DNA of 45,854 nt. Source: a virus. Each line of letters begins with the position of its first letter. Positions within the stretch are counted from its first letter, which is position 1. Positions 1-45,854 of this stretch are shown piece by piece. The stretch is from IMG/VR virus record IMGVR_UViG_3300005663_000011, positions 1 to 45,854 of that record. One strand, 5' to 3'. The notes under the pieces are model-generated. The model had not been told where the DNA came from. It saw only the letters and a program-made list of their open reading frames with translations, and ran no database searches. Both the position numbers and the translations under genes were made by a program.

Positions 1-77
1 CCAATTGAATTAAATCATCATCACCACTAAAACCAATCAATCCTTTCCTGTCTTTATCAACATACAACCTAATATAG
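1..77. repeat. Terminal overlap, copy 1 (identical to 45778-45854)
   Basis: The first 77 bases are identical to the last 77. Both copies lie in the tail-fibre coding sequence, and removing one restores a single open frame. A length of 77 matches a common assembler k-mer, so this is most likely the overlap of a circular contig rather than a packaged terminal repeat. Confidence 0.95.
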
Positions 78-1162
78 TCAGACCCCTGTGCTGTCCGCCT
101 GTTAATATTAAGTTTCTGCCCATCCACTCCATCTCCTATAGCAGCGTTATCATAGAACATATCAATAGAAACATCGGCACTCATATCGAGAACACCATCG
201 GTGAGAGTTGAGCCGATTGATATGTCAGTGTCTCGGAAGTTAATTTCACCTGTGGTGATGAGGTTGCCTGCATAAAAATCAAAGTTCTTCGCACTACTTA
301 CTCTTAAAGCATTTTGAGATGATGAACCGCCAGTCCCTGCTCTTATATCAAAATTACCCCCGCTAAAAGCAAAGACGGTAGCACCAGCACTGCCTGTAAG
401 GAATTTCCCTGTTTCGCCTCCGCCAGTTGATATAATACTGCCTGATGTAGTATAATTACCCGTCCCTGCGGAAATGTCTACATCCGAACCTGTGATGTTG
501 CCTACATTAGTAAAATTACCGGAAGCATCTATTGTAACAGAGGTATTGCCTATAATGACATTGCCACCATCTTCGGCTAATACAACATCACCAAAAACAC
601 TACCAGCACCGGTTTTGGTTTTAAGTTCGATGTTTCCACCTCTGCCAACACCACCACCACCGGCGGTAAGCAGAATATCACTACCTCTTACCGCTGGGGA
701 GACGGCATCGCCGCCGACCACGGTTAAAATATCGGGGGCATCTAATCCCGCACCATTAAAAGAGGCACTCTGAATATCTATTACGCCGTCAGTATCAAAA
801 TAGCCACGGCTTTCTATCGTGATAGTATCAAGAACAATAGAATCGCTGACAGTTAATACGCCGGCATTAGTCCAGCAATTGGGAAAAGGAGCATTTCCTA
901 ATTCTATATCGCCAAGAGTAAGAATAAGGTTATTATCAGTTATGAGAATATTGCCAAAGGCACTGATACCACCGTTGGTCAAAATGACATTACCATTGGT
1001 TAAAGTAATACTGTTACTGGATATTGTCCAGTTGCCGGTCAAATCTCTTGTACCGTCAGTTAAGAGATACTGGCTATGGTCGTCATCGGCCAAGCCCAAG
1101 AGCAAGCCGTGGTCGAGCAGGCCGTTAATATATTCTATAGAACATATACGGTTGTCTCTCAT
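1..1162 (-). CDS. Tail fibre protein, N-terminal part (gene spans the circular join)
   Basis: Minus-strand ATG at 1162; the frame stays open to base 1 and continues at 45777 down to the stop at 44714. The full gene is 2,226 nt (741 aa), and about 387 residues lie here. Near the N-terminus is LLLGLADDDHSQYLLTDG, the DDHxQY motif seen in many phage tail fibres and appendages just after the particle-binding region. The rest is low-complexity, Gly/Asn/Asp/Thr-rich repeats of the type IxxGNxxITxGDI, expected of an elongated trimeric beta-rich shaft. The upstream ribosome site is weak (AAGAAAG). It follows the DNA-ejection genes in the late operon, a normal fibre position. Its likely role is host recognition and adsorption. 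The motif and composition are seen; the role is inferred from the family. Confidence 0.85.
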   Translation of the reverse strand, partial: MRDNRICSIEYINGLLDHGLLLGLADDDHSQYLLTDGTRDLTGNWTISSNSITLTNGNVILTNGGISAFGNILITDNNLILTLGDIELGNAPFPNCWTNAGVLTVSDSIVLDTITIESRGYFDTDGVIDIQSASFNGAGLDAPDILTVVGGDAVSPAVRGSDILLTAGGGGVGRGGNIELKTKTGAGSVFGDVVLAEDGGNVIIGNTSVTIDASGNFTNVGNITGSDVDISAGTGNYTTSGSIISTGGGETGKFLTGSAGATVFAFSGGNFDIRAGTGGSSSQNALRVSSAKNFDFYAGNLITTGEINFRDTDISIGSTLTDGVLDMSADVSIDMFYDNAAIGDGVDGQKLNINRRTAQGSDYIRLYVDKDRKGLIGFSGDDDLIQL

Positions 1163-1358
1163 TTATTTACTTTCTTGCCTTTTTTATGTGAATATTAGTG
1201 CTGTTTATACTCTAAAACGCTTCAGGATGCCCCAGGATGCCCTAACTCCCCTCAACCCCTACCAAACTACCTTTTTTTTCAAAAAGATTTAATTTTTCAC
1301 TTGACAGGCCGTGTCCAATAGGGTATGTTGTAATCAAAACTATTTAAGGAGAACAAAA
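1163..1358. other. Gene-free region between divergent fibre and secreted-protein genes
   Basis: About 196 bp separate the minus-strand fibre start from the plus-strand secreted protein. It holds two perfect tandem copies of CAGGATGCCC (1223-1242), a T8 run followed by an A5 run near 1271-1285, and the rightward promoter at 1301-1329. No convincing leftward promoter for the fibre was found, so the fibre is probably read from upstream late transcription. Confidence 0.6.
1301..1329 (+). promoter_or_regulatory. Sigma-70-like promoter for the secreted-protein gene
   Basis: A perfect -35 TTGACA (1301-1306), a 17-bp spacer and a -10 TATGTT (1324-1329) precede the gene starting at 1359, which has an AAGGAG ribosome site. 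This gives the only rightward gene in the late half its own transcript. Confidence 0.6.
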
Positions 1359-1856
1359 ATGAAAACCAGAATTCTAATTGTGATGATTGTATTGTCTGTC
1401 GGATATATGGCTTTTGCCAGCCCAGACAGTCCTGGCCGCTCGATGATGTCGGCCTTATCCGGTATTCAGGACGCAATTCTATCCCTGACCGAACCGGAAG
1501 TCAGTACCGAAAAAGAATGGTATCATGGACGATTCCAAGTTAGTACCGCCCATAACGATGCGATTTTTGTCGTACCGGCAGGTCAGCAGTTTGTTTTGCG
1601 GAGATTATATGCGCATCCAACATATAACGATGCAACGCTTTGGCATTTAGCAGCCAATCAAACAACTATTTTATACGGCTCAATCAATAAATATAGTTTT
1701 CAAACCGGTACTGGCAGTATAATATATAAATTCCAGCACGACTTTCCTGATAATTCCGTAACCGTTAATTCGGACGAAACCCTGAACGTAGTTAATGAAA
1801 GCGGTGCATCACTGGATATAACAGTCATTGGCTATTTCCAAACTATGCCGTGGTAA
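1359..1856 (+). CDS. Secreted protein of unknown function, moron-like
   Basis: 165 aa. The ATG at 1359 is chosen because AAGGAG lies 8 bp upstream; an earlier in-frame ATG at 1311 has no ribosome site and lies inside the promoter. Residues 1-20 form a Sec signal peptide: MKTR, a hydrophobic core (ILIVMIVLSVGYM) and an AFA-S cleavage site. The mature part is rich in aromatic and polar residues, with alternating patterns suggesting a small beta-sandwich, and has no Cys. It is transcribed against all its neighbours from its own promoter, which is typical of a moron expressed outside the lytic programme. It could be a surface-modifying or exclusion protein, or a secreted virion-associated factor. 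No family was recognised. Confidence 0.75.
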   Translation: MKTRILIVMIVLSVGYMAFASPDSPGRSMMSALSGIQDAILSLTEPEVSTEKEWYHGRFQVSTAHNDAIFVVPAGQQFVLRRLYAHPTYNDATLWHLAANQTTILYGSINKYSFQTGTGSIIYKFQHDFPDNSVTVNSDETLNVVNESGASLDITVIGYFQTMPW

Positions 1857-1876
1857 CATTGGTGGCAATTTGGGCT

Positions 1877-4800
1877 TTAGTTTTTACCGCCTATTAGTTC
1901 CCATAAATCTTGTTCTTCGGTTGTTTCGTATATACGCTTTATGCCGATAAAGGGAACACCTGTTGAGATGGCTGTTGCCTCGAATAGTGCTGGCATTATT
2001 TTATCCATATCACCAGAAAATATTGCACCGGAAGTTTTTGCTGCTGTTGAAATTACTGATGGCGAAGGCGCCCCCCATCCTCTTTTGCCTGCAAGAGTAG
2101 CCGAACCTATAACTGGCAACGATGCTAATGCTTGGTCTGTTAATGCTTCAAGAATATCGTCTCTGTCTTCGGGTAGCTCTTTGTGTTGTAATGCCCATAT
2201 CCAAGCAGCTACTATAGACAGGGCTATGACCGACCTACCAACCTCTGCAAATTGCCGGTTATACCACGCAGCAGGTATATCGTGAGTAGCCACATTATAT
2301 ATTTGATTGAGTTGATTAGTGAACATAGTAAACCAATTTAATACTTCGTTACTTGCATACACTTGGGCGATGTCTTTTGACGCCGCCGCTGGTTGTGTTC
2401 TTAAAGAAGTTTGTCGTGCTTTTTTCGCTGCTTCCGTTAATGATAAGCCCTGTCGTAATTGGTAATTGATTACTGCATTTTCGCCGATAACTCTAACGGC
2501 ACGGTCGACTTCATATATCCCCCGTAAGCCAGCAGTACCAATTTTCCGTACGATAAAAGTTCGTGCAGATTTATTGGTATGTTTCAATTCTTCCATTTCT
2601 CTTACAATTTGAGCGTGGCTGATTTGCCTGTTATGGCTTTGAATTGCTTCAAGGGTTTTCTTCGGATTTACTGCTACTTGTATGGCAGACATTAGTAAAT
2701 CGGAAAAACTTGAATTGACTGCATAAAATGCCAGCGATGGTGCTTGTTTGGCGACTGTCAATAAATTATATGACAGGAAAGCAACAGCAGTATTTTTTCT
2801 AAGTGCTCGTGAAATATTTTCAATATCGTCAAAGTTTCTATAGAAATCTGGATTTGCCGTACGCTTGAGATAATTTTTCAACGAACTGTATACGGGTTCA
2901 CCAAACTTATCTTTTACATTATCAGCAAAGCTTTTATTATTAACAACTGCATTTAAGTCTTTTAGTAACTTTGCCATCGCAATATAATGTTCCTGCTTGC
3001 GAACTTCGCCCTCCCAAACCCTTGTTAAAGATGTATCAATTGGAAGTTGATACTCTGGGGGAATCATTTGCCTCTCTTTAGTAAACTTGTCGTGAACCTG
3101 AACCGTACCAATTCTGTAATCGCTTTCATCAGAATAATCAAAGCCAGCCAGAATATCATCCTTGTTGGCTTTGTCCACACCAATCCTACGCATCTTGGTA
3201 TAATTCGTTACTCTGCCCAAATCTCTGTTTTCCGCTTCAATCACAGCATTTCTAATCCTATCCCAATTGTCTGCGTATTCTTCAATGACAAATTCCGCCC
3301 ACTTCTTTTCTTCGTTGGTTAGTCCTTCAACAACTTGGTTAAAAATATCCTCTGTAATAAGAAGCGTTTTGCCACTTTCCATTTCGATGCCACCCTGCTG
3401 AAGAGCCAGACGGGATTGTTCATTCATCCAACCTGCATAAATACCACTCATATCATCAACCGTGAGGGTTATGTCGCCAACCTTTCTTCTTCTGGAAAAA
3501 TGGAATAAAGACAAGCCAAGTTCTTTAAGTTTTGCTTTACCTCTTTGCTGGCGATGGTCAACGTGTGTTAGTTCAGAATCAGTTGCATCTTGGATGGCAG
3601 TATCGAACATTGTTACAAGCGTACCTGCGAATTTCTTTGCACCATCAAGCATATCAAGCAATCGTAACGGCCTTAAAAACGAAGCCCTTTCTTTCTTAAA
3701 GCCTTTAGGTTTTCTGGCGTTTTTGATAGAATCATTAGCGGCTTTGACCATTTTATTTAACTTGGCCTTGTTTTGTTTTGCCATTAACTTAGATTTGAGT
3801 TTGCCAAGCTTCGATAATCGTTTAATCTCGTCAAAGACTTGTTGTAATTGTGCCATCGATAAAGATTCTATATCTCGTTTTTCTAATGATTCAAGTATAT
3901 CTTCTGGGATTTCATTGGCTTGGTCTGGATTATCTTCTAAGTGTTTACGGAGGGCGGCTTTCTTTTTTGCACCTTTTACATCTTTTACCTTAAAATCTAT
4001 AGCAGATTGGATTTCTTTTATCGCCTTGGCATAGAACGGGTCAAGATTCTTGCTTGGTTCAGCTTTGATTTTCTCGGCAAGGTTCTTTCTGAGTTGTACT
4101 TGTTTGCGAAGATATTGTAGCTCTCTAAGTTCTTTTCTTGCGGCAGCAAAACCTTCCTTCGCCGCCTTTCGTACTCTACGCATAACACTGTTAAGCTGTT
4201 CTATTCTGGTAACGGTAACCTTGTCTGCTTTTGACATTTGAACAGAAAAAGATATTCTTTGATTTACATTATCTACAGTAAGAATAGTAGGTTTAGTTGC
4301 CCTAACAACTGTAAATGGCTGGTTGGGCTTGGGAAGCTCAAGGACTTTTCTAAGTTCCCTAATATCACCCCAATCCGCATTCACCCTTGCTAAATCATTT
4401 TCTGTTCTTATTAGATTATCATTAAGTCTTTGTTCCAAACTTGCCTCAAGCATTACTAATGTACTCATCGCCTGGTCGCCGGTCATCTCAATGGCTTCTC
4501 GCTTTGTAGGGAACGGGCCTTCGAGGAACGGTTTAACATCGCCCTCTTCTTTACCGAAAATTTCAGCGAATTTCTTTGCCATTCGGCGAGTAACATTGCC
4601 AATATAAAGTCTTGGCTTAACCGTTAATGGTAATTCTCTCTCAATGCCCTTTTCTATTTTGGTAACTTCGATTTGTTCTTCTTTTGGTAAAGCAGTAATT
4701 TCTTCGCTTATTTCTGTGGGTTCGATAACTTGTTCGGCCAGGGTTTTTGGGTCTACTCTTGGGCGTATATCAATAACACGGCCAATCTGTTGGTCAGGTG

Positions 4801-5980
4801 CAACTTTGTCTTTAATTTTTACGCCTTGTTGGTCAATAACATTAACCACCGTACTGCCTACGTGACCTGGAGCAGCAAGAATAGAAAACGCTTGAACAGA
4901 TTGTATTGCCGTGTCTTTGTATCGCCTCATTATTTCATCAACAGAAGCGTGTGGAATATCGCCATCGTCAGCCCTGTTGCGAAGATATTTGGCAAGTTCG
5001 CCACCAACTATATTTGATGATTCCTGTCCAAGTTCCTGTAAGGTTTCAACGGTTATAGTTTTGCCATAAGACCGCAATTGTTTACTGGCAAGCTTTAATA
5101 AAGACTTATTTTTGATGGTTTTGCTTATTGCAGTCTTTATGCCTTTGCGCAATAACCTTTTAGCGCCTGGAATGGTCTTGATTAGTTCATCTATTTGTGC
5201 TACTTCCAATAAACCATTAACAACACCAACGCCAAGGGCTATTGACCTCGCAATGTGCGGGTCTATTCTTTCGCCATTTGGCCCTTTCATCTGAAGCAAC
5301 TCGTCAAACATCAGCCCAGCTTCAATTTCTGTTGCTCTTTTTGCTCCACCGTAAACCGCACCAACTGTCCCAAAAGCAACAAAAGCACCTGGCACTGTAA
5401 CTATTTCTTCTGGTAATAAGACCTGTGGCCCTACCTGTCCCGCTATAGCAGCAGCGCCAGCGGCTGGCAAGCCCGTTGCAAGACCATATTTTGCACCAGA
5501 TGACATAGTATCCCACATCATCGGCAACATATTGGTTGCAGCGTTTAGTGATGACTCAAACCAATTATCACCACCAGTAGGCAGTTGAGCAACTGGCGGT
5601 AAATCAAAATTGATTGTCTTCAGACCAATCATTTCCTGCCATCGAATTTCAGCCCTATCCAACTGATTTCTGCCATTGCGCCAACTATTCTTTATGCCTT
5701 CCCATGTATCAACCGTGCTTTCTTTGTTCATTAACGCTCGTAGTGCTATTGCATTAGCTTCTATATCGTTAATTCTGCTACTGGTGATACTCCCTACAAA
5801 TGCAGCCATTTTGTATTTATCTTCGACTTCTTTCGCTAAGGGACTGGTAATCGGGTCTTGATTGAGCAAATTAATTCTATGACGGTCATCATCACCAAGA
5901 AAGCTTTTGACATCAAAATCGTTCGATGTTATCCTATTAACATCTATAACAGGTCTATCTATTATTGACGTGGTAGCCAA
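1877..5980 (-). CDS. Large internal virion / DNA-ejection protein (gp16-like position)
   Basis: 1,367 aa, the largest gene. Its ATG overlaps the end of the 603-aa gene by 19 bp. A glycine/alanine-rich hydrophobic stretch lies near residues 165-215 (around ATGLPAAGAAAIAGQVG). A long Lys/Glu-rich helical, coiled-coil region covers roughly 430-770, and the C-terminal 400 residues have further hydrophobic segments (VIALSIVAAWIWAL). This resembles the huge ejectosome proteins of T7/P22-like phages and the C-terminal part of polyvalent phage proteins. Such proteins are ejected into the envelope to form a channel for DNA. No lytic transglycosylase motif was recognised. The position after the nozzle and gp14/gp15-position genes supports the call; the detailed function is inference. 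Confidence 0.7.
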   Translation of the reverse strand: MATTSIIDRPVIDVNRITSNDFDVKSFLGDDDRHRINLLNQDPITSPLAKEVEDKYKMAAFVGSITSSRINDIEANAIALRALMNKESTVDTWEGIKNSWRNGRNQLDRAEIRWQEMIGLKTINFDLPPVAQLPTGGDNWFESSLNAATNMLPMMWDTMSSGAKYGLATGLPAAGAAAIAGQVGPQVLLPEEIVTVPGAFVAFGTVGAVYGGAKRATEIEAGLMFDELLQMKGPNGERIDPHIARSIALGVGVVNGLLEVAQIDELIKTIPGAKRLLRKGIKTAISKTIKNKSLLKLASKQLRSYGKTITVETLQELGQESSNIVGGELAKYLRNRADDGDIPHASVDEIMRRYKDTAIQSVQAFSILAAPGHVGSTVVNVIDQQGVKIKDKVAPDQQIGRVIDIRPRVDPKTLAEQVIEPTEISEEITALPKEEQIEVTKIEKGIERELPLTVKPRLYIGNVTRRMAKKFAEIFGKEEGDVKPFLEGPFPTKREAIEMTGDQAMSTLVMLEASLEQRLNDNLIRTENDLARVNADWGDIRELRKVLELPKPNQPFTVVRATKPTILTVDNVNQRISFSVQMSKADKVTVTRIEQLNSVMRRVRKAAKEGFAAARKELRELQYLRKQVQLRKNLAEKIKAEPSKNLDPFYAKAIKEIQSAIDFKVKDVKGAKKKAALRKHLEDNPDQANEIPEDILESLEKRDIESLSMAQLQQVFDEIKRLSKLGKLKSKLMAKQNKAKLNKMVKAANDSIKNARKPKGFKKERASFLRPLRLLDMLDGAKKFAGTLVTMFDTAIQDATDSELTHVDHRQQRGKAKLKELGLSLFHFSRRRKVGDITLTVDDMSGIYAGWMNEQSRLALQQGGIEMESGKTLLITEDIFNQVVEGLTNEEKKWAEFVIEEYADNWDRIRNAVIEAENRDLGRVTNYTKMRRIGVDKANKDDILAGFDYSDESDYRIGTVQVHDKFTKERQMIPPEYQLPIDTSLTRVWEGEVRKQEHYIAMAKLLKDLNAVVNNKSFADNVKDKFGEPVYSSLKNYLKRTANPDFYRNFDDIENISRALRKNTAVAFLSYNLLTVAKQAPSLAFYAVNSSFSDLLMSAIQVAVNPKKTLEAIQSHNRQISHAQIVREMEELKHTNKSARTFIVRKIGTAGLRGIYEVDRAVRVIGENAVINYQLRQGLSLTEAAKKARQTSLRTQPAAASKDIAQVYASNEVLNWFTMFTNQLNQIYNVATHDIPAAWYNRQFAEVGRSVIALSIVAAWIWALQHKELPEDRDDILEALTDQALASLPVIGSATLAGKRGWGAPSPSVISTAAKTSGAIFSGDMDKIMPALFEATAISTGVPFIGIKRIYETTEEQDLWELIGGKN

Positions 5981-7773
5981 AGCGCATCTCCCTTATCGTT
6001 TGTGCCAGCATAAAACTCATTGATAGTTTTATCCCCAACTTTTCTTGTGCGAATATCACCAAACCGGAATCTTTGTTTTACTTTGTTTCCCTTAATATCA
6101 ATATAGGTATGATTAAATCCCCGCTCATCCCACCCACCAAATCCACCCCAAAACCTAAATTCCTTAGTTATTAAGCCCGCAAAGAATTTATCAGCCACTG
6201 CTTCGGCAGGCTTCTGGCTGTCAATAAATTCCTTCATTTTCCTTTTTAGTTCAAGATATGTTATGCTTGTCTTTGCCTCATCTTTATCGCCGAAAAACTC
6301 TGCATTGAGAAGAGTTGAAAATTGGGTATTGTATTTTGTAATCGGAGCTATTAGTCCTTTTTGGGCTTCTCTTAGTCTATCTACCATGCCCGTTACATTT
6401 TCTGTGCCTATGCCCTTGGTGGAATTTTCATATAACTGGGCTTCTGTAATAGCCATTGGGTTAAGGTCAATAATTGCTTCGGTTCTGGCTACCACAATTG
6501 GGTTACCTTTTTTGATAAAGTTCACTTCCCCCTGTTGTTCGGCCTTTTGTCCTGCTACATATTCGTCATAGTGCTGGTCAGCTTGTTCTGGGTCTTTCCA
6601 CGCCAAATTAAAATCTTCTCTTGTTAAAGGTTCAACCTCACCTGTAGTGTCAGCAAAATAAGCATCCTCTTTTTCATAAAGAGCAAGTTTGGCTTCTCTG
6701 TTTTCTTCATCAAGCACTTTCTCGGCTTGATTTTGTGCTGTAATTGCAGAAGCAATAATGGTATCATAATCTTTGGCCGTAAGCCCATCCCTGTCTGGAG
6801 TGTCAGCGAATGGGCTTTCCCCAGATTCTATTCTTTTTTTGGCGTGCGTGATTGCTTTTTTAACTATGGCATCAGTTGGTTTCTTGCCATTAAGAAGATG
6901 ATTTATTTCTTTTTTGGTTAATGTTGGAATTAGCGTTGGTATTTGCGTTTCTTTACCATTAAGCTCTACTCCTATGGATATTTCAGTTGCAATCTTTCCG
7001 CTGCCATCTTGCATTTCTAATTCGCCCAAAAAACCCTTACCCTTCAATGTTTTATCTGCTCTGCGCCCAGCCCTAAGCACTTCTTTTTTTGTCTCCATTT
7101 CCTTAATTATATCTTCTGGAAATAATTTGGATTGATTTAGATAAAATCCTATTTTTGCTTGTTTAAGGGCTTCTTCTAAATGGATTGCAGCAATTTCCTT
7201 AGTATATTTTCTTTCAAGTGCCGCTTGGGTTAATTTTATTTGCTTATCTATATCTTGTGCTGCCGTTAAAGAACCATCATCGTTTGATATTTTCAAATCT
7301 AAATTCTTTTTGCTTATATCAATATCATTTTCAACTTGCTGAGTAATGGTAAGAATCTGAATCCCCTCATTCAGTTCATTCTCAAACGCCTGCTGTTCAA
7401 TTTGTTCATTTGCCGCCGCTTCTGATGAAAACTTCTGTTGGTTAAAAGTCTTTTTCTGTGAGGCGATGATTTTTTGTGTGCCCTCTGCCCAAGTATCAGG
7501 GTCGGGATTATTCAGCATAAACTGTTTCGTCTGGAGCTTGGCCAAATCCCTTGACTCGCCAGCAGCATTTATAGATAATGAATCCCGTGCCTTTTCGCCC
7601 CTCTTGCGTAACTCTTTCAAAACCCCGCCTATCTGCTTTAGGGTCTGAGCGCTTTCCGTAGAAAACGGGAACCCAGATGGGTCTATAAACGGAGTCCTTT
7701 GGACTGTGGTTTGGAGTTGCGCCCGCTCAACCGGAACTGGAACCGTCGAATCTGCTCGTTCTATTCTTGCCAT
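5962..7773 (-). CDS. Internal virion protein with a recurrent phage insert domain (gp15-like position)
   Basis: 603 aa, Lys/Glu/Gln-rich and mainly helical. Around residues 240-340 is a distinct domain with the pattern KGxGFLGEL, DGSGKIATEISIGVE, TQIPTLIPTLT and a helix ending near AKKRIESGESPFA. I recognise this module as one that recurs in internal or tail-associated proteins of many podoviruses. Its function is not known to me. The C-terminal part has a WGGFGGWDERGF segment. It lies between the 215-aa and 1,367-aa ejection proteins, with a 19-bp overlap into the latter. It is probably a component of the ejected core. Confidence 0.7.
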   Translation of the reverse strand: MARIERADSTVPVPVERAQLQTTVQRTPFIDPSGFPFSTESAQTLKQIGGVLKELRKRGEKARDSLSINAAGESRDLAKLQTKQFMLNNPDPDTWAEGTQKIIASQKKTFNQQKFSSEAAANEQIEQQAFENELNEGIQILTITQQVENDIDISKKNLDLKISNDDGSLTAAQDIDKQIKLTQAALERKYTKEIAAIHLEEALKQAKIGFYLNQSKLFPEDIIKEMETKKEVLRAGRRADKTLKGKGFLGELEMQDGSGKIATEISIGVELNGKETQIPTLIPTLTKKEINHLLNGKKPTDAIVKKAITHAKKRIESGESPFADTPDRDGLTAKDYDTIIASAITAQNQAEKVLDEENREAKLALYEKEDAYFADTTGEVEPLTREDFNLAWKDPEQADQHYDEYVAGQKAEQQGEVNFIKKGNPIVVARTEAIIDLNPMAITEAQLYENSTKGIGTENVTGMVDRLREAQKGLIAPITKYNTQFSTLLNAEFFGDKDEAKTSITYLELKRKMKEFIDSQKPAEAVADKFFAGLITKEFRFWGGFGGWDERGFNHTYIDIKGNKVKQRFRFGDIRTRKVGDKTINEFYAGTNDKGDALWLPRQ

Positions 7774-7776
7774 AAT

Positions 7777-8424
7777 TTATTTACCAAATATAAATCCACC
7801 AGATGATGTTCTGCCCGTGGCAGTAGCAGCACCACCAGGACTAACGCCACTACTAAATGCAGCAAATTGAGGACTTGGACTTGCAGTGCCAAGTATCGTA
7901 CCGCCCGCTTTAATATATGAGAGCTGTTTTGCCTGCTTTCCTAATGTAAATGCAAATTGGCCTCTTGCAAGACTTAGCTGACCTCTGAATAATTCCTGTC
8001 TACCCAAGACCTTGCCTTTGAATATTTCAAATGCCGCCGCCTGCTTTAGTTCCCGACTCCTGATTAGACCTCTTCTTAAAGTTAAATTCCTGTCAAGAAA
8101 GAACTGGAATGCCGTATCAGTAAGAAGGCTTAATGTAGCCCCTGCTAATCCTATACCGGATTTTCCAACCAATGCTCTTTGGGCAGCTTGAACAATCTTT
8201 CCTTTACGGGAAACCCTTTGTTCTTCTACTGCTGCTGCATCTTCTTCAGCTTTTGCCTGCCTATTTAATGCCGCTGCATTAGCTTCGGCTGCATCGTTTA
8301 GCGCTCTTTGGTTAGCTCTTGCTGCCGCAAGGTTTCTCTCGCCAATCTGTTTAGCGAACTTACCTTGAGCCTCAGCAATCTGCCCTTCTTTTATCTGACC
8401 AAAAGCTGTAAATAAAGCACCCAT
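7777..8424 (-). CDS. Internal virion protein, small Ala/Gln-rich (gp14-like)
   Basis: 215 aa, ATG at 8424, forming a TAATG overlap with the gene before it. Residues 1-150 are helical and rich in Ala, Gln, Arg and Glu (AAARANQRALNDAAEANAAALNRQ). The C-terminal 55 residues are Gly/Ser/Ala-rich and probably disordered. This composition and position match the T7 gp14-type internal core protein that is ejected first into the outer membrane. Sequence similarity to T7 itself is not evident; the call rests on order, size and composition. Confidence 0.6.
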   Translation of the reverse strand: MGALFTAFGQIKEGQIAEAQGKFAKQIGERNLAAARANQRALNDAAEANAAALNRQAKAEEDAAAVEEQRVSRKGKIVQAAQRALVGKSGIGLAGATLSLLTDTAFQFFLDRNLTLRRGLIRSRELKQAAAFEIFKGKVLGRQELFRGQLSLARGQFAFTLGKQAKQLSYIKAGGTILGTASPSPQFAAFSSGVSPGGAATATGRTSSGGFIFGK

Positions 8425-8768
8425 TAAATCACCATCGAATACTTATTATAAATATTACCGTTGTATTTTTCTTTTTCGTTTGTTCTTTTAAGATTGATTA
8501 ACTTGGCCAACTTCTCACCTTTACAGAATTTGTCTAAAATATAAGTTGATATTCTCACATTACCAACAGAAGTAACCATAAGATTAAAAGCTTCCTTGAC
8601 AGTTCTCGCCCACATAAACGGTCTTTGTGAACAATCCTTGCTCATTTTGACCCAAACCATACCTTCTTTTTCATCTACAAAACTAACTCCACCGCAAGCC
8701 ATTGTTCTGCCCTTTTCTACCGCTGTAACGGCTATGCCTCTTTTAAGCATATTATCAAACTGACCCAA
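8424..8768 (-). CDS. Small GNAT-like virion-region protein (gp13-like position), start uncertain
   Basis: 114 aa if translation begins at the TTG at 8768. The frame is open upstream, and its 23 extra codons encode YKDGDALKIRDPVEPFASLG, which resembles the normal beginning of gp13-type proteins. No ATG, GTG or TTG occurs in that extension. The first upstream codon after the nozzle stop overlap is ATA at 8837. The core FVDEKEGMVWVKMSKDC followed by a helix is compatible with an N-acetyltransferase-like fold. It lies between the nozzle gene and the gp14-like gene, as T7 gp13 does. Function is unknown. Confidence 0.55.
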   Translation of the reverse strand: MGQFDNMLKRGIAVTAVEKGRTMACGGVSFVDEKEGMVWVKMSKDCSQRPFMWARTVKEAFNLMVTSVGNVRISTYILDKFCKGEKLAKLINLKRTNEKEKYNGNIYNKYSMVI

Positions 8769-8833
8769 TGAAGCGAAGGGTTCAACTGGGTCTCTAATCT
8801 TTAACGCATCGCCATCTTTATATAATTTGAATA

Positions 8834-11800
8834 TTATCGTTTTTCTTCAACCTCGAATGATATTACTGTAGAAAGTGCAGTGAAGGGAACTGGGTCATCA
8901 GATACAATAGTTACGTAAGCATCTTCACTGAATCCGCCCTGGGCAAGTCTTTTGCTCTCATTAGTATCCTGTGAATCGGTACTATAAGTCGCCCCTAAAT
9001 CCTGTAAATATTCCGTACCACCATATTCCTGACCTGCGCTGCCAAGCAAAGAACGGATAAATCTTACCACAACAGAATGGATACGTTTTATTCTGGTCTG
9101 TAATGTTCCCTGTGGGCTTGGTGGAATAGCAAGACGCATTGTCCGAACCTTCATTTTGTAGGGAAGTCCGTACTGAACGACAGATGCGTTAGTGGCAACG
9201 CCACCTTTTTTCAAAGTAATTATACCAGTACTGGCATCAGCAGTTGCGTTATCAAATACTTCTCCATCAGCGAATACGGCTACAGTTTCACCTTTCAGAT
9301 GGGCGGCAGTTACGGTCGCTGTAGAAGTGGAATCATAAGTAAGTCCGGAATCAACAAAGAAAGCATCCTCTATATCATCGCCCCAGTTTCTTGGCTTGAA
9401 CTTTACAACGTGTCTTACTACGGAACTGTCTATCGTCCATTTAACAGAAGCCCAAACCTCATCTTCTGTAGAGCCGTGAATCACCGCTACGCTCTCAACG
9501 ATTCCAGTATTTGTTTCTACATCAGATGAGTTACCGAATATCTGCCTCGCCCAACCGGAAACTTCTTCTGCCGGTTCGTAGGTAAAGGTCGGCATTACGC
9601 CATCTGTTCTCGTAGTCCATATAATAGAATCGGGCACTCTTTGGACTGCCATATCAGTAGGGGCTGATTCAAATAAATCATAAGCCAAGAGGGTAGCATC
9701 ATCAACAACGAAGTTCTCTGTAATAGAATCGAACTGCATAGCTCCTAATTTCCTACCCTGTCTCTGGAAGAAGAAAATGGCATCGTTTAAGATTGCCGGT
9801 TGAATATCACCACTACCAAAAGAAGTCTGTGGGGTCGCCTTCCTATCTGATGGGGTTACCGGTTTGTCAGGGTCACTTGCGCCGAACCTGTATTCTTTAT
9901 TGGCTGCGCCTATAGCCATAACCTGTCGAGCGAACATCCACTGAATTTGGGAAACCTCGTTATCGTTTAACGGGAAGATAAGTGCATCATCGGCAAGGCC
10001 AATATTGGAAAATTCCATATTCTCATATAGACCACTCTTGGAACTCCAAATAGTATCTGGATTATTTGCAGAAGAAGCCCACCATAGTCTATCTTCAAAG
10101 AATGTAACTGTTCGTGGATAACCCCTGAAATCAGACCAAGCCCCTTCTGCCCACATAGAAGTTACTTCGGTTACATTGGTATTAGATTGAATATGCAAAT
10201 CCGTTATAGCAATCACAGTTACGGTGTCGGAATCTGTAAATGCCGTTACCTGAACAATTCCCCTATGGATTTGGTCTTTGGCAGTGAACGTGCCCTTCAT
10301 TGTGTTTACAGAAAAAGTAAAAGCATAAAAAACATCATCTTCATCTTCTGTTGCAGAAAAAGAAGTAGCAGATGAAAAAGGTCTAAATTCCTGCCATTCT
10401 CCATTACCAGCCTTGCGCCACAATTTGCCGCTATCGGTTCCAGCCACAAATTTGCTAATATCAAATATATAATCGCCCTTGGTTTTTATAGCATTAGCTA
10501 TATTGGTTGGTGCTGCATTTGTACTATTATCTTGAGTAGAGGTTGTGTTGTCATCCCTGGTCTGCTTTAAGAGCCATAAAGAACCGACGTGGTTCGTATT
10601 GAATGGTGCATTATCTGAACCAGCGTCTCGGTCATTGGCTTCTAATACACCCGTCCTGCCGGAGTCGATATAATTAGCGGTATAACCAACAGTAGCAACA
10701 TCCCCGTTTTGGAAATCCTGTCTACTACCGCCTATAAGGGCGACAACCGTTACTGTAGTACCATTATTATCAGTTACAACACCTTCTGCGCCGGTTGTGG
10801 TATTATGTATAGTATGTCCTATAAATGCGTCTACTGTCCACGATTCACCCGAATCAGTAAAGACCGTAGAAGATGTCCCCCCATCCTGTGTTCCTGTCAT
10901 TGCTTCTGTGGCCGTACCGGTAAATTGTAAAATAGCATCATCGTCTACGTTCTCGATAAGGAACGGCCCACCCGTGAATGATACATTTGCTATTGTCCAA
11001 TTGGTATCAGCCAGTCTTGAAAGTTTCTGAGGATGGTGGTCTTTGTGAGCAATGTACATTACATCGGCGGATTGGGTAGTATGGACTTGGAATGCTTCGA
11101 TAGAAGTGTAAGGAGAAACTATTGAATAAATCGAAATAGCAGAAAAAAGAGCATTAGCTTCTGACGAAGAAAGTTCATCGGAAAACATAGCCACGTTATC
11201 TATTTTGTCTTGAAAATTAAAACCAACTGCGCCTGAACTAAAACTTGCTCCGATATAAACGTCTGTATCAGTTGCAGTCATAGCTACATAAGTGCCCGTT
11301 TCCGCTCTTACGTCATTATCGAGTGAACCATCGAGATAAAGATTCAACCCTGTCTCACTGCTTGAGCCGTCGTAAGTAACTACAACAAAATGCCAACCCT
11401 TATCTGCGAAAGTAAGTACAGTGGCGGACACTCCAAGAGCAGCAGTGCTATCATCGTGATAAAGTGCAAAAGTTAAAATATTGTTCGCATTTATCGTTAA
11501 AAGCCATTCCCTTTTACTGCTCGCAACCAGACCGTCTTTAGAAATAATCATCTGGTCGCCGGTAACGCCGTCGTAATAAAACCACGCAGCAATACTAAAG
11601 GCACTGTCAGTAGAACCATTGCCAAAACTAAGAGTGGCAGCGTCATCAACTTTTACGGATTCAGTGCCATTAAAACCAAAAGCGCCGGTTCCTACCTGGC
11701 CAATTGTATGCAAAGCGCTGGTATTAACCGTTGCCGTACCGTCGTGAGTATTTCCGTCATCGTCAAGAACAGTAGTATTGGAAGCATTGTCATTTAACTT

Positions 11801-12133
11801 CCAATGGGCTATGATATTATCCAAAGCGGACAAATCCTCTGTCCCCGCCGAAGAGACTATTGCGCCGTCTTTGTAAAATCTCAAAAGTACATTACTAAAT
11901 TCTAAAACCAAAGAATCGTCTACCGAGAACTCGAACGGGAGAAGATTGAGTTTATTAGGCCCAGTAGCTATATATTCTGTACCGGTACGTTTTACAAACC
12001 CGCCGTGGGGCAGAACGGTGGCATTAATCATTACAGATGCGCCGTTGTGATATTTGTTTATATCAGGACGGCCATCTATATAACCAGAGAGTTCGCCGGA
12101 ATTATATGATGTTTTAAGGACTTTTTGTGGCAT
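8834..12133 (-). CDS. Tail nozzle / tubular protein B-like, with LamG insert
   Basis: 1,099 aa. The N-terminus (SYNSGELSGYIDGRPDINKY, then LPHGGFVKRTGTEY) is the characteristic opening of podoviral tail nozzle (T7 gp12/P22 gp10-type) proteins. From about residue 105 to 335 it is interrupted by a LamG/concanavalin-like domain: AHWKLNDNAS, AFSIAAWFYYDG, WHFVVVTYDGSS, LNLYLDGSLDN and VAMFSDELSSSEANALF. The nozzle sequence resumes with IEAFQVHTTQSADVMYIAH and continues through W-rich propeller-like segments (GYPRTVTFFEDRLWWASS). It forms the distal tail tube; the LamG insert may bind host surface sugars. It follows two beta-rich genes and shares one base with the start of translation coupling (stop of one gene at the ATG of the next). 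Confidence 0.85.
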   Translation of the reverse strand: MPQKVLKTSYNSGELSGYIDGRPDINKYHNGASVMINATVLPHGGFVKRTGTEYIATGPNKLNLLPFEFSVDDSLVLEFSNVLLRFYKDGAIVSSAGTEDLSALDNIIAHWKLNDNASNTTVLDDDGNTHDGTATVNTSALHTIGQVGTGAFGFNGTESVKVDDAATLSFGNGSTDSAFSIAAWFYYDGVTGDQMIISKDGLVASSKREWLLTINANNILTFALYHDDSTAALGVSATVLTFADKGWHFVVVTYDGSSSETGLNLYLDGSLDNDVRAETGTYVAMTATDTDVYIGASFSSGAVGFNFQDKIDNVAMFSDELSSSEANALFSAISIYSIVSPYTSIEAFQVHTTQSADVMYIAHKDHHPQKLSRLADTNWTIANVSFTGGPFLIENVDDDAILQFTGTATEAMTGTQDGGTSSTVFTDSGESWTVDAFIGHTIHNTTTGAEGVVTDNNGTTVTVVALIGGSRQDFQNGDVATVGYTANYIDSGRTGVLEANDRDAGSDNAPFNTNHVGSLWLLKQTRDDNTTSTQDNSTNAAPTNIANAIKTKGDYIFDISKFVAGTDSGKLWRKAGNGEWQEFRPFSSATSFSATEDEDDVFYAFTFSVNTMKGTFTAKDQIHRGIVQVTAFTDSDTVTVIAITDLHIQSNTNVTEVTSMWAEGAWSDFRGYPRTVTFFEDRLWWASSANNPDTIWSSKSGLYENMEFSNIGLADDALIFPLNDNEVSQIQWMFARQVMAIGAANKEYRFGASDPDKPVTPSDRKATPQTSFGSGDIQPAILNDAIFFFQRQGRKLGAMQFDSITENFVVDDATLLAYDLFESAPTDMAVQRVPDSIIWTTRTDGVMPTFTYEPAEEVSGWARQIFGNSSDVETNTGIVESVAVIHGSTEDEVWASVKWTIDSSVVRHVVKFKPRNWGDDIEDAFFVDSGLTYDSTSTATVTAAHLKGETVAVFADGEVFDNATADASTGIITLKKGGVATNASVVQYGLPYKMKVRTMRLAIPPSPQGTLQTRIKRIHSVVVRFIRSLLGSAGQEYGGTEYLQDLGATYSTDSQDTNESKRLAQGGFSEDAYVTIVSDDPVPFTALSTVISFEVEEKR

Positions 12134-12690
12134 TATTCAGTATACCATCTGTAATAGGCCGTGCAAATTGTTCCCGTAGAACCTGCACCAGTAAAAAGTC
12201 CTTCCCAGAATCTCTTACCTAAAACTGGTACAATAACGCTCGCAACATTGTCTGTGCTATGGTTATTAATACTTACTTTGTTTGCAGTAAGACCCCTGCC
12301 GTCAGTAGTAGCAGTTATGGAATCGACCCAAAGCAATGTATCTGCAGAAGCAACAACTTCGGCCTTGCCTGCAATAAGAGCTAATTTAGCAACGAACTCT
12401 CTTGGCCCAGTCTCACCCATCGAGGTATATAATTCAAAATCAGCAGTTTTGCCATCAGCGTCGGTAGTGAATGATATGGTAAATATAAACTCTAATTTAA
12501 CTGCATCTAAATTTAAGCCAGCACCAGCAATTGCATACAAATCAGTCGCATCTGCACCGGCATCATCACTGCCCCATATACCAGTACCCTGTTTGGCAGC
12601 ATTGGCAATGTAAGTTGTGTCTGGCGAACCGGCAACATCAGTAATCTGGTAGAACTGTTCCCAGCCGGATGATTTCCTTCTTATAGCCAT
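12133..12690 (-). CDS. Beta-rich virion-region protein, unknown
   Basis: 185 aa, ATG at 12690 with AGGAG just upstream. It is rich in Ala, Thr, Gly and Asp with few charged helices, and predicted mostly beta. It contains SGWEQFYQITDVAGSPDT near the start and KRFWEGLFTGAGST near the end. The sequence pattern resembles small tail or head accessory proteins found beside the nozzle gene. Its stop touches the ATG of the nozzle gene, which argues for coupled translation. No family was recognised. Confidence 0.6.
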   Translation of the reverse strand: MAIRRKSSGWEQFYQITDVAGSPDTTYIANAAKQGTGIWGSDDAGADATDLYAIAGAGLNLDAVKLEFIFTISFTTDADGKTADFELYTSMGETGPREFVAKLALIAGKAEVVASADTLLWVDSITATTDGRGLTANKVSINNHSTDNVASVIVPVLGKRFWEGLFTGAGSTGTICTAYYRWYTE

Positions 12691-12699
12691 TATAATCTC

Positions 12700-13203
12700 C
12701 TAAAAGTGTCTTGCATAAATCCTTATATCTGTTGTGGTTGTAAGTGATATAACGTAAAACTTAATGAACCTATACCCTATAGCGTCAAATGCGAATTTGG
12801 CAGGACGTGAATTGCCACTATCAGCTACTAAAGTACTACAAGCTGCTAAATGTATTGGAGCAGTACCACCAAGAACCATTGTATCGGCTATACGCCAATC
12901 TCCTGTCTCTACAACTGAACCAATAGTAACAGCAAGAGAAGCTATCTGTTCTATCGGGCCGCCTTCAGAAGCACCTGCTACTATTACAGTTGCACTACCA
13001 GCAGGTTGTCCAGTGATTAGAATTTCCAATCTATACGCTTGTGTTTCTGTGCCTTTGCCACCGTTTGAAGGCAAAAGCAAGTTCATATCACCGGAAACAG
13101 TGGTAAAGGGAAATGATGTCGGGAAGGTGTCCGTAGCGCTGCCGGTTACAGAGTCAACTATATTATAACTGTCTACCACGGTCTGTTCGGCATTACCATA
13201 CAT
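12700..13203 (-). CDS. Beta-rich virion-region protein, unknown
   Basis: 167 aa, ATG at 13203, overlapping the tail adaptor by 11 bp. It is beta-rich and Thr/Ala/Gly-rich, with TETQAYRLEILITGQPAGSATVIVAGASEGG-type strands split over residues 55-85. It has about the same size and composition as the 185-aa neighbour, so the two could be distant paralogues forming a tail or capsid decoration. No family was recognised. Confidence 0.55.
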   Translation of the reverse strand: MYGNAEQTVVDSYNIVDSVTGSATDTFPTSFPFTTVSGDMNLLLPSNGGKGTETQAYRLEILITGQPAGSATVIVAGASEGGPIEQIASLAVTIGSVVETGDWRIADTMVLGGTAPIHLAACSTLVADSGNSRPAKFAFDAIGYRFIKFYVISLTTTTDIRIYARHF

Positions 13204-14158
13204 TTACTGTCCCCGTCTGTCTTGACCGAATCCATTCGGAATTAAAGATGGGTTTGGGTGTTCCCTGTGCGCCATCTATTGACCTCGCCTTTGGCATTGT
13301 GAGTCTTTCAAATTCGTTTATTAAATCTACCTTACCTTTGGTATCATTGGTAAGTCCGGTGATAATCTTGATAGCAAGTTTCATTGCTATGGCTTGTTTT
13401 AGCTTGGAACCCCATTTAGTAATATCTGTAAGTTGAGTGACGTAAGCTGTAAAGACTATTCTGTGGTCTATCTTGTCACCTGCCGCAGAGATGTTCCCTG
13501 CCAATATATCAACTCTCTGTTGGGCGGCGGTATTAGTGCCGGAGGTATCAGATGTATGTGTAACTAATACTTCGTAGGAAACTGTACTACCCTCTCCCCT
13601 TGAAACCAAATTGCCAGAAGTAACGTCATTAGAGACTGTATCAGAAGTGTGATTAACTAATACCTCATAAACTATAGTCCCGCTTTTGACATATTCTCCG
13701 TCTTTGTATACAGTTGCAGTAACCCACGCCTGAGGTGTGATTGAGACAAATTCGCCGTCTATGTATTCTATTCCAGAATCCCACGTCTGCGGTGTTTCTC
13801 CGGCATTAGAAAGAATGTATTCGCCCTCAACTTCCCAGGCGTTTATACCCTGTGATTTATTCCTCTGGTCAGAACCGAGACTATCATCAACAGAAACGAT
13901 TCTAAGAGCGGCAGAGGGCTTTGAATATCTTCTGTCATATCCGAATACTGGGTCGGTAGCATCTTGGAGTATAATGACCCTTACCATCGCCTCATTCCAA
14001 AGATGAGATTTTAACACTTCATCTCTTGCTTGGTCATAGTATCGAATACATAAAAGGTTCTGCTTCAACGCTCTTGAGGCAGTAGTATCTTCTACTTGAT
14101 ACTCCCCAACATAACCCAAAGCCAGATTGTGAATCACTTCCTGTGTCGAAAGCGCCAT
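13193..14158 (-). CDS. Tail adaptor (tail tubular protein A / gp11-like) with carbohydrate-binding-like insert
   Basis: 321 aa. The N-terminal part (EVIHNLALGYVGEY, DQARDEVLKSHLWNEA) and the C-terminal part (WGSKLKQAIAMKLAIKIITGL) match the gp11-type adaptor that links the portal to the nozzle. T7 gp11 is about 196 aa, and the excess here lies at about residues 125-210. That insert has W-x-Y-x-DGEYV and two copies of YEVLVxHTSDT. The pattern resembles CBM5/12-like carbohydrate-binding repeats. The insert falls at the position where the core would read YILSNAG...P. The ATG at 14158 follows the glycosyltransferase gene across a stem-loop. Confidence 0.8.
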   Translation of the reverse strand: MALSTQEVIHNLALGYVGEYQVEDTTASRALKQNLLCIRYYDQARDEVLKSHLWNEAMVRVIILQDATDPVFGYDRRYSKPSAALRIVSVDDSLGSDQRNKSQGINAWEVEGEYILSNAGETPQTWDSGIEYIDGEFVSITPQAWVTATVYKDGEYVKSGTIVYEVLVNHTSDTVSNDVTSGNLVSRGEGSTVSYEVLVTHTSDTSGTNTAAQQRVDILAGNISAAGDKIDHRIVFTAYVTQLTDITKWGSKLKQAIAMKLAIKIITGLTNDTKGKVDLINEFERLTMPKARSIDGAQGTPKPIFNSEWIRSRQTGTVNVW

Positions 14159-14180
14159 TTTATTACCTTTCTAAAAGGAT

Positions 14181-14206
14181 GGGCAGGGGACAGTTGTCCC
14201 CTACCC
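14181..14206 (-). other. Stem-loop over the glycosyltransferase stop codon
   Basis: An 8-bp perfect inverted repeat (AGGGGACA / TGTCCCCT, 2-nt spacer) is extended by GGG/CCC after one mismatch. The glycosyltransferase stop codon (14201-14203) is inside it. There is no U-tract on the late strand, so it is more likely an mRNA-processing or stability structure than a terminator. Confidence 0.55.
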
Positions 14207-14881
14207 CAGAACGTGGACAGCGTTCCTATATGCACTTAATAAGTCCACGGAATTGTAATGTTTGCAAATTTCTTTCGGGTCACAAATTATCTTGTAGCCC
14301 TTCTCGGTCACTTTATCGAAAAAGTACATATCTTCCATAGACTTGATAGCATTCCCATTGTTTTCCCATTTTGGTTGGTATATCATCTTAAAATAAGGCC
14401 AACCTATATCTTCCAAAACTTCCCTTCTGACAAGAAGACAACCCGCACCGGCAGAACGTGTTTCAAACGACTCTTTCGGTAAGGGTTCAGACATTAACAG
14501 TAGGTTCCTGTCCATATCAGTAACCGACCATTTGAAACCGTGATTGAGAAGAAACAAAGGATATACCCCCACACATACGTCAGCGTCAAGGGCAAGAAGA
14601 TTTTCAAGACAAAGCTGTTGAGGAACCACATCGGTGTCAATAAAATATACGTGCGTCCACTCGTCGGCTTTGACGTTATGGGTATGGTCTTCGATTAACG
14701 TATTGCGTGACATCTCTGGGCTTATCGTGCTTGTATATCCCCATTGTGTGAATCTCTGGTTAGCCACGTAAGAACAATAAACTGCTGTTTCGCCGTGAAT
14801 CCTTGAATCCTTGTGCATGGGAGTTGCAAGGAAAATTCTTGGTATTACAACTGGTTCTAATTTAGAATAGGGTCTGTCCAC
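14201..14881 (-). CDS. Glycosyltransferase, GT-A type, in the structural operon
   Basis: 226 aa. The pattern IFLATPMH near the N-terminus, a nucleotide-sugar-binding region and THVYFIDTDVVP supply the DxD metal motif (DTD) of GT-A family enzymes. ADVCVGVYPLF and GAGCLLVRREVLEDIG further on are typical of the acceptor half. It would transfer a sugar from a nucleotide sugar to a protein or glycan. It sits between the accessory capsid gene and the tail adaptor, so modification of a virion protein is plausible; changing host surface glycans is the alternative. Start at 14881 is preceded by AAGGAG. The fold is confident, the substrate unknown. Confidence 0.75.
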   Translation of the reverse strand: MDRPYSKLEPVVIPRIFLATPMHKDSRIHGETAVYCSYVANQRFTQWGYTSTISPEMSRNTLIEDHTHNVKADEWTHVYFIDTDVVPQQLCLENLLALDADVCVGVYPLFLLNHGFKWSVTDMDRNLLLMSEPLPKESFETRSAGAGCLLVRREVLEDIGWPYFKMIYQPKWENNGNAIKSMEDMYFFDKVTEKGYKIICDPKEICKHYNSVDLLSAYRNAVHVLG

Positions 14882-14892
14882 GTTCTATCTCC

Positions 14893-15387
14893 TTAGCTAA
14901 TCTGGCCTGCAATTGTGTAGAAAATCATTACCGCAAAACCTTCGGCGGTAGTCCAGTCTATGGCAGCAGACGTAAGAAATACATCCACATCAGCCTCTAA
15001 CGGGTCTAACGTATTGGTATAAGTCGTACCGTCTGGTTTGGGAATAACAAGTTGCGGCGTTGTTGAATTAAGCGCCGAAATATCACCAAACAAATCGGTA
15101 TCGCCTGTGATACCAAGCGTACCCGTTGTCGCACCAGCTGTTGCATCGGGTGCGTCAAAAGTGGCCGTTGCAATAGGCCATACAATTGAATACAACACCA
15201 CAGCATTCTTAGGTAACTTGCCAACATGATGTGTAGAGGCAAGAGTAAGACCCGTTGCAGTTAATGCGGTGCTTCTATCGATGGAACAATACACGTGACC
15301 GCCAGCAACAGCGGCACGTGGGAATGTACCCACGAGAGGAGCATTTTGTAAAGCGTAAACAGTACCTTCATAGGTTCCAGTAGACAT
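14893..15387 (-). CDS. Accessory capsid/decoration protein candidate
   Basis: 164 aa, lying 12 bp after the capsid gene, with an AAAGGAG site. It is Thr/Ala/Gly/Asp-rich, almost free of charged helices, and predicted all-beta. It contains HHVGKLPKNAVVLYSIVWP and a C-terminal EGFAVMIFYTIAG strand. Proteins of this size and pattern directly downstream of the major capsid gene often decorate or cement the head. That assignment is from position only. Confidence 0.55.
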   Translation of the reverse strand: MSTGTYEGTVYALQNAPLVGTFPRAAVAGGHVYCSIDRSTALTATGLTLASTHHVGKLPKNAVVLYSIVWPIATATFDAPDATAGATTGTLGITGDTDLFGDISALNSTTPQLVIPKPDGTTYTNTLDPLEADVDVFLTSAAIDWTTAEGFAVMIFYTIAGQIS

Positions 15388-15399
15388 AATCTATCTCCT

Positions 15400-16365
15400 T
15401 TAGATACATTCGATTTTAATAATCTTGTCTTCATCCATTCGGATTGAATTCATACCGACACGTGCGGAAATTTGCCAAATCTGCGGTCTTGGAAGCCAGT
15501 CAACGTTAAAAATAGGTGACTGATGGCGGGCAAACAGCATTCCTTCTTTTGTCCAAACAGGAATCTCAAAGACATTGGTGTCTCCATCTACGTCATTTGT
15601 CGAACCTATAGTGAGTTGGTTGGTAACTACGAACCTGAAACCCATATACTCATTGACAACACCGGCCACTAAAGACCTTATAATATTGGTGTCAATGGAT
15701 TGGGTCTCGGCCTCACGTAAAAGGTCAGACATCTGTTTGGGGGCACAGGCAATGTAAAACATATCATCAGGGTCGTTATTGAGTTCAATCAAAGCCTGAC
15801 GGGCTAAGATTAACTTCTCAATAGTAAGACCGGCTGATACGCCACCAGCGGTGAAATCAGACTGGACATCGTGTGCAAGAGTCCTGCCTGCGGCTGAAGT
15901 AGAAGTGGTGTACAAAGCGTCCTGAAGTACATAAGTATCTGTACCTGGATTCTTACCACCATCTACGTTAGCGAAGAATGCGCCTGTGATGACTTCATTC
16001 TCTTTTCTGATTATACCTTTTGCGAGAGCTTGGATATAATCGCCAGTGGGGTCGGTGTGGAGGGCAATGTCATCTTCTTTATCAACAAAGACGGCCTTGC
16101 GATACCAGATAGGTGAAATCCACCTACGGTTGTGGGTAATATCCTCAACGGGAATATCCTCAAATCTGGTCTGTTTCTGGGTCATTTCGATAGTGCCGAG
16201 GAAGTCGTAAGACTCATTCTCGCCTTCTATTCGCTCTTCCCGTAAAAGACCTTGATATTGAGGTTTCTTCTCTTGAAGGACGTGTTCGTAACCAGCGGTA
16301 TACGAATTGAAAAAAGCTTCCGTGTAACCGGTGGTTGAATTGGTGTTTGTATTACGTGTGGTCAT
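15400..16365 (-). CDS. Major capsid protein
   Basis: 321 aa from the ATG at 16365, chosen because AGGAGG lies 8 bp upstream; the upstream ATG at 16392 has no ribosome site. It contains RFEDIPVEDITHNRRWISP, DKEDDIALHTDPTGDYIQA and the helix LAKGIIRKENEVITGAFF. These match the pattern of the Phage_capsid_2 type of HK97-fold capsid protein, in which the long spine helix follows a D-P-T-x-x-Y motif. The order scaffold, capsid, accessory protein supports the call. The strong ribosome site and a structured upstream region fit high expression. Confidence 0.85.
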   Translation of the reverse strand: MTTRNTNTNSTTGYTEAFFNSYTAGYEHVLQEKKPQYQGLLREERIEGENESYDFLGTIEMTQKQTRFEDIPVEDITHNRRWISPIWYRKAVFVDKEDDIALHTDPTGDYIQALAKGIIRKENEVITGAFFANVDGGKNPGTDTYVLQDALYTTSTSAAGRTLAHDVQSDFTAGGVSAGLTIEKLILARQALIELNNDPDDMFYIACAPKQMSDLLREAETQSIDTNIIRSLVAGVVNEYMGFRFVVTNQLTIGSTNDVDGDTNVFEIPVWTKEGMLFARHQSPIFNVDWLPRPQIWQISARVGMNSIRMDEDKIIKIECI

Positions 16366-16442
16366 AAAACACCTCCTAACCAAAATTAACAATAGTTTAC
16401 GCTCAGGTTGTCTCGGTTAAGAGGCCATCACTACTGGATTTA

Positions 16443-16498
16443 CGTCCAGCGGACGGATAGGTTACTATCATTTGTGGGGCTTATGCTTATCCACAAAT
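16443..16498 (-). other. Paired stem-loops between scaffold and capsid genes
   Basis: Two perfect hairpins lie in the 137-bp gap. One is CGTCC-AGC-GGACG (16443-16455); the other is ATTTGTGG / CCACAAAT with a 13-nt loop (16470-16498). No U-tract follows on the late strand. They could stabilise the capsid mRNA 5' end or mark a processing site. Confidence 0.5.
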
Positions 16499-16502
16499 CT
16501 AT

Positions 16503-17345
16503 TTATGCACGGGGGGCAGAGCCTTGTCCCGCATTGGCCACAATCATATTGAGTTCCATAAATCGAGCCATACAAGCTTTATGCTCAGGATTAAACTTTT
16601 CTAAAAAGGCTTTACTTGTTTTTATTTCGCTGAGTTCTTCCAAAGGTGTTTTTGTTGCTGCGGGTGGTGTCGAAGGAGTGATTATATCTTCTGCATCACT
16701 GCTGTTAATAGTAATCAACATATTTACTATTTCAGGTTCTTTGTCAATGTTAAGTTTTCTGAAAAACTCTAATACGCCAAGCTTCTGTGCAGTTGCCTCG
16801 ATACCCCTAAAAGTTGAATCGTAATTAGCTTCACCCCATTTGTTTTTCATCGCCAGAATATTTTCTTGTTCACGTTCTCTGGTTTGAACATTATAAGCTT
16901 CGGTTTGCGCAGCAACGGCATCTAATTGAAACCTTACCGTTTCCTCAAACTCTTTTTGACTCCATCGTCTTTGATTGGCATATTCCTTGAACTGACCAAT
17001 CAATTCGTCCCCAATTGAAACATCGCCGTCATAGGTAAATTCATATTTATCCGCCGACCCAACCCATCCAAGTTGTGTGCGGATTTTGTCCCACCCCTCA
17101 ACATCTTCAGCTTCAGGGATGACTAAATGTTCACCAGCGCCCTTGAACTTTTCCAGTTCACCGTAGCCGTCAACAATTTGATTGATGTTAGTCCATTTCT
17201 TTTTTTCCATCAATGTTCGTATGTTTTCCGGCGCACTGTCCCTTATTTCTCCATCGGCACTCATCCATCCTGATGGTTCCGTAGGCGGGGCGGGAGTTTG
17301 TGCTGGCTTAGTAGGTTCCGTGTCCACGTTCAATATATCAGGCAT
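16503..17345 (-). CDS. Scaffolding protein
   Basis: 280 aa, acidic and helical. The N-terminus is Pro/Thr-rich, followed by SGWMSADGEIRDSAPENIRTLMEKKKW, a pattern common in podoviral scaffolds. Next come INQIVDGYGELEKFKGAGEH and a long Glu/Gln coiled-coil middle. It lies directly upstream of the major capsid gene, as scaffolds do. It would assist procapsid assembly and then leave the head. Its ATG at 17345 overlaps the Bbp19-like gene by 8 bp. Confidence 0.8.
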   Translation of the reverse strand: MPDILNVDTEPTKPAQTPAPPTEPSGWMSADGEIRDSAPENIRTLMEKKKWTNINQIVDGYGELEKFKGAGEHLVIPEAEDVEGWDKIRTQLGWVGSADKYEFTYDGDVSIGDELIGQFKEYANQRRWSQKEFEETVRFQLDAVAAQTEAYNVQTREREQENILAMKNKWGEANYDSTFRGIEATAQKLGVLEFFRKLNIDKEPEIVNMLITINSSDAEDIITPSTPPAATKTPLEELSEIKTSKAFLEKFNPEHKACMARFMELNMIVANAGQGSAPRA

Positions 17346-17589
17346 CTTTGTTCTCCTTAACTTTTATCATTCCGATTATTCGTAAATATACTCTTCGTTT
17401 GCCTTCATTGAAAAATGTCTGGTAGGCATTTGGGTCTCGCTCACTAACACTTGTATTTAGAAAACCACAAACTTTTTCCAAGTCATCTTTAACTATTTTC
17501 CCATCGTCAGTCTTAAATAACCTACCGTATGCGTTTTTTAGTTCGGTCTGTTTCTTTTCGTTTTCAATTCCTTGCTGTTCTGCGTCCAT
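17338..17589 (-). CDS. Bbp19-like small head-region protein
   Basis: 83 aa. The central part AYGRLFKTDDGKIVKDDLEKVCGF and the later FNEGKRRVYLRIIGMI match the pattern of the Bbp19 family from Bordetella phage BPP-1-like podoviruses, which sits between portal and scaffold genes as here. Function is not established. The gene overlaps both neighbours (1 bp with the portal stop, 8 bp with the scaffold start), indicating tight translational coupling. Confidence 0.75.
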   Translation of the reverse strand: MDAEQQGIENEKKQTELKNAYGRLFKTDDGKIVKDDLEKVCGFLNTSVSERDPNAYQTFFNEGKRRVYLRIIGMIKVKENKDA

Positions 17590-19190
17590 TATAATCCTTC
17601 TGCAATTGAACCTGCTACTGGTGCTTCGTTGACATTGCGATATGCCTTGCTCGCTTCTGCGGCTATCTCTGCCTGAGCAGCAGCTTTTTGTAGTTCTTTA
17701 ATTTCTGCTCTTTCAGCATCTACTAAATCTTGGTCTTTCAATCCTTCCGCTGGTGCGCCTGAATTGAGCCACGAAGTCCTAAACGATACATCCCAGCCGA
17801 CATTATCAAACACCGGAGAGACTTGGGCATAAGGCGCCCATTTAGCAAGGGTCGCTTCCATAGCGTTAGTCTGAAGATTGCTCATAGCCAAAGCAAGTCG
17901 GCCTTGATAGACTATATCAAAGTCAAAAGAAACCGGTGGTTCAGGTATTCGTTTGGCCTTGATTAAGAGATTTAATACTCTTGTAATCAAAGGACTGAAT
18001 ATCTCTTTCTGGAGAGAAGTAATTGCAGGGGCAATCATAACTATACTCTCTTCTATTCTACTGGCAGTCTCAAAAGCGGTCATATTCCTGTGGTCGGCTA
18101 AAGCCTGGAAGAGGTCGTTAAACAGCCCCTCTTTTACTACATTTTGCTGTTGTAGGATAATCTCAGCGTTAAGGGCTACGTTAGTACCTGTATTTAATGG
18201 TTCCGGTTTCATAGCACCGGCCCTAACGTAAATCATACCGCCTGGACTGGTAACCGGCTGGCCTATAACTCCGTCATCTTCAACTATTAACGGAGGATTG
18301 ACTGCCTTCTCCGCTGACTCAATGAATGACTTCTTCATCCGGTTAAGCATTTTGATTTCAGGTAAATACTCTATTACCGGCCCACGACCCATAATCTCCT
18401 GTGGGGCAAGGGAGAAACGAGCTACCAAATATGGCAACTCGTCAAACCCACCTTCTTTTACAATTACTCTATCGGGGATGTTTATATAAACAGATTTAAT
18501 CCTTTTGGATTTAGAACCCATTTTAGATGAATCAAAGTCCTGATTAGGCGCTACCACGTGGACAAATTCAAACTTCTCGTCCAGCTTACCAGCCTTAATC
18601 GCCTTGTTAATAGATTTACCCAAATTGACTTTACCAAATTCCTGCAAAGCCTGACGGGCAGTGTAGAAAATCTGCCTATAGACAGTATCTATCTCGCCAC
18701 GATTGTTCTCATCTAAGAATATATACCCGATATGATGAGATTTGAAGATTATCTCATCGCCAATTTTCTCTACAGAAATAACACCAGTACCAAAAACTAT
18801 CATCGACCTTATAGTAATGAACATCTCTCTTTGAAAATTAGACCGCCAGATTTCCTTATGGGATAACGCTCTTGCGATTGATAGCCACTGCTGCATAGTC
18901 GGGTCTTGAGCTAATTCGTGAATCTGAGGTACAAACTCGTGCCACATCACACCCACCGGCATAAGATACGAAAATATACCAGAGGTCATTCTGTACGCAC
19001 CCATTAAAGCGGTGGAGTCGTATAGTTCTGCAGTGCGAAGAAGTGCTTCGGTCTGGTTAGCGTTACGAACCATATCCTGAGCATTCGGCCAGGCATACTG
19101 GCCTGCCTCTTGCATTATTGTATTATATTTAGTACGCCTGCTTACTGCATCATTATATCGTAGCAGGACTTCGTCTATGTTGACAGACAT
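17589..19190 (-). CDS. Portal (head-to-tail connector) protein
   Basis: 533 aa, the usual length for podoviral connectors. Diagnostic segments are LYDSTALMGAYRMTSGIFSYLMP near residues 55-80, the WRSNFQREMFITIRSMIVFGTG helix and the ELPYLVARFSLAPQEIMGRGP segment. These match the Head-tail_con family. The C-terminal tail is Ala/Glu-rich. It forms the dodecameric ring through which DNA enters and leaves. The ATG at 19190 follows the small Pro-rich gene by 3 bp. Confidence 0.9.
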   Translation of the reverse strand: MSVNIDEVLLRYNDAVSRRTKYNTIMQEAGQYAWPNAQDMVRNANQTEALLRTAELYDSTALMGAYRMTSGIFSYLMPVGVMWHEFVPQIHELAQDPTMQQWLSIARALSHKEIWRSNFQREMFITIRSMIVFGTGVISVEKIGDEIIFKSHHIGYIFLDENNRGEIDTVYRQIFYTARQALQEFGKVNLGKSINKAIKAGKLDEKFEFVHVVAPNQDFDSSKMGSKSKRIKSVYINIPDRVIVKEGGFDELPYLVARFSLAPQEIMGRGPVIEYLPEIKMLNRMKKSFIESAEKAVNPPLIVEDDGVIGQPVTSPGGMIYVRAGAMKPEPLNTGTNVALNAEIILQQQNVVKEGLFNDLFQALADHRNMTAFETASRIEESIVMIAPAITSLQKEIFSPLITRVLNLLIKAKRIPEPPVSFDFDIVYQGRLALAMSNLQTNAMEATLAKWAPYAQVSPVFDNVGWDVSFRTSWLNSGAPAEGLKDQDLVDAERAEIKELQKAAAQAEIAAEASKAYRNVNEAPVAGSIAEGL

Positions 19191-19193
19191 AAG

Positions 19194-19415
19194 TTACTCC
19201 CCAAGTCTTTTCTTGAGCGCCGATTGTATTCCAGACAATATCGTTGACCTTCTGCCACCAGTGAGAAGTCGTTTTCTCGCCCTGCGCCTTACGTCTTCTT
19301 CATCTTCCTGTAAAACCTGAACTTCTTCTATCGGCTCAGGCGGAGGTGGAGGTTTGACTGGTGCAGGGGCGGGTGGTAATGTAGGTGTTCGTGGTTTTCT
19401 AAATAAGCTACTCAT
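19194..19415 (-). CDS. Small proline-rich protein upstream of portal
   Basis: 73 aa: an N-terminal Pro-rich stretch (TPTLPPAPAPVKPPPPPEP), an acidic middle, then a basic end with RRRARKRLLTGGRRSTILSG. Short proteins with a polyproline run followed by an R-R-STIL-G motif are common just before podoviral portal genes. Role unknown. It overlaps the preceding gene by 8 bp. Confidence 0.65.
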   Translation of the reverse strand: MSSLFRKPRTPTLPPAPAPVKPPPPPEPIEEVQVLQEDEEDVRRRARKRLLTGGRRSTILSGIQSALKKRLGE

Positions 19416-19632
19416 TTAACCTCCTTTGTAGCACATCTAATAACCCATCAAGCATAATATCAAATGGGTTTTCGGGTTCATCGTCTGTAAATTCATCTGC
19501 CTCTCTCGATACATCCATCATCATACTATCGCTCGGTCTATCTATAATAGACTGGCGGGGAAGTTGCTCGGTTAGCTTTTCTTCCCGTTCCAGTCTTTGT
19601 TCATCTCCTACGTCAAATAAGACAGACGACAT
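19408..19632 (-). CDS. Small acidic protein, unknown
   Basis: 74 aa, Asp/Glu-rich, with RLEREEKLTEQLPRQSIID near the N-terminus and an NPFDIMLDGLLDVLQRRL C-terminal helix. The ATG at 19632 has a weak AGGAG-like site in the short gap after the beta-helix gene. Position suggests a head-assembly accessory. No family was recognised. Confidence 0.55.
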   Translation of the reverse strand: MSSVLFDVGDEQRLEREEKLTEQLPRQSIIDRPSDSMMMDVSREADEFTDDEPENPFDIMLDGLLDVLQRRLNE

Positions 19633-19644
19633 TATTAACTCCTA

Positions 19645-20595
19645 TTAAGCATGTGTTACAAACGGATGACTTTGGGTGTCAGTGTCGCCTGTCACAATAT
19701 TTCCAGCAGCCTTTTTCACGTTAGAAGTAATTACATTTGTAATCGTACTGTTAGCTAAAGCACTAATCAGCATATTCTTTGTAACTATCGCAACGTCTGA
19801 ACTATCCGTTATACAAGCGTTGGCCGCAACAATAACATTATTGTCAATCAAGAAACTACCACCTACGTTAGTAGCACTTCCATTTATCAAAATACCAATA
19901 CTGCCCTTGATATAGTTGTCGTGAATATTGAGCCCAACAGCCGCACCGGCAGCTATTGAAATACAGGCAGTTGTAAAGTTGGCGGTATTAGTCTCCCACC
20001 TGCAATTACCAACTTCTATCCACGTACAGGCTGTTCCGAGTATTGCACTTGTTTGTGCTGCATCACGACCACCAAAAGTACATCCAAGGAACTTAATGCC
20101 ACTGGAAATGGCAGTCAAAGACCATAGTATTCCAGCCGTGTCAGAATCGAAGTGCATATTATACAGTCTCATACCCTGAGTAGTCGTAGTCCTGGGTGCG
20201 TGGTTGCCAATTAGAATACAACGGTCAAAACTACTGGACGTTCCAACGCCGATTACGTCAGATTTTTCTGCACCGAGAACTAAGTCCTCGTCTAAGTTAT
20301 CGCCACAAGCATAAACAGTAGCCCTATGCGCCCAAGCCCTGTTTCCACTTGTACTCTGATAAGCCTGAGCCAAAGCCAGGCCTTCGGCCAAAGTTTTTAC
20401 AGCCGACAACCAGCCCAGTCCATTACCACTTGAAACCACATTGCCATCGACATAAAACACCGACGGCGCACCGCCTAAAGTACCTGCGCTGAACGGTTCC
20501 ATTATTCCACCGGCAGATAATTGTCCTTTAGCGTTTAATCTAATCGTGCCTCCATCTACTCCTGATTTTCTTAAAAACGATGAATGTGTTGCCAT
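19645..20595 (-). CDS. Right-handed beta-helix-like protein in the packaging/head module
   Basis: 316 aa, ATG at 20595 with AAGGAG. After an N-terminal Gly-rich segment, residues 50-290 show the short repeating strands of a parallel beta-helix (ILWSLTAISSGIKFLGCTFGG, ISIAAGAAVGLNIHDNYIKG, SFLIDNNVIVAANACITD), with Asn at the turns. No clear pectate-lyase catalytic triad is visible. Such folds in phages form tailspikes or head appendages. The location between large terminase and portal suggests a head-associated protein rather than a tailspike. Confidence 0.65.
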   Translation of the reverse strand: MATHSSFLRKSGVDGGTIRLNAKGQLSAGGIMEPFSAGTLGGAPSVFYVDGNVVSSGNGLGWLSAVKTLAEGLALAQAYQSTSGNRAWAHRATVYACGDNLDEDLVLGAEKSDVIGVGTSSSFDRCILIGNHAPRTTTTQGMRLYNMHFDSDTAGILWSLTAISSGIKFLGCTFGGRDAAQTSAILGTACTWIEVGNCRWETNTANFTTACISIAAGAAVGLNIHDNYIKGSIGILINGSATNVGGSFLIDNNVIVAANACITDSSDVAIVTKNMLISALANSTITNVITSNVKKAAGNIVTGDTDTQSHPFVTHA

Positions 20596-20658
20596 TTTGT
20601 AACTCCTTTTCTGCCCTATTTGACTGGGCTTTTAATCTGAACACTCCACAGCGGAATG

Positions 20659-20802
20659 TTACTTGTGCTTGAATATTTTTTCGTAGTTCTTATCGTATCT
20701 TGCTTTGTTGGCGGGATATTTGACCTGCTCGCTTATCCACAGGTGGTCGTTAGCCCCCGCCACTTCCTGCCTACTCTTTGGTGCATAGTTCTTTTTATAC
20801 AT
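20659..20802 (-). CDS. Small basic protein, unknown
   Basis: 47 aa, rich in Lys, Tyr and Asn, with GANDHLWISEQVKYPANKARYDKNYEKIF. The ATG at 20802 overlaps the stop of the preceding zinc-ribbon gene by 8 bp, consistent with a real coupled gene. No family was recognised. Confidence 0.5.
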   Translation of the reverse strand: MYKKNYAPKSRQEVAGANDHLWISEQVKYPANKARYDKNYEKIFKHK

Positions 20803-21289
20803 TTACAGCCGCCAGTTTTGCCTCAATATCCTTGAGGACATCTTGTTTGGTTCTCTGGAATAAGGGTATGCCTAATTCTTTGGCTTTGGCTCGCCAATTC
20901 GAGTCATTAAACATTTCTTGGCTTACAGATATCTCAAAGTTTCCAGTAGCTTCGTGGGATTTAATCTCTTTAGCGACTTCCTGTAACTTTTCTACAGTCA
21001 ATTCTACCGAATCCTTTTTTGTTACGGGTGGTCTCTGAATATGCCAGTTCTCCAGTTCGTCCCTGACAATCAACCTGACGGCATCTCCGGAAAATAACTC
21101 CTTGAAGATTTCCCTGACACGTTCCTCAGTTACCTTAACGTCAATGAAATTATTCTTGCTCTTTGGTGGTGGCGCTACATTTGCTCTGGGCGGGTTACAG
21201 CTCAAACAGACCTTACAGTTTCTCTTCTTGTCAATTGTAAGTTCCTCTGTACAATACCGGCAATGTGTTTTAGTGTTTACTCTGTCCAT
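20795..21289 (-). CDS. Zinc-ribbon protein of unknown function
   Basis: 164 aa. Residues 10-30 hold CRYCTEEL and CKVCLSC, a four-Cys zinc ribbon. The rest is helical, with RVREIFKELFSGDAVRLIVRDELENW and a C-terminal RAKAKELGIPLFQRTKQDVLKDIEAKL helix. ATG at 21289 has AAGGAG upstream. It lies between large terminase and structural genes. It could be a nucleic-acid-binding regulator of late functions; that is inference. Confidence 0.55.
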   Translation of the reverse strand: MDRVNTKTHCRYCTEELTIDKKRNCKVCLSCNPPRANVAPPPKSKNNFIDVKVTEERVREIFKELFSGDAVRLIVRDELENWHIQRPPVTKKDSVELTVEKLQEVAKEIKSHEATGNFEISVSQEMFNDSNWRAKAKELGIPLFQRTKQDVLKDIEAKLAAVNV

Positions 21290-21298
21290 TAGTTCTCC

Positions 21299-21373
21299 TT
21301 AACCTTTTTTCCTTTTTGTCATTTTCTTTCTGGCTTTGAGTTTCTTGCGTTCAGCTTTTGAGTGAGTTGGCAT
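21299..21373 (-). CDS. Tiny basic protein, unknown
   Basis: 24 aa, more than half Lys/Arg (SKAERKKLKARKKMTKRKKG). The start at 21373 shares a TAATG junction with the stop of the gene before it. Tiny basic ORFs like this occur in phage packaging modules. Coding status rests on the overlap only. Confidence 0.4.
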   Translation of the reverse strand: MPTHSKAERKKLKARKKMTKRKKG

Positions 21374-21471
21374 TATTTCTTCCCTTTCCTTGGATGTTTT
21401 GCAAGCTTTCGAGCGACCTTCGGTTTGTTCTTGAATAAGAACTTTCTCTGTTTGTCAGACGCAAACGGCAT
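21373..21471 (-). CDS. Small conserved basic protein next to terminase
   Basis: 32 aa: MPFASDKQRKFLFKNKPKVA followed by a basic tail. This is the recurrent phage pattern MPFxSxKQRRFxxxxxPxxA found as a tiny ORF near packaging and head genes in many phages. It lies one base after the large terminase stop. Function is not known. Confidence 0.6.
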   Translation of the reverse strand: MPFASDKQRKFLFKNKPKVARKLAKHPRKGKK

Positions 21472-21472
21472 A

Positions 21473-23050
21473 CTATCTCCATTTATTTACAGAATGTGAT
21501 GGACGACTTACCTTGCTAACCCCCCTTTGTCGGGGAGAAGTACGGGACGCAGCCAGTAGGAAATAAAGTGTGCCGTGATACAAATGGTCTTCGCCTAACT
21601 TTATCCATCGGGGTTTAGTCAGACCGGTTTCGGGATGGGTTATAATCGACTTCGCCGTTCGGGTCATCTGGCGAGCATATTCGTTTATTACCCCAGAGAC
21701 ACGGGGGATTCTGATTTTGTTCTGGGTAAAAGTCGTGTGAACCTTGTCCATCCATTCGTTACGATTACACTTAACAAAGTCCTTATCGAATTTAGGTTTG
21801 CCTGGCATCTGTTCACTATACTGGCATAGATAAATCTTATAGGGTTCTGTTCTTTGAAAATCTCTAACCCCGTGGTCAAACGGGCCGGAGTCTATAACCG
21901 CCGTTCTTACGTTCATCTTTAGAGCAAGGTCGTGTAGTTCATTCAAGTTTTCTAATTGGGCTACACATAATATATCATACGCCTCCCTTGCGGTGCGGAT
22001 ACCAATTACTACATGAATCTTTTTGCCCATATCAACACCCATACAAGTCTCACCTATAGAGACCATCTGGTTCGGGTCGCTGGTACACCGTGAAAGAATG
22101 GTAACGTCATCCAACTGGTTCTCAGCTTCGGTGGTGGCTATACCAAGCCTGCTCCGCATAAACTCAGACATCTGGGCGCCTTCGATATTACCGAAGTCGT
22201 ACATATAATCGTCTAAATTCGCTAACGGAGACAAGAGTCCCGATACCCAAAAACCCGCCTCTCTCCGGTCAGGGAACTCAGAAACCCAACTGCCGTCGCT
22301 AACAAAGATTTCCTTGTGACAGTGCATACAAGACCGGAACCATCTACTGTCTTTCTGGATTATACAGTCGGGAAAAGTCTCAGCCAGACAAGTAAACTTA
22401 CCGCACGACTGGCATTTAATCTGCCATTTTCTTTGGTCGGATTCTTCATATAGTTTATCTATACCATAATTAGGATAAGTCGGTGAACCGAAGTTGCTTA
22501 TCCTTCCAAACTTAGACCTGAACAGTCTCTGCTTGGACATATAGACCATATCAGAGTCCATCAGGTCTATTTCGTCTCTTTTAATATCATCACAGGGAAT
22601 AGACCTTAAATTGTCAGTATCTTTAACTCCGGACTCTCCTACCTTCTTAGGTTGGGCGCCGACCATAACAATAGACCGACCGTTTATCTCACGGCACATT
22701 GTGGTATTAGTGTCGCCCCTTCTCATTATCCAGGGGTTGTACTGGAAGATGGGGTCGAACGAGACCTTACTAAGTCTTTCCACCGCCGTAACAGTGGGCA
22801 TCATATACATTATATTCTGTTCGTATCTTCGGTATTTACAGGCGTGGACAGAGTCAATGAAAAAGGCCGTGGTAAGGCACATCTGGGAACCTTTTTTGCA
22901 ATTGACTATCTTTTTATCACAGTCAATAATATCAAAAAGGTACTCCATCCCTTCCAGGGTGAAAGTAATACCATCCCTCAGGACAAGACGCATCGACTTT
23001 GCCCATAAAAGCGGGTCTACGGATATTAACTTTTCAAGGAGTTCGCTCAA
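21473..23050 (-). CDS. Terminase large subunit, GpA-like
   Basis: 525 aa. Residues about 45-65 contain CKKGSQMCLTT, a deviant Walker A of the GpA type. IPCDDIKRDEIDLMD near 155 supplies the Walker B acidic pair. Two CxxC pairs (CQSCGKFTC and CMHCHKE) near 215-250 form the zinc-ribbon insertion usual in this family. The C-terminal nuclease domain begins with MGVDMGKKIHVVIGI, and AVIDSGPFDHGVRDF carries another acidic residue. It translocates and cuts DNA into the capsid. The GpA type includes cos-cutting phages such as lambda. Start at 23050. Confidence 0.9.
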   Translation of the reverse strand: MSELLEKLISVDPLLWAKSMRLVLRDGITFTLEGMEYLFDIIDCDKKIVNCKKGSQMCLTTAFFIDSVHACKYRRYEQNIMYMMPTVTAVERLSKVSFDPIFQYNPWIMRRGDTNTTMCREINGRSIVMVGAQPKKVGESGVKDTDNLRSIPCDDIKRDEIDLMDSDMVYMSKQRLFRSKFGRISNFGSPTYPNYGIDKLYEESDQRKWQIKCQSCGKFTCLAETFPDCIIQKDSRWFRSCMHCHKEIFVSDGSWVSEFPDRREAGFWVSGLLSPLANLDDYMYDFGNIEGAQMSEFMRSRLGIATTEAENQLDDVTILSRCTSDPNQMVSIGETCMGVDMGKKIHVVIGIRTAREAYDILCVAQLENLNELHDLALKMNVRTAVIDSGPFDHGVRDFQRTEPYKIYLCQYSEQMPGKPKFDKDFVKCNRNEWMDKVHTTFTQNKIRIPRVSGVINEYARQMTRTAKSIITHPETGLTKPRWIKLGEDHLYHGTLYFLLAASRTSPRQRGVSKVSRPSHSVNKWR

Positions 23051-23065
23051 GATGAGTCCTTTTCT

Positions 23066-23275
23066 CTAAAAACCAAAACTCTCGTCTGTCCCACAAGATT
23101 CCAGTTCAACCTCTTCACAGACAGTCTGTGTGGGGCCGCTGTTGCCCGTGTAAGAGACTTCATAAGCCCTGCCCCTGCCACGGATGAATATGGCCGTGAC
23201 TATGCCCTGAGTAGAAGGCTGGTGCTTAATCTTGACATTAGTGCCATATTTGTATTTGACGTTGACTTTAGACAT
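23066..23275 (-). CDS. Small basic beta-rich protein, unknown
   Basis: 69 aa from the ATG at 23275, preferred over a longer frame because AGGAAAGGA is just upstream and the longer frame runs through the neighbouring gene. Contains KYKYGTNVKIKHQPSTQGIVTAIFIRGRG and YEVSYTG, a KOW/Tudor-like small beta-barrel pattern. It may bind nucleic acid or protein. It lies 15 bp before large terminase. Confidence 0.55.
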   Translation of the reverse strand: MSKVNVKYKYGTNVKIKHQPSTQGIVTAIFIRGRGRAYEVSYTGNSGPTQTVCEEVELESCGTDESFGF

Positions 23276-23288
23276 TAGGATTCCTTTC

Positions 23289-23477
23289 CTATTTAGTTCC
23301 TGTCTTAGATAATGTCTTTCTTTGCCCTTCGTAAGCGAAGCCATAAGCAGTATTAGAAGCAGAACAGTGATAACCAAAAATGGGCTTATCCATGTCCATT
23401 CCCTTTCCCCTCAAATACTCCCAAACTCCATCGTTACCCAACTTCACTATGTCGAGTGTACTAAGAATGACTTTCAT
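23289..23477 (-). CDS. Small protein, resembles the protein at 24335
   Basis: 62 aa from the ATG at 23477, preceded by GGAAAGGA. The segment FGYHCSASNTAYGFAYEGQ resembles GFCLSTNKVAYGFYYGH in the rightward protein starting at 24335, so the two may be paralogues on opposite sides of the control region. Function unknown. Confidence 0.5.
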   Translation of the reverse strand: MKVILSTLDIVKLGNDGVWEYLRGKGMDMDKPIFGYHCSASNTAYGFAYEGQRKTLSKTGTK

Positions 23478-23734
23478 CAAGAATCCTTTCCTAAAATAAG
23501 GACTTATGACAGATATTTTATTTTGTATTCTCTCGAAGCATTTGCAAGAAATGCACTTTTTCAGAAATAAATAAAGGACTTACAACACAAAAACTGGTTG
23601 CTGCCAATAATAAGAATTAGAAATACCATAATGCTTGCCTATCTTAACATTAGGTCTATGGTATAATATTTCAGGGATTGACAGGTACTTACTGTTACCC
23701 GACCCCCTGCCCTCCCCTGCCCCCGCCCCCTGGA
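23478..23734. other. Gene-free region between the terminase genes
   Basis: About 257 bp with no supportable gene. It contains the C-rich (minus-strand G-rich) tract at 23698-23730. A plus-strand TGGTATAAT that looks like an extended -10 box lies at 23659-23667, but it points antisense into the small terminase gene and has no good -35. A packaging (cos or pac) site would be plausible here but no consensus can be named. Confidence 0.5.
23698..23730 (-). other. G-quadruplex-forming tract on late-mRNA strand
   Basis: On the minus strand six G-runs of 3-5 (complements of CCC, CCCCC, CCC, CCCC, CCCCC, CCCCC) are separated by loops of only 1-2 nt. It begins 5 bp after the small terminase stop. This is a strong quadruplex motif in both DNA and late RNA, in an otherwise AT-rich genome. 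Confidence 0.75.
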
Positions 23735-24205
23735 TTAAGCATGCTTTAAGTCGTTGACCAATCTTATCTTATACGTCCGAGCCAGCTCTCTGAGCTGCTC
23801 CTGCTCTGCCTCTGTGGCCTGTGGCCGTACCGGCTCTGAGACTATGGTCTGCTTGTGCAGGTTGCTGATAGCGTCCAGCTCCCTGATAGCACCAGTAAGG
23901 GCCTGTACGGCCTGCGTATCGCCCGTCTTGGCCTTTGGGGTAAGCCAGGCAATGTTCTGGTTCAACTGGGCAATGGCTATATCTCTATTATGGTCAAGCT
24001 TGGCCGTTGTTTTGGCCTTATACTCTGTCATAGCAGTTATTACCCTACTATTCACTACTAATTCAGCAGCACGAACATCGGCACTTCCAGCACTATACCC
24101 AGCTTTAATAGCTGATTGAGTAGCGTTGTTGTATGTATCACTTCCAGGATTGCAATAATACTCTGTAAAGCTTGTTTGTTTGGCTGTTAGTGGTCTTTTA
24201 CTCAT
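23735..24205 (-). CDS. Terminase small subunit
   Basis: 156 aa. The N-terminal LTAKQTSFTEYYC and ATQSAIKAGYSAGSADVRAAELVVNSRV is the helix-turn-helix DNA-binding signature of the Terminase_2 family. A helical oligomerisation region follows (AIAQLNQNIAWLTPKAKTGD). It recognises phage DNA and recruits the large subunit. It is the first gene of the leftward late operon, separated from large terminase by two small genes and the G-tract. The ribosome site upstream of 24205 is weak. Confidence 0.85.
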   Translation of the reverse strand: MSKRPLTAKQTSFTEYYCNPGSDTYNNATQSAIKAGYSAGSADVRAAELVVNSRVITAMTEYKAKTTAKLDHNRDIAIAQLNQNIAWLTPKAKTGDTQAVQALTGAIRELDAISNLHKQTIVSEPVRPQATEAEQEQLRELARTYKIRLVNDLKHA

Positions 24206-24251
24206 AGCTTAATAATGTCATTCCTCAGTTATATAGTGTTAAAGATATTCT

Positions 24252-24264
24252 TTGATTTTATCAA
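24252..24264. promoter_or_regulatory. Operator-like inverted repeat
   Basis: TTGAT-TTT-ATCAA, a perfect 5+3+5 palindrome 8 bp upstream of the early -35 box. Its position suits a regulator site controlling both divergent transcripts. The HTH protein at 28141 is the obvious but unproven candidate to bind it. Confidence 0.4.
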
Positions 24265-24272
24265 GTTTTCTA

Positions 24273-24300
24273 TTGACATTGTCGATATAGATGTTAGAAT
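24273..24300 (+). promoter_or_regulatory. Early rightward promoter
   Basis: Perfect -35 TTGACA (24273-24278), 16-bp spacer, -10 TAGAAT (24295-24300). The first gene starts 35 bp downstream with an AGGAG site. Likely drives early block 1. Confidence 0.7.
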
Positions 24301-24334
24301 GTACTTGTAATGTTAAACTTTATAGGAGCTTATT

Positions 24335-24544
24335 ATGAGAACGTATAGTGTGGCCATCAAAGTCAAAGGAGATTATTGGGTTACTAATTGGCATAAATAC
24401 GACTGTTTAGCCGATATTAACTGGGATGAAGTTCTTGGCTTCTGTCTTTCAACTAATAAGGTAGCTTATGGCTTCTATTATGGTCATAAATCTAATGAAC
24501 TTACGTCAAGTCGCTGTCGTACCGAATTGGCTTACTTAATTTAG
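24335..24544 (+). CDS. Early protein, unknown; paralogue-like to 23289
   Basis: 69 aa, ATG at 24335 with AGGAG 9 bp upstream. Contains VKGDYWVTNWHKYDC and GFCLSTNKVAYGFYYGH, the second resembling the leftward protein at 23289-23477. It is the first gene behind the early promoter, a place where host-takeover genes are common. No family was recognised. Confidence 0.6.
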   Translation: MRTYSVAIKVKGDYWVTNWHKYDCLADINWDEVLGFCLSTNKVAYGFYYGHKSNELTSSRCRTELAYLI

Positions 24545-24597
24545 TCGATTAGTGTTATATTGCTATTGTATTGATAATCTATTGAAAGGGTTTGATT

Positions 24598-24828
24598 ATG
24601 ACCAATAAACAAGAATGGCTGTATTACAAAGCCACGCTCAAGGAAACAAAGGATTTGCTACTGTCAGCCTATAAAGCCACGAAAAGGCGTTCAACTATAC
24701 AGTTCACCCGAAATCGATATAAAAACGGTATTATCAACAAAGAACAATACATTTCAATCCTAAAACGTGAAGCCGGACTTGTGGATACCGAAATATCCAC
24801 AAAAAGCGTTTTGGCTATTGAAAACTAA
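24598..24828 (+). CDS. Early protein, unknown, basic helical
   Basis: 76 aa from the ATG at 24598, chosen for its AAAGGG site (the upstream TTG has none). Mostly helical, basic middle (SAYKATKRRSTIQFTRNRYK) and a GIINKEQYISILKREAGLVDTEI C-terminal helix. It shares the leader TTGAAAGGGTTT with the next two genes. Confidence 0.55.
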   Translation: MTNKQEWLYYKATLKETKDLLLSAYKATKRRSTIQFTRNRYKNGIINKEQYISILKREAGLVDTEISTKSVLAIEN

Positions 24829-24867
24829 ATATAGTATCCATTAACACTTAATTGAAGGGGTTTAGTT

Positions 24868-25266
24868 ATGTTATACCAAAAAGCTAAAATTGAGAACGGA
24901 CAAGTTGTTATCACCGAAAGCAAAGAATTTGAGTTTCTTGCCTTTTGGGTTCAGTTTAATCCAGACCGACTTAATTTTCCGCATCGTCTCAAAGCTTCTA
25001 GGCGGTCTGTTTATTTTCCAGAAGACAAAGCTCATATTTTCTGGTTGGTTAAACAGGTAATTAAAGAGATTGACGAAGCAAGTTTTAACGATGTGGTTGC
25101 GGAATCTCTTTTGCTTTGGTTAGACCAAACAAAGCAAAAGTATCTGGAGAAACTCCACGCTCGCTTAAGCAAACGATTAAAAAGGAGATACTGCGAAAAA
25201 ACAAAAACTGCAATTATTGCTATGGAAAAGGCAATTGGGTTCTTACTTTTACAGACTAAACCTTAG
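24868..25266 (+). CDS. Early protein, unknown
   Basis: 132 aa, ATG at 24868 behind TTGAAGGGGTTT. The first half has aromatic-rich beta-like strands (EFEFLAFWVQFNPDRLNF). The second half is basic and helical (LEKLHARLSKRLKRRYCEKTKTAII). It may bind nucleic acid. A stable stem-loop follows the stop. Confidence 0.6.
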   Translation: MLYQKAKIENGQVVITESKEFEFLAFWVQFNPDRLNFPHRLKASRRSVYFPEDKAHIFWLVKQVIKEIDEASFNDVVAESLLLWLDQTKQKYLEKLHARLSKRLKRRYCEKTKTAIIAMEKAIGFLLLQTKP

Positions 25267-25273
25267 TCTTTTG

Positions 25274-25299
25274 CCGATACCTGGTAATTCAGGTATTGG
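25274..25299 (+). other. Intergenic stem-loop in early block 1
   Basis: CCGATACCTG pairs with CAGGTATTGG (10 bp, one G-U) around a 6-nt loop. The downstream sequence is AU-rich but lacks a clean U-run, so partial termination or RNA processing are both possible. Confidence 0.5.
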
Positions 25300-25331
25300 T
25301 TAAATACTAACTTTTAATGAAAGGGTTTATA

Positions 25332-25547
25332 ATGGAAACAAAATTAAGAATTACAATTTCGCACGAGGTCAACCATGAATATCACTTAGAAAACACTAAC
25401 AACACCGAAAAGCATAGAGATGTAGAAGTTTATCTAGATGGAATGTTCGTCCATAGCTTTGATAATCTATTGTCTGCAATTGGGCATTGTCTTGATAAAA
25501 CCAATTGGGACAAAGATATTGGCTATGTAACACGAAATCGAAGTTAA
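25332..25547 (+). CDS. Early protein, unknown
   Basis: 71 aa from the ATG at 25332 behind TGAAAGGGTTT; an upstream ATG overlaps this ribosome site and is not used. Acidic and polar, with RITISHEVNHEYHLENT and VYLDGMFVHSFDNLLSAIGHCLD. No family was recognised. Confidence 0.55.
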   Translation: METKLRITISHEVNHEYHLENTNNTEKHRDVEVYLDGMFVHSFDNLLSAIGHCLDKTNWDKDIGYVTRNRS

Positions 25548-25567
25548 ACCCTTGCCCGATTTTGAAT

Positions 25568-25590
25568 AACTAAAATGTTAATCTAAATTA
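25568..25590 (+). repeat. Leader direct repeat, copy 1
   Basis: Reads AACTAAAATGTTAATCT followed by AAATTA; 22 of 23 bases are repeated at 25961-25983. Within it GTTAAT and ATTAAC form a 6-bp hairpin. It precedes the gene at 25604 and may be a duplicated gene-cassette leader. Confidence 0.6.
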
Positions 25591-25603
25591 ACGAGGTGAA
25601 ACT

Positions 25604-25966
25604 ATGAAAGTCGAAAATATGACAAGCAGCAACGGCAACAAAGTAGCAAATCAGTTTATTGTAACCGCCGATGAAGGCCAATACTTTCAATCCTACAAAA
25701 GCATTATAGCTTTTTGGCCAAACCATCTACGGCCCAAAGGTGTGGCTGATGGTTCTCACAGAACAAAGGCGTTTTATGAGATAATGGGTAGCAAGTCTTT
25801 AAGAGATTGTAACTTGACTAATTATCCTAAAATCTACCTTGACCGTGAAATGTGGGACTATTCTACCACTACTGGCAGATATCGCAATCAGTTCCTTGGT
25901 GAAACCAAAGCCGAAACCCAAAAGAAAATCGACTCCGGCGAATACATCCTAACAGACTTAAACTAA
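25604..25966 (+). CDS. Conserved phage protein of unknown function
   Basis: 120 aa, ATG at 25604 after ACGAGGTG. Shows QFIVTADEGQYFQSYKSIIAFW, then KIYLDREMWDYSTTTGRYRNQFL, which I recognise as a pattern recurring in phage and plasmid proteins of unknown role. The C-terminus TKAETQKKIDSGEYILTDLN is typical of that family. No catalytic residues can be assigned. Confidence 0.65.
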   Translation: MKVENMTSSNGNKVANQFIVTADEGQYFQSYKSIIAFWPNHLRPKGVADGSHRTKAFYEIMGSKSLRDCNLTNYPKIYLDREMWDYSTTTGRYRNQFLGETKAETQKKIDSGEYILTDLN

Positions 25967-25983
25967 AATGTTAATCTTAATTA
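25961..25983 (+). repeat. Leader direct repeat, copy 2
   Basis: Second copy of the 23-base leader (one mismatch with 25568-25590), overlapping the end of the 25604 gene and preceding the gene at 25996. Confidence 0.6.
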
Positions 25984-25995
25984 GGAGTAAACAAA

Positions 25996-26193
25996 ATGCC
26001 ACCCAAAATTGCATATCATGCTGGTCAATGCTGGTTTATTGACGATGCCCTTAGTACGCACGAAAACTACTATCTCGTAGATGTTAAAGATGATTCAAAA
26101 GGTAAAACAGTACCCAGAAACAAATGCCGAGTATTAGAAGGTGATGAGTACCGCAAACAATTAGACGCAATACGCTATTTAAGGGCAAGGTAA
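25996..26193 (+). CDS. Early protein, unknown
   Basis: 65 aa, ATG at 25996 after TTAGGAG. Contains AYHAGQCWFIDDALSTHENYYLVDVKDD and a basic end. It may be a small beta protein. No family was recognised. Confidence 0.5.
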   Translation: MPPKIAYHAGQCWFIDDALSTHENYYLVDVKDDSKGKTVPRNKCRVLEGDEYRKQLDAIRYLRAR

Positions 26194-26287
26194 ATGCTAC
26201 ACAGCTCATCGGAAAAAAGTCTTTTGTTACCAGTTTTTCAAATAACCTTCTAACAGCCAAACAGTAAACAGAAAGTAGAGGATAATT

Positions 26288-26476
26288 ATGAGTAAGTTTA
26301 GATACACAATAAAAGAACTAAACGAATTTTCAGACTATAAGCTTTTGGCTGCAGTTGTATTAGATAGGCAAAGCAGTTGCACAAATATCTATGCACCACT
26401 TTACCAAAGACTACAACGATTATACTACAAACTATACAATCATAAAAAATTGACAAAGGTAGACAAAACAGACTAA
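26288..26476 (+). CDS. Early protein, unknown, tyrosine-rich
   Basis: 62 aa, ATG at 26288 behind a weak AGAGGA. Helical and basic, with LYQRLQRLYYKLYNHKKL. About 90 bp of gene-free sequence precede it. No family was recognised. Confidence 0.5.
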   Translation: MSKFRYTIKELNEFSDYKLLAAVVLDRQSSCTNIYAPLYQRLQRLYYKLYNHKKLTKVDKTD

Positions 26477-26581
26477 CTTACTATCCCTCGCCTTGACTTA
26501 GGCCAGCACAGCTAACGTGGTGAGGCCGTATTATGTTATCTATTTTAACAATGCTGATTTTTAGCTTAAAAAGGAGATGTT

Positions 26582-26887
26582 ATGTCGCTTGAGGATAGTT
26601 TAGAATGTACACCACAATTCACAATAACATTCAAAAAGAAAGGCGGTTCAGTAATGAACTATACGAAAAAAATTGCAAGAAAAGCAAAACGACAAAAAGA
26701 GCAAGACAATCTTGCAAGACGTAAAAAAATAGAAAAAGCAGCACCTGAATTGCTGGAAGCGTGCAAGCTCTTTAAGAAATTCGTAGAGATTATGCCAGAT
26801 GAAACAGAGTTTAGTCTTGGTTCGGCATTAGCACTAAAAGAAGCAATGGACAAAAACAACCAAGCTATCGCAAAAGCAGAAGCTTAA
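26582..26887 (+). CDS. Helical early protein of a common phage family
   Basis: 101 aa, ATG at 26582 behind AAGGAGATG; an internal ATG at 26654 lacks a good site. The basic stretch KKIARKAKRQKEQDNLARRKK is followed by APELLEACKLFKKFVEIMP and NNQAIAKAEA. The APELLEACK...AIAKAE frame recurs in many small phage proteins of unknown function. Confidence 0.6.
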   Translation: MSLEDSLECTPQFTITFKKKGGSVMNYTKKIARKAKRQKEQDNLARRKKIEKAAPELLEACKLFKKFVEIMPDETEFSLGSALALKEAMDKNNQAIAKAEA

Positions 26888-26899
26888 AGGAGAGAAATT

Positions 26900-27058
26900 A
26901 TGAAAAAAGCAATTTTGTTACTATCAGGAATAAGTTTAGTGATTTTTGGTTACCCAGGCATTTGGCCTTTTGATTCTCCTATCAACCTGCTATTTGGTTT
27001 TGTCGGCGGAACGTTGATTGGAGGATTTATATGTATCACATTCTTGTCTGGTAAATAA
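26900..27058 (+). CDS. Small two-segment membrane protein
   Basis: 52 aa, ATG at 26900 with AAGGAGAG. Two hydrophobic stretches (AILLLSGISLVIFGYP and LLFGFVGGTLIGGFICITF) with a short polar turn. It is the last gene before the terminator. It could act on the host membrane; a holin role is possible in size but not supported by its early position. Confidence 0.6.
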   Translation: MKKAILLLSGISLVIFGYPGIWPFDSPINLLFGFVGGTLIGGFICITFLSGK

Positions 27059-27073
27059 CCCTCTATTTCCAAC

Positions 27074-27098
27074 GCCCTGCGAAAGTGGGGCTTTTTTT
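27074..27098 (+). terminator. Intrinsic terminator of early block 1
   Basis: Stem GCCCTGC / GTGGGGC (7 bp with two G-U pairs) closed by a GAAA tetraloop, followed by seven T. It begins 15 bp after the stop at 27058. It separates early block 1 from the leftward block. Confidence 0.85.
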
Positions 27099-27106
27099 AT
27101 TGCTGT

Positions 27107-27229
27107 TCACAAGTGTTTAATAAACCATACCAGCGTAAAGGGAAGTGAAATCATTCCCAAAACTACTAATTTAGGAATTGGACACCAAAACAAAAATGAC
27201 ATCGAAGCAAAAACTATGAGATATTCCAT
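27107..27229 (-). CDS. Small membrane protein
   Basis: 40 aa. Almost entirely hydrophobic: MEYLIVFASMSFLFW, then LVVLGMISLPFTLVWFI. Its ATG overlaps the stop of the 42-aa gene (TAATG). It is the last gene of the leftward block and ends 9 bp before the T-tract of the facing terminator. Confidence 0.45.
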   Translation of the reverse strand: MEYLIVFASMSFLFWCPIPKLVVLGMISLPFTLVWFIKHL

Positions 27230-27357
27230 TATAAATCCAGTTCTTTCTTAAAATCTTCCCAAGATACAAATTCACCTTTTTTCAGAGCTTTCCTTGCTGC
27301 TCTTAAATCCTGCCAATCTTCGTACCAGGATATGAGTTTGTACCAAAGTTTAGTCAT
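27229..27357 (-). CDS. Small helical protein, unknown
   Basis: 42 aa: KLWYKLISWYEDWQDLRAAR, then KKGEFVSWEDFKKEL. ATG at 27357 overlaps the zinc-ribbon stop by ATGA. The VSWEDFKKEL ending resembles small antitoxin-like proteins, but no toxin partner is recognisable. Confidence 0.45.
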   Translation of the reverse strand: MTKLWYKLISWYEDWQDLRAARKALKKGEFVSWEDFKKELDL

Positions 27358-27461
27358 TGCTCACCAATCCACACAACACAGCCACAGACCGAGCATTCGT
27401 CCTCTTGGCCTTTGCGCTCACAGCCACATTCTGCACAGTATTCTTTGCTCTTGTTAGCCAT
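27354..27461 (-). CDS. Zinc-ribbon microprotein
   Basis: 35 aa with CAECGC and CSVCGC, a four-Cys (six with flanking) zinc ribbon and almost nothing else. It overlaps the next gene by 4 bp. Such proteins may bind RNA or host polymerase; no specific role can be assigned. Confidence 0.5.
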   Translation of the reverse strand: MANKSKEYCAECGCERKGQEDECSVCGCVVWIGEQ

Positions 27462-27797
27462 TTACTTAACAAATCCATTTGTTTGACAATTGTCTAACCC
27501 TCTTCTTCCAACGACTCTCTACCGGATAAACCAGTACCTGTACCTGATTAGTTGCTAACAGCTTAAAGGTTCTGAAATCATAAAGCTAACAGATTATCAT
27601 AATTTACCCAAATCTGCTTTCTGGTCTTGAAACGATAGAGCTATTCTGGTTATCCGGTATTGCTCTTGGATGTACGAACAGAGGCCTGTGGTTTTGCCCG
27701 TCCCGTACAATGTCGTTGTTCCATTTACACTTCAAAGCCAAATCCCTTTTTTCGTTAGCTATGTATCTTATATTATATTACTTGCTTGGTTGCAAGT
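27462..27797. other. Gap in the leftward block
   Basis: 336 bp with no well-supported gene. A 43-codon minus-strand frame (27604-27735) with a TTG start is the only candidate. A perfect 10-bp palindrome GACAATTGTC lies at 27485-27494 and could be an operator. Short stem-forming sequences occur but no terminator with a U-tract was found. Confidence 0.5.
27604..27735 (-). CDS. Possible small protein, weak
   Basis: 43 aa if read from the TTG at 27735 after AAAAAGGGA. Sequence begins with LKCKWNNDIVRDGQNHRPLF and is polar with no recognised family. Support is only the ribosome-like site and its position in a gap of the operon. Confidence 0.25.
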   Translation of the reverse strand: MKCKWNNDIVRDGQNHRPLFVHPRAIPDNQNSSIVSRPESRFG

Positions 27798-27953
27798 TTA
27801 TTCACTGAGCAGTTCCCTAATCTTGTCTCTCAGCTCATTTATGGTCTTTTTTGCCTGTTTCTCGGTTGTCTTCAAGGATTCTATCGTATCGTGCTGGCGA
27901 GTGATTTTCCTTGATAGCTTCTCGTTTTCGGTCTTTAACTGTAATTTAGTCAT
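27798..27953 (-). CDS. Small coiled-coil protein
   Basis: 51 aa, heptad-rich throughout (LQLKTENEKLSRKITRQHDT, then INELRDKIRELLSE). The ATG at 27953 overlaps the preceding stop. Probably dimerises; it could modulate a partner in the same operon. Confidence 0.5.
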   Translation of the reverse strand: MTKLQLKTENEKLSRKITRQHDTIESLKTTEKQAKKTINELRDKIRELLSE

Positions 27954-28144
27954 TAGAAACTATACCTACACCAAAAACATCGCATTCCGTACACCCGCCC
28001 GTTCTCAATGCCTATATCACAATTACCCCTGTGAGCCGTGTAGCCCTCTTTAATCTCGGTTTTCTGTGCATCAGCATCACACTTAGGACAGCGCTTATCC
28101 ATTGATACAATAACATAATCTAATGGATTTGGATAAGAAGTCAA
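27953..28144 (-). CDS. Zinc-ribbon protein, restriction-alleviation-like pattern
   Basis: 63 aa, with KRCPKCDADA and GMRCFWCRYSF, and NCDIGIENG between them. This CPxC...VxCxxC layout is like the short Lar/zinc-ribbon phage proteins, where it is often called restriction alleviation; that is only a family-level resemblance. The start could instead be the internal ATG of SMDKRCPKC. It is overlapped by the HTH gene by 4 bp. Confidence 0.55.
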   Translation of the reverse strand: MTSYPNPLDYVIVSMDKRCPKCDADAQKTEIKEGYTAHRGNCDIGIENGRVYGMRCFWCRYSF

Positions 28145-28362
28145 AATGTCTCCTTAATCTCATTGTCCATTAGTGGATTGTATTGCAGGATTTTGGGTTT
28201 TCCTTCTAATACAACAGGAAAAAGCTCTGGATGTTTTGTTTTTAGCTCGACTATTGCTTTTGAAACAGTATGTCGGTCTAACTTTAATAGTTTGGCGATT
28301 TCGTGTTGCTTAAAGCCCCTGTCCCAGAGACTATAAATTTCTTCGTATGTAGCGAATTTCAA
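28141..28362 (-). CDS. Helix-turn-helix regulator, short
   Basis: 73 aa from a TTG at 28362, which has GAAAGGA 6-14 bp upstream; an ATG at 28413 (90 aa) is the alternative. YEEIYSLWDRGFKQHEIAKLLKLDRHTVSKAI is a clear helix-turn-helix of the transposase/regulator type. It is the first gene behind the leftward promoter and facing block 2, so it is a likely switch regulator. Candidate targets are the palindromes at 24252 and 27485. Confidence 0.65.
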   Translation of the reverse strand: MKFATYEEIYSLWDRGFKQHEIAKLLKLDRHTVSKAIVELKTKHPELFPVVLEGKPKILQYNPLMDNEIKETF

Positions 28363-28459
28363 AACAGAATCCTTTCTATCTATATAGGCCGAAATGGCAT
28401 ATATTGCTACCATCCTTGGTAATTTATAACATTTTTTCTAAATAAATTGAATATTTTCT

Positions 28460-28487
28460 ATTTTACCCATATCCAGCACCTTGTCAA
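28460..28487 (-). promoter_or_regulatory. Leftward promoter for the regulator block
   Basis: On the minus strand, -35 TTGACA (28487-28482), 16-bp spacer and -10 TAAAAT (28465-28460). It would start RNA near 28453, upstream of the HTH gene. Confidence 0.65.
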
Positions 28488-28557
28488 GGATAAAATCCAA
28501 CAGCGTGATTGTGGCATATCTTAGTTGTTTTGTGCTATAAATAAAATTATTTTATTC

Positions 28558-28585
28558 TTGCAATTATTTGCTAAAGTTGTATGCT
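28558..28585 (+). promoter_or_regulatory. Rightward promoter for block 2
   Basis: -35 TTGCAA (28558-28563), 16-bp spacer, -10 TATGCT (28580-28585), 43 bp before the first gene. The match is moderate. Confidence 0.45.
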
Positions 28586-28628
28586 TTGTGTAGTCGATAT
28601 AAGAATTGAACTTTGAAAGGAGAACGAA

Positions 28629-28853
28629 ATGAAAATTGAGGCAAAGTCTTGGAGATATGGTGAAGACGATGAAGGAGAAAAAAAATTAGGTGGAACTTAC
28701 GTAGTCAAGTGTGGCAAGACAGAGGTTGCAGAAAAGAATTTTAACTTGGGATATTCTAATACGCCCATTAAATTCCCTGCTGCGTTGCTTGCTAAAATTG
28801 AAGCAATTGATGCCGAGGTGTGTCAGGCTATTACTAACAACTTTGCAGAATAG
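28629..28853 (+). CDS. Early block 2 protein, unknown
   Basis: 74 aa, ATG at 28629 with AAAGGAG. Acidic and Lys-rich, with YGEDDEGEKKLGGTYVVKCGK and FPAALLAKIEAIDAEVCQA. It resembles a small beta protein followed by a helix. No family was recognised. Confidence 0.55.
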   Translation: MKIEAKSWRYGEDDEGEKKLGGTYVVKCGKTEVAEKNFNLGYSNTPIKFPAALLAKIEAIDAEVCQAITNNFAE

Positions 28854-28866
28854 GAAGGATTGGAAA

Positions 28867-29052
28867 ATGGACAAAACACAAGCAATTAAAGAAGCACATC
28901 AACAAAGAACAGAGGAAGCAGAAAGTAGATTTAAGGACAGAGTAGCAACTGCACTTTACAACATTGACCGGAGTGCAAAAGATTTACGGGCAGCCAAGAA
29001 AATATTAGCGGACTTAGAATACCAAGCACCAAAAGAAATCGACATCGACTGA
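28867..29052 (+). CDS. Small helical protein
   Basis: 61 aa, ATG at 28867 with AAGGATTGG upstream. Fully helical and charged (AHQQRTEEAESRFKDRVATA, LRAAKKILADLEYQAPKE). A longer frame extending upstream overlaps the previous gene and is not chosen. Confidence 0.55.
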   Translation: MDKTQAIKEAHQQRTEEAESRFKDRVATALYNIDRSAKDLRAAKKILADLEYQAPKEIDID

Positions 29053-29115
29053 TTGTTTACCCTTGCTCGGTTCAGCCGTAGCTTCAAGGCAGGCAAGGGC
29101 TTGAAAGGAGATATA

Positions 29116-29451
29116 ATGACAGTAGACAGAGTAGATGATTGGAAGCTTGGCGATTTGGCAAAAGGAGATATAATGGAACATACAAAAACAATACAAATTA
29201 GGAAAAATGGTAAGCCCACCAATGAAACATTTACAATTATTACAGATGTTGAAACTGATGGAAGATTGTTTTATGAAGAGCTGATGAACGCAGAACACGC
29301 CAACCACCTTGTCCTGTGCTGGAACGAGTATGATGATTTGCTGGAAGCATTAGAAGCATTATACAACGATTGCCGAAACGTGCCAATGGACGAACAGCGC
29401 AACGAGGTTATGCAAAAAGCAAGTGATGAAATCGCCAAAGCAAAGGAGTGA
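29116..29451 (+). CDS. Phage protein, two in-frame starts
   Basis: 111 aa from the ATG at 29116, or 92 aa from the ATG at 29173. Both starts are preceded by the identical ribosome site AAAGGAGATATA, 57 bp apart and in frame. The segment between them (TVDRVDDWKLGDLAKGDI) looks non-conserved, so the second start may be the ancestral one. The body contains FTIITDVETDGRLFYEELMN and a helical ASDEIAKAKE end. Function unknown. Confidence 0.6.
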   Translation: MTVDRVDDWKLGDLAKGDIMEHTKTIQIRKNGKPTNETFTIITDVETDGRLFYEELMNAEHANHLVLCWNEYDDLLEALEALYNDCRNVPMDEQRNEVMQKASDEIAKAKE

Positions 29452-29454
29452 ACT

Positions 29455-29634
29455 ATGAAACGGTGCAAGGATTGTAAATGGCTCACTTTTCCCAAAAATC
29501 GTGGCATTACTGTCAAGGGCATTAGATATGGAATTTGTAAGTTTGTTTCTGTGTGTGTGCCGCCGACTGCATCGTTGAATTATTTTTGTAATAGTTACAA
29601 ACGCAAATGGTACAAACTCTGGAGGCCGAAATGA
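29455..29634 (+). CDS. Cys-rich microprotein, tandem copy 1
   Basis: 59 aa. MKRCKDCKWL opens with CxxC, further Cys at GICKF, VCVPP and YFCN, and the end is SYKRKWYKLWRPK. The next gene has the same start and end motifs, so the two are tandem paralogues. Probably binds zinc. Its stop overlaps the next ATG (ATGA). Confidence 0.6.
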   Translation: MKRCKDCKWLTFPKNRGITVKGIRYGICKFVSVCVPPTASLNYFCNSYKRKWYKLWRPK

Positions 29635-29783
29635 AACGGTGTAGGGATTGCAGGCTTGGTTTATTGCCCATTCTTTTTTTTAGCAAGGGTTGGTGTAAGT
29701 ATTGGAGACAAGAAATCGTAAAAGAAATGCGAGGCTGTTATTACTATGAGCGTAAAAAGTGGAAATTCTGGAGGTCAAAATGA
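29631..29783 (+). CDS. Cys-rich microprotein, tandem copy 2
   Basis: 50 aa: MKRCRDCRLG at the start, GWCKYW and RGCYYY later, ending YERKKWKFWRSK. It parallels the upstream protein. Overlaps both neighbours by 4 bp. Confidence 0.6.
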   Translation: MKRCRDCRLGLLPILFFSKGWCKYWRQEIVKEMRGCYYYERKKWKFWRSK

Positions 29784-29986
29784 GTAGATTAAAATGCAGA
29801 ACCCTTGGCAATGGCGAGTCATTTGTGCTTGGTTTTGCAGTCTCACACTATTTAGGTTGTTGCGATTGCGAGCTAACCCATAAGTTTACAATTGAACCAA
29901 ATGATAAGGATTCAGTCAGGATAACAATGTGGCGAGATAAAGGAAAAACCGCTCAGCGCAGACGCAGGAAAAAGGAGACAAAATGA
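29780..29986 (+). CDS. CCDC motif phage protein
   Basis: 68 aa from the ATG at 29780 (ATGA overlap). Contains HYLGCCDCELTHKFTI, then RITMWRDKGKTAQRRRRKK. It shares this CCDC-x-L-x-H and RD-N/K-x-x-T-A-x-RR layout with the protein at 42366, and I recognise it as a widespread small phage family of unknown function. The Cys and His residues could bind zinc. Confidence 0.65.
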   Translation: MSRLKCRTLGNGESFVLGFAVSHYLGCCDCELTHKFTIEPNDKDSVRITMWRDKGKTAQRRRRKKETK

Positions 29987-30183
29987 CAACCCTAATACAA
30001 ATCGAGGCAGAAGCCAAGAGAAGGGTTGATGAAGATTATGAATTGGGCTTGTTTTGTCCGAGAATAATCTATGTAACTGCGGGTGGAAAACTTAAAATCT
30101 GGCCGTTTTATGAAAAAGAGGAATTAGAGGCGTATGATGAACCTATATCTATCGTGTGGAAAGATAAGGTGGAGATATTATGA
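29983..30183 (+). CDS. Small acidic protein, unknown
   Basis: 66 aa, ATG at 29983 overlapping the preceding stop by 4 bp, with AAAGGAG. Contains ELGLFCPRIIYVTAGGKLKIW and YDEPISIVWKDK. Its stop overlaps the YopX-like ATG. No family was recognised. Confidence 0.5.
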   Translation: MTTLIQIEAEAKRRVDEDYELGLFCPRIIYVTAGGKLKIWPFYEKEELEAYDEPISIVWKDKVEIL

Positions 30184-30587
30184 GAAAATTCAGAGGCAAA
30201 CGCAAAGATAATGGTGAATGGGTATATGGTAGTTATTATACCAGAAGATACGACCCAGATAGACCAGAAGATATTATTATCGACACCGATGGAGTAATGT
30301 TTATAGTCATCCCTGAAACAGTAGGGCAAAGCACCGGAAAAACGGAAAGGTGGAGGCAAGATAGATTGGTATGGGAGGGTGATATAGTAAAGTTTCGTTT
30401 TGAGTATGGTTTCATTGGGAATTTACAGCAAAAAACCGTAAGGGCTGTTGTTGTGTATAATACTAATACTGCCCAATACGAAGTTGGAGGGCATTCGCTT
30501 GAAGATGCCCTTGATAAGGGAGGCAAGGTTATCGGCGACATCCATTCAAACCCAGAATTGCTTGAAACCGACCCAGAAACGCAATAA
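30180..30587 (+). CDS. YopX-family protein
   Basis: 135 aa. KFRGKRKDNGEWVYGSYY, IPETVGQSTG, LVWEGDIVKF and KVIGDIHSNPELLE, in this order, are the signature of the YopX family, common in phages and prophages. The family has no settled biochemical role. Starts 4 bp inside the preceding gene with AAGGTGGAG. Confidence 0.85.
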   Translation: MRKFRGKRKDNGEWVYGSYYTRRYDPDRPEDIIIDTDGVMFIVIPETVGQSTGKTERWRQDRLVWEGDIVKFRFEYGFIGNLQQKTVRAVVVYNTNTAQYEVGGHSLEDALDKGGKVIGDIHSNPELLETDPETQ

Positions 30588-30605
30588 ATATTTTTATTAT
30601 TTTCC

Positions 30606-30634
30606 TTGACAAAACAAAAAGGTTATATTAGGAT
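30606..30634 (+). promoter_or_regulatory. Internal rightward promoter, -10 overlaps ribosome site
   Basis: -35 TTGACA (30606-30611), 17-bp spacer, -10 TAGGAT (30629-30634). The next gene's ATG is at 30641, so a start at this promoter would give an almost leaderless message. The -10 box shares the AGGA that would act as a ribosome site for upstream transcripts. Confidence 0.45.
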
Positions 30635-30640
30635 ACAGTT

Positions 30641-30847
30641 ATGATAATAACATTACACTTTACAGAACACACCGTAGTAGGCAAGAATGTAATTGCCATT
30701 GTAAACAAGCTAAAGGCTTTTGATAAGTACACATATATCAGTTCCCACGCCCTTGCAGGCCAAATCCTAATTGAGGCGGGGGAAAAGGAAATAGAAAGAC
30801 TGGAAGCCGAACAGGAAAAGATTGAGAGGTTGAAAAATGAACGATAA
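30641..30847 (+). CDS. Small protein with C-terminal coiled coil
   Basis: 68 aa. N-terminal ITLHFTEHTVVGKNVIAIVNK, then a highly charged helix (EKEIERLEAEQEKIERLK). Its end overlaps the next gene by 11 bp. No family was recognised. Confidence 0.55.
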   Translation: MIITLHFTEHTVVGKNVIAIVNKLKAFDKYTYISSHALAGQILIEAGEKEIERLEAEQEKIERLKNER

Positions 30848-31172
30848 ATATATTTTAGATGAGAACCATCAGCTAATAGAATGTGATGATTTAATGAAGT
30901 GGGCTAACTGGTTTGAAAATGCTAAACGCAGGGTAGCAAAAACCACATTAGCTAATGACGTTATGGTTTCAACTGTGTTTCTGGGTTTAGACCATAATTT
31001 CGGCAAAGGTACACCTATCTTGTTTGAAACAATGATATTTGGCGGGGAGTTCGACCAAGAAATGGATAGATATTCCACTTGGGATGAAGCGGAAAAAGGC
31101 CACGAAAAAATGGTAGCCAAAGCAAAATCTCACTTTTACCAGCACAAAGAAAAGCGGCAGAGTAGGTTATAA
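30837..31172 (+). CDS. Conserved phage hypothetical protein
   Basis: 111 aa, ATG at 30837. The sequence CDDLMKWANWFENAKRRVAK, then VSTVFLGLDHNFGKGTP and FETMIFGGEFDQE, ending YSTWDEAEKGHEKMV, is a widely conserved phage and bacterial hypothetical pattern I recognise, without known biochemistry. Confidence 0.7.
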   Translation: MNDKYILDENHQLIECDDLMKWANWFENAKRRVAKTTLANDVMVSTVFLGLDHNFGKGTPILFETMIFGGEFDQEMDRYSTWDEAEKGHEKMVAKAKSHFYQHKEKRQSRL

Positions 31173-31182
31173 AGCTCTTTTA

Positions 31183-31320
31183 TATAATAATATCACAGAC
31201 CGGCGACCAATCTCCTCCCCTCCCCAATCTCGCTTTTACAGGTTGCCGGTCGGAATTATCCTCCTCTCCGAAGCCAGCAGCAACCTACTGGGACGAGGGC
31301 AAAGACATAAGCTGCTGGCT
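31183..31320 (+). ncRNA. Structured RNA candidate in gene-free gap
   Basis: In the 181-bp gap 31173-31353 there are two consecutive long hairpins. GACCGGCGACC pairs with GGTTGCCGGTC (31198-31208 / 31241-31251, one G-U). AGCCAGCAGC pairs perfectly with GCTGCTGGCT (31272-31281 / 31311-31320). Loop 1 is pyrimidine-rich (CTCCTCCCCTCCCC) and loop 2 contains GGGACGAGGG, so the loops could kiss. A TATAAT at 31183-31188 would start RNA near 31195, right before the first stem, but no -35 box is visible. No matching known RNA family is recognised. Confidence 0.55.
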
Positions 31321-31353
31321 GGAATAATAACTTATTTTAGAAGGGAGTTAATT

Positions 31354-31629
31354 ATGAACAGAGATGTTTACGTAACAAGGGACACGATTAGGGTTGGGGT
31401 TGCAGTTTATCCCGCTCACATCGGTATCAGAAAATTCAAGGGGTGTGTAGAATACGGTGCTGCAAACGAGGCAATTGAGCCAACTCTATGGTTTGGAATA
31501 CTTGGTCGTGCTATGTCGCTAAGTCTAAAAGACTGCAAATACATCTACGGCTTCATTCCCAAGGCAGGCGAGGCGTGGCTGATTGAAGGCGGGAAGAAAA
31601 CAAAAGTGGATATTGATTTTACAGATTAA
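31354..31629 (+). CDS. Early block 2 protein, unknown
   Basis: 91 aa from the ATG at 31354 behind AAGGGAG; earlier in-frame starts fall inside the hairpin element. Beta-rich, with DVYVTRDTIRVGVAVYPAHIG and YIYGFIPKAGEAWLIEGGKK. No family was recognised. Confidence 0.6.
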   Translation: MNRDVYVTRDTIRVGVAVYPAHIGIRKFKGCVEYGAANEAIEPTLWFGILGRAMSLSLKDCKYIYGFIPKAGEAWLIEGGKKTKVDIDFTD

Positions 31630-31639
31630 GGAGTAAATT

Positions 31640-31960
31640 ATGAAATCTACAATCTGCACTATTTTGGTCGGGATAGTAATTGGCATAGCTGCTATCTTCT
31701 ATGTCGAGAAAAGTACTCGTCTTGCCCACGAAATACTTACTCTTGAAACTATGCTTGACGATTGCCACGCAGTAATCAAGGAACAGGCCGACCACGTCCA
31801 GACCATAGACGAGCTTCAGCGGGGGTTAAAAAGATTAGGTCTCTATGAAGGCGAGCTTGATAGTATTTGGGGTAAAGGTTCAACAGAAGCCCTGAAAAGA
31901 CATAGTTTCAACGGATATGCTTTAGTATATTTTGACCCTAATACTTATAGGAGTAAATGA
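31640..31960 (+). CDS. Membrane-anchored peptidoglycan-binding-like protein
   Basis: 106 aa, ATG at 31640 after AAGGAG. Residues 5-20 (ICTILVGIVIGIAAIFY) form an N-terminal anchor, followed by a helical stalk. IDELQRGLKRLGLYEGELDS plus IWGKGSTEALKRH then matches the PG_binding_1 repeat (LQxxLxxLGxYxGxxDxxxGxxTxxAL). It would hold the protein between inner membrane and cell wall. It could serve in lysis or in wall-associated superinfection control; no catalytic domain is present. Confidence 0.6.
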   Translation: MKSTICTILVGIVIGIAAIFYVEKSTRLAHEILTLETMLDDCHAVIKEQADHVQTIDELQRGLKRLGLYEGELDSIWGKGSTEALKRHSFNGYALVYFDPNTYRSK

Positions 31961-32241
31961 TGGTTAAATACAAAACATCTGGCTGGGGCAATGACATTGA
32001 CAAAATAGAAATAATAAGGGAAACCAAACATTCTGTATGGATTAAAGGCAAAAGATGGGGAGAGTCTTGCGAGCAGCGTTGCCAAAAAGCAACAAGATGG
32101 GATATTTATCATAATAGCTGGGCGACAGCCCACGCTCACCTTCTTGGTAGAGCAACAAGAAATGTAGAATCCGCAAAGGACCGATTAGAAGAATGCGAAC
32201 AAAATCTTAGAGAAATTCAAGCTCTAAAGGAACCAAAATGA
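31957..32241 (+). CDS. Conserved phage hypothetical protein
   Basis: 94 aa, ATG at 31957 (second ATG at 31960), after AGGAG. The pattern SVWIKGKRWGES, WDIYHNSWATAHAHLLGRA and a charged helix ending REIQALKEPK occurs in many phage proteins of unknown role. Overlaps both neighbours by 4 bp. Confidence 0.6.
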   Translation: MMVKYKTSGWGNDIDKIEIIRETKHSVWIKGKRWGESCEQRCQKATRWDIYHNSWATAHAHLLGRATRNVESAKDRLEECEQNLREIQALKEPK

Positions 32242-32357
32242 CTGACAGATTTCAGCCCCCAGACGACTTTGTGCCTGACGAAATTGACGAAGATGAAGCT
32301 ATAAACATAGCAGACGAAATAAAAGAGGACAAACGATTATTTGAAGGAGAAAACTAA
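32238..32357 (+). CDS. Small highly acidic protein
   Basis: 39 aa: FVPDEIDEDEAINIADEIKEDKRLF. Overlaps the upstream stop (ATGA) and the downstream ATG (TAATG). The strong acidity could make it a DNA mimic or a partner of a basic protein; this is speculation. Confidence 0.45.
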   Translation: MTDRFQPPDDFVPDEIDEDEAINIADEIKEDKRLFEGEN

Positions 32358-32662
32358 TGGATTGGATTACGCAAGAACAAGCAAAGCAGGCAGCAGAACA
32401 AGGCGAACTACCATCCCTTGAATGTTCACTTGAACACCATCAGCAGGGACGGGACGCTACTAAATTAGAGTTGATAATGGCGATTGAGAACGGGAATTGT
32501 AGTATGGGAGGCCAACTTTGTGCTTGTTGCAGTAAATATAGGCTTATCTCATCGGCTGGTTCCTGCAAGGATTGTCCACTTGAAGAGGCCACGGAAATCC
32601 ACCAAAAACTCGGTCAGCTTATAGCATATGCCAAAAGAAAACAAGAGAACAAAAAATGCTAA
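32357..32662 (+). CDS. Cys-rich protein, unknown
   Basis: 101 aa, ATG at 32357 with GAAGGAG. Central CSMGGQLCACCSKYRL and CKDCPLEE give a Cys cluster likely to bind zinc, and flanking segments are helical. No family was recognised. Confidence 0.55.
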   Translation: MDWITQEQAKQAAEQGELPSLECSLEHHQQGRDATKLELIMAIENGNCSMGGQLCACCSKYRLISSAGSCKDCPLEEATEIHQKLGQLIAYAKRKQENKKC

Positions 32663-32826
32663 CCGAAACCCACGTAACAGCCCTGCTCTTTAGAATAGCT
32701 TGTGATTGTTTTGAAGATGTAGGTATTATTGAAGAACATTACACGGCCAGAGGCATAGAGGCAACTGTTTTGAATAGAGCGGACAACAAAGAATATATAC
32801 TAACCTTAGAGGCAAAAGATGACTGA
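32656..32826 (+). CDS. Small protein, unknown
   Basis: 56 aa, ATG at 32656, overlapping the previous gene by 7 bp. Contains HVTALLFRIACDCFEDVG and a beta-like GIEATVLNRADNKEYILTL. Overlaps the following zinc-ribbon gene by 8 bp. No family was recognised. Confidence 0.5.
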   Translation: MLTETHVTALLFRIACDCFEDVGIIEEHYTARGIEATVLNRADNKEYILTLEAKDD

Positions 32827-32974
32827 CTGCACGGCTTGTGAAAAGGGCTTTCTTTTTGTAGTTGAGGCGGTTCTGTCCGAGAATGAGGCCAGAATCAAGA
32901 AGTTGGTTCTGTGTGATACGTGCCGAGCCGTAATAAATAGTACACTTAAAGAATCTGAAAGGAAGAAAAAATGA
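32819..32974 (+). CDS. Zinc-ribbon microprotein
   Basis: 51 aa with CTACEKGF and CDTCRAV separated by 25 residues, a four-Cys zinc ribbon. Its stop overlaps the next ATG by 4 bp. Confidence 0.55.
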   Translation: MTDCTACEKGFLFVVEAVLSENEARIKKLVLCDTCRAVINSTLKESERKKK

Positions 32975-33435
32975 CAATAGCTGACATTCTCAAATACCCA
33001 GTCGGGTACAAGTTTGGCGGGTGTGAATTAGAGATTAAGCACGCCAGAAAACTACGCAACCCCAAAGACAAAGGTGTGTGGTATCAGGAAGTAACCTTAG
33101 TTGATGAAACTGGCGAAATGCCTGCTGATGTCAAAATTGGCAAACGCAACCCTTTGCGACGAACAGCCGAAATCCATCTTATAGTTGCTGAAATTCAACG
33201 ATGTGAAACGGGCAAAAAAATCTATATTGACCAATTCTCATTTCCAACCCAATCCGAGCCGGACGAATGGAATCCCTTACTTGCCCCCACAGATGTCAGG
33301 AGTAGGGTTAAATGCTGGCTTGTGGCGGCAAATGTAGAACCAGGCAAAAACACCGACCTTGTGATGACTAATTTACTGGCCTTTGCCGAACACCCAATGT
33401 TAGAAAAAGTCATAGATTCGATATTAAAAGGTTGA
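32971..33435 (+). CDS. OB-fold-like nucleic acid binding protein candidate
   Basis: 154 aa, ATG at 32971 with GGAAG. The N-terminal 90 residues (ILKYPVGYKFGGCELEIKHAR, WYQEVTLVDETGEMPADVKI and KKIYIDQFSFP) alternate like an OB fold that wraps a nucleic acid. The C-terminal 50 are helical. It precedes the SSB gene by a promoter and two small genes. It could be a second ssDNA-binding or anti-recombination protein. Confidence 0.55.
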   Translation: MTIADILKYPVGYKFGGCELEIKHARKLRNPKDKGVWYQEVTLVDETGEMPADVKIGKRNPLRRTAEIHLIVAEIQRCETGKKIYIDQFSFPTQSEPDEWNPLLAPTDVRSRVKCWLVAANVEPGKNTDLVMTNLLAFAEHPMLEKVIDSILKG

Positions 33436-33460
33436 CAAATCCACCTATGTAAGATATGAT
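33432..33460 (+). promoter_or_regulatory. Rightward promoter upstream of the replication genes
   Basis: Perfect -35 TTGACA (33432-33437), 17-bp spacer, -10 TATGAT (33455-33460). The next gene starts at 33481 with AAAGGGG. This is the best promoter match in block 2 and would boost the SSB and methyltransferase region. Confidence 0.7.
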
Positions 33461-33480
33461 AAGAAATTGAAAGGGGTAAA

Positions 33481-33837
33481 ATGATGACTGAACAAGAAAA
33501 ACTCAAAGCACAAATTGAGCAAAACGACACAGACCAACATAAACTCAAAGAAGAACGGGAGAGATTGCAAGGCACACTTGATAAACTGCGAACACCATAT
33601 TATTCCATAGGCGATAGATTTATAGGGAAATGGAGCGAGAAATGGATATTAAGCTATCAGGGTAGCAAAAGACCATCTTTTGTATCAATGGTTTGTTTGC
33701 GGGATGGTACTCGACATCACAATGCGTTTTCGGTTATGAATACTCGTGAGATAACACCAGAAGAGTTTAATGCAATTTGTGATGGGCATATATTCAGGCG
33801 GTATTGGGATATAAAAAAAGGATTAAAAAATGACTGA
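33481..33837 (+). CDS. Coiled-coil plus small beta-domain protein
   Basis: 118 aa, ATG at 33481 (second at 33484). Residues 3-38 are a coiled coil (EQEKLKAQIEQNDTDQHKLK). The rest is beta-rich with SIGDRFIGKWSEKWILSYQG and ITPEEFNAICDGHIFR. It shows the same layout as the protein at 40513. Overlaps the next ATG. Confidence 0.5.
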   Translation: MMTEQEKLKAQIEQNDTDQHKLKEERERLQGTLDKLRTPYYSIGDRFIGKWSEKWILSYQGSKRPSFVSMVCLRDGTRHHNAFSVMNTREITPEEFNAICDGHIFRRYWDIKKGLKND

Positions 33838-33991
33838 CCTAACATTAACCGCAATTCAAGCGTTATCACCAGAAGAACAGGAACAGTTTAAGGGCTATAT
33901 TAACCAATCTCTAAGGCGAATGAGAAGTAGGCAGTCAGCCATAAACAGATTATTAGAAACAGATTTTGAAAGGAAACAGAATGAATTTTAA
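33830..33991 (+). CDS. Small helical protein
   Basis: 53 aa, ATG at 33830, overlapping the previous gene by 8 bp. ALSPEEQEQFKGYINQSLRR and a basic helix. Its stop lies 11 bp inside the SSB gene, which suggests translational coupling. Confidence 0.5.
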   Translation: MTDLTLTAIQALSPEEQEQFKGYINQSLRRMRSRQSAINRLLETDFERKQNEF

Positions 33992-34490
33992 CGCAGTCAG
34001 ACAGGCCAATGGTGCCAATTTAACAATAAGCGCTATCGCCGACAGAATAGACGGGACTTCTTTTATCCCGTCTGGAACTCCCAAGCAGGACTGTAAGTTT
34101 ACCGATTCTAAAGGCGAACAGCAAAGCGTAACGATATGGCAAGGTAACGGTCAGCCCATACCCGAAGGCAAAGTAGGGCAAACACTTTCAATCAACATAA
34201 GCTGTAAAACCAAGGGCAACCGGACTAATTACGGCGGATTTTGGAACGCCACCGCCCAAGTGGCACAGTTAAGCTCACAACCTGCCTCTCAGGGCGCCCA
34301 GAACGCCGCAGGAAGCCAAAAACCAGACTGGGACGCCATAGCAGAGGGTAAAGTCCGGCACGGGCTTGTATGTGCAGCAATAGAATCCAATCAACTAGTC
34401 TGTAAGGATGTTTCCGACCTCGATTACTGGAAAAAGTATGTTATGACAGGCACAGTACCGGCAGAAACAGTAGATGATATACCATACTAA
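33981..34490 (+). CDS. Single-stranded DNA-binding protein
   Basis: 169 aa from the ATG at 33981, behind AAAGGAAAC. The N-terminal 85 residues form an OB-like barrel (ANLTISAIADRI, QSVTIWQGNGQPIPEGKVGQ, KGNRTNYGGFW). A Gln/Ser/Ala-rich linker follows and the chain ends VDDIPY. The end matches the acidic SSB tip (DDIPF in E. coli), which binds helicases, primase and repair enzymes. It would cover ssDNA in replication and recombination. It lies upstream of the methyltransferase. Confidence 0.7.
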   Translation: MNFNAVRQANGANLTISAIADRIDGTSFIPSGTPKQDCKFTDSKGEQQSVTIWQGNGQPIPEGKVGQTLSINISCKTKGNRTNYGGFWNATAQVAQLSSQPASQGAQNAAGSQKPDWDAIAEGKVRHGLVCAAIESNQLVCKDVSDLDYWKKYVMTGTVPAETVDDIPY

Positions 34491-34499
34491 GGAGAAATA

Positions 34500-34832
34500 A
34501 TGGAAGCAATACAGGTAGGCGCAGAAATTGAAAAAGCTATTGCGGCTCTCGGCGAAGAAGGGACGAAGTCCAAAGACCTAATTCAGGCCAAGGCACGGGC
34601 TATGGCCGATTACGATAAGGAGTTGGGGAGGAAAGTCGGGGCATTAAGGGCTTCCGGTACAGCAGTTAGTATTATCGACAAGAAGGCCAAGGGCGAAACT
34701 TCAGAAATGCTTTACAAAAGAATCGTAGCCGAAGAATCTCTGAAAGCCCACTATTCAAGAATGGGACAGTTAGAAGCACAATTAAACGGCTTACAGTCTT
34801 TGAACAAGCATTTGGAATATACTGTACATTAA
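34500..34832 (+). CDS. Conserved phage helical protein next to SSB
   Basis: 110 aa, ATG at 34500 with AAGGAG. Fully helical: AMADYDKELGRKVGALRASGTAV, DKKAKGETSEMLYKRIVAEES, ending LEAQLNGLQSLNKHLEY. This pattern recurs in phage recombination/SSB neighbourhoods with unknown function. The gene is followed by the attenuator-like element. Confidence 0.65.
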   Translation: MEAIQVGAEIEKAIAALGEEGTKSKDLIQAKARAMADYDKELGRKVGALRASGTAVSIIDKKAKGETSEMLYKRIVAEESLKAHYSRMGQLEAQLNGLQSLNKHLEYTVH

Positions 34833-34839
34833 ACTATAA

Positions 34840-34945
34840 CGGAGCGGGCAAAATGATTAGATTTTCTACCGTGAATAGAAAATGAGAACTAAATAGTAAA
34901 AAGGCACACACGGGGCTTGTTGTCCCTGCCCGCTCTGTTTTTATT
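34840..34945 (+). promoter_or_regulatory. Candidate attenuator: leader ORF inside a multibranch terminator
   Basis: CGGAGCGGGCA (34840-34850) pairs with TGCCCGCTCTG (34927-34937; 11 bp with one G-U), immediately followed by TTTTTATT. Inside are an 8-bp hairpin ATTTTCTA / TAGAAAAT with loop CCGTGAA (34861-34883) and a smaller GGG/CCC hairpin. The 5' strand of the closing stem carries the ribosome site GGAG for the 10-codon leader ORF at 34853-34885. Translation would disturb the terminator stem. The downstream gene starts at 34956. Confidence 0.65.
34853..34885 (+). CDS. Leader peptide candidate, 10 codons
   Basis: Encodes MIRFSTVNRK; the ATG is 8 bp after GGAG (34841-34844). The GGAG is in the 5' arm of the terminator-like stem, and the codons cover the 8-bp inner hairpin. 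Its position and size fit a translated leader controlling the downstream genes. Confidence 0.45.
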   Translation: MIRFSTVNRK

Positions 34946-34955
34946 AAAGGATTGA

Positions 34956-35192
34956 ATGATGGATGAAGAACAAAAAGAAGCATTGGGCTTTGTTTTGCGC
35001 CAAGCTATAAAACTTGGTTCTGTATTAGGTTCGTGGTTAGATTCAGATATGAAGTTCTGTCATCATGCAGCCAATGACGCCTTAAAGGCAATGACACCCC
35101 ATTTTGTTAGTGAGATAGAAACTCGCTTTAGGGAGATAGAAAGAAAAAAATCTGGTCTTTGCCAACTGTGCGGTAAAAAAAGAGAAGATTAG
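34956..35192 (+). CDS. Small protein with C-terminal CxxC
   Basis: 78 aa, ATG at 34956 (second at 34959), after AAAGGATTG. Helical, ending SGLCQLCGKKRED. It lies directly after the attenuator-like element, so it and the methyltransferase are the likely regulated genes. Confidence 0.55.
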   Translation: MMDEEQKEALGFVLRQAIKLGSVLGSWLDSDMKFCHHAANDALKAMTPHFVSEIETRFREIERKKSGLCQLCGKKRED

Positions 35193-35219
35193 CCAAGCCC
35201 TAACCCCCAAGGATGGTTA

Positions 35220-35939
35220 ATGAAGATGCCGGTAAATGAAATTATATGTGGAGACTGTTTGGAAGTTATGAAGGACTGGCCTGATAACTGCGTGGATTTG
35301 GTGGTAACAAGCCCGCCGTATAACATTGGCAAGGAATACGACAAACATCAAGACAGAAAGCCGTGGCCAGAATTTATGGATTGGTTTAGACAGGTTTTTA
35401 TGGAACTAAAGAGGGTTTCGAGAGACGTGGTCTTGATTATAGGAACCCACAATAACCTCAAATTCTATACAGAAGCAAGAGAGTTATTGCATTTAGCTGA
35501 AAACTGTAGATGTATTTATATGCCAACTTGGTCTATTGTTAATCCGATAGAATTAGCTGTATATTGCTATGAAGACAATTCTGCTTGGACAAAAAAACAC
35601 CTTTTGCCAATTATTTGTAATGGAACTTTAGCGACGTTTGTACCTGTGGTTGTCGGCAAAGCAAATACAGAACAACTATACGATAATCACCCTTGCACGT
35701 TTCCAACAAGGTTCCCAAGAGTTTTTATTGAGGCGCTAACCGCCAAAGAGAGTATAGTTTTCGACCCTTTTGTAGGAGTAGGCACAACGGCTATGGTTGC
35801 AAAGCAATTAAAGAGAAACTACATAGGAATAGACATATCCGAGGAATACTGCGAGATAGCCAGGATGAGGATTAAAGCAGTTGAGATTGGCGTACCAGTT
35901 AAAGAACAAAAACAAGGGCAAATAGGTTTATTTGAATAG
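35220..35939 (+). CDS. Orphan DNA methyltransferase (N4-cytosine / N6-adenine, beta-class order)
   Basis: 239 aa, ATG at 35220 behind AAGGATGG; an ATG two codons later is also possible. Motif IV TSPPYNIG (residues 30-37) comes before the SAM-binding motif I DPFVGVGTT (near 180), with GIDISEEYCEIARMR after it. That order defines the beta class, and SPPY favours N4-cytosine but N6-adenine is not excluded. The end reads GQIGLFE, resembling the beta-clamp-binding motif QxxLF. No restriction partner is adjacent, so it probably protects phage DNA or alters expression. Confidence 0.85.
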   Translation: MKMPVNEIICGDCLEVMKDWPDNCVDLVVTSPPYNIGKEYDKHQDRKPWPEFMDWFRQVFMELKRVSRDVVLIIGTHNNLKFYTEARELLHLAENCRCIYMPTWSIVNPIELAVYCYEDNSAWTKKHLLPIICNGTLATFVPVVVGKANTEQLYDNHPCTFPTRFPRVFIEALTAKESIVFDPFVGVGTTAMVAKQLKRNYIGIDISEEYCEIARMRIKAVEIGVPVKEQKQGQIGLFE

Positions 35940-35951
35940 CCAGGGAAGGCA

Positions 35952-36386
35952 ATGAAGAAGTTTATACCACCAACTCTTGCAGAAGTCTATGACTATATCA
36001 CAGAAAAGGGATATAAAGTAGACGCCGAGAAGTTTATGGAGTATTTCACCGTAGGCGATTGGATAGATTCTAAGGGTAATAAAGTCCGTAACTGGAAACA
36101 GAAGATAATCACTTGGTCTGGGGGGGAGAAAGTAGAGAACAAGTCTTGTGTTATCTGTCGCAATAAAGGAACCTCTTTCCAGATGACTAAAGACAAAAAG
36201 GTCTGGCTCTGTGATGAGTGTAAAAGATATTTGGGTGGAAACTGGGGCGGCGTTCCGCTGGCTAAATTAGAGAGAATCATCGAACAGAACAAAAGCAGAA
36301 TAGATAAGCGCTTGTCCCAGCCAGACCAAGACGCAGTTTTGAACCAGCAAAGACAAACAGCATTGCGAGGACTAAAGAAAAATTAG
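35952..36386 (+). CDS. Replication-type protein with a zinc ribbon
   Basis: 144 aa, ATG at 35952 with AGGGAAGG upstream. FIPPTLAEVYDYITEKGYKVD, KFMEYFTVGDWIDSKGNKVR and NWKQKIITW follow the PPTLEEV...W...WKxAxxxW pattern found at the C-terminal end of phage replication initiators and helicase loaders. Residues 70-100 hold CVICRNKG and CDECKRY, a four-Cys zinc ribbon. It may recruit host helicase. This is the best candidate initiator in the genome, though the N-terminal winged helix of such proteins is missing. Confidence 0.6.
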   Translation: MKKFIPPTLAEVYDYITEKGYKVDAEKFMEYFTVGDWIDSKGNKVRNWKQKIITWSGGEKVENKSCVICRNKGTSFQMTKDKKVWLCDECKRYLGGNWGGVPLAKLERIIEQNKSRIDKRLSQPDQDAVLNQQRQTALRGLKKN

Positions 36387-36408
36387 GTTGGTAAGAAAGG
36401 GGAATGAA

Positions 36409-36597
36409 ATGGTTAAATTAGATAAGTGCATAGACTGCCAAGCAAAGTTAACAGAACAGAACCGTAGCAAGCTTCAGCCTGGCATTAGATGTTTGGGTTG
36501 TTTTGAAATATTCAATAAAGACGTAACAAAAACATTGGAAGATATGATAGCCGAAATGGATGAGCAAGCCCTGAATTTGCCTGCAAAGAAAGGATGA
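36409..36597 (+). CDS. Zinc-ribbon microprotein
   Basis: 62 aa from the ATG at 36409 after AAAGGGG. CIDCQAKL and CLGCFEIF with a 20-residue spacer make a zinc ribbon, then an acidic helix. Possible regulator; no family was recognised. Confidence 0.55.
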   Translation: MVKLDKCIDCQAKLTEQNRSKLQPGIRCLGCFEIFNKDVTKTLEDMIAEMDEQALNLPAKKG

Positions 36598-36603
36598 GAA
36601 AAA

Positions 36604-36813
36604 ATGGAATGTTCTAAGTGTTTATATCAAGGTGATAGTATAGAATTTTGCGCCCAACCTGAAATATATTGCAGGGCTGTGGTTGAGCAACTCCAGACCG
36701 AGCTTGCGGAAGCCAAAGAACGCATAGAACTTGCTGTTGATTATCTACCAGAATGTCCAGATAAAGCTAAAGGTTTTCTTGTGAACCCAAAGAGAGGAAA
36801 GAATGATGGTTAG
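36604..36813 (+). CDS. Cys and coiled-coil protein, paralogue-like to 36803
   Basis: 69 aa. MECSKCLYQGD with more Cys (FCAQPEIYC), then EQLQTELAEAKERIELAV. The EQLQTEL block is shared at DNA level with the next gene, suggesting a duplication. The end overlaps that gene by 11 bp. Confidence 0.5.
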   Translation: MECSKCLYQGDSIEFCAQPEIYCRAVVEQLQTELAEAKERIELAVDYLPECPDKAKGFLVNPKRGKNDG

Positions 36814-37135
36814 ACGATACCCAAGAAGCAGTGCTACAAAGTTTCAAGCAGGTAGGGTTATAAACGCCGAATCGAGAGCAAGAAAAAATGCCAAACGATA
36901 CCGAGAGCAAATCGAGCAGCTCCAAACCGAGCTTACGGAACTAAAAGCAAAAACAGGTATTCCTGAAACCTTACGTGAATTGGGTGAGGCAAGAGCTGAG
37001 GTTGAAAGGCTGAGAAGACAACCAAGATGTCCTTGTGGTGAAGAATTAGAGGGCTTAGGAATAGACATAAATACCAAAGAAGAAGTATGGCAGTGTAAGG
37101 GTTGTCAATTACAAATGATTATCGAAAAACATTAA
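36803..37135 (+). CDS. Basic coiled-coil protein with CxxC
   Basis: 110 aa, ATG at 36803 (second at 36806) with AGAGGAAAG. Basic N-terminus, EQIEQLQTELTELKAKTG coil, then RCPCGEELE and WQCKGCQLQ, a second zinc ribbon. The fold suggests a DNA- or RNA-binding dimer. Confidence 0.55.
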   Translation: MMVRRYPRSSATKFQAGRVINAESRARKNAKRYREQIEQLQTELTELKAKTGIPETLRELGEARAEVERLRRQPRCPCGEELEGLGIDINTKEEVWQCKGCQLQMIIEKH

Positions 37136-37155
37136 GCCCTGCCAGAGAGGAAAGA

Positions 37156-37545
37156 ATGAAATCTGAACGCAAACGACTGACTGATAGGCTGGACGAGATA
37201 ATCCTAAAGATTATTAGACTTGTCCATAAAGGCAAGTGCCAGAGATGCAAGAAAGACGTTGAAGGTTCTAATAGCCAGACATCTCATATAGTCCCTAAGG
37301 GCAATGGCGCAAGCTGGCGCAGGTTTGACTTGGGAAATATCCAACATTTATGTCATTACTGCCATTTAGGTTGGTGGCATAAGAATATCCTTGAAGCGGC
37401 TGCGTGGTTTAGAGATAATTGGCCTCATCTTGACACATATTTGGAAAAGTACCGAGGCGGGAAACCAGCTATAATAAAGACCTTTGAAATGAAAGACTTA
37501 TTGGAACAGTATAAACAAAAGTTGAAAGACTTGAAAGGAGACTAA
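37156..37545 (+). CDS. HNH/NinG-like endonuclease
   Basis: 129 aa from the ATG at 37156 after AGAGAGGAAAG. CQRCKKDV, SQTSHIVPKGNG, WRRFDLGNIQHLCHYCHLGW has the CxxC-x(n)-H-x(n)-RFD-N-x(n)-C-x-x-C layout of lambda NinG/Rap and related HNH nucleases. It would cut branched DNA in recombination or packaging preparation. Start upstream of this is not supported by a ribosome site. Confidence 0.7.
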   Translation: MKSERKRLTDRLDEIILKIIRLVHKGKCQRCKKDVEGSNSQTSHIVPKGNGASWRRFDLGNIQHLCHYCHLGWWHKNILEAAAWFRDNWPHLDTYLEKYRGGKPAIIKTFEMKDLLEQYKQKLKDLKGD

Positions 37546-37546
37546 A

Positions 37547-38212
37547 ATGTGGATATGGATTGGTATAGGATGGGTGCTGTGTGGGATTTTGGCCTTTGTT
37601 GTAATGTGGCGGGGGTGGGGCGTTTGTTTTAATGGAAGATACCAATGGGCACAATACATAGAAAGCATAATATGTTTTGTATTGGGGGTGATTGGGCTTA
37701 TAATCGCATTGTTAATGGTAGGTAAATACTGTTTCAAAAGGAGAACCAAAATGAAGATTTATTGGGACGAAAACTTACAGCAGATTAGAACAAGGGGCGG
37801 GAAGTGCTTGTTGGACAGAACAAGTGCAGGAAATTATCGAGGGATAGTAAATGGCCATATAGCTGTAATACAAGATATGGGCAAGAGGATAAGAGCATTA
37901 GAAGATATTGGGCAAGGATTTGCACCGGCACACTTTAGGCTGTTGGACAAACTTGAAAAACAACTCCAATGCTCTGCCAAGACTCAAGGCAAGCATAAGA
38001 TGGTGTTTGTAAAGAAGGGCAGTGAAGAAACAACAACTTATAATAATACACTGCCTACGCCTACGTGGTTTGTTACATATACATATTCTTATGGTACATC
38101 TGATAGGGATTTTGTTTTCAAATGCTCTGTCTGCGACCTTGAAATAACTAAAACCGAGAAAGAGCTATCTGCTGTAGAGAAAGAAGGATTGAAGAAGCTG
38201 AAGCTTTTATAG
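37547..38212 (+). CDS. Two-transmembrane protein fused in frame to a soluble domain
   Basis: 221 aa from 37547. Residues 1-20 and 41-60 are hydrophobic segments, then KRR, then a soluble domain from Met69. Met69 (37751) is itself preceded by AAAGGAGAACC, a full ribosome site, so a 153-aa protein beginning MKIYWDENL may be made independently. The soluble part has YTYSYGTSDRDFVFKCSVCDLEI (one CxxC). It could be two adjacent genes whose stop codon was lost, or one gene with two products. Holin-like topology is possible for the N-part. Confidence 0.6.
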   Translation: MWIWIGIGWVLCGILAFVVMWRGWGVCFNGRYQWAQYIESIICFVLGVIGLIIALLMVGKYCFKRRTKMKIYWDENLQQIRTRGGKCLLDRTSAGNYRGIVNGHIAVIQDMGKRIRALEDIGQGFAPAHFRLLDKLEKQLQCSAKTQGKHKMVFVKKGSEETTTYNNTLPTPTWFVTYTYSYGTSDRDFVFKCSVCDLEITKTEKELSAVEKEGLKKLKLL

Positions 38213-38223
38213 AAAGGGTAAAA

Positions 38224-38466
38224 ATGAGAGACCTTATGATAATACTGGGTACGATAGCCATTGTTGTAGTTTTAACTATGCTACTGTATTTTCTTTCCGG
38301 CTGTGCCCTGGTTGCAACTAAGGACATATTCTACGTCCGAATAGGGTCGCAGGAAATAGACAGTTGTGCGGGCTGGACAGACCCGAATGGAATATCGTGG
38401 TTTTACTTTACCAAGCAAAAGGCCAAGATTGAGCTTGACCCGTTAAAGATAGGGGGCTTGTTGTGA
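38224..38466 (+). CDS. Small lipoprotein or membrane protein
   Basis: 80 aa. Residues 5-25 are hydrophobic and are followed by FLSGCALV, a lipobox (LSG-C). The mature part is short, with DSCAGWTDPNGISWFYF. It could be an outer-membrane spanin partner or an exclusion lipoprotein. Overlaps the next gene by 4 bp (GTGA). Confidence 0.6.
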   Translation: MRDLMIILGTIAIVVVLTMLLYFLSGCALVATKDIFYVRIGSQEIDSCAGWTDPNGISWFYFTKQKAKIELDPLKIGGLL

Positions 38467-38876
38467 AATACAGATTGCTTAAAGGATACAAATATGAGTT
38501 GTTGCGGTTCGTCAAGGTTGCCACAGGACTTCCCCATGCCTTTAAGATTGATACCCAATACATAGTCTTGCACGATGGCGTTTTATTAGTCAGAAAACAC
38601 TATGCTTGGGATGGTGCTTCTGGTATATTTACCGTAGATACTAAGACATTTATGCGTGGCAGCTTGGTACACGACTGTTTATATCAACTTATTAGAGAGG
38701 GTTATCTTCCTCGTGAAATATATCGACGGTATGCCGACAAAATATTGAGAGAGATTTGCCTCCAAGATGGTATGAACAGATTCAGGGCTTGGTATGTTTA
38801 TAAAGCTGTTAGAATGTTTGGTAAGAAATCGTCAATGCCCAGAAAGAACCCAAGGGGCAGGATAGTGGAGATATGA
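38463..38876 (+). CDS. DUF1353-like protein
   Basis: 137 aa from a GTG at 38463 (GTGA overlap). KHYAWDGASG, then FMRGSLVHDCLYQL, RRYADKILREICLQDGM and WYVYKAVRMFG match the DUF1353 pattern of phage tail- or lysis-adjacent proteins, with conserved His-Asp. Biochemistry is unknown. Confidence 0.75.
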   Translation: MKYRLLKGYKYELLRFVKVATGLPHAFKIDTQYIVLHDGVLLVRKHYAWDGASGIFTVDTKTFMRGSLVHDCLYQLIREGYLPREIYRRYADKILREICLQDGMNRFRAWYVYKAVRMFGKKSSMPRKNPRGRIVEI

Positions 38877-39343
38877 TTAAGCGTATTAAATTAACACAGG
38901 GCAAATTTGCATTAGTTGACGATGAAGACTTTGAATGGCTTAACCAGTGGAAATGGTGTGCGGCTTGCAGCAAAGACCATTGGAATGCCTGTCGTGGCCA
39001 AGGGGTTCTTATGCACCGTGTTATTATGAATGCTCCCAAAGGATTACAAGTCGACCACAAAAACCACAACGGTTTGGACAATCAACGGTATAATTTAAGA
39101 TTGGCTACTCAATCGCAAAACAATTGGAATCGCAGAGTATTGCCGAAAGGCAAGTCGAAATACAAAGGCGTTTTTCCATCTTGTTTGAAATCAAGGCCTT
39201 GGGCGGCTTCAATTAAACTCAATAATAAATCAACTTTTTTGGGCTACTTTTTTGCGGAGAAAGAAGCTGGCCTTGCTTATGACGAAAAGGCATTAGAACT
39301 GTTCGGTGAATTTGCGTGTATAAACTTTCCAGAAGACAAATAG
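38873..39343 (+). CDS. HNH-AP2 homing endonuclease
   Basis: 156 aa, ATG at 38873, overlapping DUF1353 by 4 bp. HRVIMNAPKGLQVDHKNHNG, then LDNQRYNLRLATQSQNNWN is an HNH core (H, H, N-R-x-N-L-R). From about 100 on KYKGVFPSCLKSRPWAASIK, FLGYFFAEKEAGLAYDEKAL is an AP2 DNA-binding domain. A mobile endonuclease that can spread between phages. Confidence 0.85.
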   Translation: MIKRIKLTQGKFALVDDEDFEWLNQWKWCAACSKDHWNACRGQGVLMHRVIMNAPKGLQVDHKNHNGLDNQRYNLRLATQSQNNWNRRVLPKGKSKYKGVFPSCLKSRPWAASIKLNNKSTFLGYFFAEKEAGLAYDEKALELFGEFACINFPEDK

Positions 39344-39348
39344 TATGA

Positions 39349-39402
39349 GTAAGCCTCGCCTACGACAAGGAGGTCAAGGGCGAGGTATTTAAGGAGCCAA
39401 AA
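39349..39402 (+). pseudogene. Possible remnant of an AP2-like gene end
   Basis: A frame just after the HNH-AP2 stop reads VSLAYDKEVKGEVFKEPK before a stop near 39402, resembling the AGLAYDEKALELFGEF ending of the neighbour. A 7-bp inverted repeat CCTCGCC/GGCGAGG (39354-39385) sits in it. It may be chance. Confidence 0.25.
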
Positions 39403-40076
39403 TGAAGCTAATAGCCATATCCGGCAAAAAACAGAGCGGAAAGACAACGGCGATTAAAGATTTACAGAGCAGGATAGATGTTTGTGAGGTCTTGAATTTC
39501 GCAGATTGTCTAAAAGAATTAGTGTTCAGCTACTTTGCTGCGCCTACAGAAGAGTATAAACATACTATACACGAACCGTTTATGACCGAAGAATCCAAAC
39601 AACTCAAACACCCCTGTGGCAAGACTTATAGAGAACTACTTCAGATTATAGGCACTGATATGTTCAGAGGATTATGGCCTGAGATATGGATTGAAAACTA
39701 TAAGTTCAGGGCGGGAATATTATGTACTGATTACCCCCAAGAGCTTACAATACTTACTGCCGATGTCAGATTTCCTAATGAGGTCAAGTGCATACAAGAG
39801 TTAGGCGGTCACGTTATCAGGTTATTAAGAAACCCCTTTGGCGATAAGCATGAATCAGAAACGGCATTGGATTTAATGGAACGATTTTCATTGGACGGCG
39901 GTGTAGCAGTCCACTGCATACCATCTAATCCGGAAGATGATAATTATGAGGGACAAGTACGACTTTTAGACAATCTTAACATAAGATTTGACGCCGTTCT
40001 CGACAATCGAAATATGAATATTCCAGAACAGAACAAGGCCGTAATAGAACTTATCAAGGAAAGAAAGTGGCTATAG
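39402..40076 (+). CDS. dNMP-kinase-like P-loop protein
   Basis: 224 aa, ATG at 39402 after TTAAGGAG. The N-terminus AISGKKQSGKTT is a Walker A loop. LQIIGTDMFRGLWPEIWIEN and TADVRFPNEVKCIQELGG match the deoxynucleoside monophosphate kinase fold of phages, whose DVRFxNE segment binds the substrate. It would supply dNTP precursors. Substrate specificity is not shown by the sequence. Confidence 0.75.
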   Translation: MKLIAISGKKQSGKTTAIKDLQSRIDVCEVLNFADCLKELVFSYFAAPTEEYKHTIHEPFMTEESKQLKHPCGKTYRELLQIIGTDMFRGLWPEIWIENYKFRAGILCTDYPQELTILTADVRFPNEVKCIQELGGHVIRLLRNPFGDKHESETALDLMERFSLDGGVAVHCIPSNPEDDNYEGQVRLLDNLNIRFDAVLDNRNMNIPEQNKAVIELIKERKWL

Positions 40077-40083
40077 AAAGGAA

Positions 40084-40473
40084 ATGGCTATGGAGATTAA
40101 ATTCAGGGATGGTTTATGGTATTTTGCTCACCCGTACACTTGCAAAGATGAAGATGGTAACTATGTTTTAGGTGGCGAAGAAGCTAATTTCAGACTATGT
40201 TGTTATAGGGCAGCACAACTAATAGAGCGGGGATTTGTGATTTACGCACCTATAGCACACACACATCCTATACACCTTAGTTACCCGCAGTTTGTAGGTC
40301 AATCGGTACACGATATGTGGTATGAACTTGACAATGCCTTTATTCAAGCTGCTGGATTTACAGGCATTATACTCGCACCGCTATGGGAAACGTCAAAAGG
40401 ATGTATTGCTGAGAAAGAAATGTTTGAAGGGCTTGGTCGAGAAATTAAATACTTTGATGATGTGATTGTTTAA
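40084..40473 (+). CDS. DUF1937-like, nucleoside deoxyribosyltransferase fold
   Basis: 129 aa, ATG at 40084. WYFAHPYTCKD, FRLCCYRAAQLIERGFVIYAPIAHTHPI and GIILAPLWETSKGCIAEKEM follow the DUF1937/Ndt-like order, with the conserved E at the C-terminal helix. It sits beside the kinase-like gene, so a nucleotide-metabolism role is reasonable. Confidence 0.75.
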   Translation: MAMEIKFRDGLWYFAHPYTCKDEDGNYVLGGEEANFRLCCYRAAQLIERGFVIYAPIAHTHPIHLSYPQFVGQSVHDMWYELDNAFIQAAGFTGIILAPLWETSKGCIAEKEMFEGLGREIKYFDDVIV

Positions 40474-40512
40474 GAGAATACTGGACGCTGACTTTGAGGC
40501 AGAAAGGGAGTA

Positions 40513-40926
40513 ATGAAAAAGGAAATTAAGAAATTACAGGAACAAATATCAGCACAAGAACAGCAAAGGGTTGGTATTGGCGAAAAGATTCAACGGCTCA
40601 AATCCAAAATGTACCAATTAGAAGTTGACCCAAAAATGCAAGCTATGATAGGCAAATGTTTCAAATGTCGCAATAGTTATGGCGCAAATCAAAAAGATTG
40701 GTGGCTATATTCCAAAGTTATAGACTACGAACCGCAGAATAAATTACTTGTAGTTTGCACTTATCAACGAACATCTATGGACAATATAAATATCTGGATT
40801 AAAAGGCCAATATTTTCAATAAGCCCCTTAGATTATCGCCTATTTGAAGTTCCAATTACCACCAAGCAATTTGATGTTTGCTTAAATAGGGCAATCGAGG
40901 AATTGGAGAAAATGAAAGAACTATGA
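40513..40926 (+). CDS. Coiled-coil plus beta-domain protein
   Basis: 137 aa, ATG at 40513 with AAAGGGAG. Residues 1-35 are coiled coil. IGKCFKCRNSYGANQKDWWL, then IFSISPLDYRLFEVPITTKQFD matches a recurrent phage domain of unknown role. Same layout as the protein at 33481. Confidence 0.55.
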   Translation: MKKEIKKLQEQISAQEQQRVGIGEKIQRLKSKMYQLEVDPKMQAMIGKCFKCRNSYGANQKDWWLYSKVIDYEPQNKLLVVCTYQRTSMDNINIWIKRPIFSISPLDYRLFEVPITTKQFDVCLNRAIEELEKMKEL

Positions 40927-41090
40927 ACTGCCATCTCTGCCATAAGCCCACAGCCCTGACCGAGACAGAGCTTGCCAGACTTGGTACAAAGCTGGCCTGT
41001 GCCGACTGTGCCGTAAAGATAGCTGAACAGATTGAACTATATGTTAAAGTATTTAAGGAATGGAAAAATGGAACGAAAAAAGGTTTATGA
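40923..41090 (+). CDS. Zinc-ribbon microprotein
   Basis: 55 aa, ATG at 40923 overlapping the previous stop by 4 bp. CHLCHKPT and CADCAVK with about 20 residues between them. Overlaps the next gene by 23 bp. Confidence 0.5.
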   Translation: MNCHLCHKPTALTETELARLGTKLACADCAVKIAEQIELYVKVFKEWKNGTKKGL

Positions 41091-41361
41091 ACTAATTGAT
41101 GGCGAAAGAGATTATCAAGATGAAAAATGGCTAAAGTTTTTCGGTTGTCCCCGCCCCGAAATTGACTGCGACCATTCAGCTGCAGACTGGCTTGGTTATA
41201 TCAGATACACAGCACACAAGGCCGATGAAACCCTATATTTCTTGAATAAGGGGGATACATTGGCGCATATCCGTAAAATAGCTGCTCTGTGCGTAGCTTG
41301 TATGGAACACAATGAAACTGAACCAAGAAAGGATTCTAATGGAAGCACAAATAACACGTAG
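41068..41361 (+). CDS. Conserved phage hypothetical protein
   Basis: 97 aa from the ATG at 41068 after AAGGAA. ELIDGERDYQDEKWLKFFG and HIRKIAALCVACMEHNE match a common phage hypothetical pattern (ERDYQDxKW ... RKxAALxVACMExH). No known chemistry. Confidence 0.65.
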   Translation: MERKKVYELIDGERDYQDEKWLKFFGCPRPEIDCDHSAADWLGYIRYTAHKADETLYFLNKGDTLAHIRKIAALCVACMEHNETEPRKDSNGSTNNT

Positions 41362-42127
41362 GTGTAAAAACAAGGCCGTGCGCTGGTTTGGCTATCCTGA
41401 TATTCATTTCCCCGACCAAGATGAAGAAGCCCTTGCCGTAGCTGAGGCCGCGCAAAGAGAATTTAAGCCCGAATTAGTGATAGTTGGAAACGATATGCTC
41501 CAGGCCACGCCTTTTTCAAGATTCGGTAATCAGACCATTGAAGAGTCTGTGGCAAAGGACTTCAAGGAAACCGAACTTGACCCTGCCAATGCCTTTATAG
41601 ACAGGGTACAAAAACACACCGACTTTACCTATTTTCAAGAAGGCAACCACGATGCCCACATAGAGAGATGGGCTGTCCAGCACGGCAATGGTGCAGTGTC
41701 GGTGTTTAGTCTAATCTCGCCGAGAATAAATTTGAGTGAAGGCAGGAAAGATTTTCTCTATATAAAACAGGGTAACAATGTCCAGCTTCATAAAAATTTA
41801 ATCTGTGTCCACGGCTGGTCGTATAGTATCCATTGCGCCTCTCTCCATAGAAGGAAAAGTCCATTCCAATCAGTGATATTCAACCACGCCCACAGAATGC
41901 AGTCCGATACTCTAACCTATCCGGCTTCGGATATGCCCACTACAGCCATGTGTGCAGGGTGTCTTTGTAAGAGAATACCAATGTATAAGCACGATGGCAA
42001 CCCTACGGGCTGGACTCACGGCTTCTGGGTGGCTTATGTGGGTCGTGATTCGTTTACTATGTATTCAGTAATTATAAACAAAGGCAGAGCGATTTTGCCA
42101 AATGGAAAAGAAGTTAAGGTTGTATGA
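41339..42127 (+). CDS. Calcineurin-like metallophosphoesterase
   Basis: 262 aa from the ATG at 41339 behind AAAGGATT. Motifs in order: YPDIHFPDQD (D-x-H), VIVGNDM (GND), FQEGNHDAH (GNHD), CVHGWSY (H) and FNHAHRM (H-x-H), which is the dinuclear-metal set of the calcineurin fold. It could act as a phage phosphatase or nuclease. Substrate unknown. Confidence 0.8.
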   Translation: MEAQITRRCKNKAVRWFGYPDIHFPDQDEEALAVAEAAQREFKPELVIVGNDMLQATPFSRFGNQTIEESVAKDFKETELDPANAFIDRVQKHTDFTYFQEGNHDAHIERWAVQHGNGAVSVFSLISPRINLSEGRKDFLYIKQGNNVQLHKNLICVHGWSYSIHCASLHRRKSPFQSVIFNHAHRMQSDTLTYPASDMPTTAMCAGCLCKRIPMYKHDGNPTGWTHGFWVAYVGRDSFTMYSVIINKGRAILPNGKEVKVV

Positions 42128-42151
42128 ATTTGAGGATTAAAGGAGAATAGA

Positions 42152-42352
42152 ATGGAAGACTGGAACAGCCCATACGTTGAAGCTTTAACCAAGGCCAATC
42201 GCAAACTCGAAGGCGAGGTCTTGGACTTGAGGGGTGAGAATGAGAAGCTGAAAGAAACGTCTAAGGCACAAGGCAAAGAGTGTGAACTTAGACATAACCT
42301 TTTATGTGAAGTATATAGAATTGTCGATGAATATTTTTCAACTGAACCCTAA
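42152..42352 (+). CDS. Small coiled-coil protein, paralogue-like to 42588
   Basis: 66 aa, ATG at 42152 with AAAGGAG. ALTKANRKLEGEVLDLRGEN and EKLK; the DL-x-GENEKLK block is shared at DNA level with the gene at 42588, so a duplication is likely. Confidence 0.5.
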   Translation: MEDWNSPYVEALTKANRKLEGEVLDLRGENEKLKETSKAQGKECELRHNLLCEVYRIVDEYFSTEP

Positions 42353-42365
42353 AAGGAGAACAAAG

Positions 42366-42584
42366 ATGGCTCAAGCATACATTCAGCGACACGATGGAGA
42401 ATGGATTGATGTTACTGATGGGCAATTACTTGCTTGTTGTGATTGTGGCTTGATACACAAAGTAGAATATGCTATATTAGATGGTAGGATATTAAAAAGA
42501 GCGTTTCGTGATAATCGAGAAACAGCGTATCGGCGCAATACAAAAGATGTTAAGAAAAGCATTTGTAAGTTGAAAGGAGAATAG
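42366..42584 (+). CDS. CCDC motif phage protein, paralogue of 29780
   Basis: 72 aa, ATG at 42366 after AAAAGGAG. QLLACCDCGLIHKVEYAI, then AFRDNRETAYRRNT is the fuller form of the CCDCGL-H-x-V ... RDNRxTAxRR family of small phage proteins. The CCDC and His could bind zinc. Function unknown. Confidence 0.7.
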   Translation: MAQAYIQRHDGEWIDVTDGQLLACCDCGLIHKVEYAILDGRILKRAFRDNRETAYRRNTKDVKKSICKLKGE

Positions 42585-42587
42585 AAA

Positions 42588-42959
42588 ATGAATTTAATGG
42601 AATTTCTTATAGCATTAAAAGATACCGAGGGAACAAGTTGGTCTGATGATGATATTAAGAGGTGGACAAAAGAACTCTTCCGGCTTCAAGCCAAATTAGA
42701 AGTGGCAGAGGAAGATGTGGCAAGAGTAGAACGGAATTACAAAAATAGATGTGAAATAACCGAGGATTTGAAAGCCCAACTCTCGGATTTGAAGGGCGAG
42801 AATGAGAAGCTGAAAGATGAGGAATTACGACTTTTGCGCCGGATTGAACAGTTGATTATAGAAAAGTATACACTGGAGGAATATAAGCGCAAACAAGAAA
42901 AATTAGATGAAGCTAATTTTGAAGTATTAAAACAATTGGCTCAAGAAAATAAAGAATGA
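42588..42959 (+). CDS. Coiled-coil protein
   Basis: 123 aa, ATG at 42588, 3 bp after the previous stop, with AAAGGAG. Continuous heptads from residue 25 on (LFRLQAKLEVAEEDVARVER and LSDLKGENEKLKDEELRLLR). Probably a long helical dimer; paralogue-like to 42152. Overlaps the next gene by 4 bp. Confidence 0.55.
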   Translation: MNLMEFLIALKDTEGTSWSDDDIKRWTKELFRLQAKLEVAEEDVARVERNYKNRCEITEDLKAQLSDLKGENEKLKDEELRLLRRIEQLIIEKYTLEEYKRKQEKLDEANFEVLKQLAQENKE

Positions 42960-43174
42960 AAAACGTCAGACTACGAGAACAAACAGAGAAGCCCCTCCAG
43001 GACTATAACCCTGACCAGCCCAGCCGGCTCAAAAGGCGTGTAGAAGCTGCAAGGGACAAGCTGGAGGTCTTTCCTGTGGTTAAGCCCAAGTTAGAATGTA
43101 AGTCTTGTAAATGGAAGCACGAATGCGTGAACTTTGGAAAGATTAGGGATTGTCTGCAGTTTGAAAGGAAGTGA
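42956..43174 (+). CDS. Small basic protein with Cys motif
   Basis: 72 aa, ATG at 42956 (ATGA overlap). Helical basic middle, then LECKSCKWKHECVNFGKIRDCLQF, a Cys cluster. No family was recognised. Confidence 0.5.
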   Translation: MKNVRLREQTEKPLQDYNPDQPSRLKRRVEAARDKLEVFPVVKPKLECKSCKWKHECVNFGKIRDCLQFERK

Positions 43175-43177
43175 AAG

Positions 43178-43393
43178 ATGAATTGGTTAGACGAAGAAGT
43201 AGAGTTTTATGATTTTATCTGGACAGATGGTGTGGATGCCTGTTCTGAATGTATAACCGATGAACTATTTGAAGATTTCCAAAAGGGTGGCGATAAATTT
43301 GAAAAAATGAAATCGGTGATTCTTAAAAAGTTTCCTACAAAGGAAGATGCAATAAAGGCGTTTCTTGAGAGCCATCAAGTTTCAAGCAATTAA
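43178..43393 (+). CDS. Last rightward gene, small acidic protein
   Basis: 71 aa, ATG at 43178 after AAAGGAAG. Acidic, with EVEFYDFIWTDGVDACSECITDELF and a C-terminal AIKAFLESHQ. It converges on the leftward Band-7 gene (stop at 43424) with only 30 bp between and no clear terminator. Confidence 0.5.
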   Translation: MNWLDEEVEFYDFIWTDGVDACSECITDELFEDFQKGGDKFEKMKSVILKKFPTKEDAIKAFLESHQVSSN

Positions 43394-43423
43394 ACCTTAA
43401 ACCCCTTTAGTTTCTGTATATTT

Positions 43424-43927
43424 TTAATTGCAGATATTTCTTATCGGGATTACAGTGGCGTATTCAGCCACATTGACATCTATTATCTCAATACCGTATT
43501 TAATCTTGGCTTCATCCAAGTCATTAACAACATCTTCAATAATGTCCTCGCAATTCAAAACAGCAGAAGCCGAGACAGCTAATCTAAAAGCGTTCATAGC
43601 ATCTTCTTGAAGATTACCAGCTACATCAACATTATTAAGTAGTGCTATTTTAGGGCTGGTTATTCTATAAAAAACAGAACCGTTAATGACATAAGTTTTG
43701 CCATTTTGGGCAGTTAGGGTTTGGTTTGGCAAATCTACCTTATTCGTAGATATTGAAATAGTAAGAATTTTGGTGATTATTGGCCAATAGAATCTATACC
43801 TGCCACCGTATAGGGTAGTAACATATCTGCCGAACCGGAGAATTACTGCACCTTTGTCTGGGCTTATTGTTTTGAACCGTGGCAGGAATTGTAACAGATT
43901 ATATAAAAATTCAATCAGATATTCCAT
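43424..43927 (-). CDS. Band-7/SPFH-domain protein
   Basis: 167 aa. The N-terminal LIEFLYNLLQFLPRFKTISPDKGAVILRFGRY is a short membrane-associated segment followed by the Band-7 opening (PxxGAVxxRFGRY). YRFYWPIITKILTISISTNKVDLPNQTLTAQNGKTYVINGSVFYRIT and a helical end follow, in the order of stomatin/prohibitin/HflK domains. It lacks the long C-terminal coiled coil of the bacterial family, so it is a minimal SPFH domain. Last gene of the late operon, overlapping the lipoprotein gene by 17 bp. A role in membrane microdomains, lysis timing or exclusion is inference. Confidence 0.75.
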   Translation of the reverse strand: MEYLIEFLYNLLQFLPRFKTISPDKGAVILRFGRYVTTLYGGRYRFYWPIITKILTISISTNKVDLPNQTLTAQNGKTYVINGSVFYRITSPKIALLNNVDVAGNLQEDAMNAFRLAVSASAVLNCEDIIEDVVNDLDEAKIKYGIEIIDVNVAEYATVIPIRNICN

Positions 43928-44075
43928 CTAACTCCCATGTGAATTCTATACCAACGCCATCAGATTTACCTTTTGTTTCTTCATATTTGTCTTGTGATGT
44001 CCACGCACTAACAGTCATAGAGTCAGGAAGGCTACAGCTAGCAAACAAAAACAAGATTATTATGAGCCATTTCAT
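43911..44075 (-). CDS. Small lipoprotein
   Basis: 54 aa, ATG at 44075. MKWLIIILFLFASCS is a lipoprotein signal with lipobox FASC. The mature peptide is polar (SLPDSMTVSAWTSQDKYEET). It overlaps the 82-aa membrane gene by 4 bp and the Band-7 gene by 17 bp, so all three are made together. A spanin-like outer-membrane role is possible. Confidence 0.6.
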   Translation of the reverse strand: MKWLIIILFLFASCSLPDSMTVSAWTSQDKYEETKGKSDGVGIEFTWELDGISD

Positions 44076-44320
44076 TCCGGCAACCGTTCCAGAATCGCCT
44101 TGAAGCCAGCTTCCTGTCTCTTATCAATCTGGTCAAGACGGTACTTAATCAAGGGTATGGCCTGCGCTGGTTTGCAGCCGGTCTCATCTAATCTTACGAC
44201 CTCTTTAGCTATGGCCTTGGTATCGGCCTGCTGTAATGCCCAGCCAGCTACACAGGCGGCAAATATAACCGCCGAGGTGATTATCAAATGGATTAACCTG
44301 AACCCGTTATTTTTTGGCAT
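44072..44320 (-). CDS. Small inner-membrane protein with a helical tail
   Basis: 82 aa. Residues 9-29 (LIHLIITSAVIFAACVAGWAL) are a membrane helix followed by a charged helix (YRLDQIDKRQEAGFKAILE). Together with the lipoprotein it resembles an inner-membrane / outer-membrane spanin arrangement, although it is short for one. The next gene overlaps it by 14 bp. Confidence 0.55.
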   Translation of the reverse strand: MPKNNGFRLIHLIITSAVIFAACVAGWALQQADTKAIAKEVVRLDETGCKPAQAIPLIKYRLDQIDKRQEAGFKAILERLPE

Positions 44321-44492
44321 CTTTCTTTTCCTTTGGTTTTACTGGTTCTTTTATCTCTATGGCTTCGGCAATTACTATAGCAGTTCTCATTGTAGCAAAA
44401 ACTTCATTGGTTGTACCGCCGGCAAGGCGGGCATTGAGACACAAAGCCAGTATCATATTCTTGGTTTGTAAAGAATCTACTTGAATTTCCAT
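44307..44492 (-). CDS. Small protein after the fibre genes, unknown
   Basis: 61 aa, ATG at 44492 with GAAAGGA. Contains ILALCLNARLAGGTTNEVFATM and a Lys/Glu C-terminal run. No family was recognised. Confidence 0.5.
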   Translation of the reverse strand: MEIQVDSLQTKNMILALCLNARLAGGTTNEVFATMRTAIVIAEAIEIKEPVKPKEKKDAKK

Positions 44493-44503
44493 AAGAGTCC
44501 TTT

Positions 44504-44698
44504 CTATTCCAGTTCCGTTATTGTTTTATTTCGTACCAGTATTCTTTTGGCTACCCCATCATAGTGACGCAGTCTATATCTGATATGGCCAAGGATTTCC
44601 TGCTCAAAATCAGCTTCGGTCATTGGTTCACCGTCCTCATTTTTGTTATAAGGCAAGGATTTTAGTTCTTCCGATGTTAATGGCAGGTCTATTATCAT
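44504..44698 (-). CDS. Small acidic protein after the fibre gene
   Basis: 64 aa, ATG at 44698, 15 bp after the fibre stop, with AAAAAGGAC. MIIDLPLTSEELKSLPYNKN and FEQEILGHIRYRLRHYDG. It could be a fibre-assembly helper by position; no family was recognised. Confidence 0.5.
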   Translation of the reverse strand: MIIDLPLTSEELKSLPYNKNEDGEPMTEADFEQEILGHIRYRLRHYDGVAKRILVRNKTITELE

Positions 44699-44713
44699 TA
44701 TGATGTCCTTTTT

Positions 44714-45854
44714 TTATTTGGTTAATTCCGTTCTACTGCCTATCGTGTCTTGTTCGACGTGAATGCCTACCTGTATCACAAACGGGTCAGAGGCCGGTTC
44801 GGCGCCGGAAGATGCTATTCGTCTTATTCTCCCTTTTATACTTGCTCCCTGTAAAAAATTACCCGTAGCATCCGTGCCCACGTCAATTACCCACGAAGTT
44901 TTGTCAGTTGTCCCTGATGGTATGGTAATCTCGGCGTTTATCGGGGTTGTTCCTGTATAAACATCGCCAAACGCGCCTGAGGTTTGATTGTCCACTAATT
45001 CATATTCTATCTCGAACTTTATAGTCTTATCTGAACCCTCCTGACCGTTGGTTGCCCCGTGTAAATGAAATAATATCGTAGATGCCTCTTTATATGAATG
45101 AGAGATTTCTGATGTGAACTCTTGAAAATCATTAACGCCATAAGTGTATGCGTTCAGATTACCTATAAAACCCGACCACGTCGGGGCGTTGGCGGCAGGG
45201 ACTTTAGCGGAATCAAGACTAATAACAATATCTTCAAATACTGTAGCCGTGCCGTTAAATTCTAATGTTCCATCGGTCTCAAATTTTGAGAAATTACTTG
45301 AATCACCGAACCGGCTCTCGGCATTAAATAGATTTGTGCCAGTAGCTGCAACCTGTTCGATATTACCCTTGAATTTAGCATTACCAACCGTTCCTAAAGT
45401 TTCAATATCTCCTGTTGTAATTCCAATAGTAAAGGAAGGGTTACCGTCCGCATCACGAAACTCATAATTGACTGCACTAAAAAAAAGACCGGCATCGCCT
45501 GCCTTGAAAGCATATTCGTTAGTAACTATCCCATAATAACCACCACTGGCAAATCTTAGAACACCATCATCCTGAATTATGCACTTTGGATTACCAGCAC
45601 CATCTTGCCCAACCCGAAGCATATTACCGCCACTGGCATCACCAAAGAGGTCTAATCTGTCAGCGCTTTCGTCCCACAGAAGAGAATGACCAGTGGTAGC
45701 ACCCCAAAATCTAACATCGTGGCCTGTATCATCTACCCCTACTGTTAATGTACCATTTATCGTTACTGCATTAGCCACCAATTGAATTAAATCATCATCA
45801 CCACTAAAACCAATCAATCCTTTCCTGTCTTTATCAACATACAACCTAATATAG
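44714..45854 (-). CDS. Tail fibre protein, C-terminal part (continues from 1-1162)
   Basis: This is the remainder of the 741-aa fibre, entering from the window edge and ending at 44714. It continues the Asp/Gly/Asn-rich shaft. The last 150 residues or so are less repetitive and contain a segment with several Ile/Glu strands (around DKTIKFEIEYELV), which may be a beta-sandwich receptor-binding tip. No intramolecular chaperone or peptidase ending (SGNHY, Ser-Lys dyad) was recognised. A 64-aa gene starts 16 bp downstream, so transcription probably continues into the following small genes. Confidence 0.8.
   Translation of the reverse strand, partial: YIRLYVDKDRKGLIGFSGDDDLIQLVANAVTINGTLTVGVDDTGHDVRFWGATTGHSLLWDESADRLDLFGDASGGNMLRVGQDGAGNPKCIIQDDGVLRFASGGYYGIVTNEYAFKAGDAGLFFSAVNYEFRDADGNPSFTIGITTGDIETLGTVGNAKFKGNIEQVAATGTNLFNAESRFGDSSNFSKFETDGTLEFNGTATVFEDIVISLDSAKVPAANAPTWSGFIGNLNAYTYGVNDFQEFTSEISHSYKEASTILFHLHGATNGQEGSDKTIKFEIEYELVDNQTSGAFGDVYTGTTPINAEITIPSGTTDKTSWVIDVGTDATGNFLQGASIKGRIRRIASSGAEPASDPFVIQVGIHVEQDTIGSRTELTK
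45778..45854. repeat. Terminal overlap, copy 2 (identical to 1-77)
   Basis: This is the second copy of the 77-base overlap. With it removed, the unique circular genome is 45,777 bp. The minus-strand fibre frame passes through without a shift. Confidence 0.95.

Follow-up and report, generated by a model that had tools for sequence, protein, structure and literature searches.

A terminator-like RNA element between two early genes of an uncultured phage and its possible control by ribosomes

We analyzed the IMG/VR virus record IMGVR_UViG_3300005663_000011, a stretch of 45,854 bases from an uncultured phage that is referred to below as the window. The phage is podovirus-like, with a portal protein ~31% identical to the portals of HTVC010P-type pelagiphages. 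Left of ~24 kb its genes lie mostly on the minus strand and are structural, and to the right they lie mostly on the plus strand and are of early type. A host search that compared the terminase with bacterial genomes returned no match. The element described here lies in the 123 nt that separate a 110-aa gene from a 78-aa CxxC gene, inside an operon whose genes share one strand. The features of the locus are as follows:

34500–34832, plus strand: upstream gene, 110 aa, phrog_1389 (function unknown), with the stop codon TAA at 34830–34832 and homologues in related phages (G002, G032, G006, L165 and L167)
34838–34850, plus strand: 5' arm of the 13-bp terminator-like stem (AACGGAGCGGGCA), from anatomy and folding
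34841–34844, plus strand: GGAG, possible Shine-Dalgarno sequence of the mini-ORF, base-paired in the folded stem
34853–34885, plus strand: mini-ORF of 10 codons (MIRFSTVNRK), ATG at 34853 and TGA at 34883–34885, expected by chance at 1–4%
34861–34883, plus strand: inner A/U-rich 8-bp hairpin (34861–34868/34876–34883, loop CCGUGAA), from folding
34903–34906, plus strand: GGCA, a possible pairing partner of the 3'-arm UGCC in an alternative fold
34912–34926, plus strand: 5-bp hairpin GGGGC/GUCCC (pairs 34912–34916/34922–34926), directly adjacent to the 3' arm of the main stem and absent from the initial annotation
34927–34939, plus strand: 3' arm of the terminator-like stem (TGCCCGCTCTGTT), from anatomy and folding
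34937–34945, plus strand: U-tract GUUUUUAUU, read from the sequence (given as GTTTTTATT at the same positions)
34956–35192, plus strand: first downstream gene, 78 aa, CxxC, with its ribosome site AAAGGA directly 3' of the U-tract
35220–35939, plus strand: DNA methyltransferase (N6_N4_Mtase, PF01555)
35952–36386, plus strand: 144-aa protein whose N-terminal part resembles phage replication proteins

The initial annotation had listed a small CxxC protein, a DNA methyltransferase and a replication protein as the downstream genes. The first two assignments hold, and the third comes solely from an N-terminal match of 52–72 residues to phage replication proteins. Single-query protein look-ups with the 110-aa and the 78-aa neighbour genes gave no matches. 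A promoter-like site (11/12) is present at 33432–33460, upstream of the gene group 33481–34832, in a window where such matches are no more frequent than in shuffled sequence. No promoter match was found in the ~10 nt from the U-tract to the next gene. Between the U-tract and the next ribosome site there is no room for a promoter; expression downstream therefore most likely requires read-through from upstream.

The main stem (34838–34850/34927–34939) starts 5 nt after the stop codon of the phrog_1389 gene and consists of 13 bp, with one G·U and eight G-C pairs. The 11-bp stem with a U-tract that had been annotated initially is present at 34840–34850/34927–34937 and is thus part of it. The stem closes a branched loop of 76 nt that is partly filled by inner hairpins, of which the 8-bp hairpin is weak (−4.4 kcal/mol alone). 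The whole element has a minimum free energy of −36.1 kcal/mol (z = −4.15), and none of 200 shuffled sequences folded as well. When the window was scanned for a perfect stem of at least 9 bp with at least 7 G/C and a loop of 20–120 nt, followed by a T-tract, an arrangement of this grade was found once in 45.9 kb, where shuffled sequence predicts 0.07. The opposite strand lacks a T-tract 3' of the stem. We conclude that the gap hairpin is a real, non-random terminator-like RNA element, which is probably functional in some way. As in an intrinsic (Rho-independent) terminator, the G/C-rich stem is followed directly by a U-tract; the loop has 76 nt in place of the usual ~3–10 nt. The same phage also has ordinary terminators, one of which is the compact canonical intrinsic terminator at 27074–27101 of the window (GCCCTGCGAAAGTGGGGC TTTTTTTATT).

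The 10-codon leader ORF that had been proposed inside this stem, with its GGAG in the 5' arm and its codons over the inner hairpin, is indeed there: GGAG and ATG are separated by 8 nt, and the 8-bp hairpin lies at the end of the ORF. A functional GGAG is possible because the genes of this phage use Shine-Dalgarno sites; a corresponding tetramer stands at the right distance before 30 of the 47 ATG genes of at least 100 aa, compared with 10% of internal ATGs. Shuffling the gap produced an ATG ORF of at least 8 codons behind GGAG in 0.95% of cases, and in 3.4% when GGAG, AGGA or GAGG was accepted. Micro-ORFs of 5–40 codons with a Shine-Dalgarno sequence and ATG occur at 0.35 per kb on the plus strand and 0.24 per kb on the minus strand, so that ~3–4% are expected per such gap; the one at the element was the sole case among the nine intergenic gaps checked. 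The stem, which lies far beyond the shuffles, is therefore solid, whereas the ORF, whose arrangement arises by chance at 1–4%, is weak. Judged from its sequence, the mini-ORF is intact, but as a regulatory or translated element it is an unproven candidate. An amino-acid-specific leader-peptide attenuator of the trp or ilv type was rejected, since MIRFSTVNRK contains no regulatory codon run.

The effect of ribosomes on the fold was calculated by masking their footprints on the RNA, for ribosomes whose P site lies at the leader AUG, codon 5, codon 8 or the last codon. With the P site on the AUG, the main stem was lost (−17.3 kcal/mol versus −36.1 kcal/mol unmasked), and the 3' arm and the U-tract went into other pairing. 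Placing the P site at any of the three later positions restored the main stem (about −30 kcal/mol). Only initiation thus masks the stem; the 5' arm is free from codon 5, and codons over the weak inner hairpin do little. The proposal that ribosome loading would melt the terminator accordingly stands, in the calculation, for an initiating ribosome and fails from codon 5 on, where the stem re-forms. If the model is right, the ten codons would be no timer, and initiation rather than codon passage would hold the terminator open.

The reading we favour, to which we assign a probability of roughly 0.4, is that the element is an operon-internal attenuator of the intrinsic-terminator type in the phage early operon, held open by ribosomes. 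The layout of the sequence, the non-randomness and direction of the stem and the masking effect in the calculation are established; termination, ribosome control and translation of the mini-ORF are what we infer. Transcripts from upstream would arrive at the element just past the phrog_1389 gene. If no ribosome covered 34838–34850 when the 3' arm was made, the 13-bp stem would form on the U-tract, and a fraction of the transcripts would stop around 34945, short of the ribosome site for the 78-aa gene. A ribosome finishing the upstream gene, or initiating at the GGAG/ATG of the mini-ORF, would mask the 5' arm; the 3' arm and the U-tract would then pair elsewhere, and the polymerase would continue into the CxxC gene, the methyltransferase gene and the following genes. 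The large branched loop would delay the decision by ~100 nt of transcription, which would give time for a ribosome to arrive, and the mini-ORF could recapture ribosomes that end the upstream gene.

In E. coli, ribosomes at a stop codon less than 27 nt before a terminator already suppress termination (PMC4824070), so the mini-ORF is not needed for such an effect. With just 5 nt from the upstream stop to the stem, the ribosomes that translate the upstream gene are stronger candidates than those of the mini-ORF. Translation coupling that is mostly attributable to the upstream gene, and perhaps also to initiation at the mini-ORF, is therefore plausible as a model. Counting against the attenuator reading are the loop, whose size greatly exceeds what is typical of intrinsic terminators, the failure to find a homologue of the stem or the ORF, the weaker or absent U-tracts of the relatives, and the G032 fold, which does not surpass shuffled sequence.

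It is also quite possible that the element, with its structured loop, is simply a polarity element or an ordinary intrinsic terminator that would lower the downstream relative to the upstream genes by partial termination, and that the GGAG, the ATG and the ORF are coincidental and exert no translation control. The GGAG belongs to a G-rich arm that the stem requires in any case, micro-ORFs are found on either strand at 0.24–0.35 per kb (1–4% per gap), and neither the ORF nor its Shine-Dalgarno sequence is conserved in the relatives. However, at 5 nt behind a stop codon, interference by ribosomes is hardly avoidable in a coupled host (PMC4824070), and the good spacing to an ATG, in the only such ORF of nine gaps, also speaks for more than coincidence.

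A search for homologues of the element, stem or ORF, found none. Rfam gave no match in the window at the gathering threshold, nothing credible for the element at a permissive E-value, and none for it in the relatives either. A DNA pattern of the stem matched viral contigs 168 times, five of them with a T-tract, two of which were tRNA-like; none of the T-tract matches inspected had the layout of the element. The methyltransferase, the terminase (60–82% identity) and a motif of the phrog_1389 gene led to related phages. Four of them (G002, L167, G032 and G006) have predicted structure in gaps of the same neighbourhood, in sequences that are not alignable; an alignment of the elements of the window, G002 and G032 revealed no convincing homology. 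Neither the ORF nor the stem sequence is conserved in the related phages found, and the design with a Shine-Dalgarno sequence in the arm and an ORF is not convincingly repeated in the four.

In G002 (IMGVR_UViG_3300028610_000454), the phrog_1389 homologue is followed by a 65-aa gene and then by a branched RNA closed by GCUGGCGG/CCGCCAGC, after which comes a second, separate hairpin with UUAUUU, a weaker U-tract than in the window. L167 (IMGVR_UViG_3300022539_000216) has phrog_1389, two small genes and then a 10-bp stem (GGGGCAGGCU/GGCCUGCCCC) with a branched loop (z −3.0). Its 5' arm is formed by the last codons of the upstream gene, and a hairpin abuts the 3' arm, followed by UUAUU (again weaker than in the window) and the next ribosome site, so that the layout is comparable to that of the window element. 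In G032 (IMGVR_UViG_3300005253_000397), directly 3' of phrog_1389, the 5' arm of a GC-rich fold is overlapped by an 8-codon ORF preceded by AAGGAG; this fold is no better than shuffled sequence (z 0.06 to 0.32) and has no U-tract. G006 (IMGVR_UViG_3300037245_001228) carries a strong 14-bp closed RNA with U8 ~1.2 kb past phrog_1389. The shared placement near the upstream stop is weak evidence, because any stem across a short gap must begin there.

Such neighbours bear on the unlikely explanation that the element is a structured RNA other than a terminator, i.e., a phage RNA that is processed or stable, or an element acting on mRNA stability or through RNase III. The compact GC-rich stem, the branched loop and the hairpin stacked on the 3' arm recall tRNA-like or junction RNAs, a closing stem with a loop of 60–85 nt also fits tRNA geometry, and this neighbourhood is occupied in the related phages by different structured RNAs, some of which include tRNA-like parts. 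Against it, the U-tract directly 3' of the stem is what a terminator requires. A tRNA identity was rejected, as neither ARAGORN nor Rfam matched the element, and so was a pseudoknot between CCGUG of the inner loop and CACGG downstream, which appeared at chance level (13% of shuffles). A chance palindrome without function, which would agree with the missing sequence conservation and with an unremarkable fold at this place in one related phage, is very unlikely in view of the 0 of 200 shuffles, the 0.07 expected per whole window and the recurrence of structured gaps in the relatives.

Further structures were noted in these phages. In the window, the noncoding gap 31173–31353 contains two strong stems, GACCGGCGACC/GGUUGCCGGUC and AGCCAGCAGC/GCUGCUGGCU. 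CCUCC/CUCCUCCCC, which resembles anti-Shine-Dalgarno sequence, is abundant in both the first loop and the spacer. The loop motif AAUCUCGCUUU of this gap recurs in a stem loop of the related phage L163, on the minus strand near 13826. A larger structured RNA with a common GCGUGUGnGAAACGCA and a tRNA-like T arm (GCAGGUUCGAnUCCUGC), recognised by neither ARAGORN nor Rfam, is found on the minus strand of L163 (~13815–13690) and in L164 (3500–3700). L164 also contains, at 3291–3411, a 14-bp closed RNA (AATGGGTGATAGAA/TTCTATCACCCATT) with a 13-bp inner stem, U8 directly 3' and a possible 8-bp pseudoknot AACCUUGG/CCGAGGUU (fold z −5.3); it has a riboswitch- or attenuator-like look and no Rfam match. 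L122 has a four-arm, cloverleaf-like RNA at 3213–3300, flanked by a 65-aa gene and a NinG-like HNH gene, in which two loops (GUGGUA and AACCAA) may kiss. In L163, GGCCGUAAGUCGG stands in tandem copies (minus strand, 9926 and 9909) in the gap that follows the phrog_1389 gene.

If the favoured reading as a ribosome-held attenuator is true, the phage would tune its downstream DNA-metabolism genes by ribosome availability, through a cis-acting RNA alone and in the middle of an operon, and the element would offer a simple reporter system for how a large structured loop times a termination decision. A broader idea, which we consider distinctly doubtful, is that there is a phage family of operon-internal terminators with the 5' arm under ribosomes that finish an upstream gene or start a mini-ORF. 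In such a family, the branched loop would set the delay, replication and DNA-modification genes would be scaled to translation capacity, and the layout would be kept in position while the sequence turned over completely.

The proposed mechanism would be of a known kind, by analogy with the ampC and pyrBI attenuators of E. coli. The statement of the initial annotation that no phage example with this exact layout is known to be described agrees with our failure to find a published phage ribosome-loading attenuator in the open-access literature, which is only part of all literature; the principle itself is known from these two E. coli systems. In the ampC attenuator, the ribosome-binding site and the start codon are located in the 5' part of the stem, and a ribosome that loads there impedes the terminator. 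Output is coupled to ribosome supply, and a start-stop codon pair holds the ribosome on the stem. This attenuator is reportedly growth-rate-dependent (Jaurin et al. 1981, Nature 290:221, as cited in PMC9241650). The phage element likewise has a ribosome-binding site in the arm, with a start codon at 34853 from which an initiating ribosome masks the arm in the calculation, and the proposed logic of ribosome loading is the same. It differs in that ampC has its attenuator near the promoter and a start-stop pair, whereas the phage element lies mid-operon, 5 nt after the end of an upstream gene, with a 76-nt branched loop and ten codons, from the fifth of which the stem re-forms.

In the pyrBI attenuator, leader translation is coupled to transcription (PMC4824070), and a ribosome close behind RNA polymerase stops the terminator hairpin from forming, as we propose for the phage. 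However, pyrBI has a longer leader ORF and nucleotide-dependent pausing, neither of which is seen in the phage element. The tR2 model terminator (PMC4824070) is similar in that terminating ribosomes suppress it from a stop codon less than 27 nt before the hairpin (5 nt in the phage). That hairpin is compact, whereas in the phage the polymerase must transcribe a further 113 nt past the stop codon to complete the stem. In whiB7/wblC and ilvB-II (PMC11550727) and in mgtCBR (PMC3641672), a terminator is likewise preceded by a short ORF and alternative stems; these systems respond to amino acids, antibiotics or other signals via translation of the leader ORF. In contrast to these, the phage ORF has no regulatory codon run, and its proposed effect would be the direct covering of a terminator arm. 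If this holds, ribosome-masked attenuation of the ampC/pyrBI type would be extended to phages.
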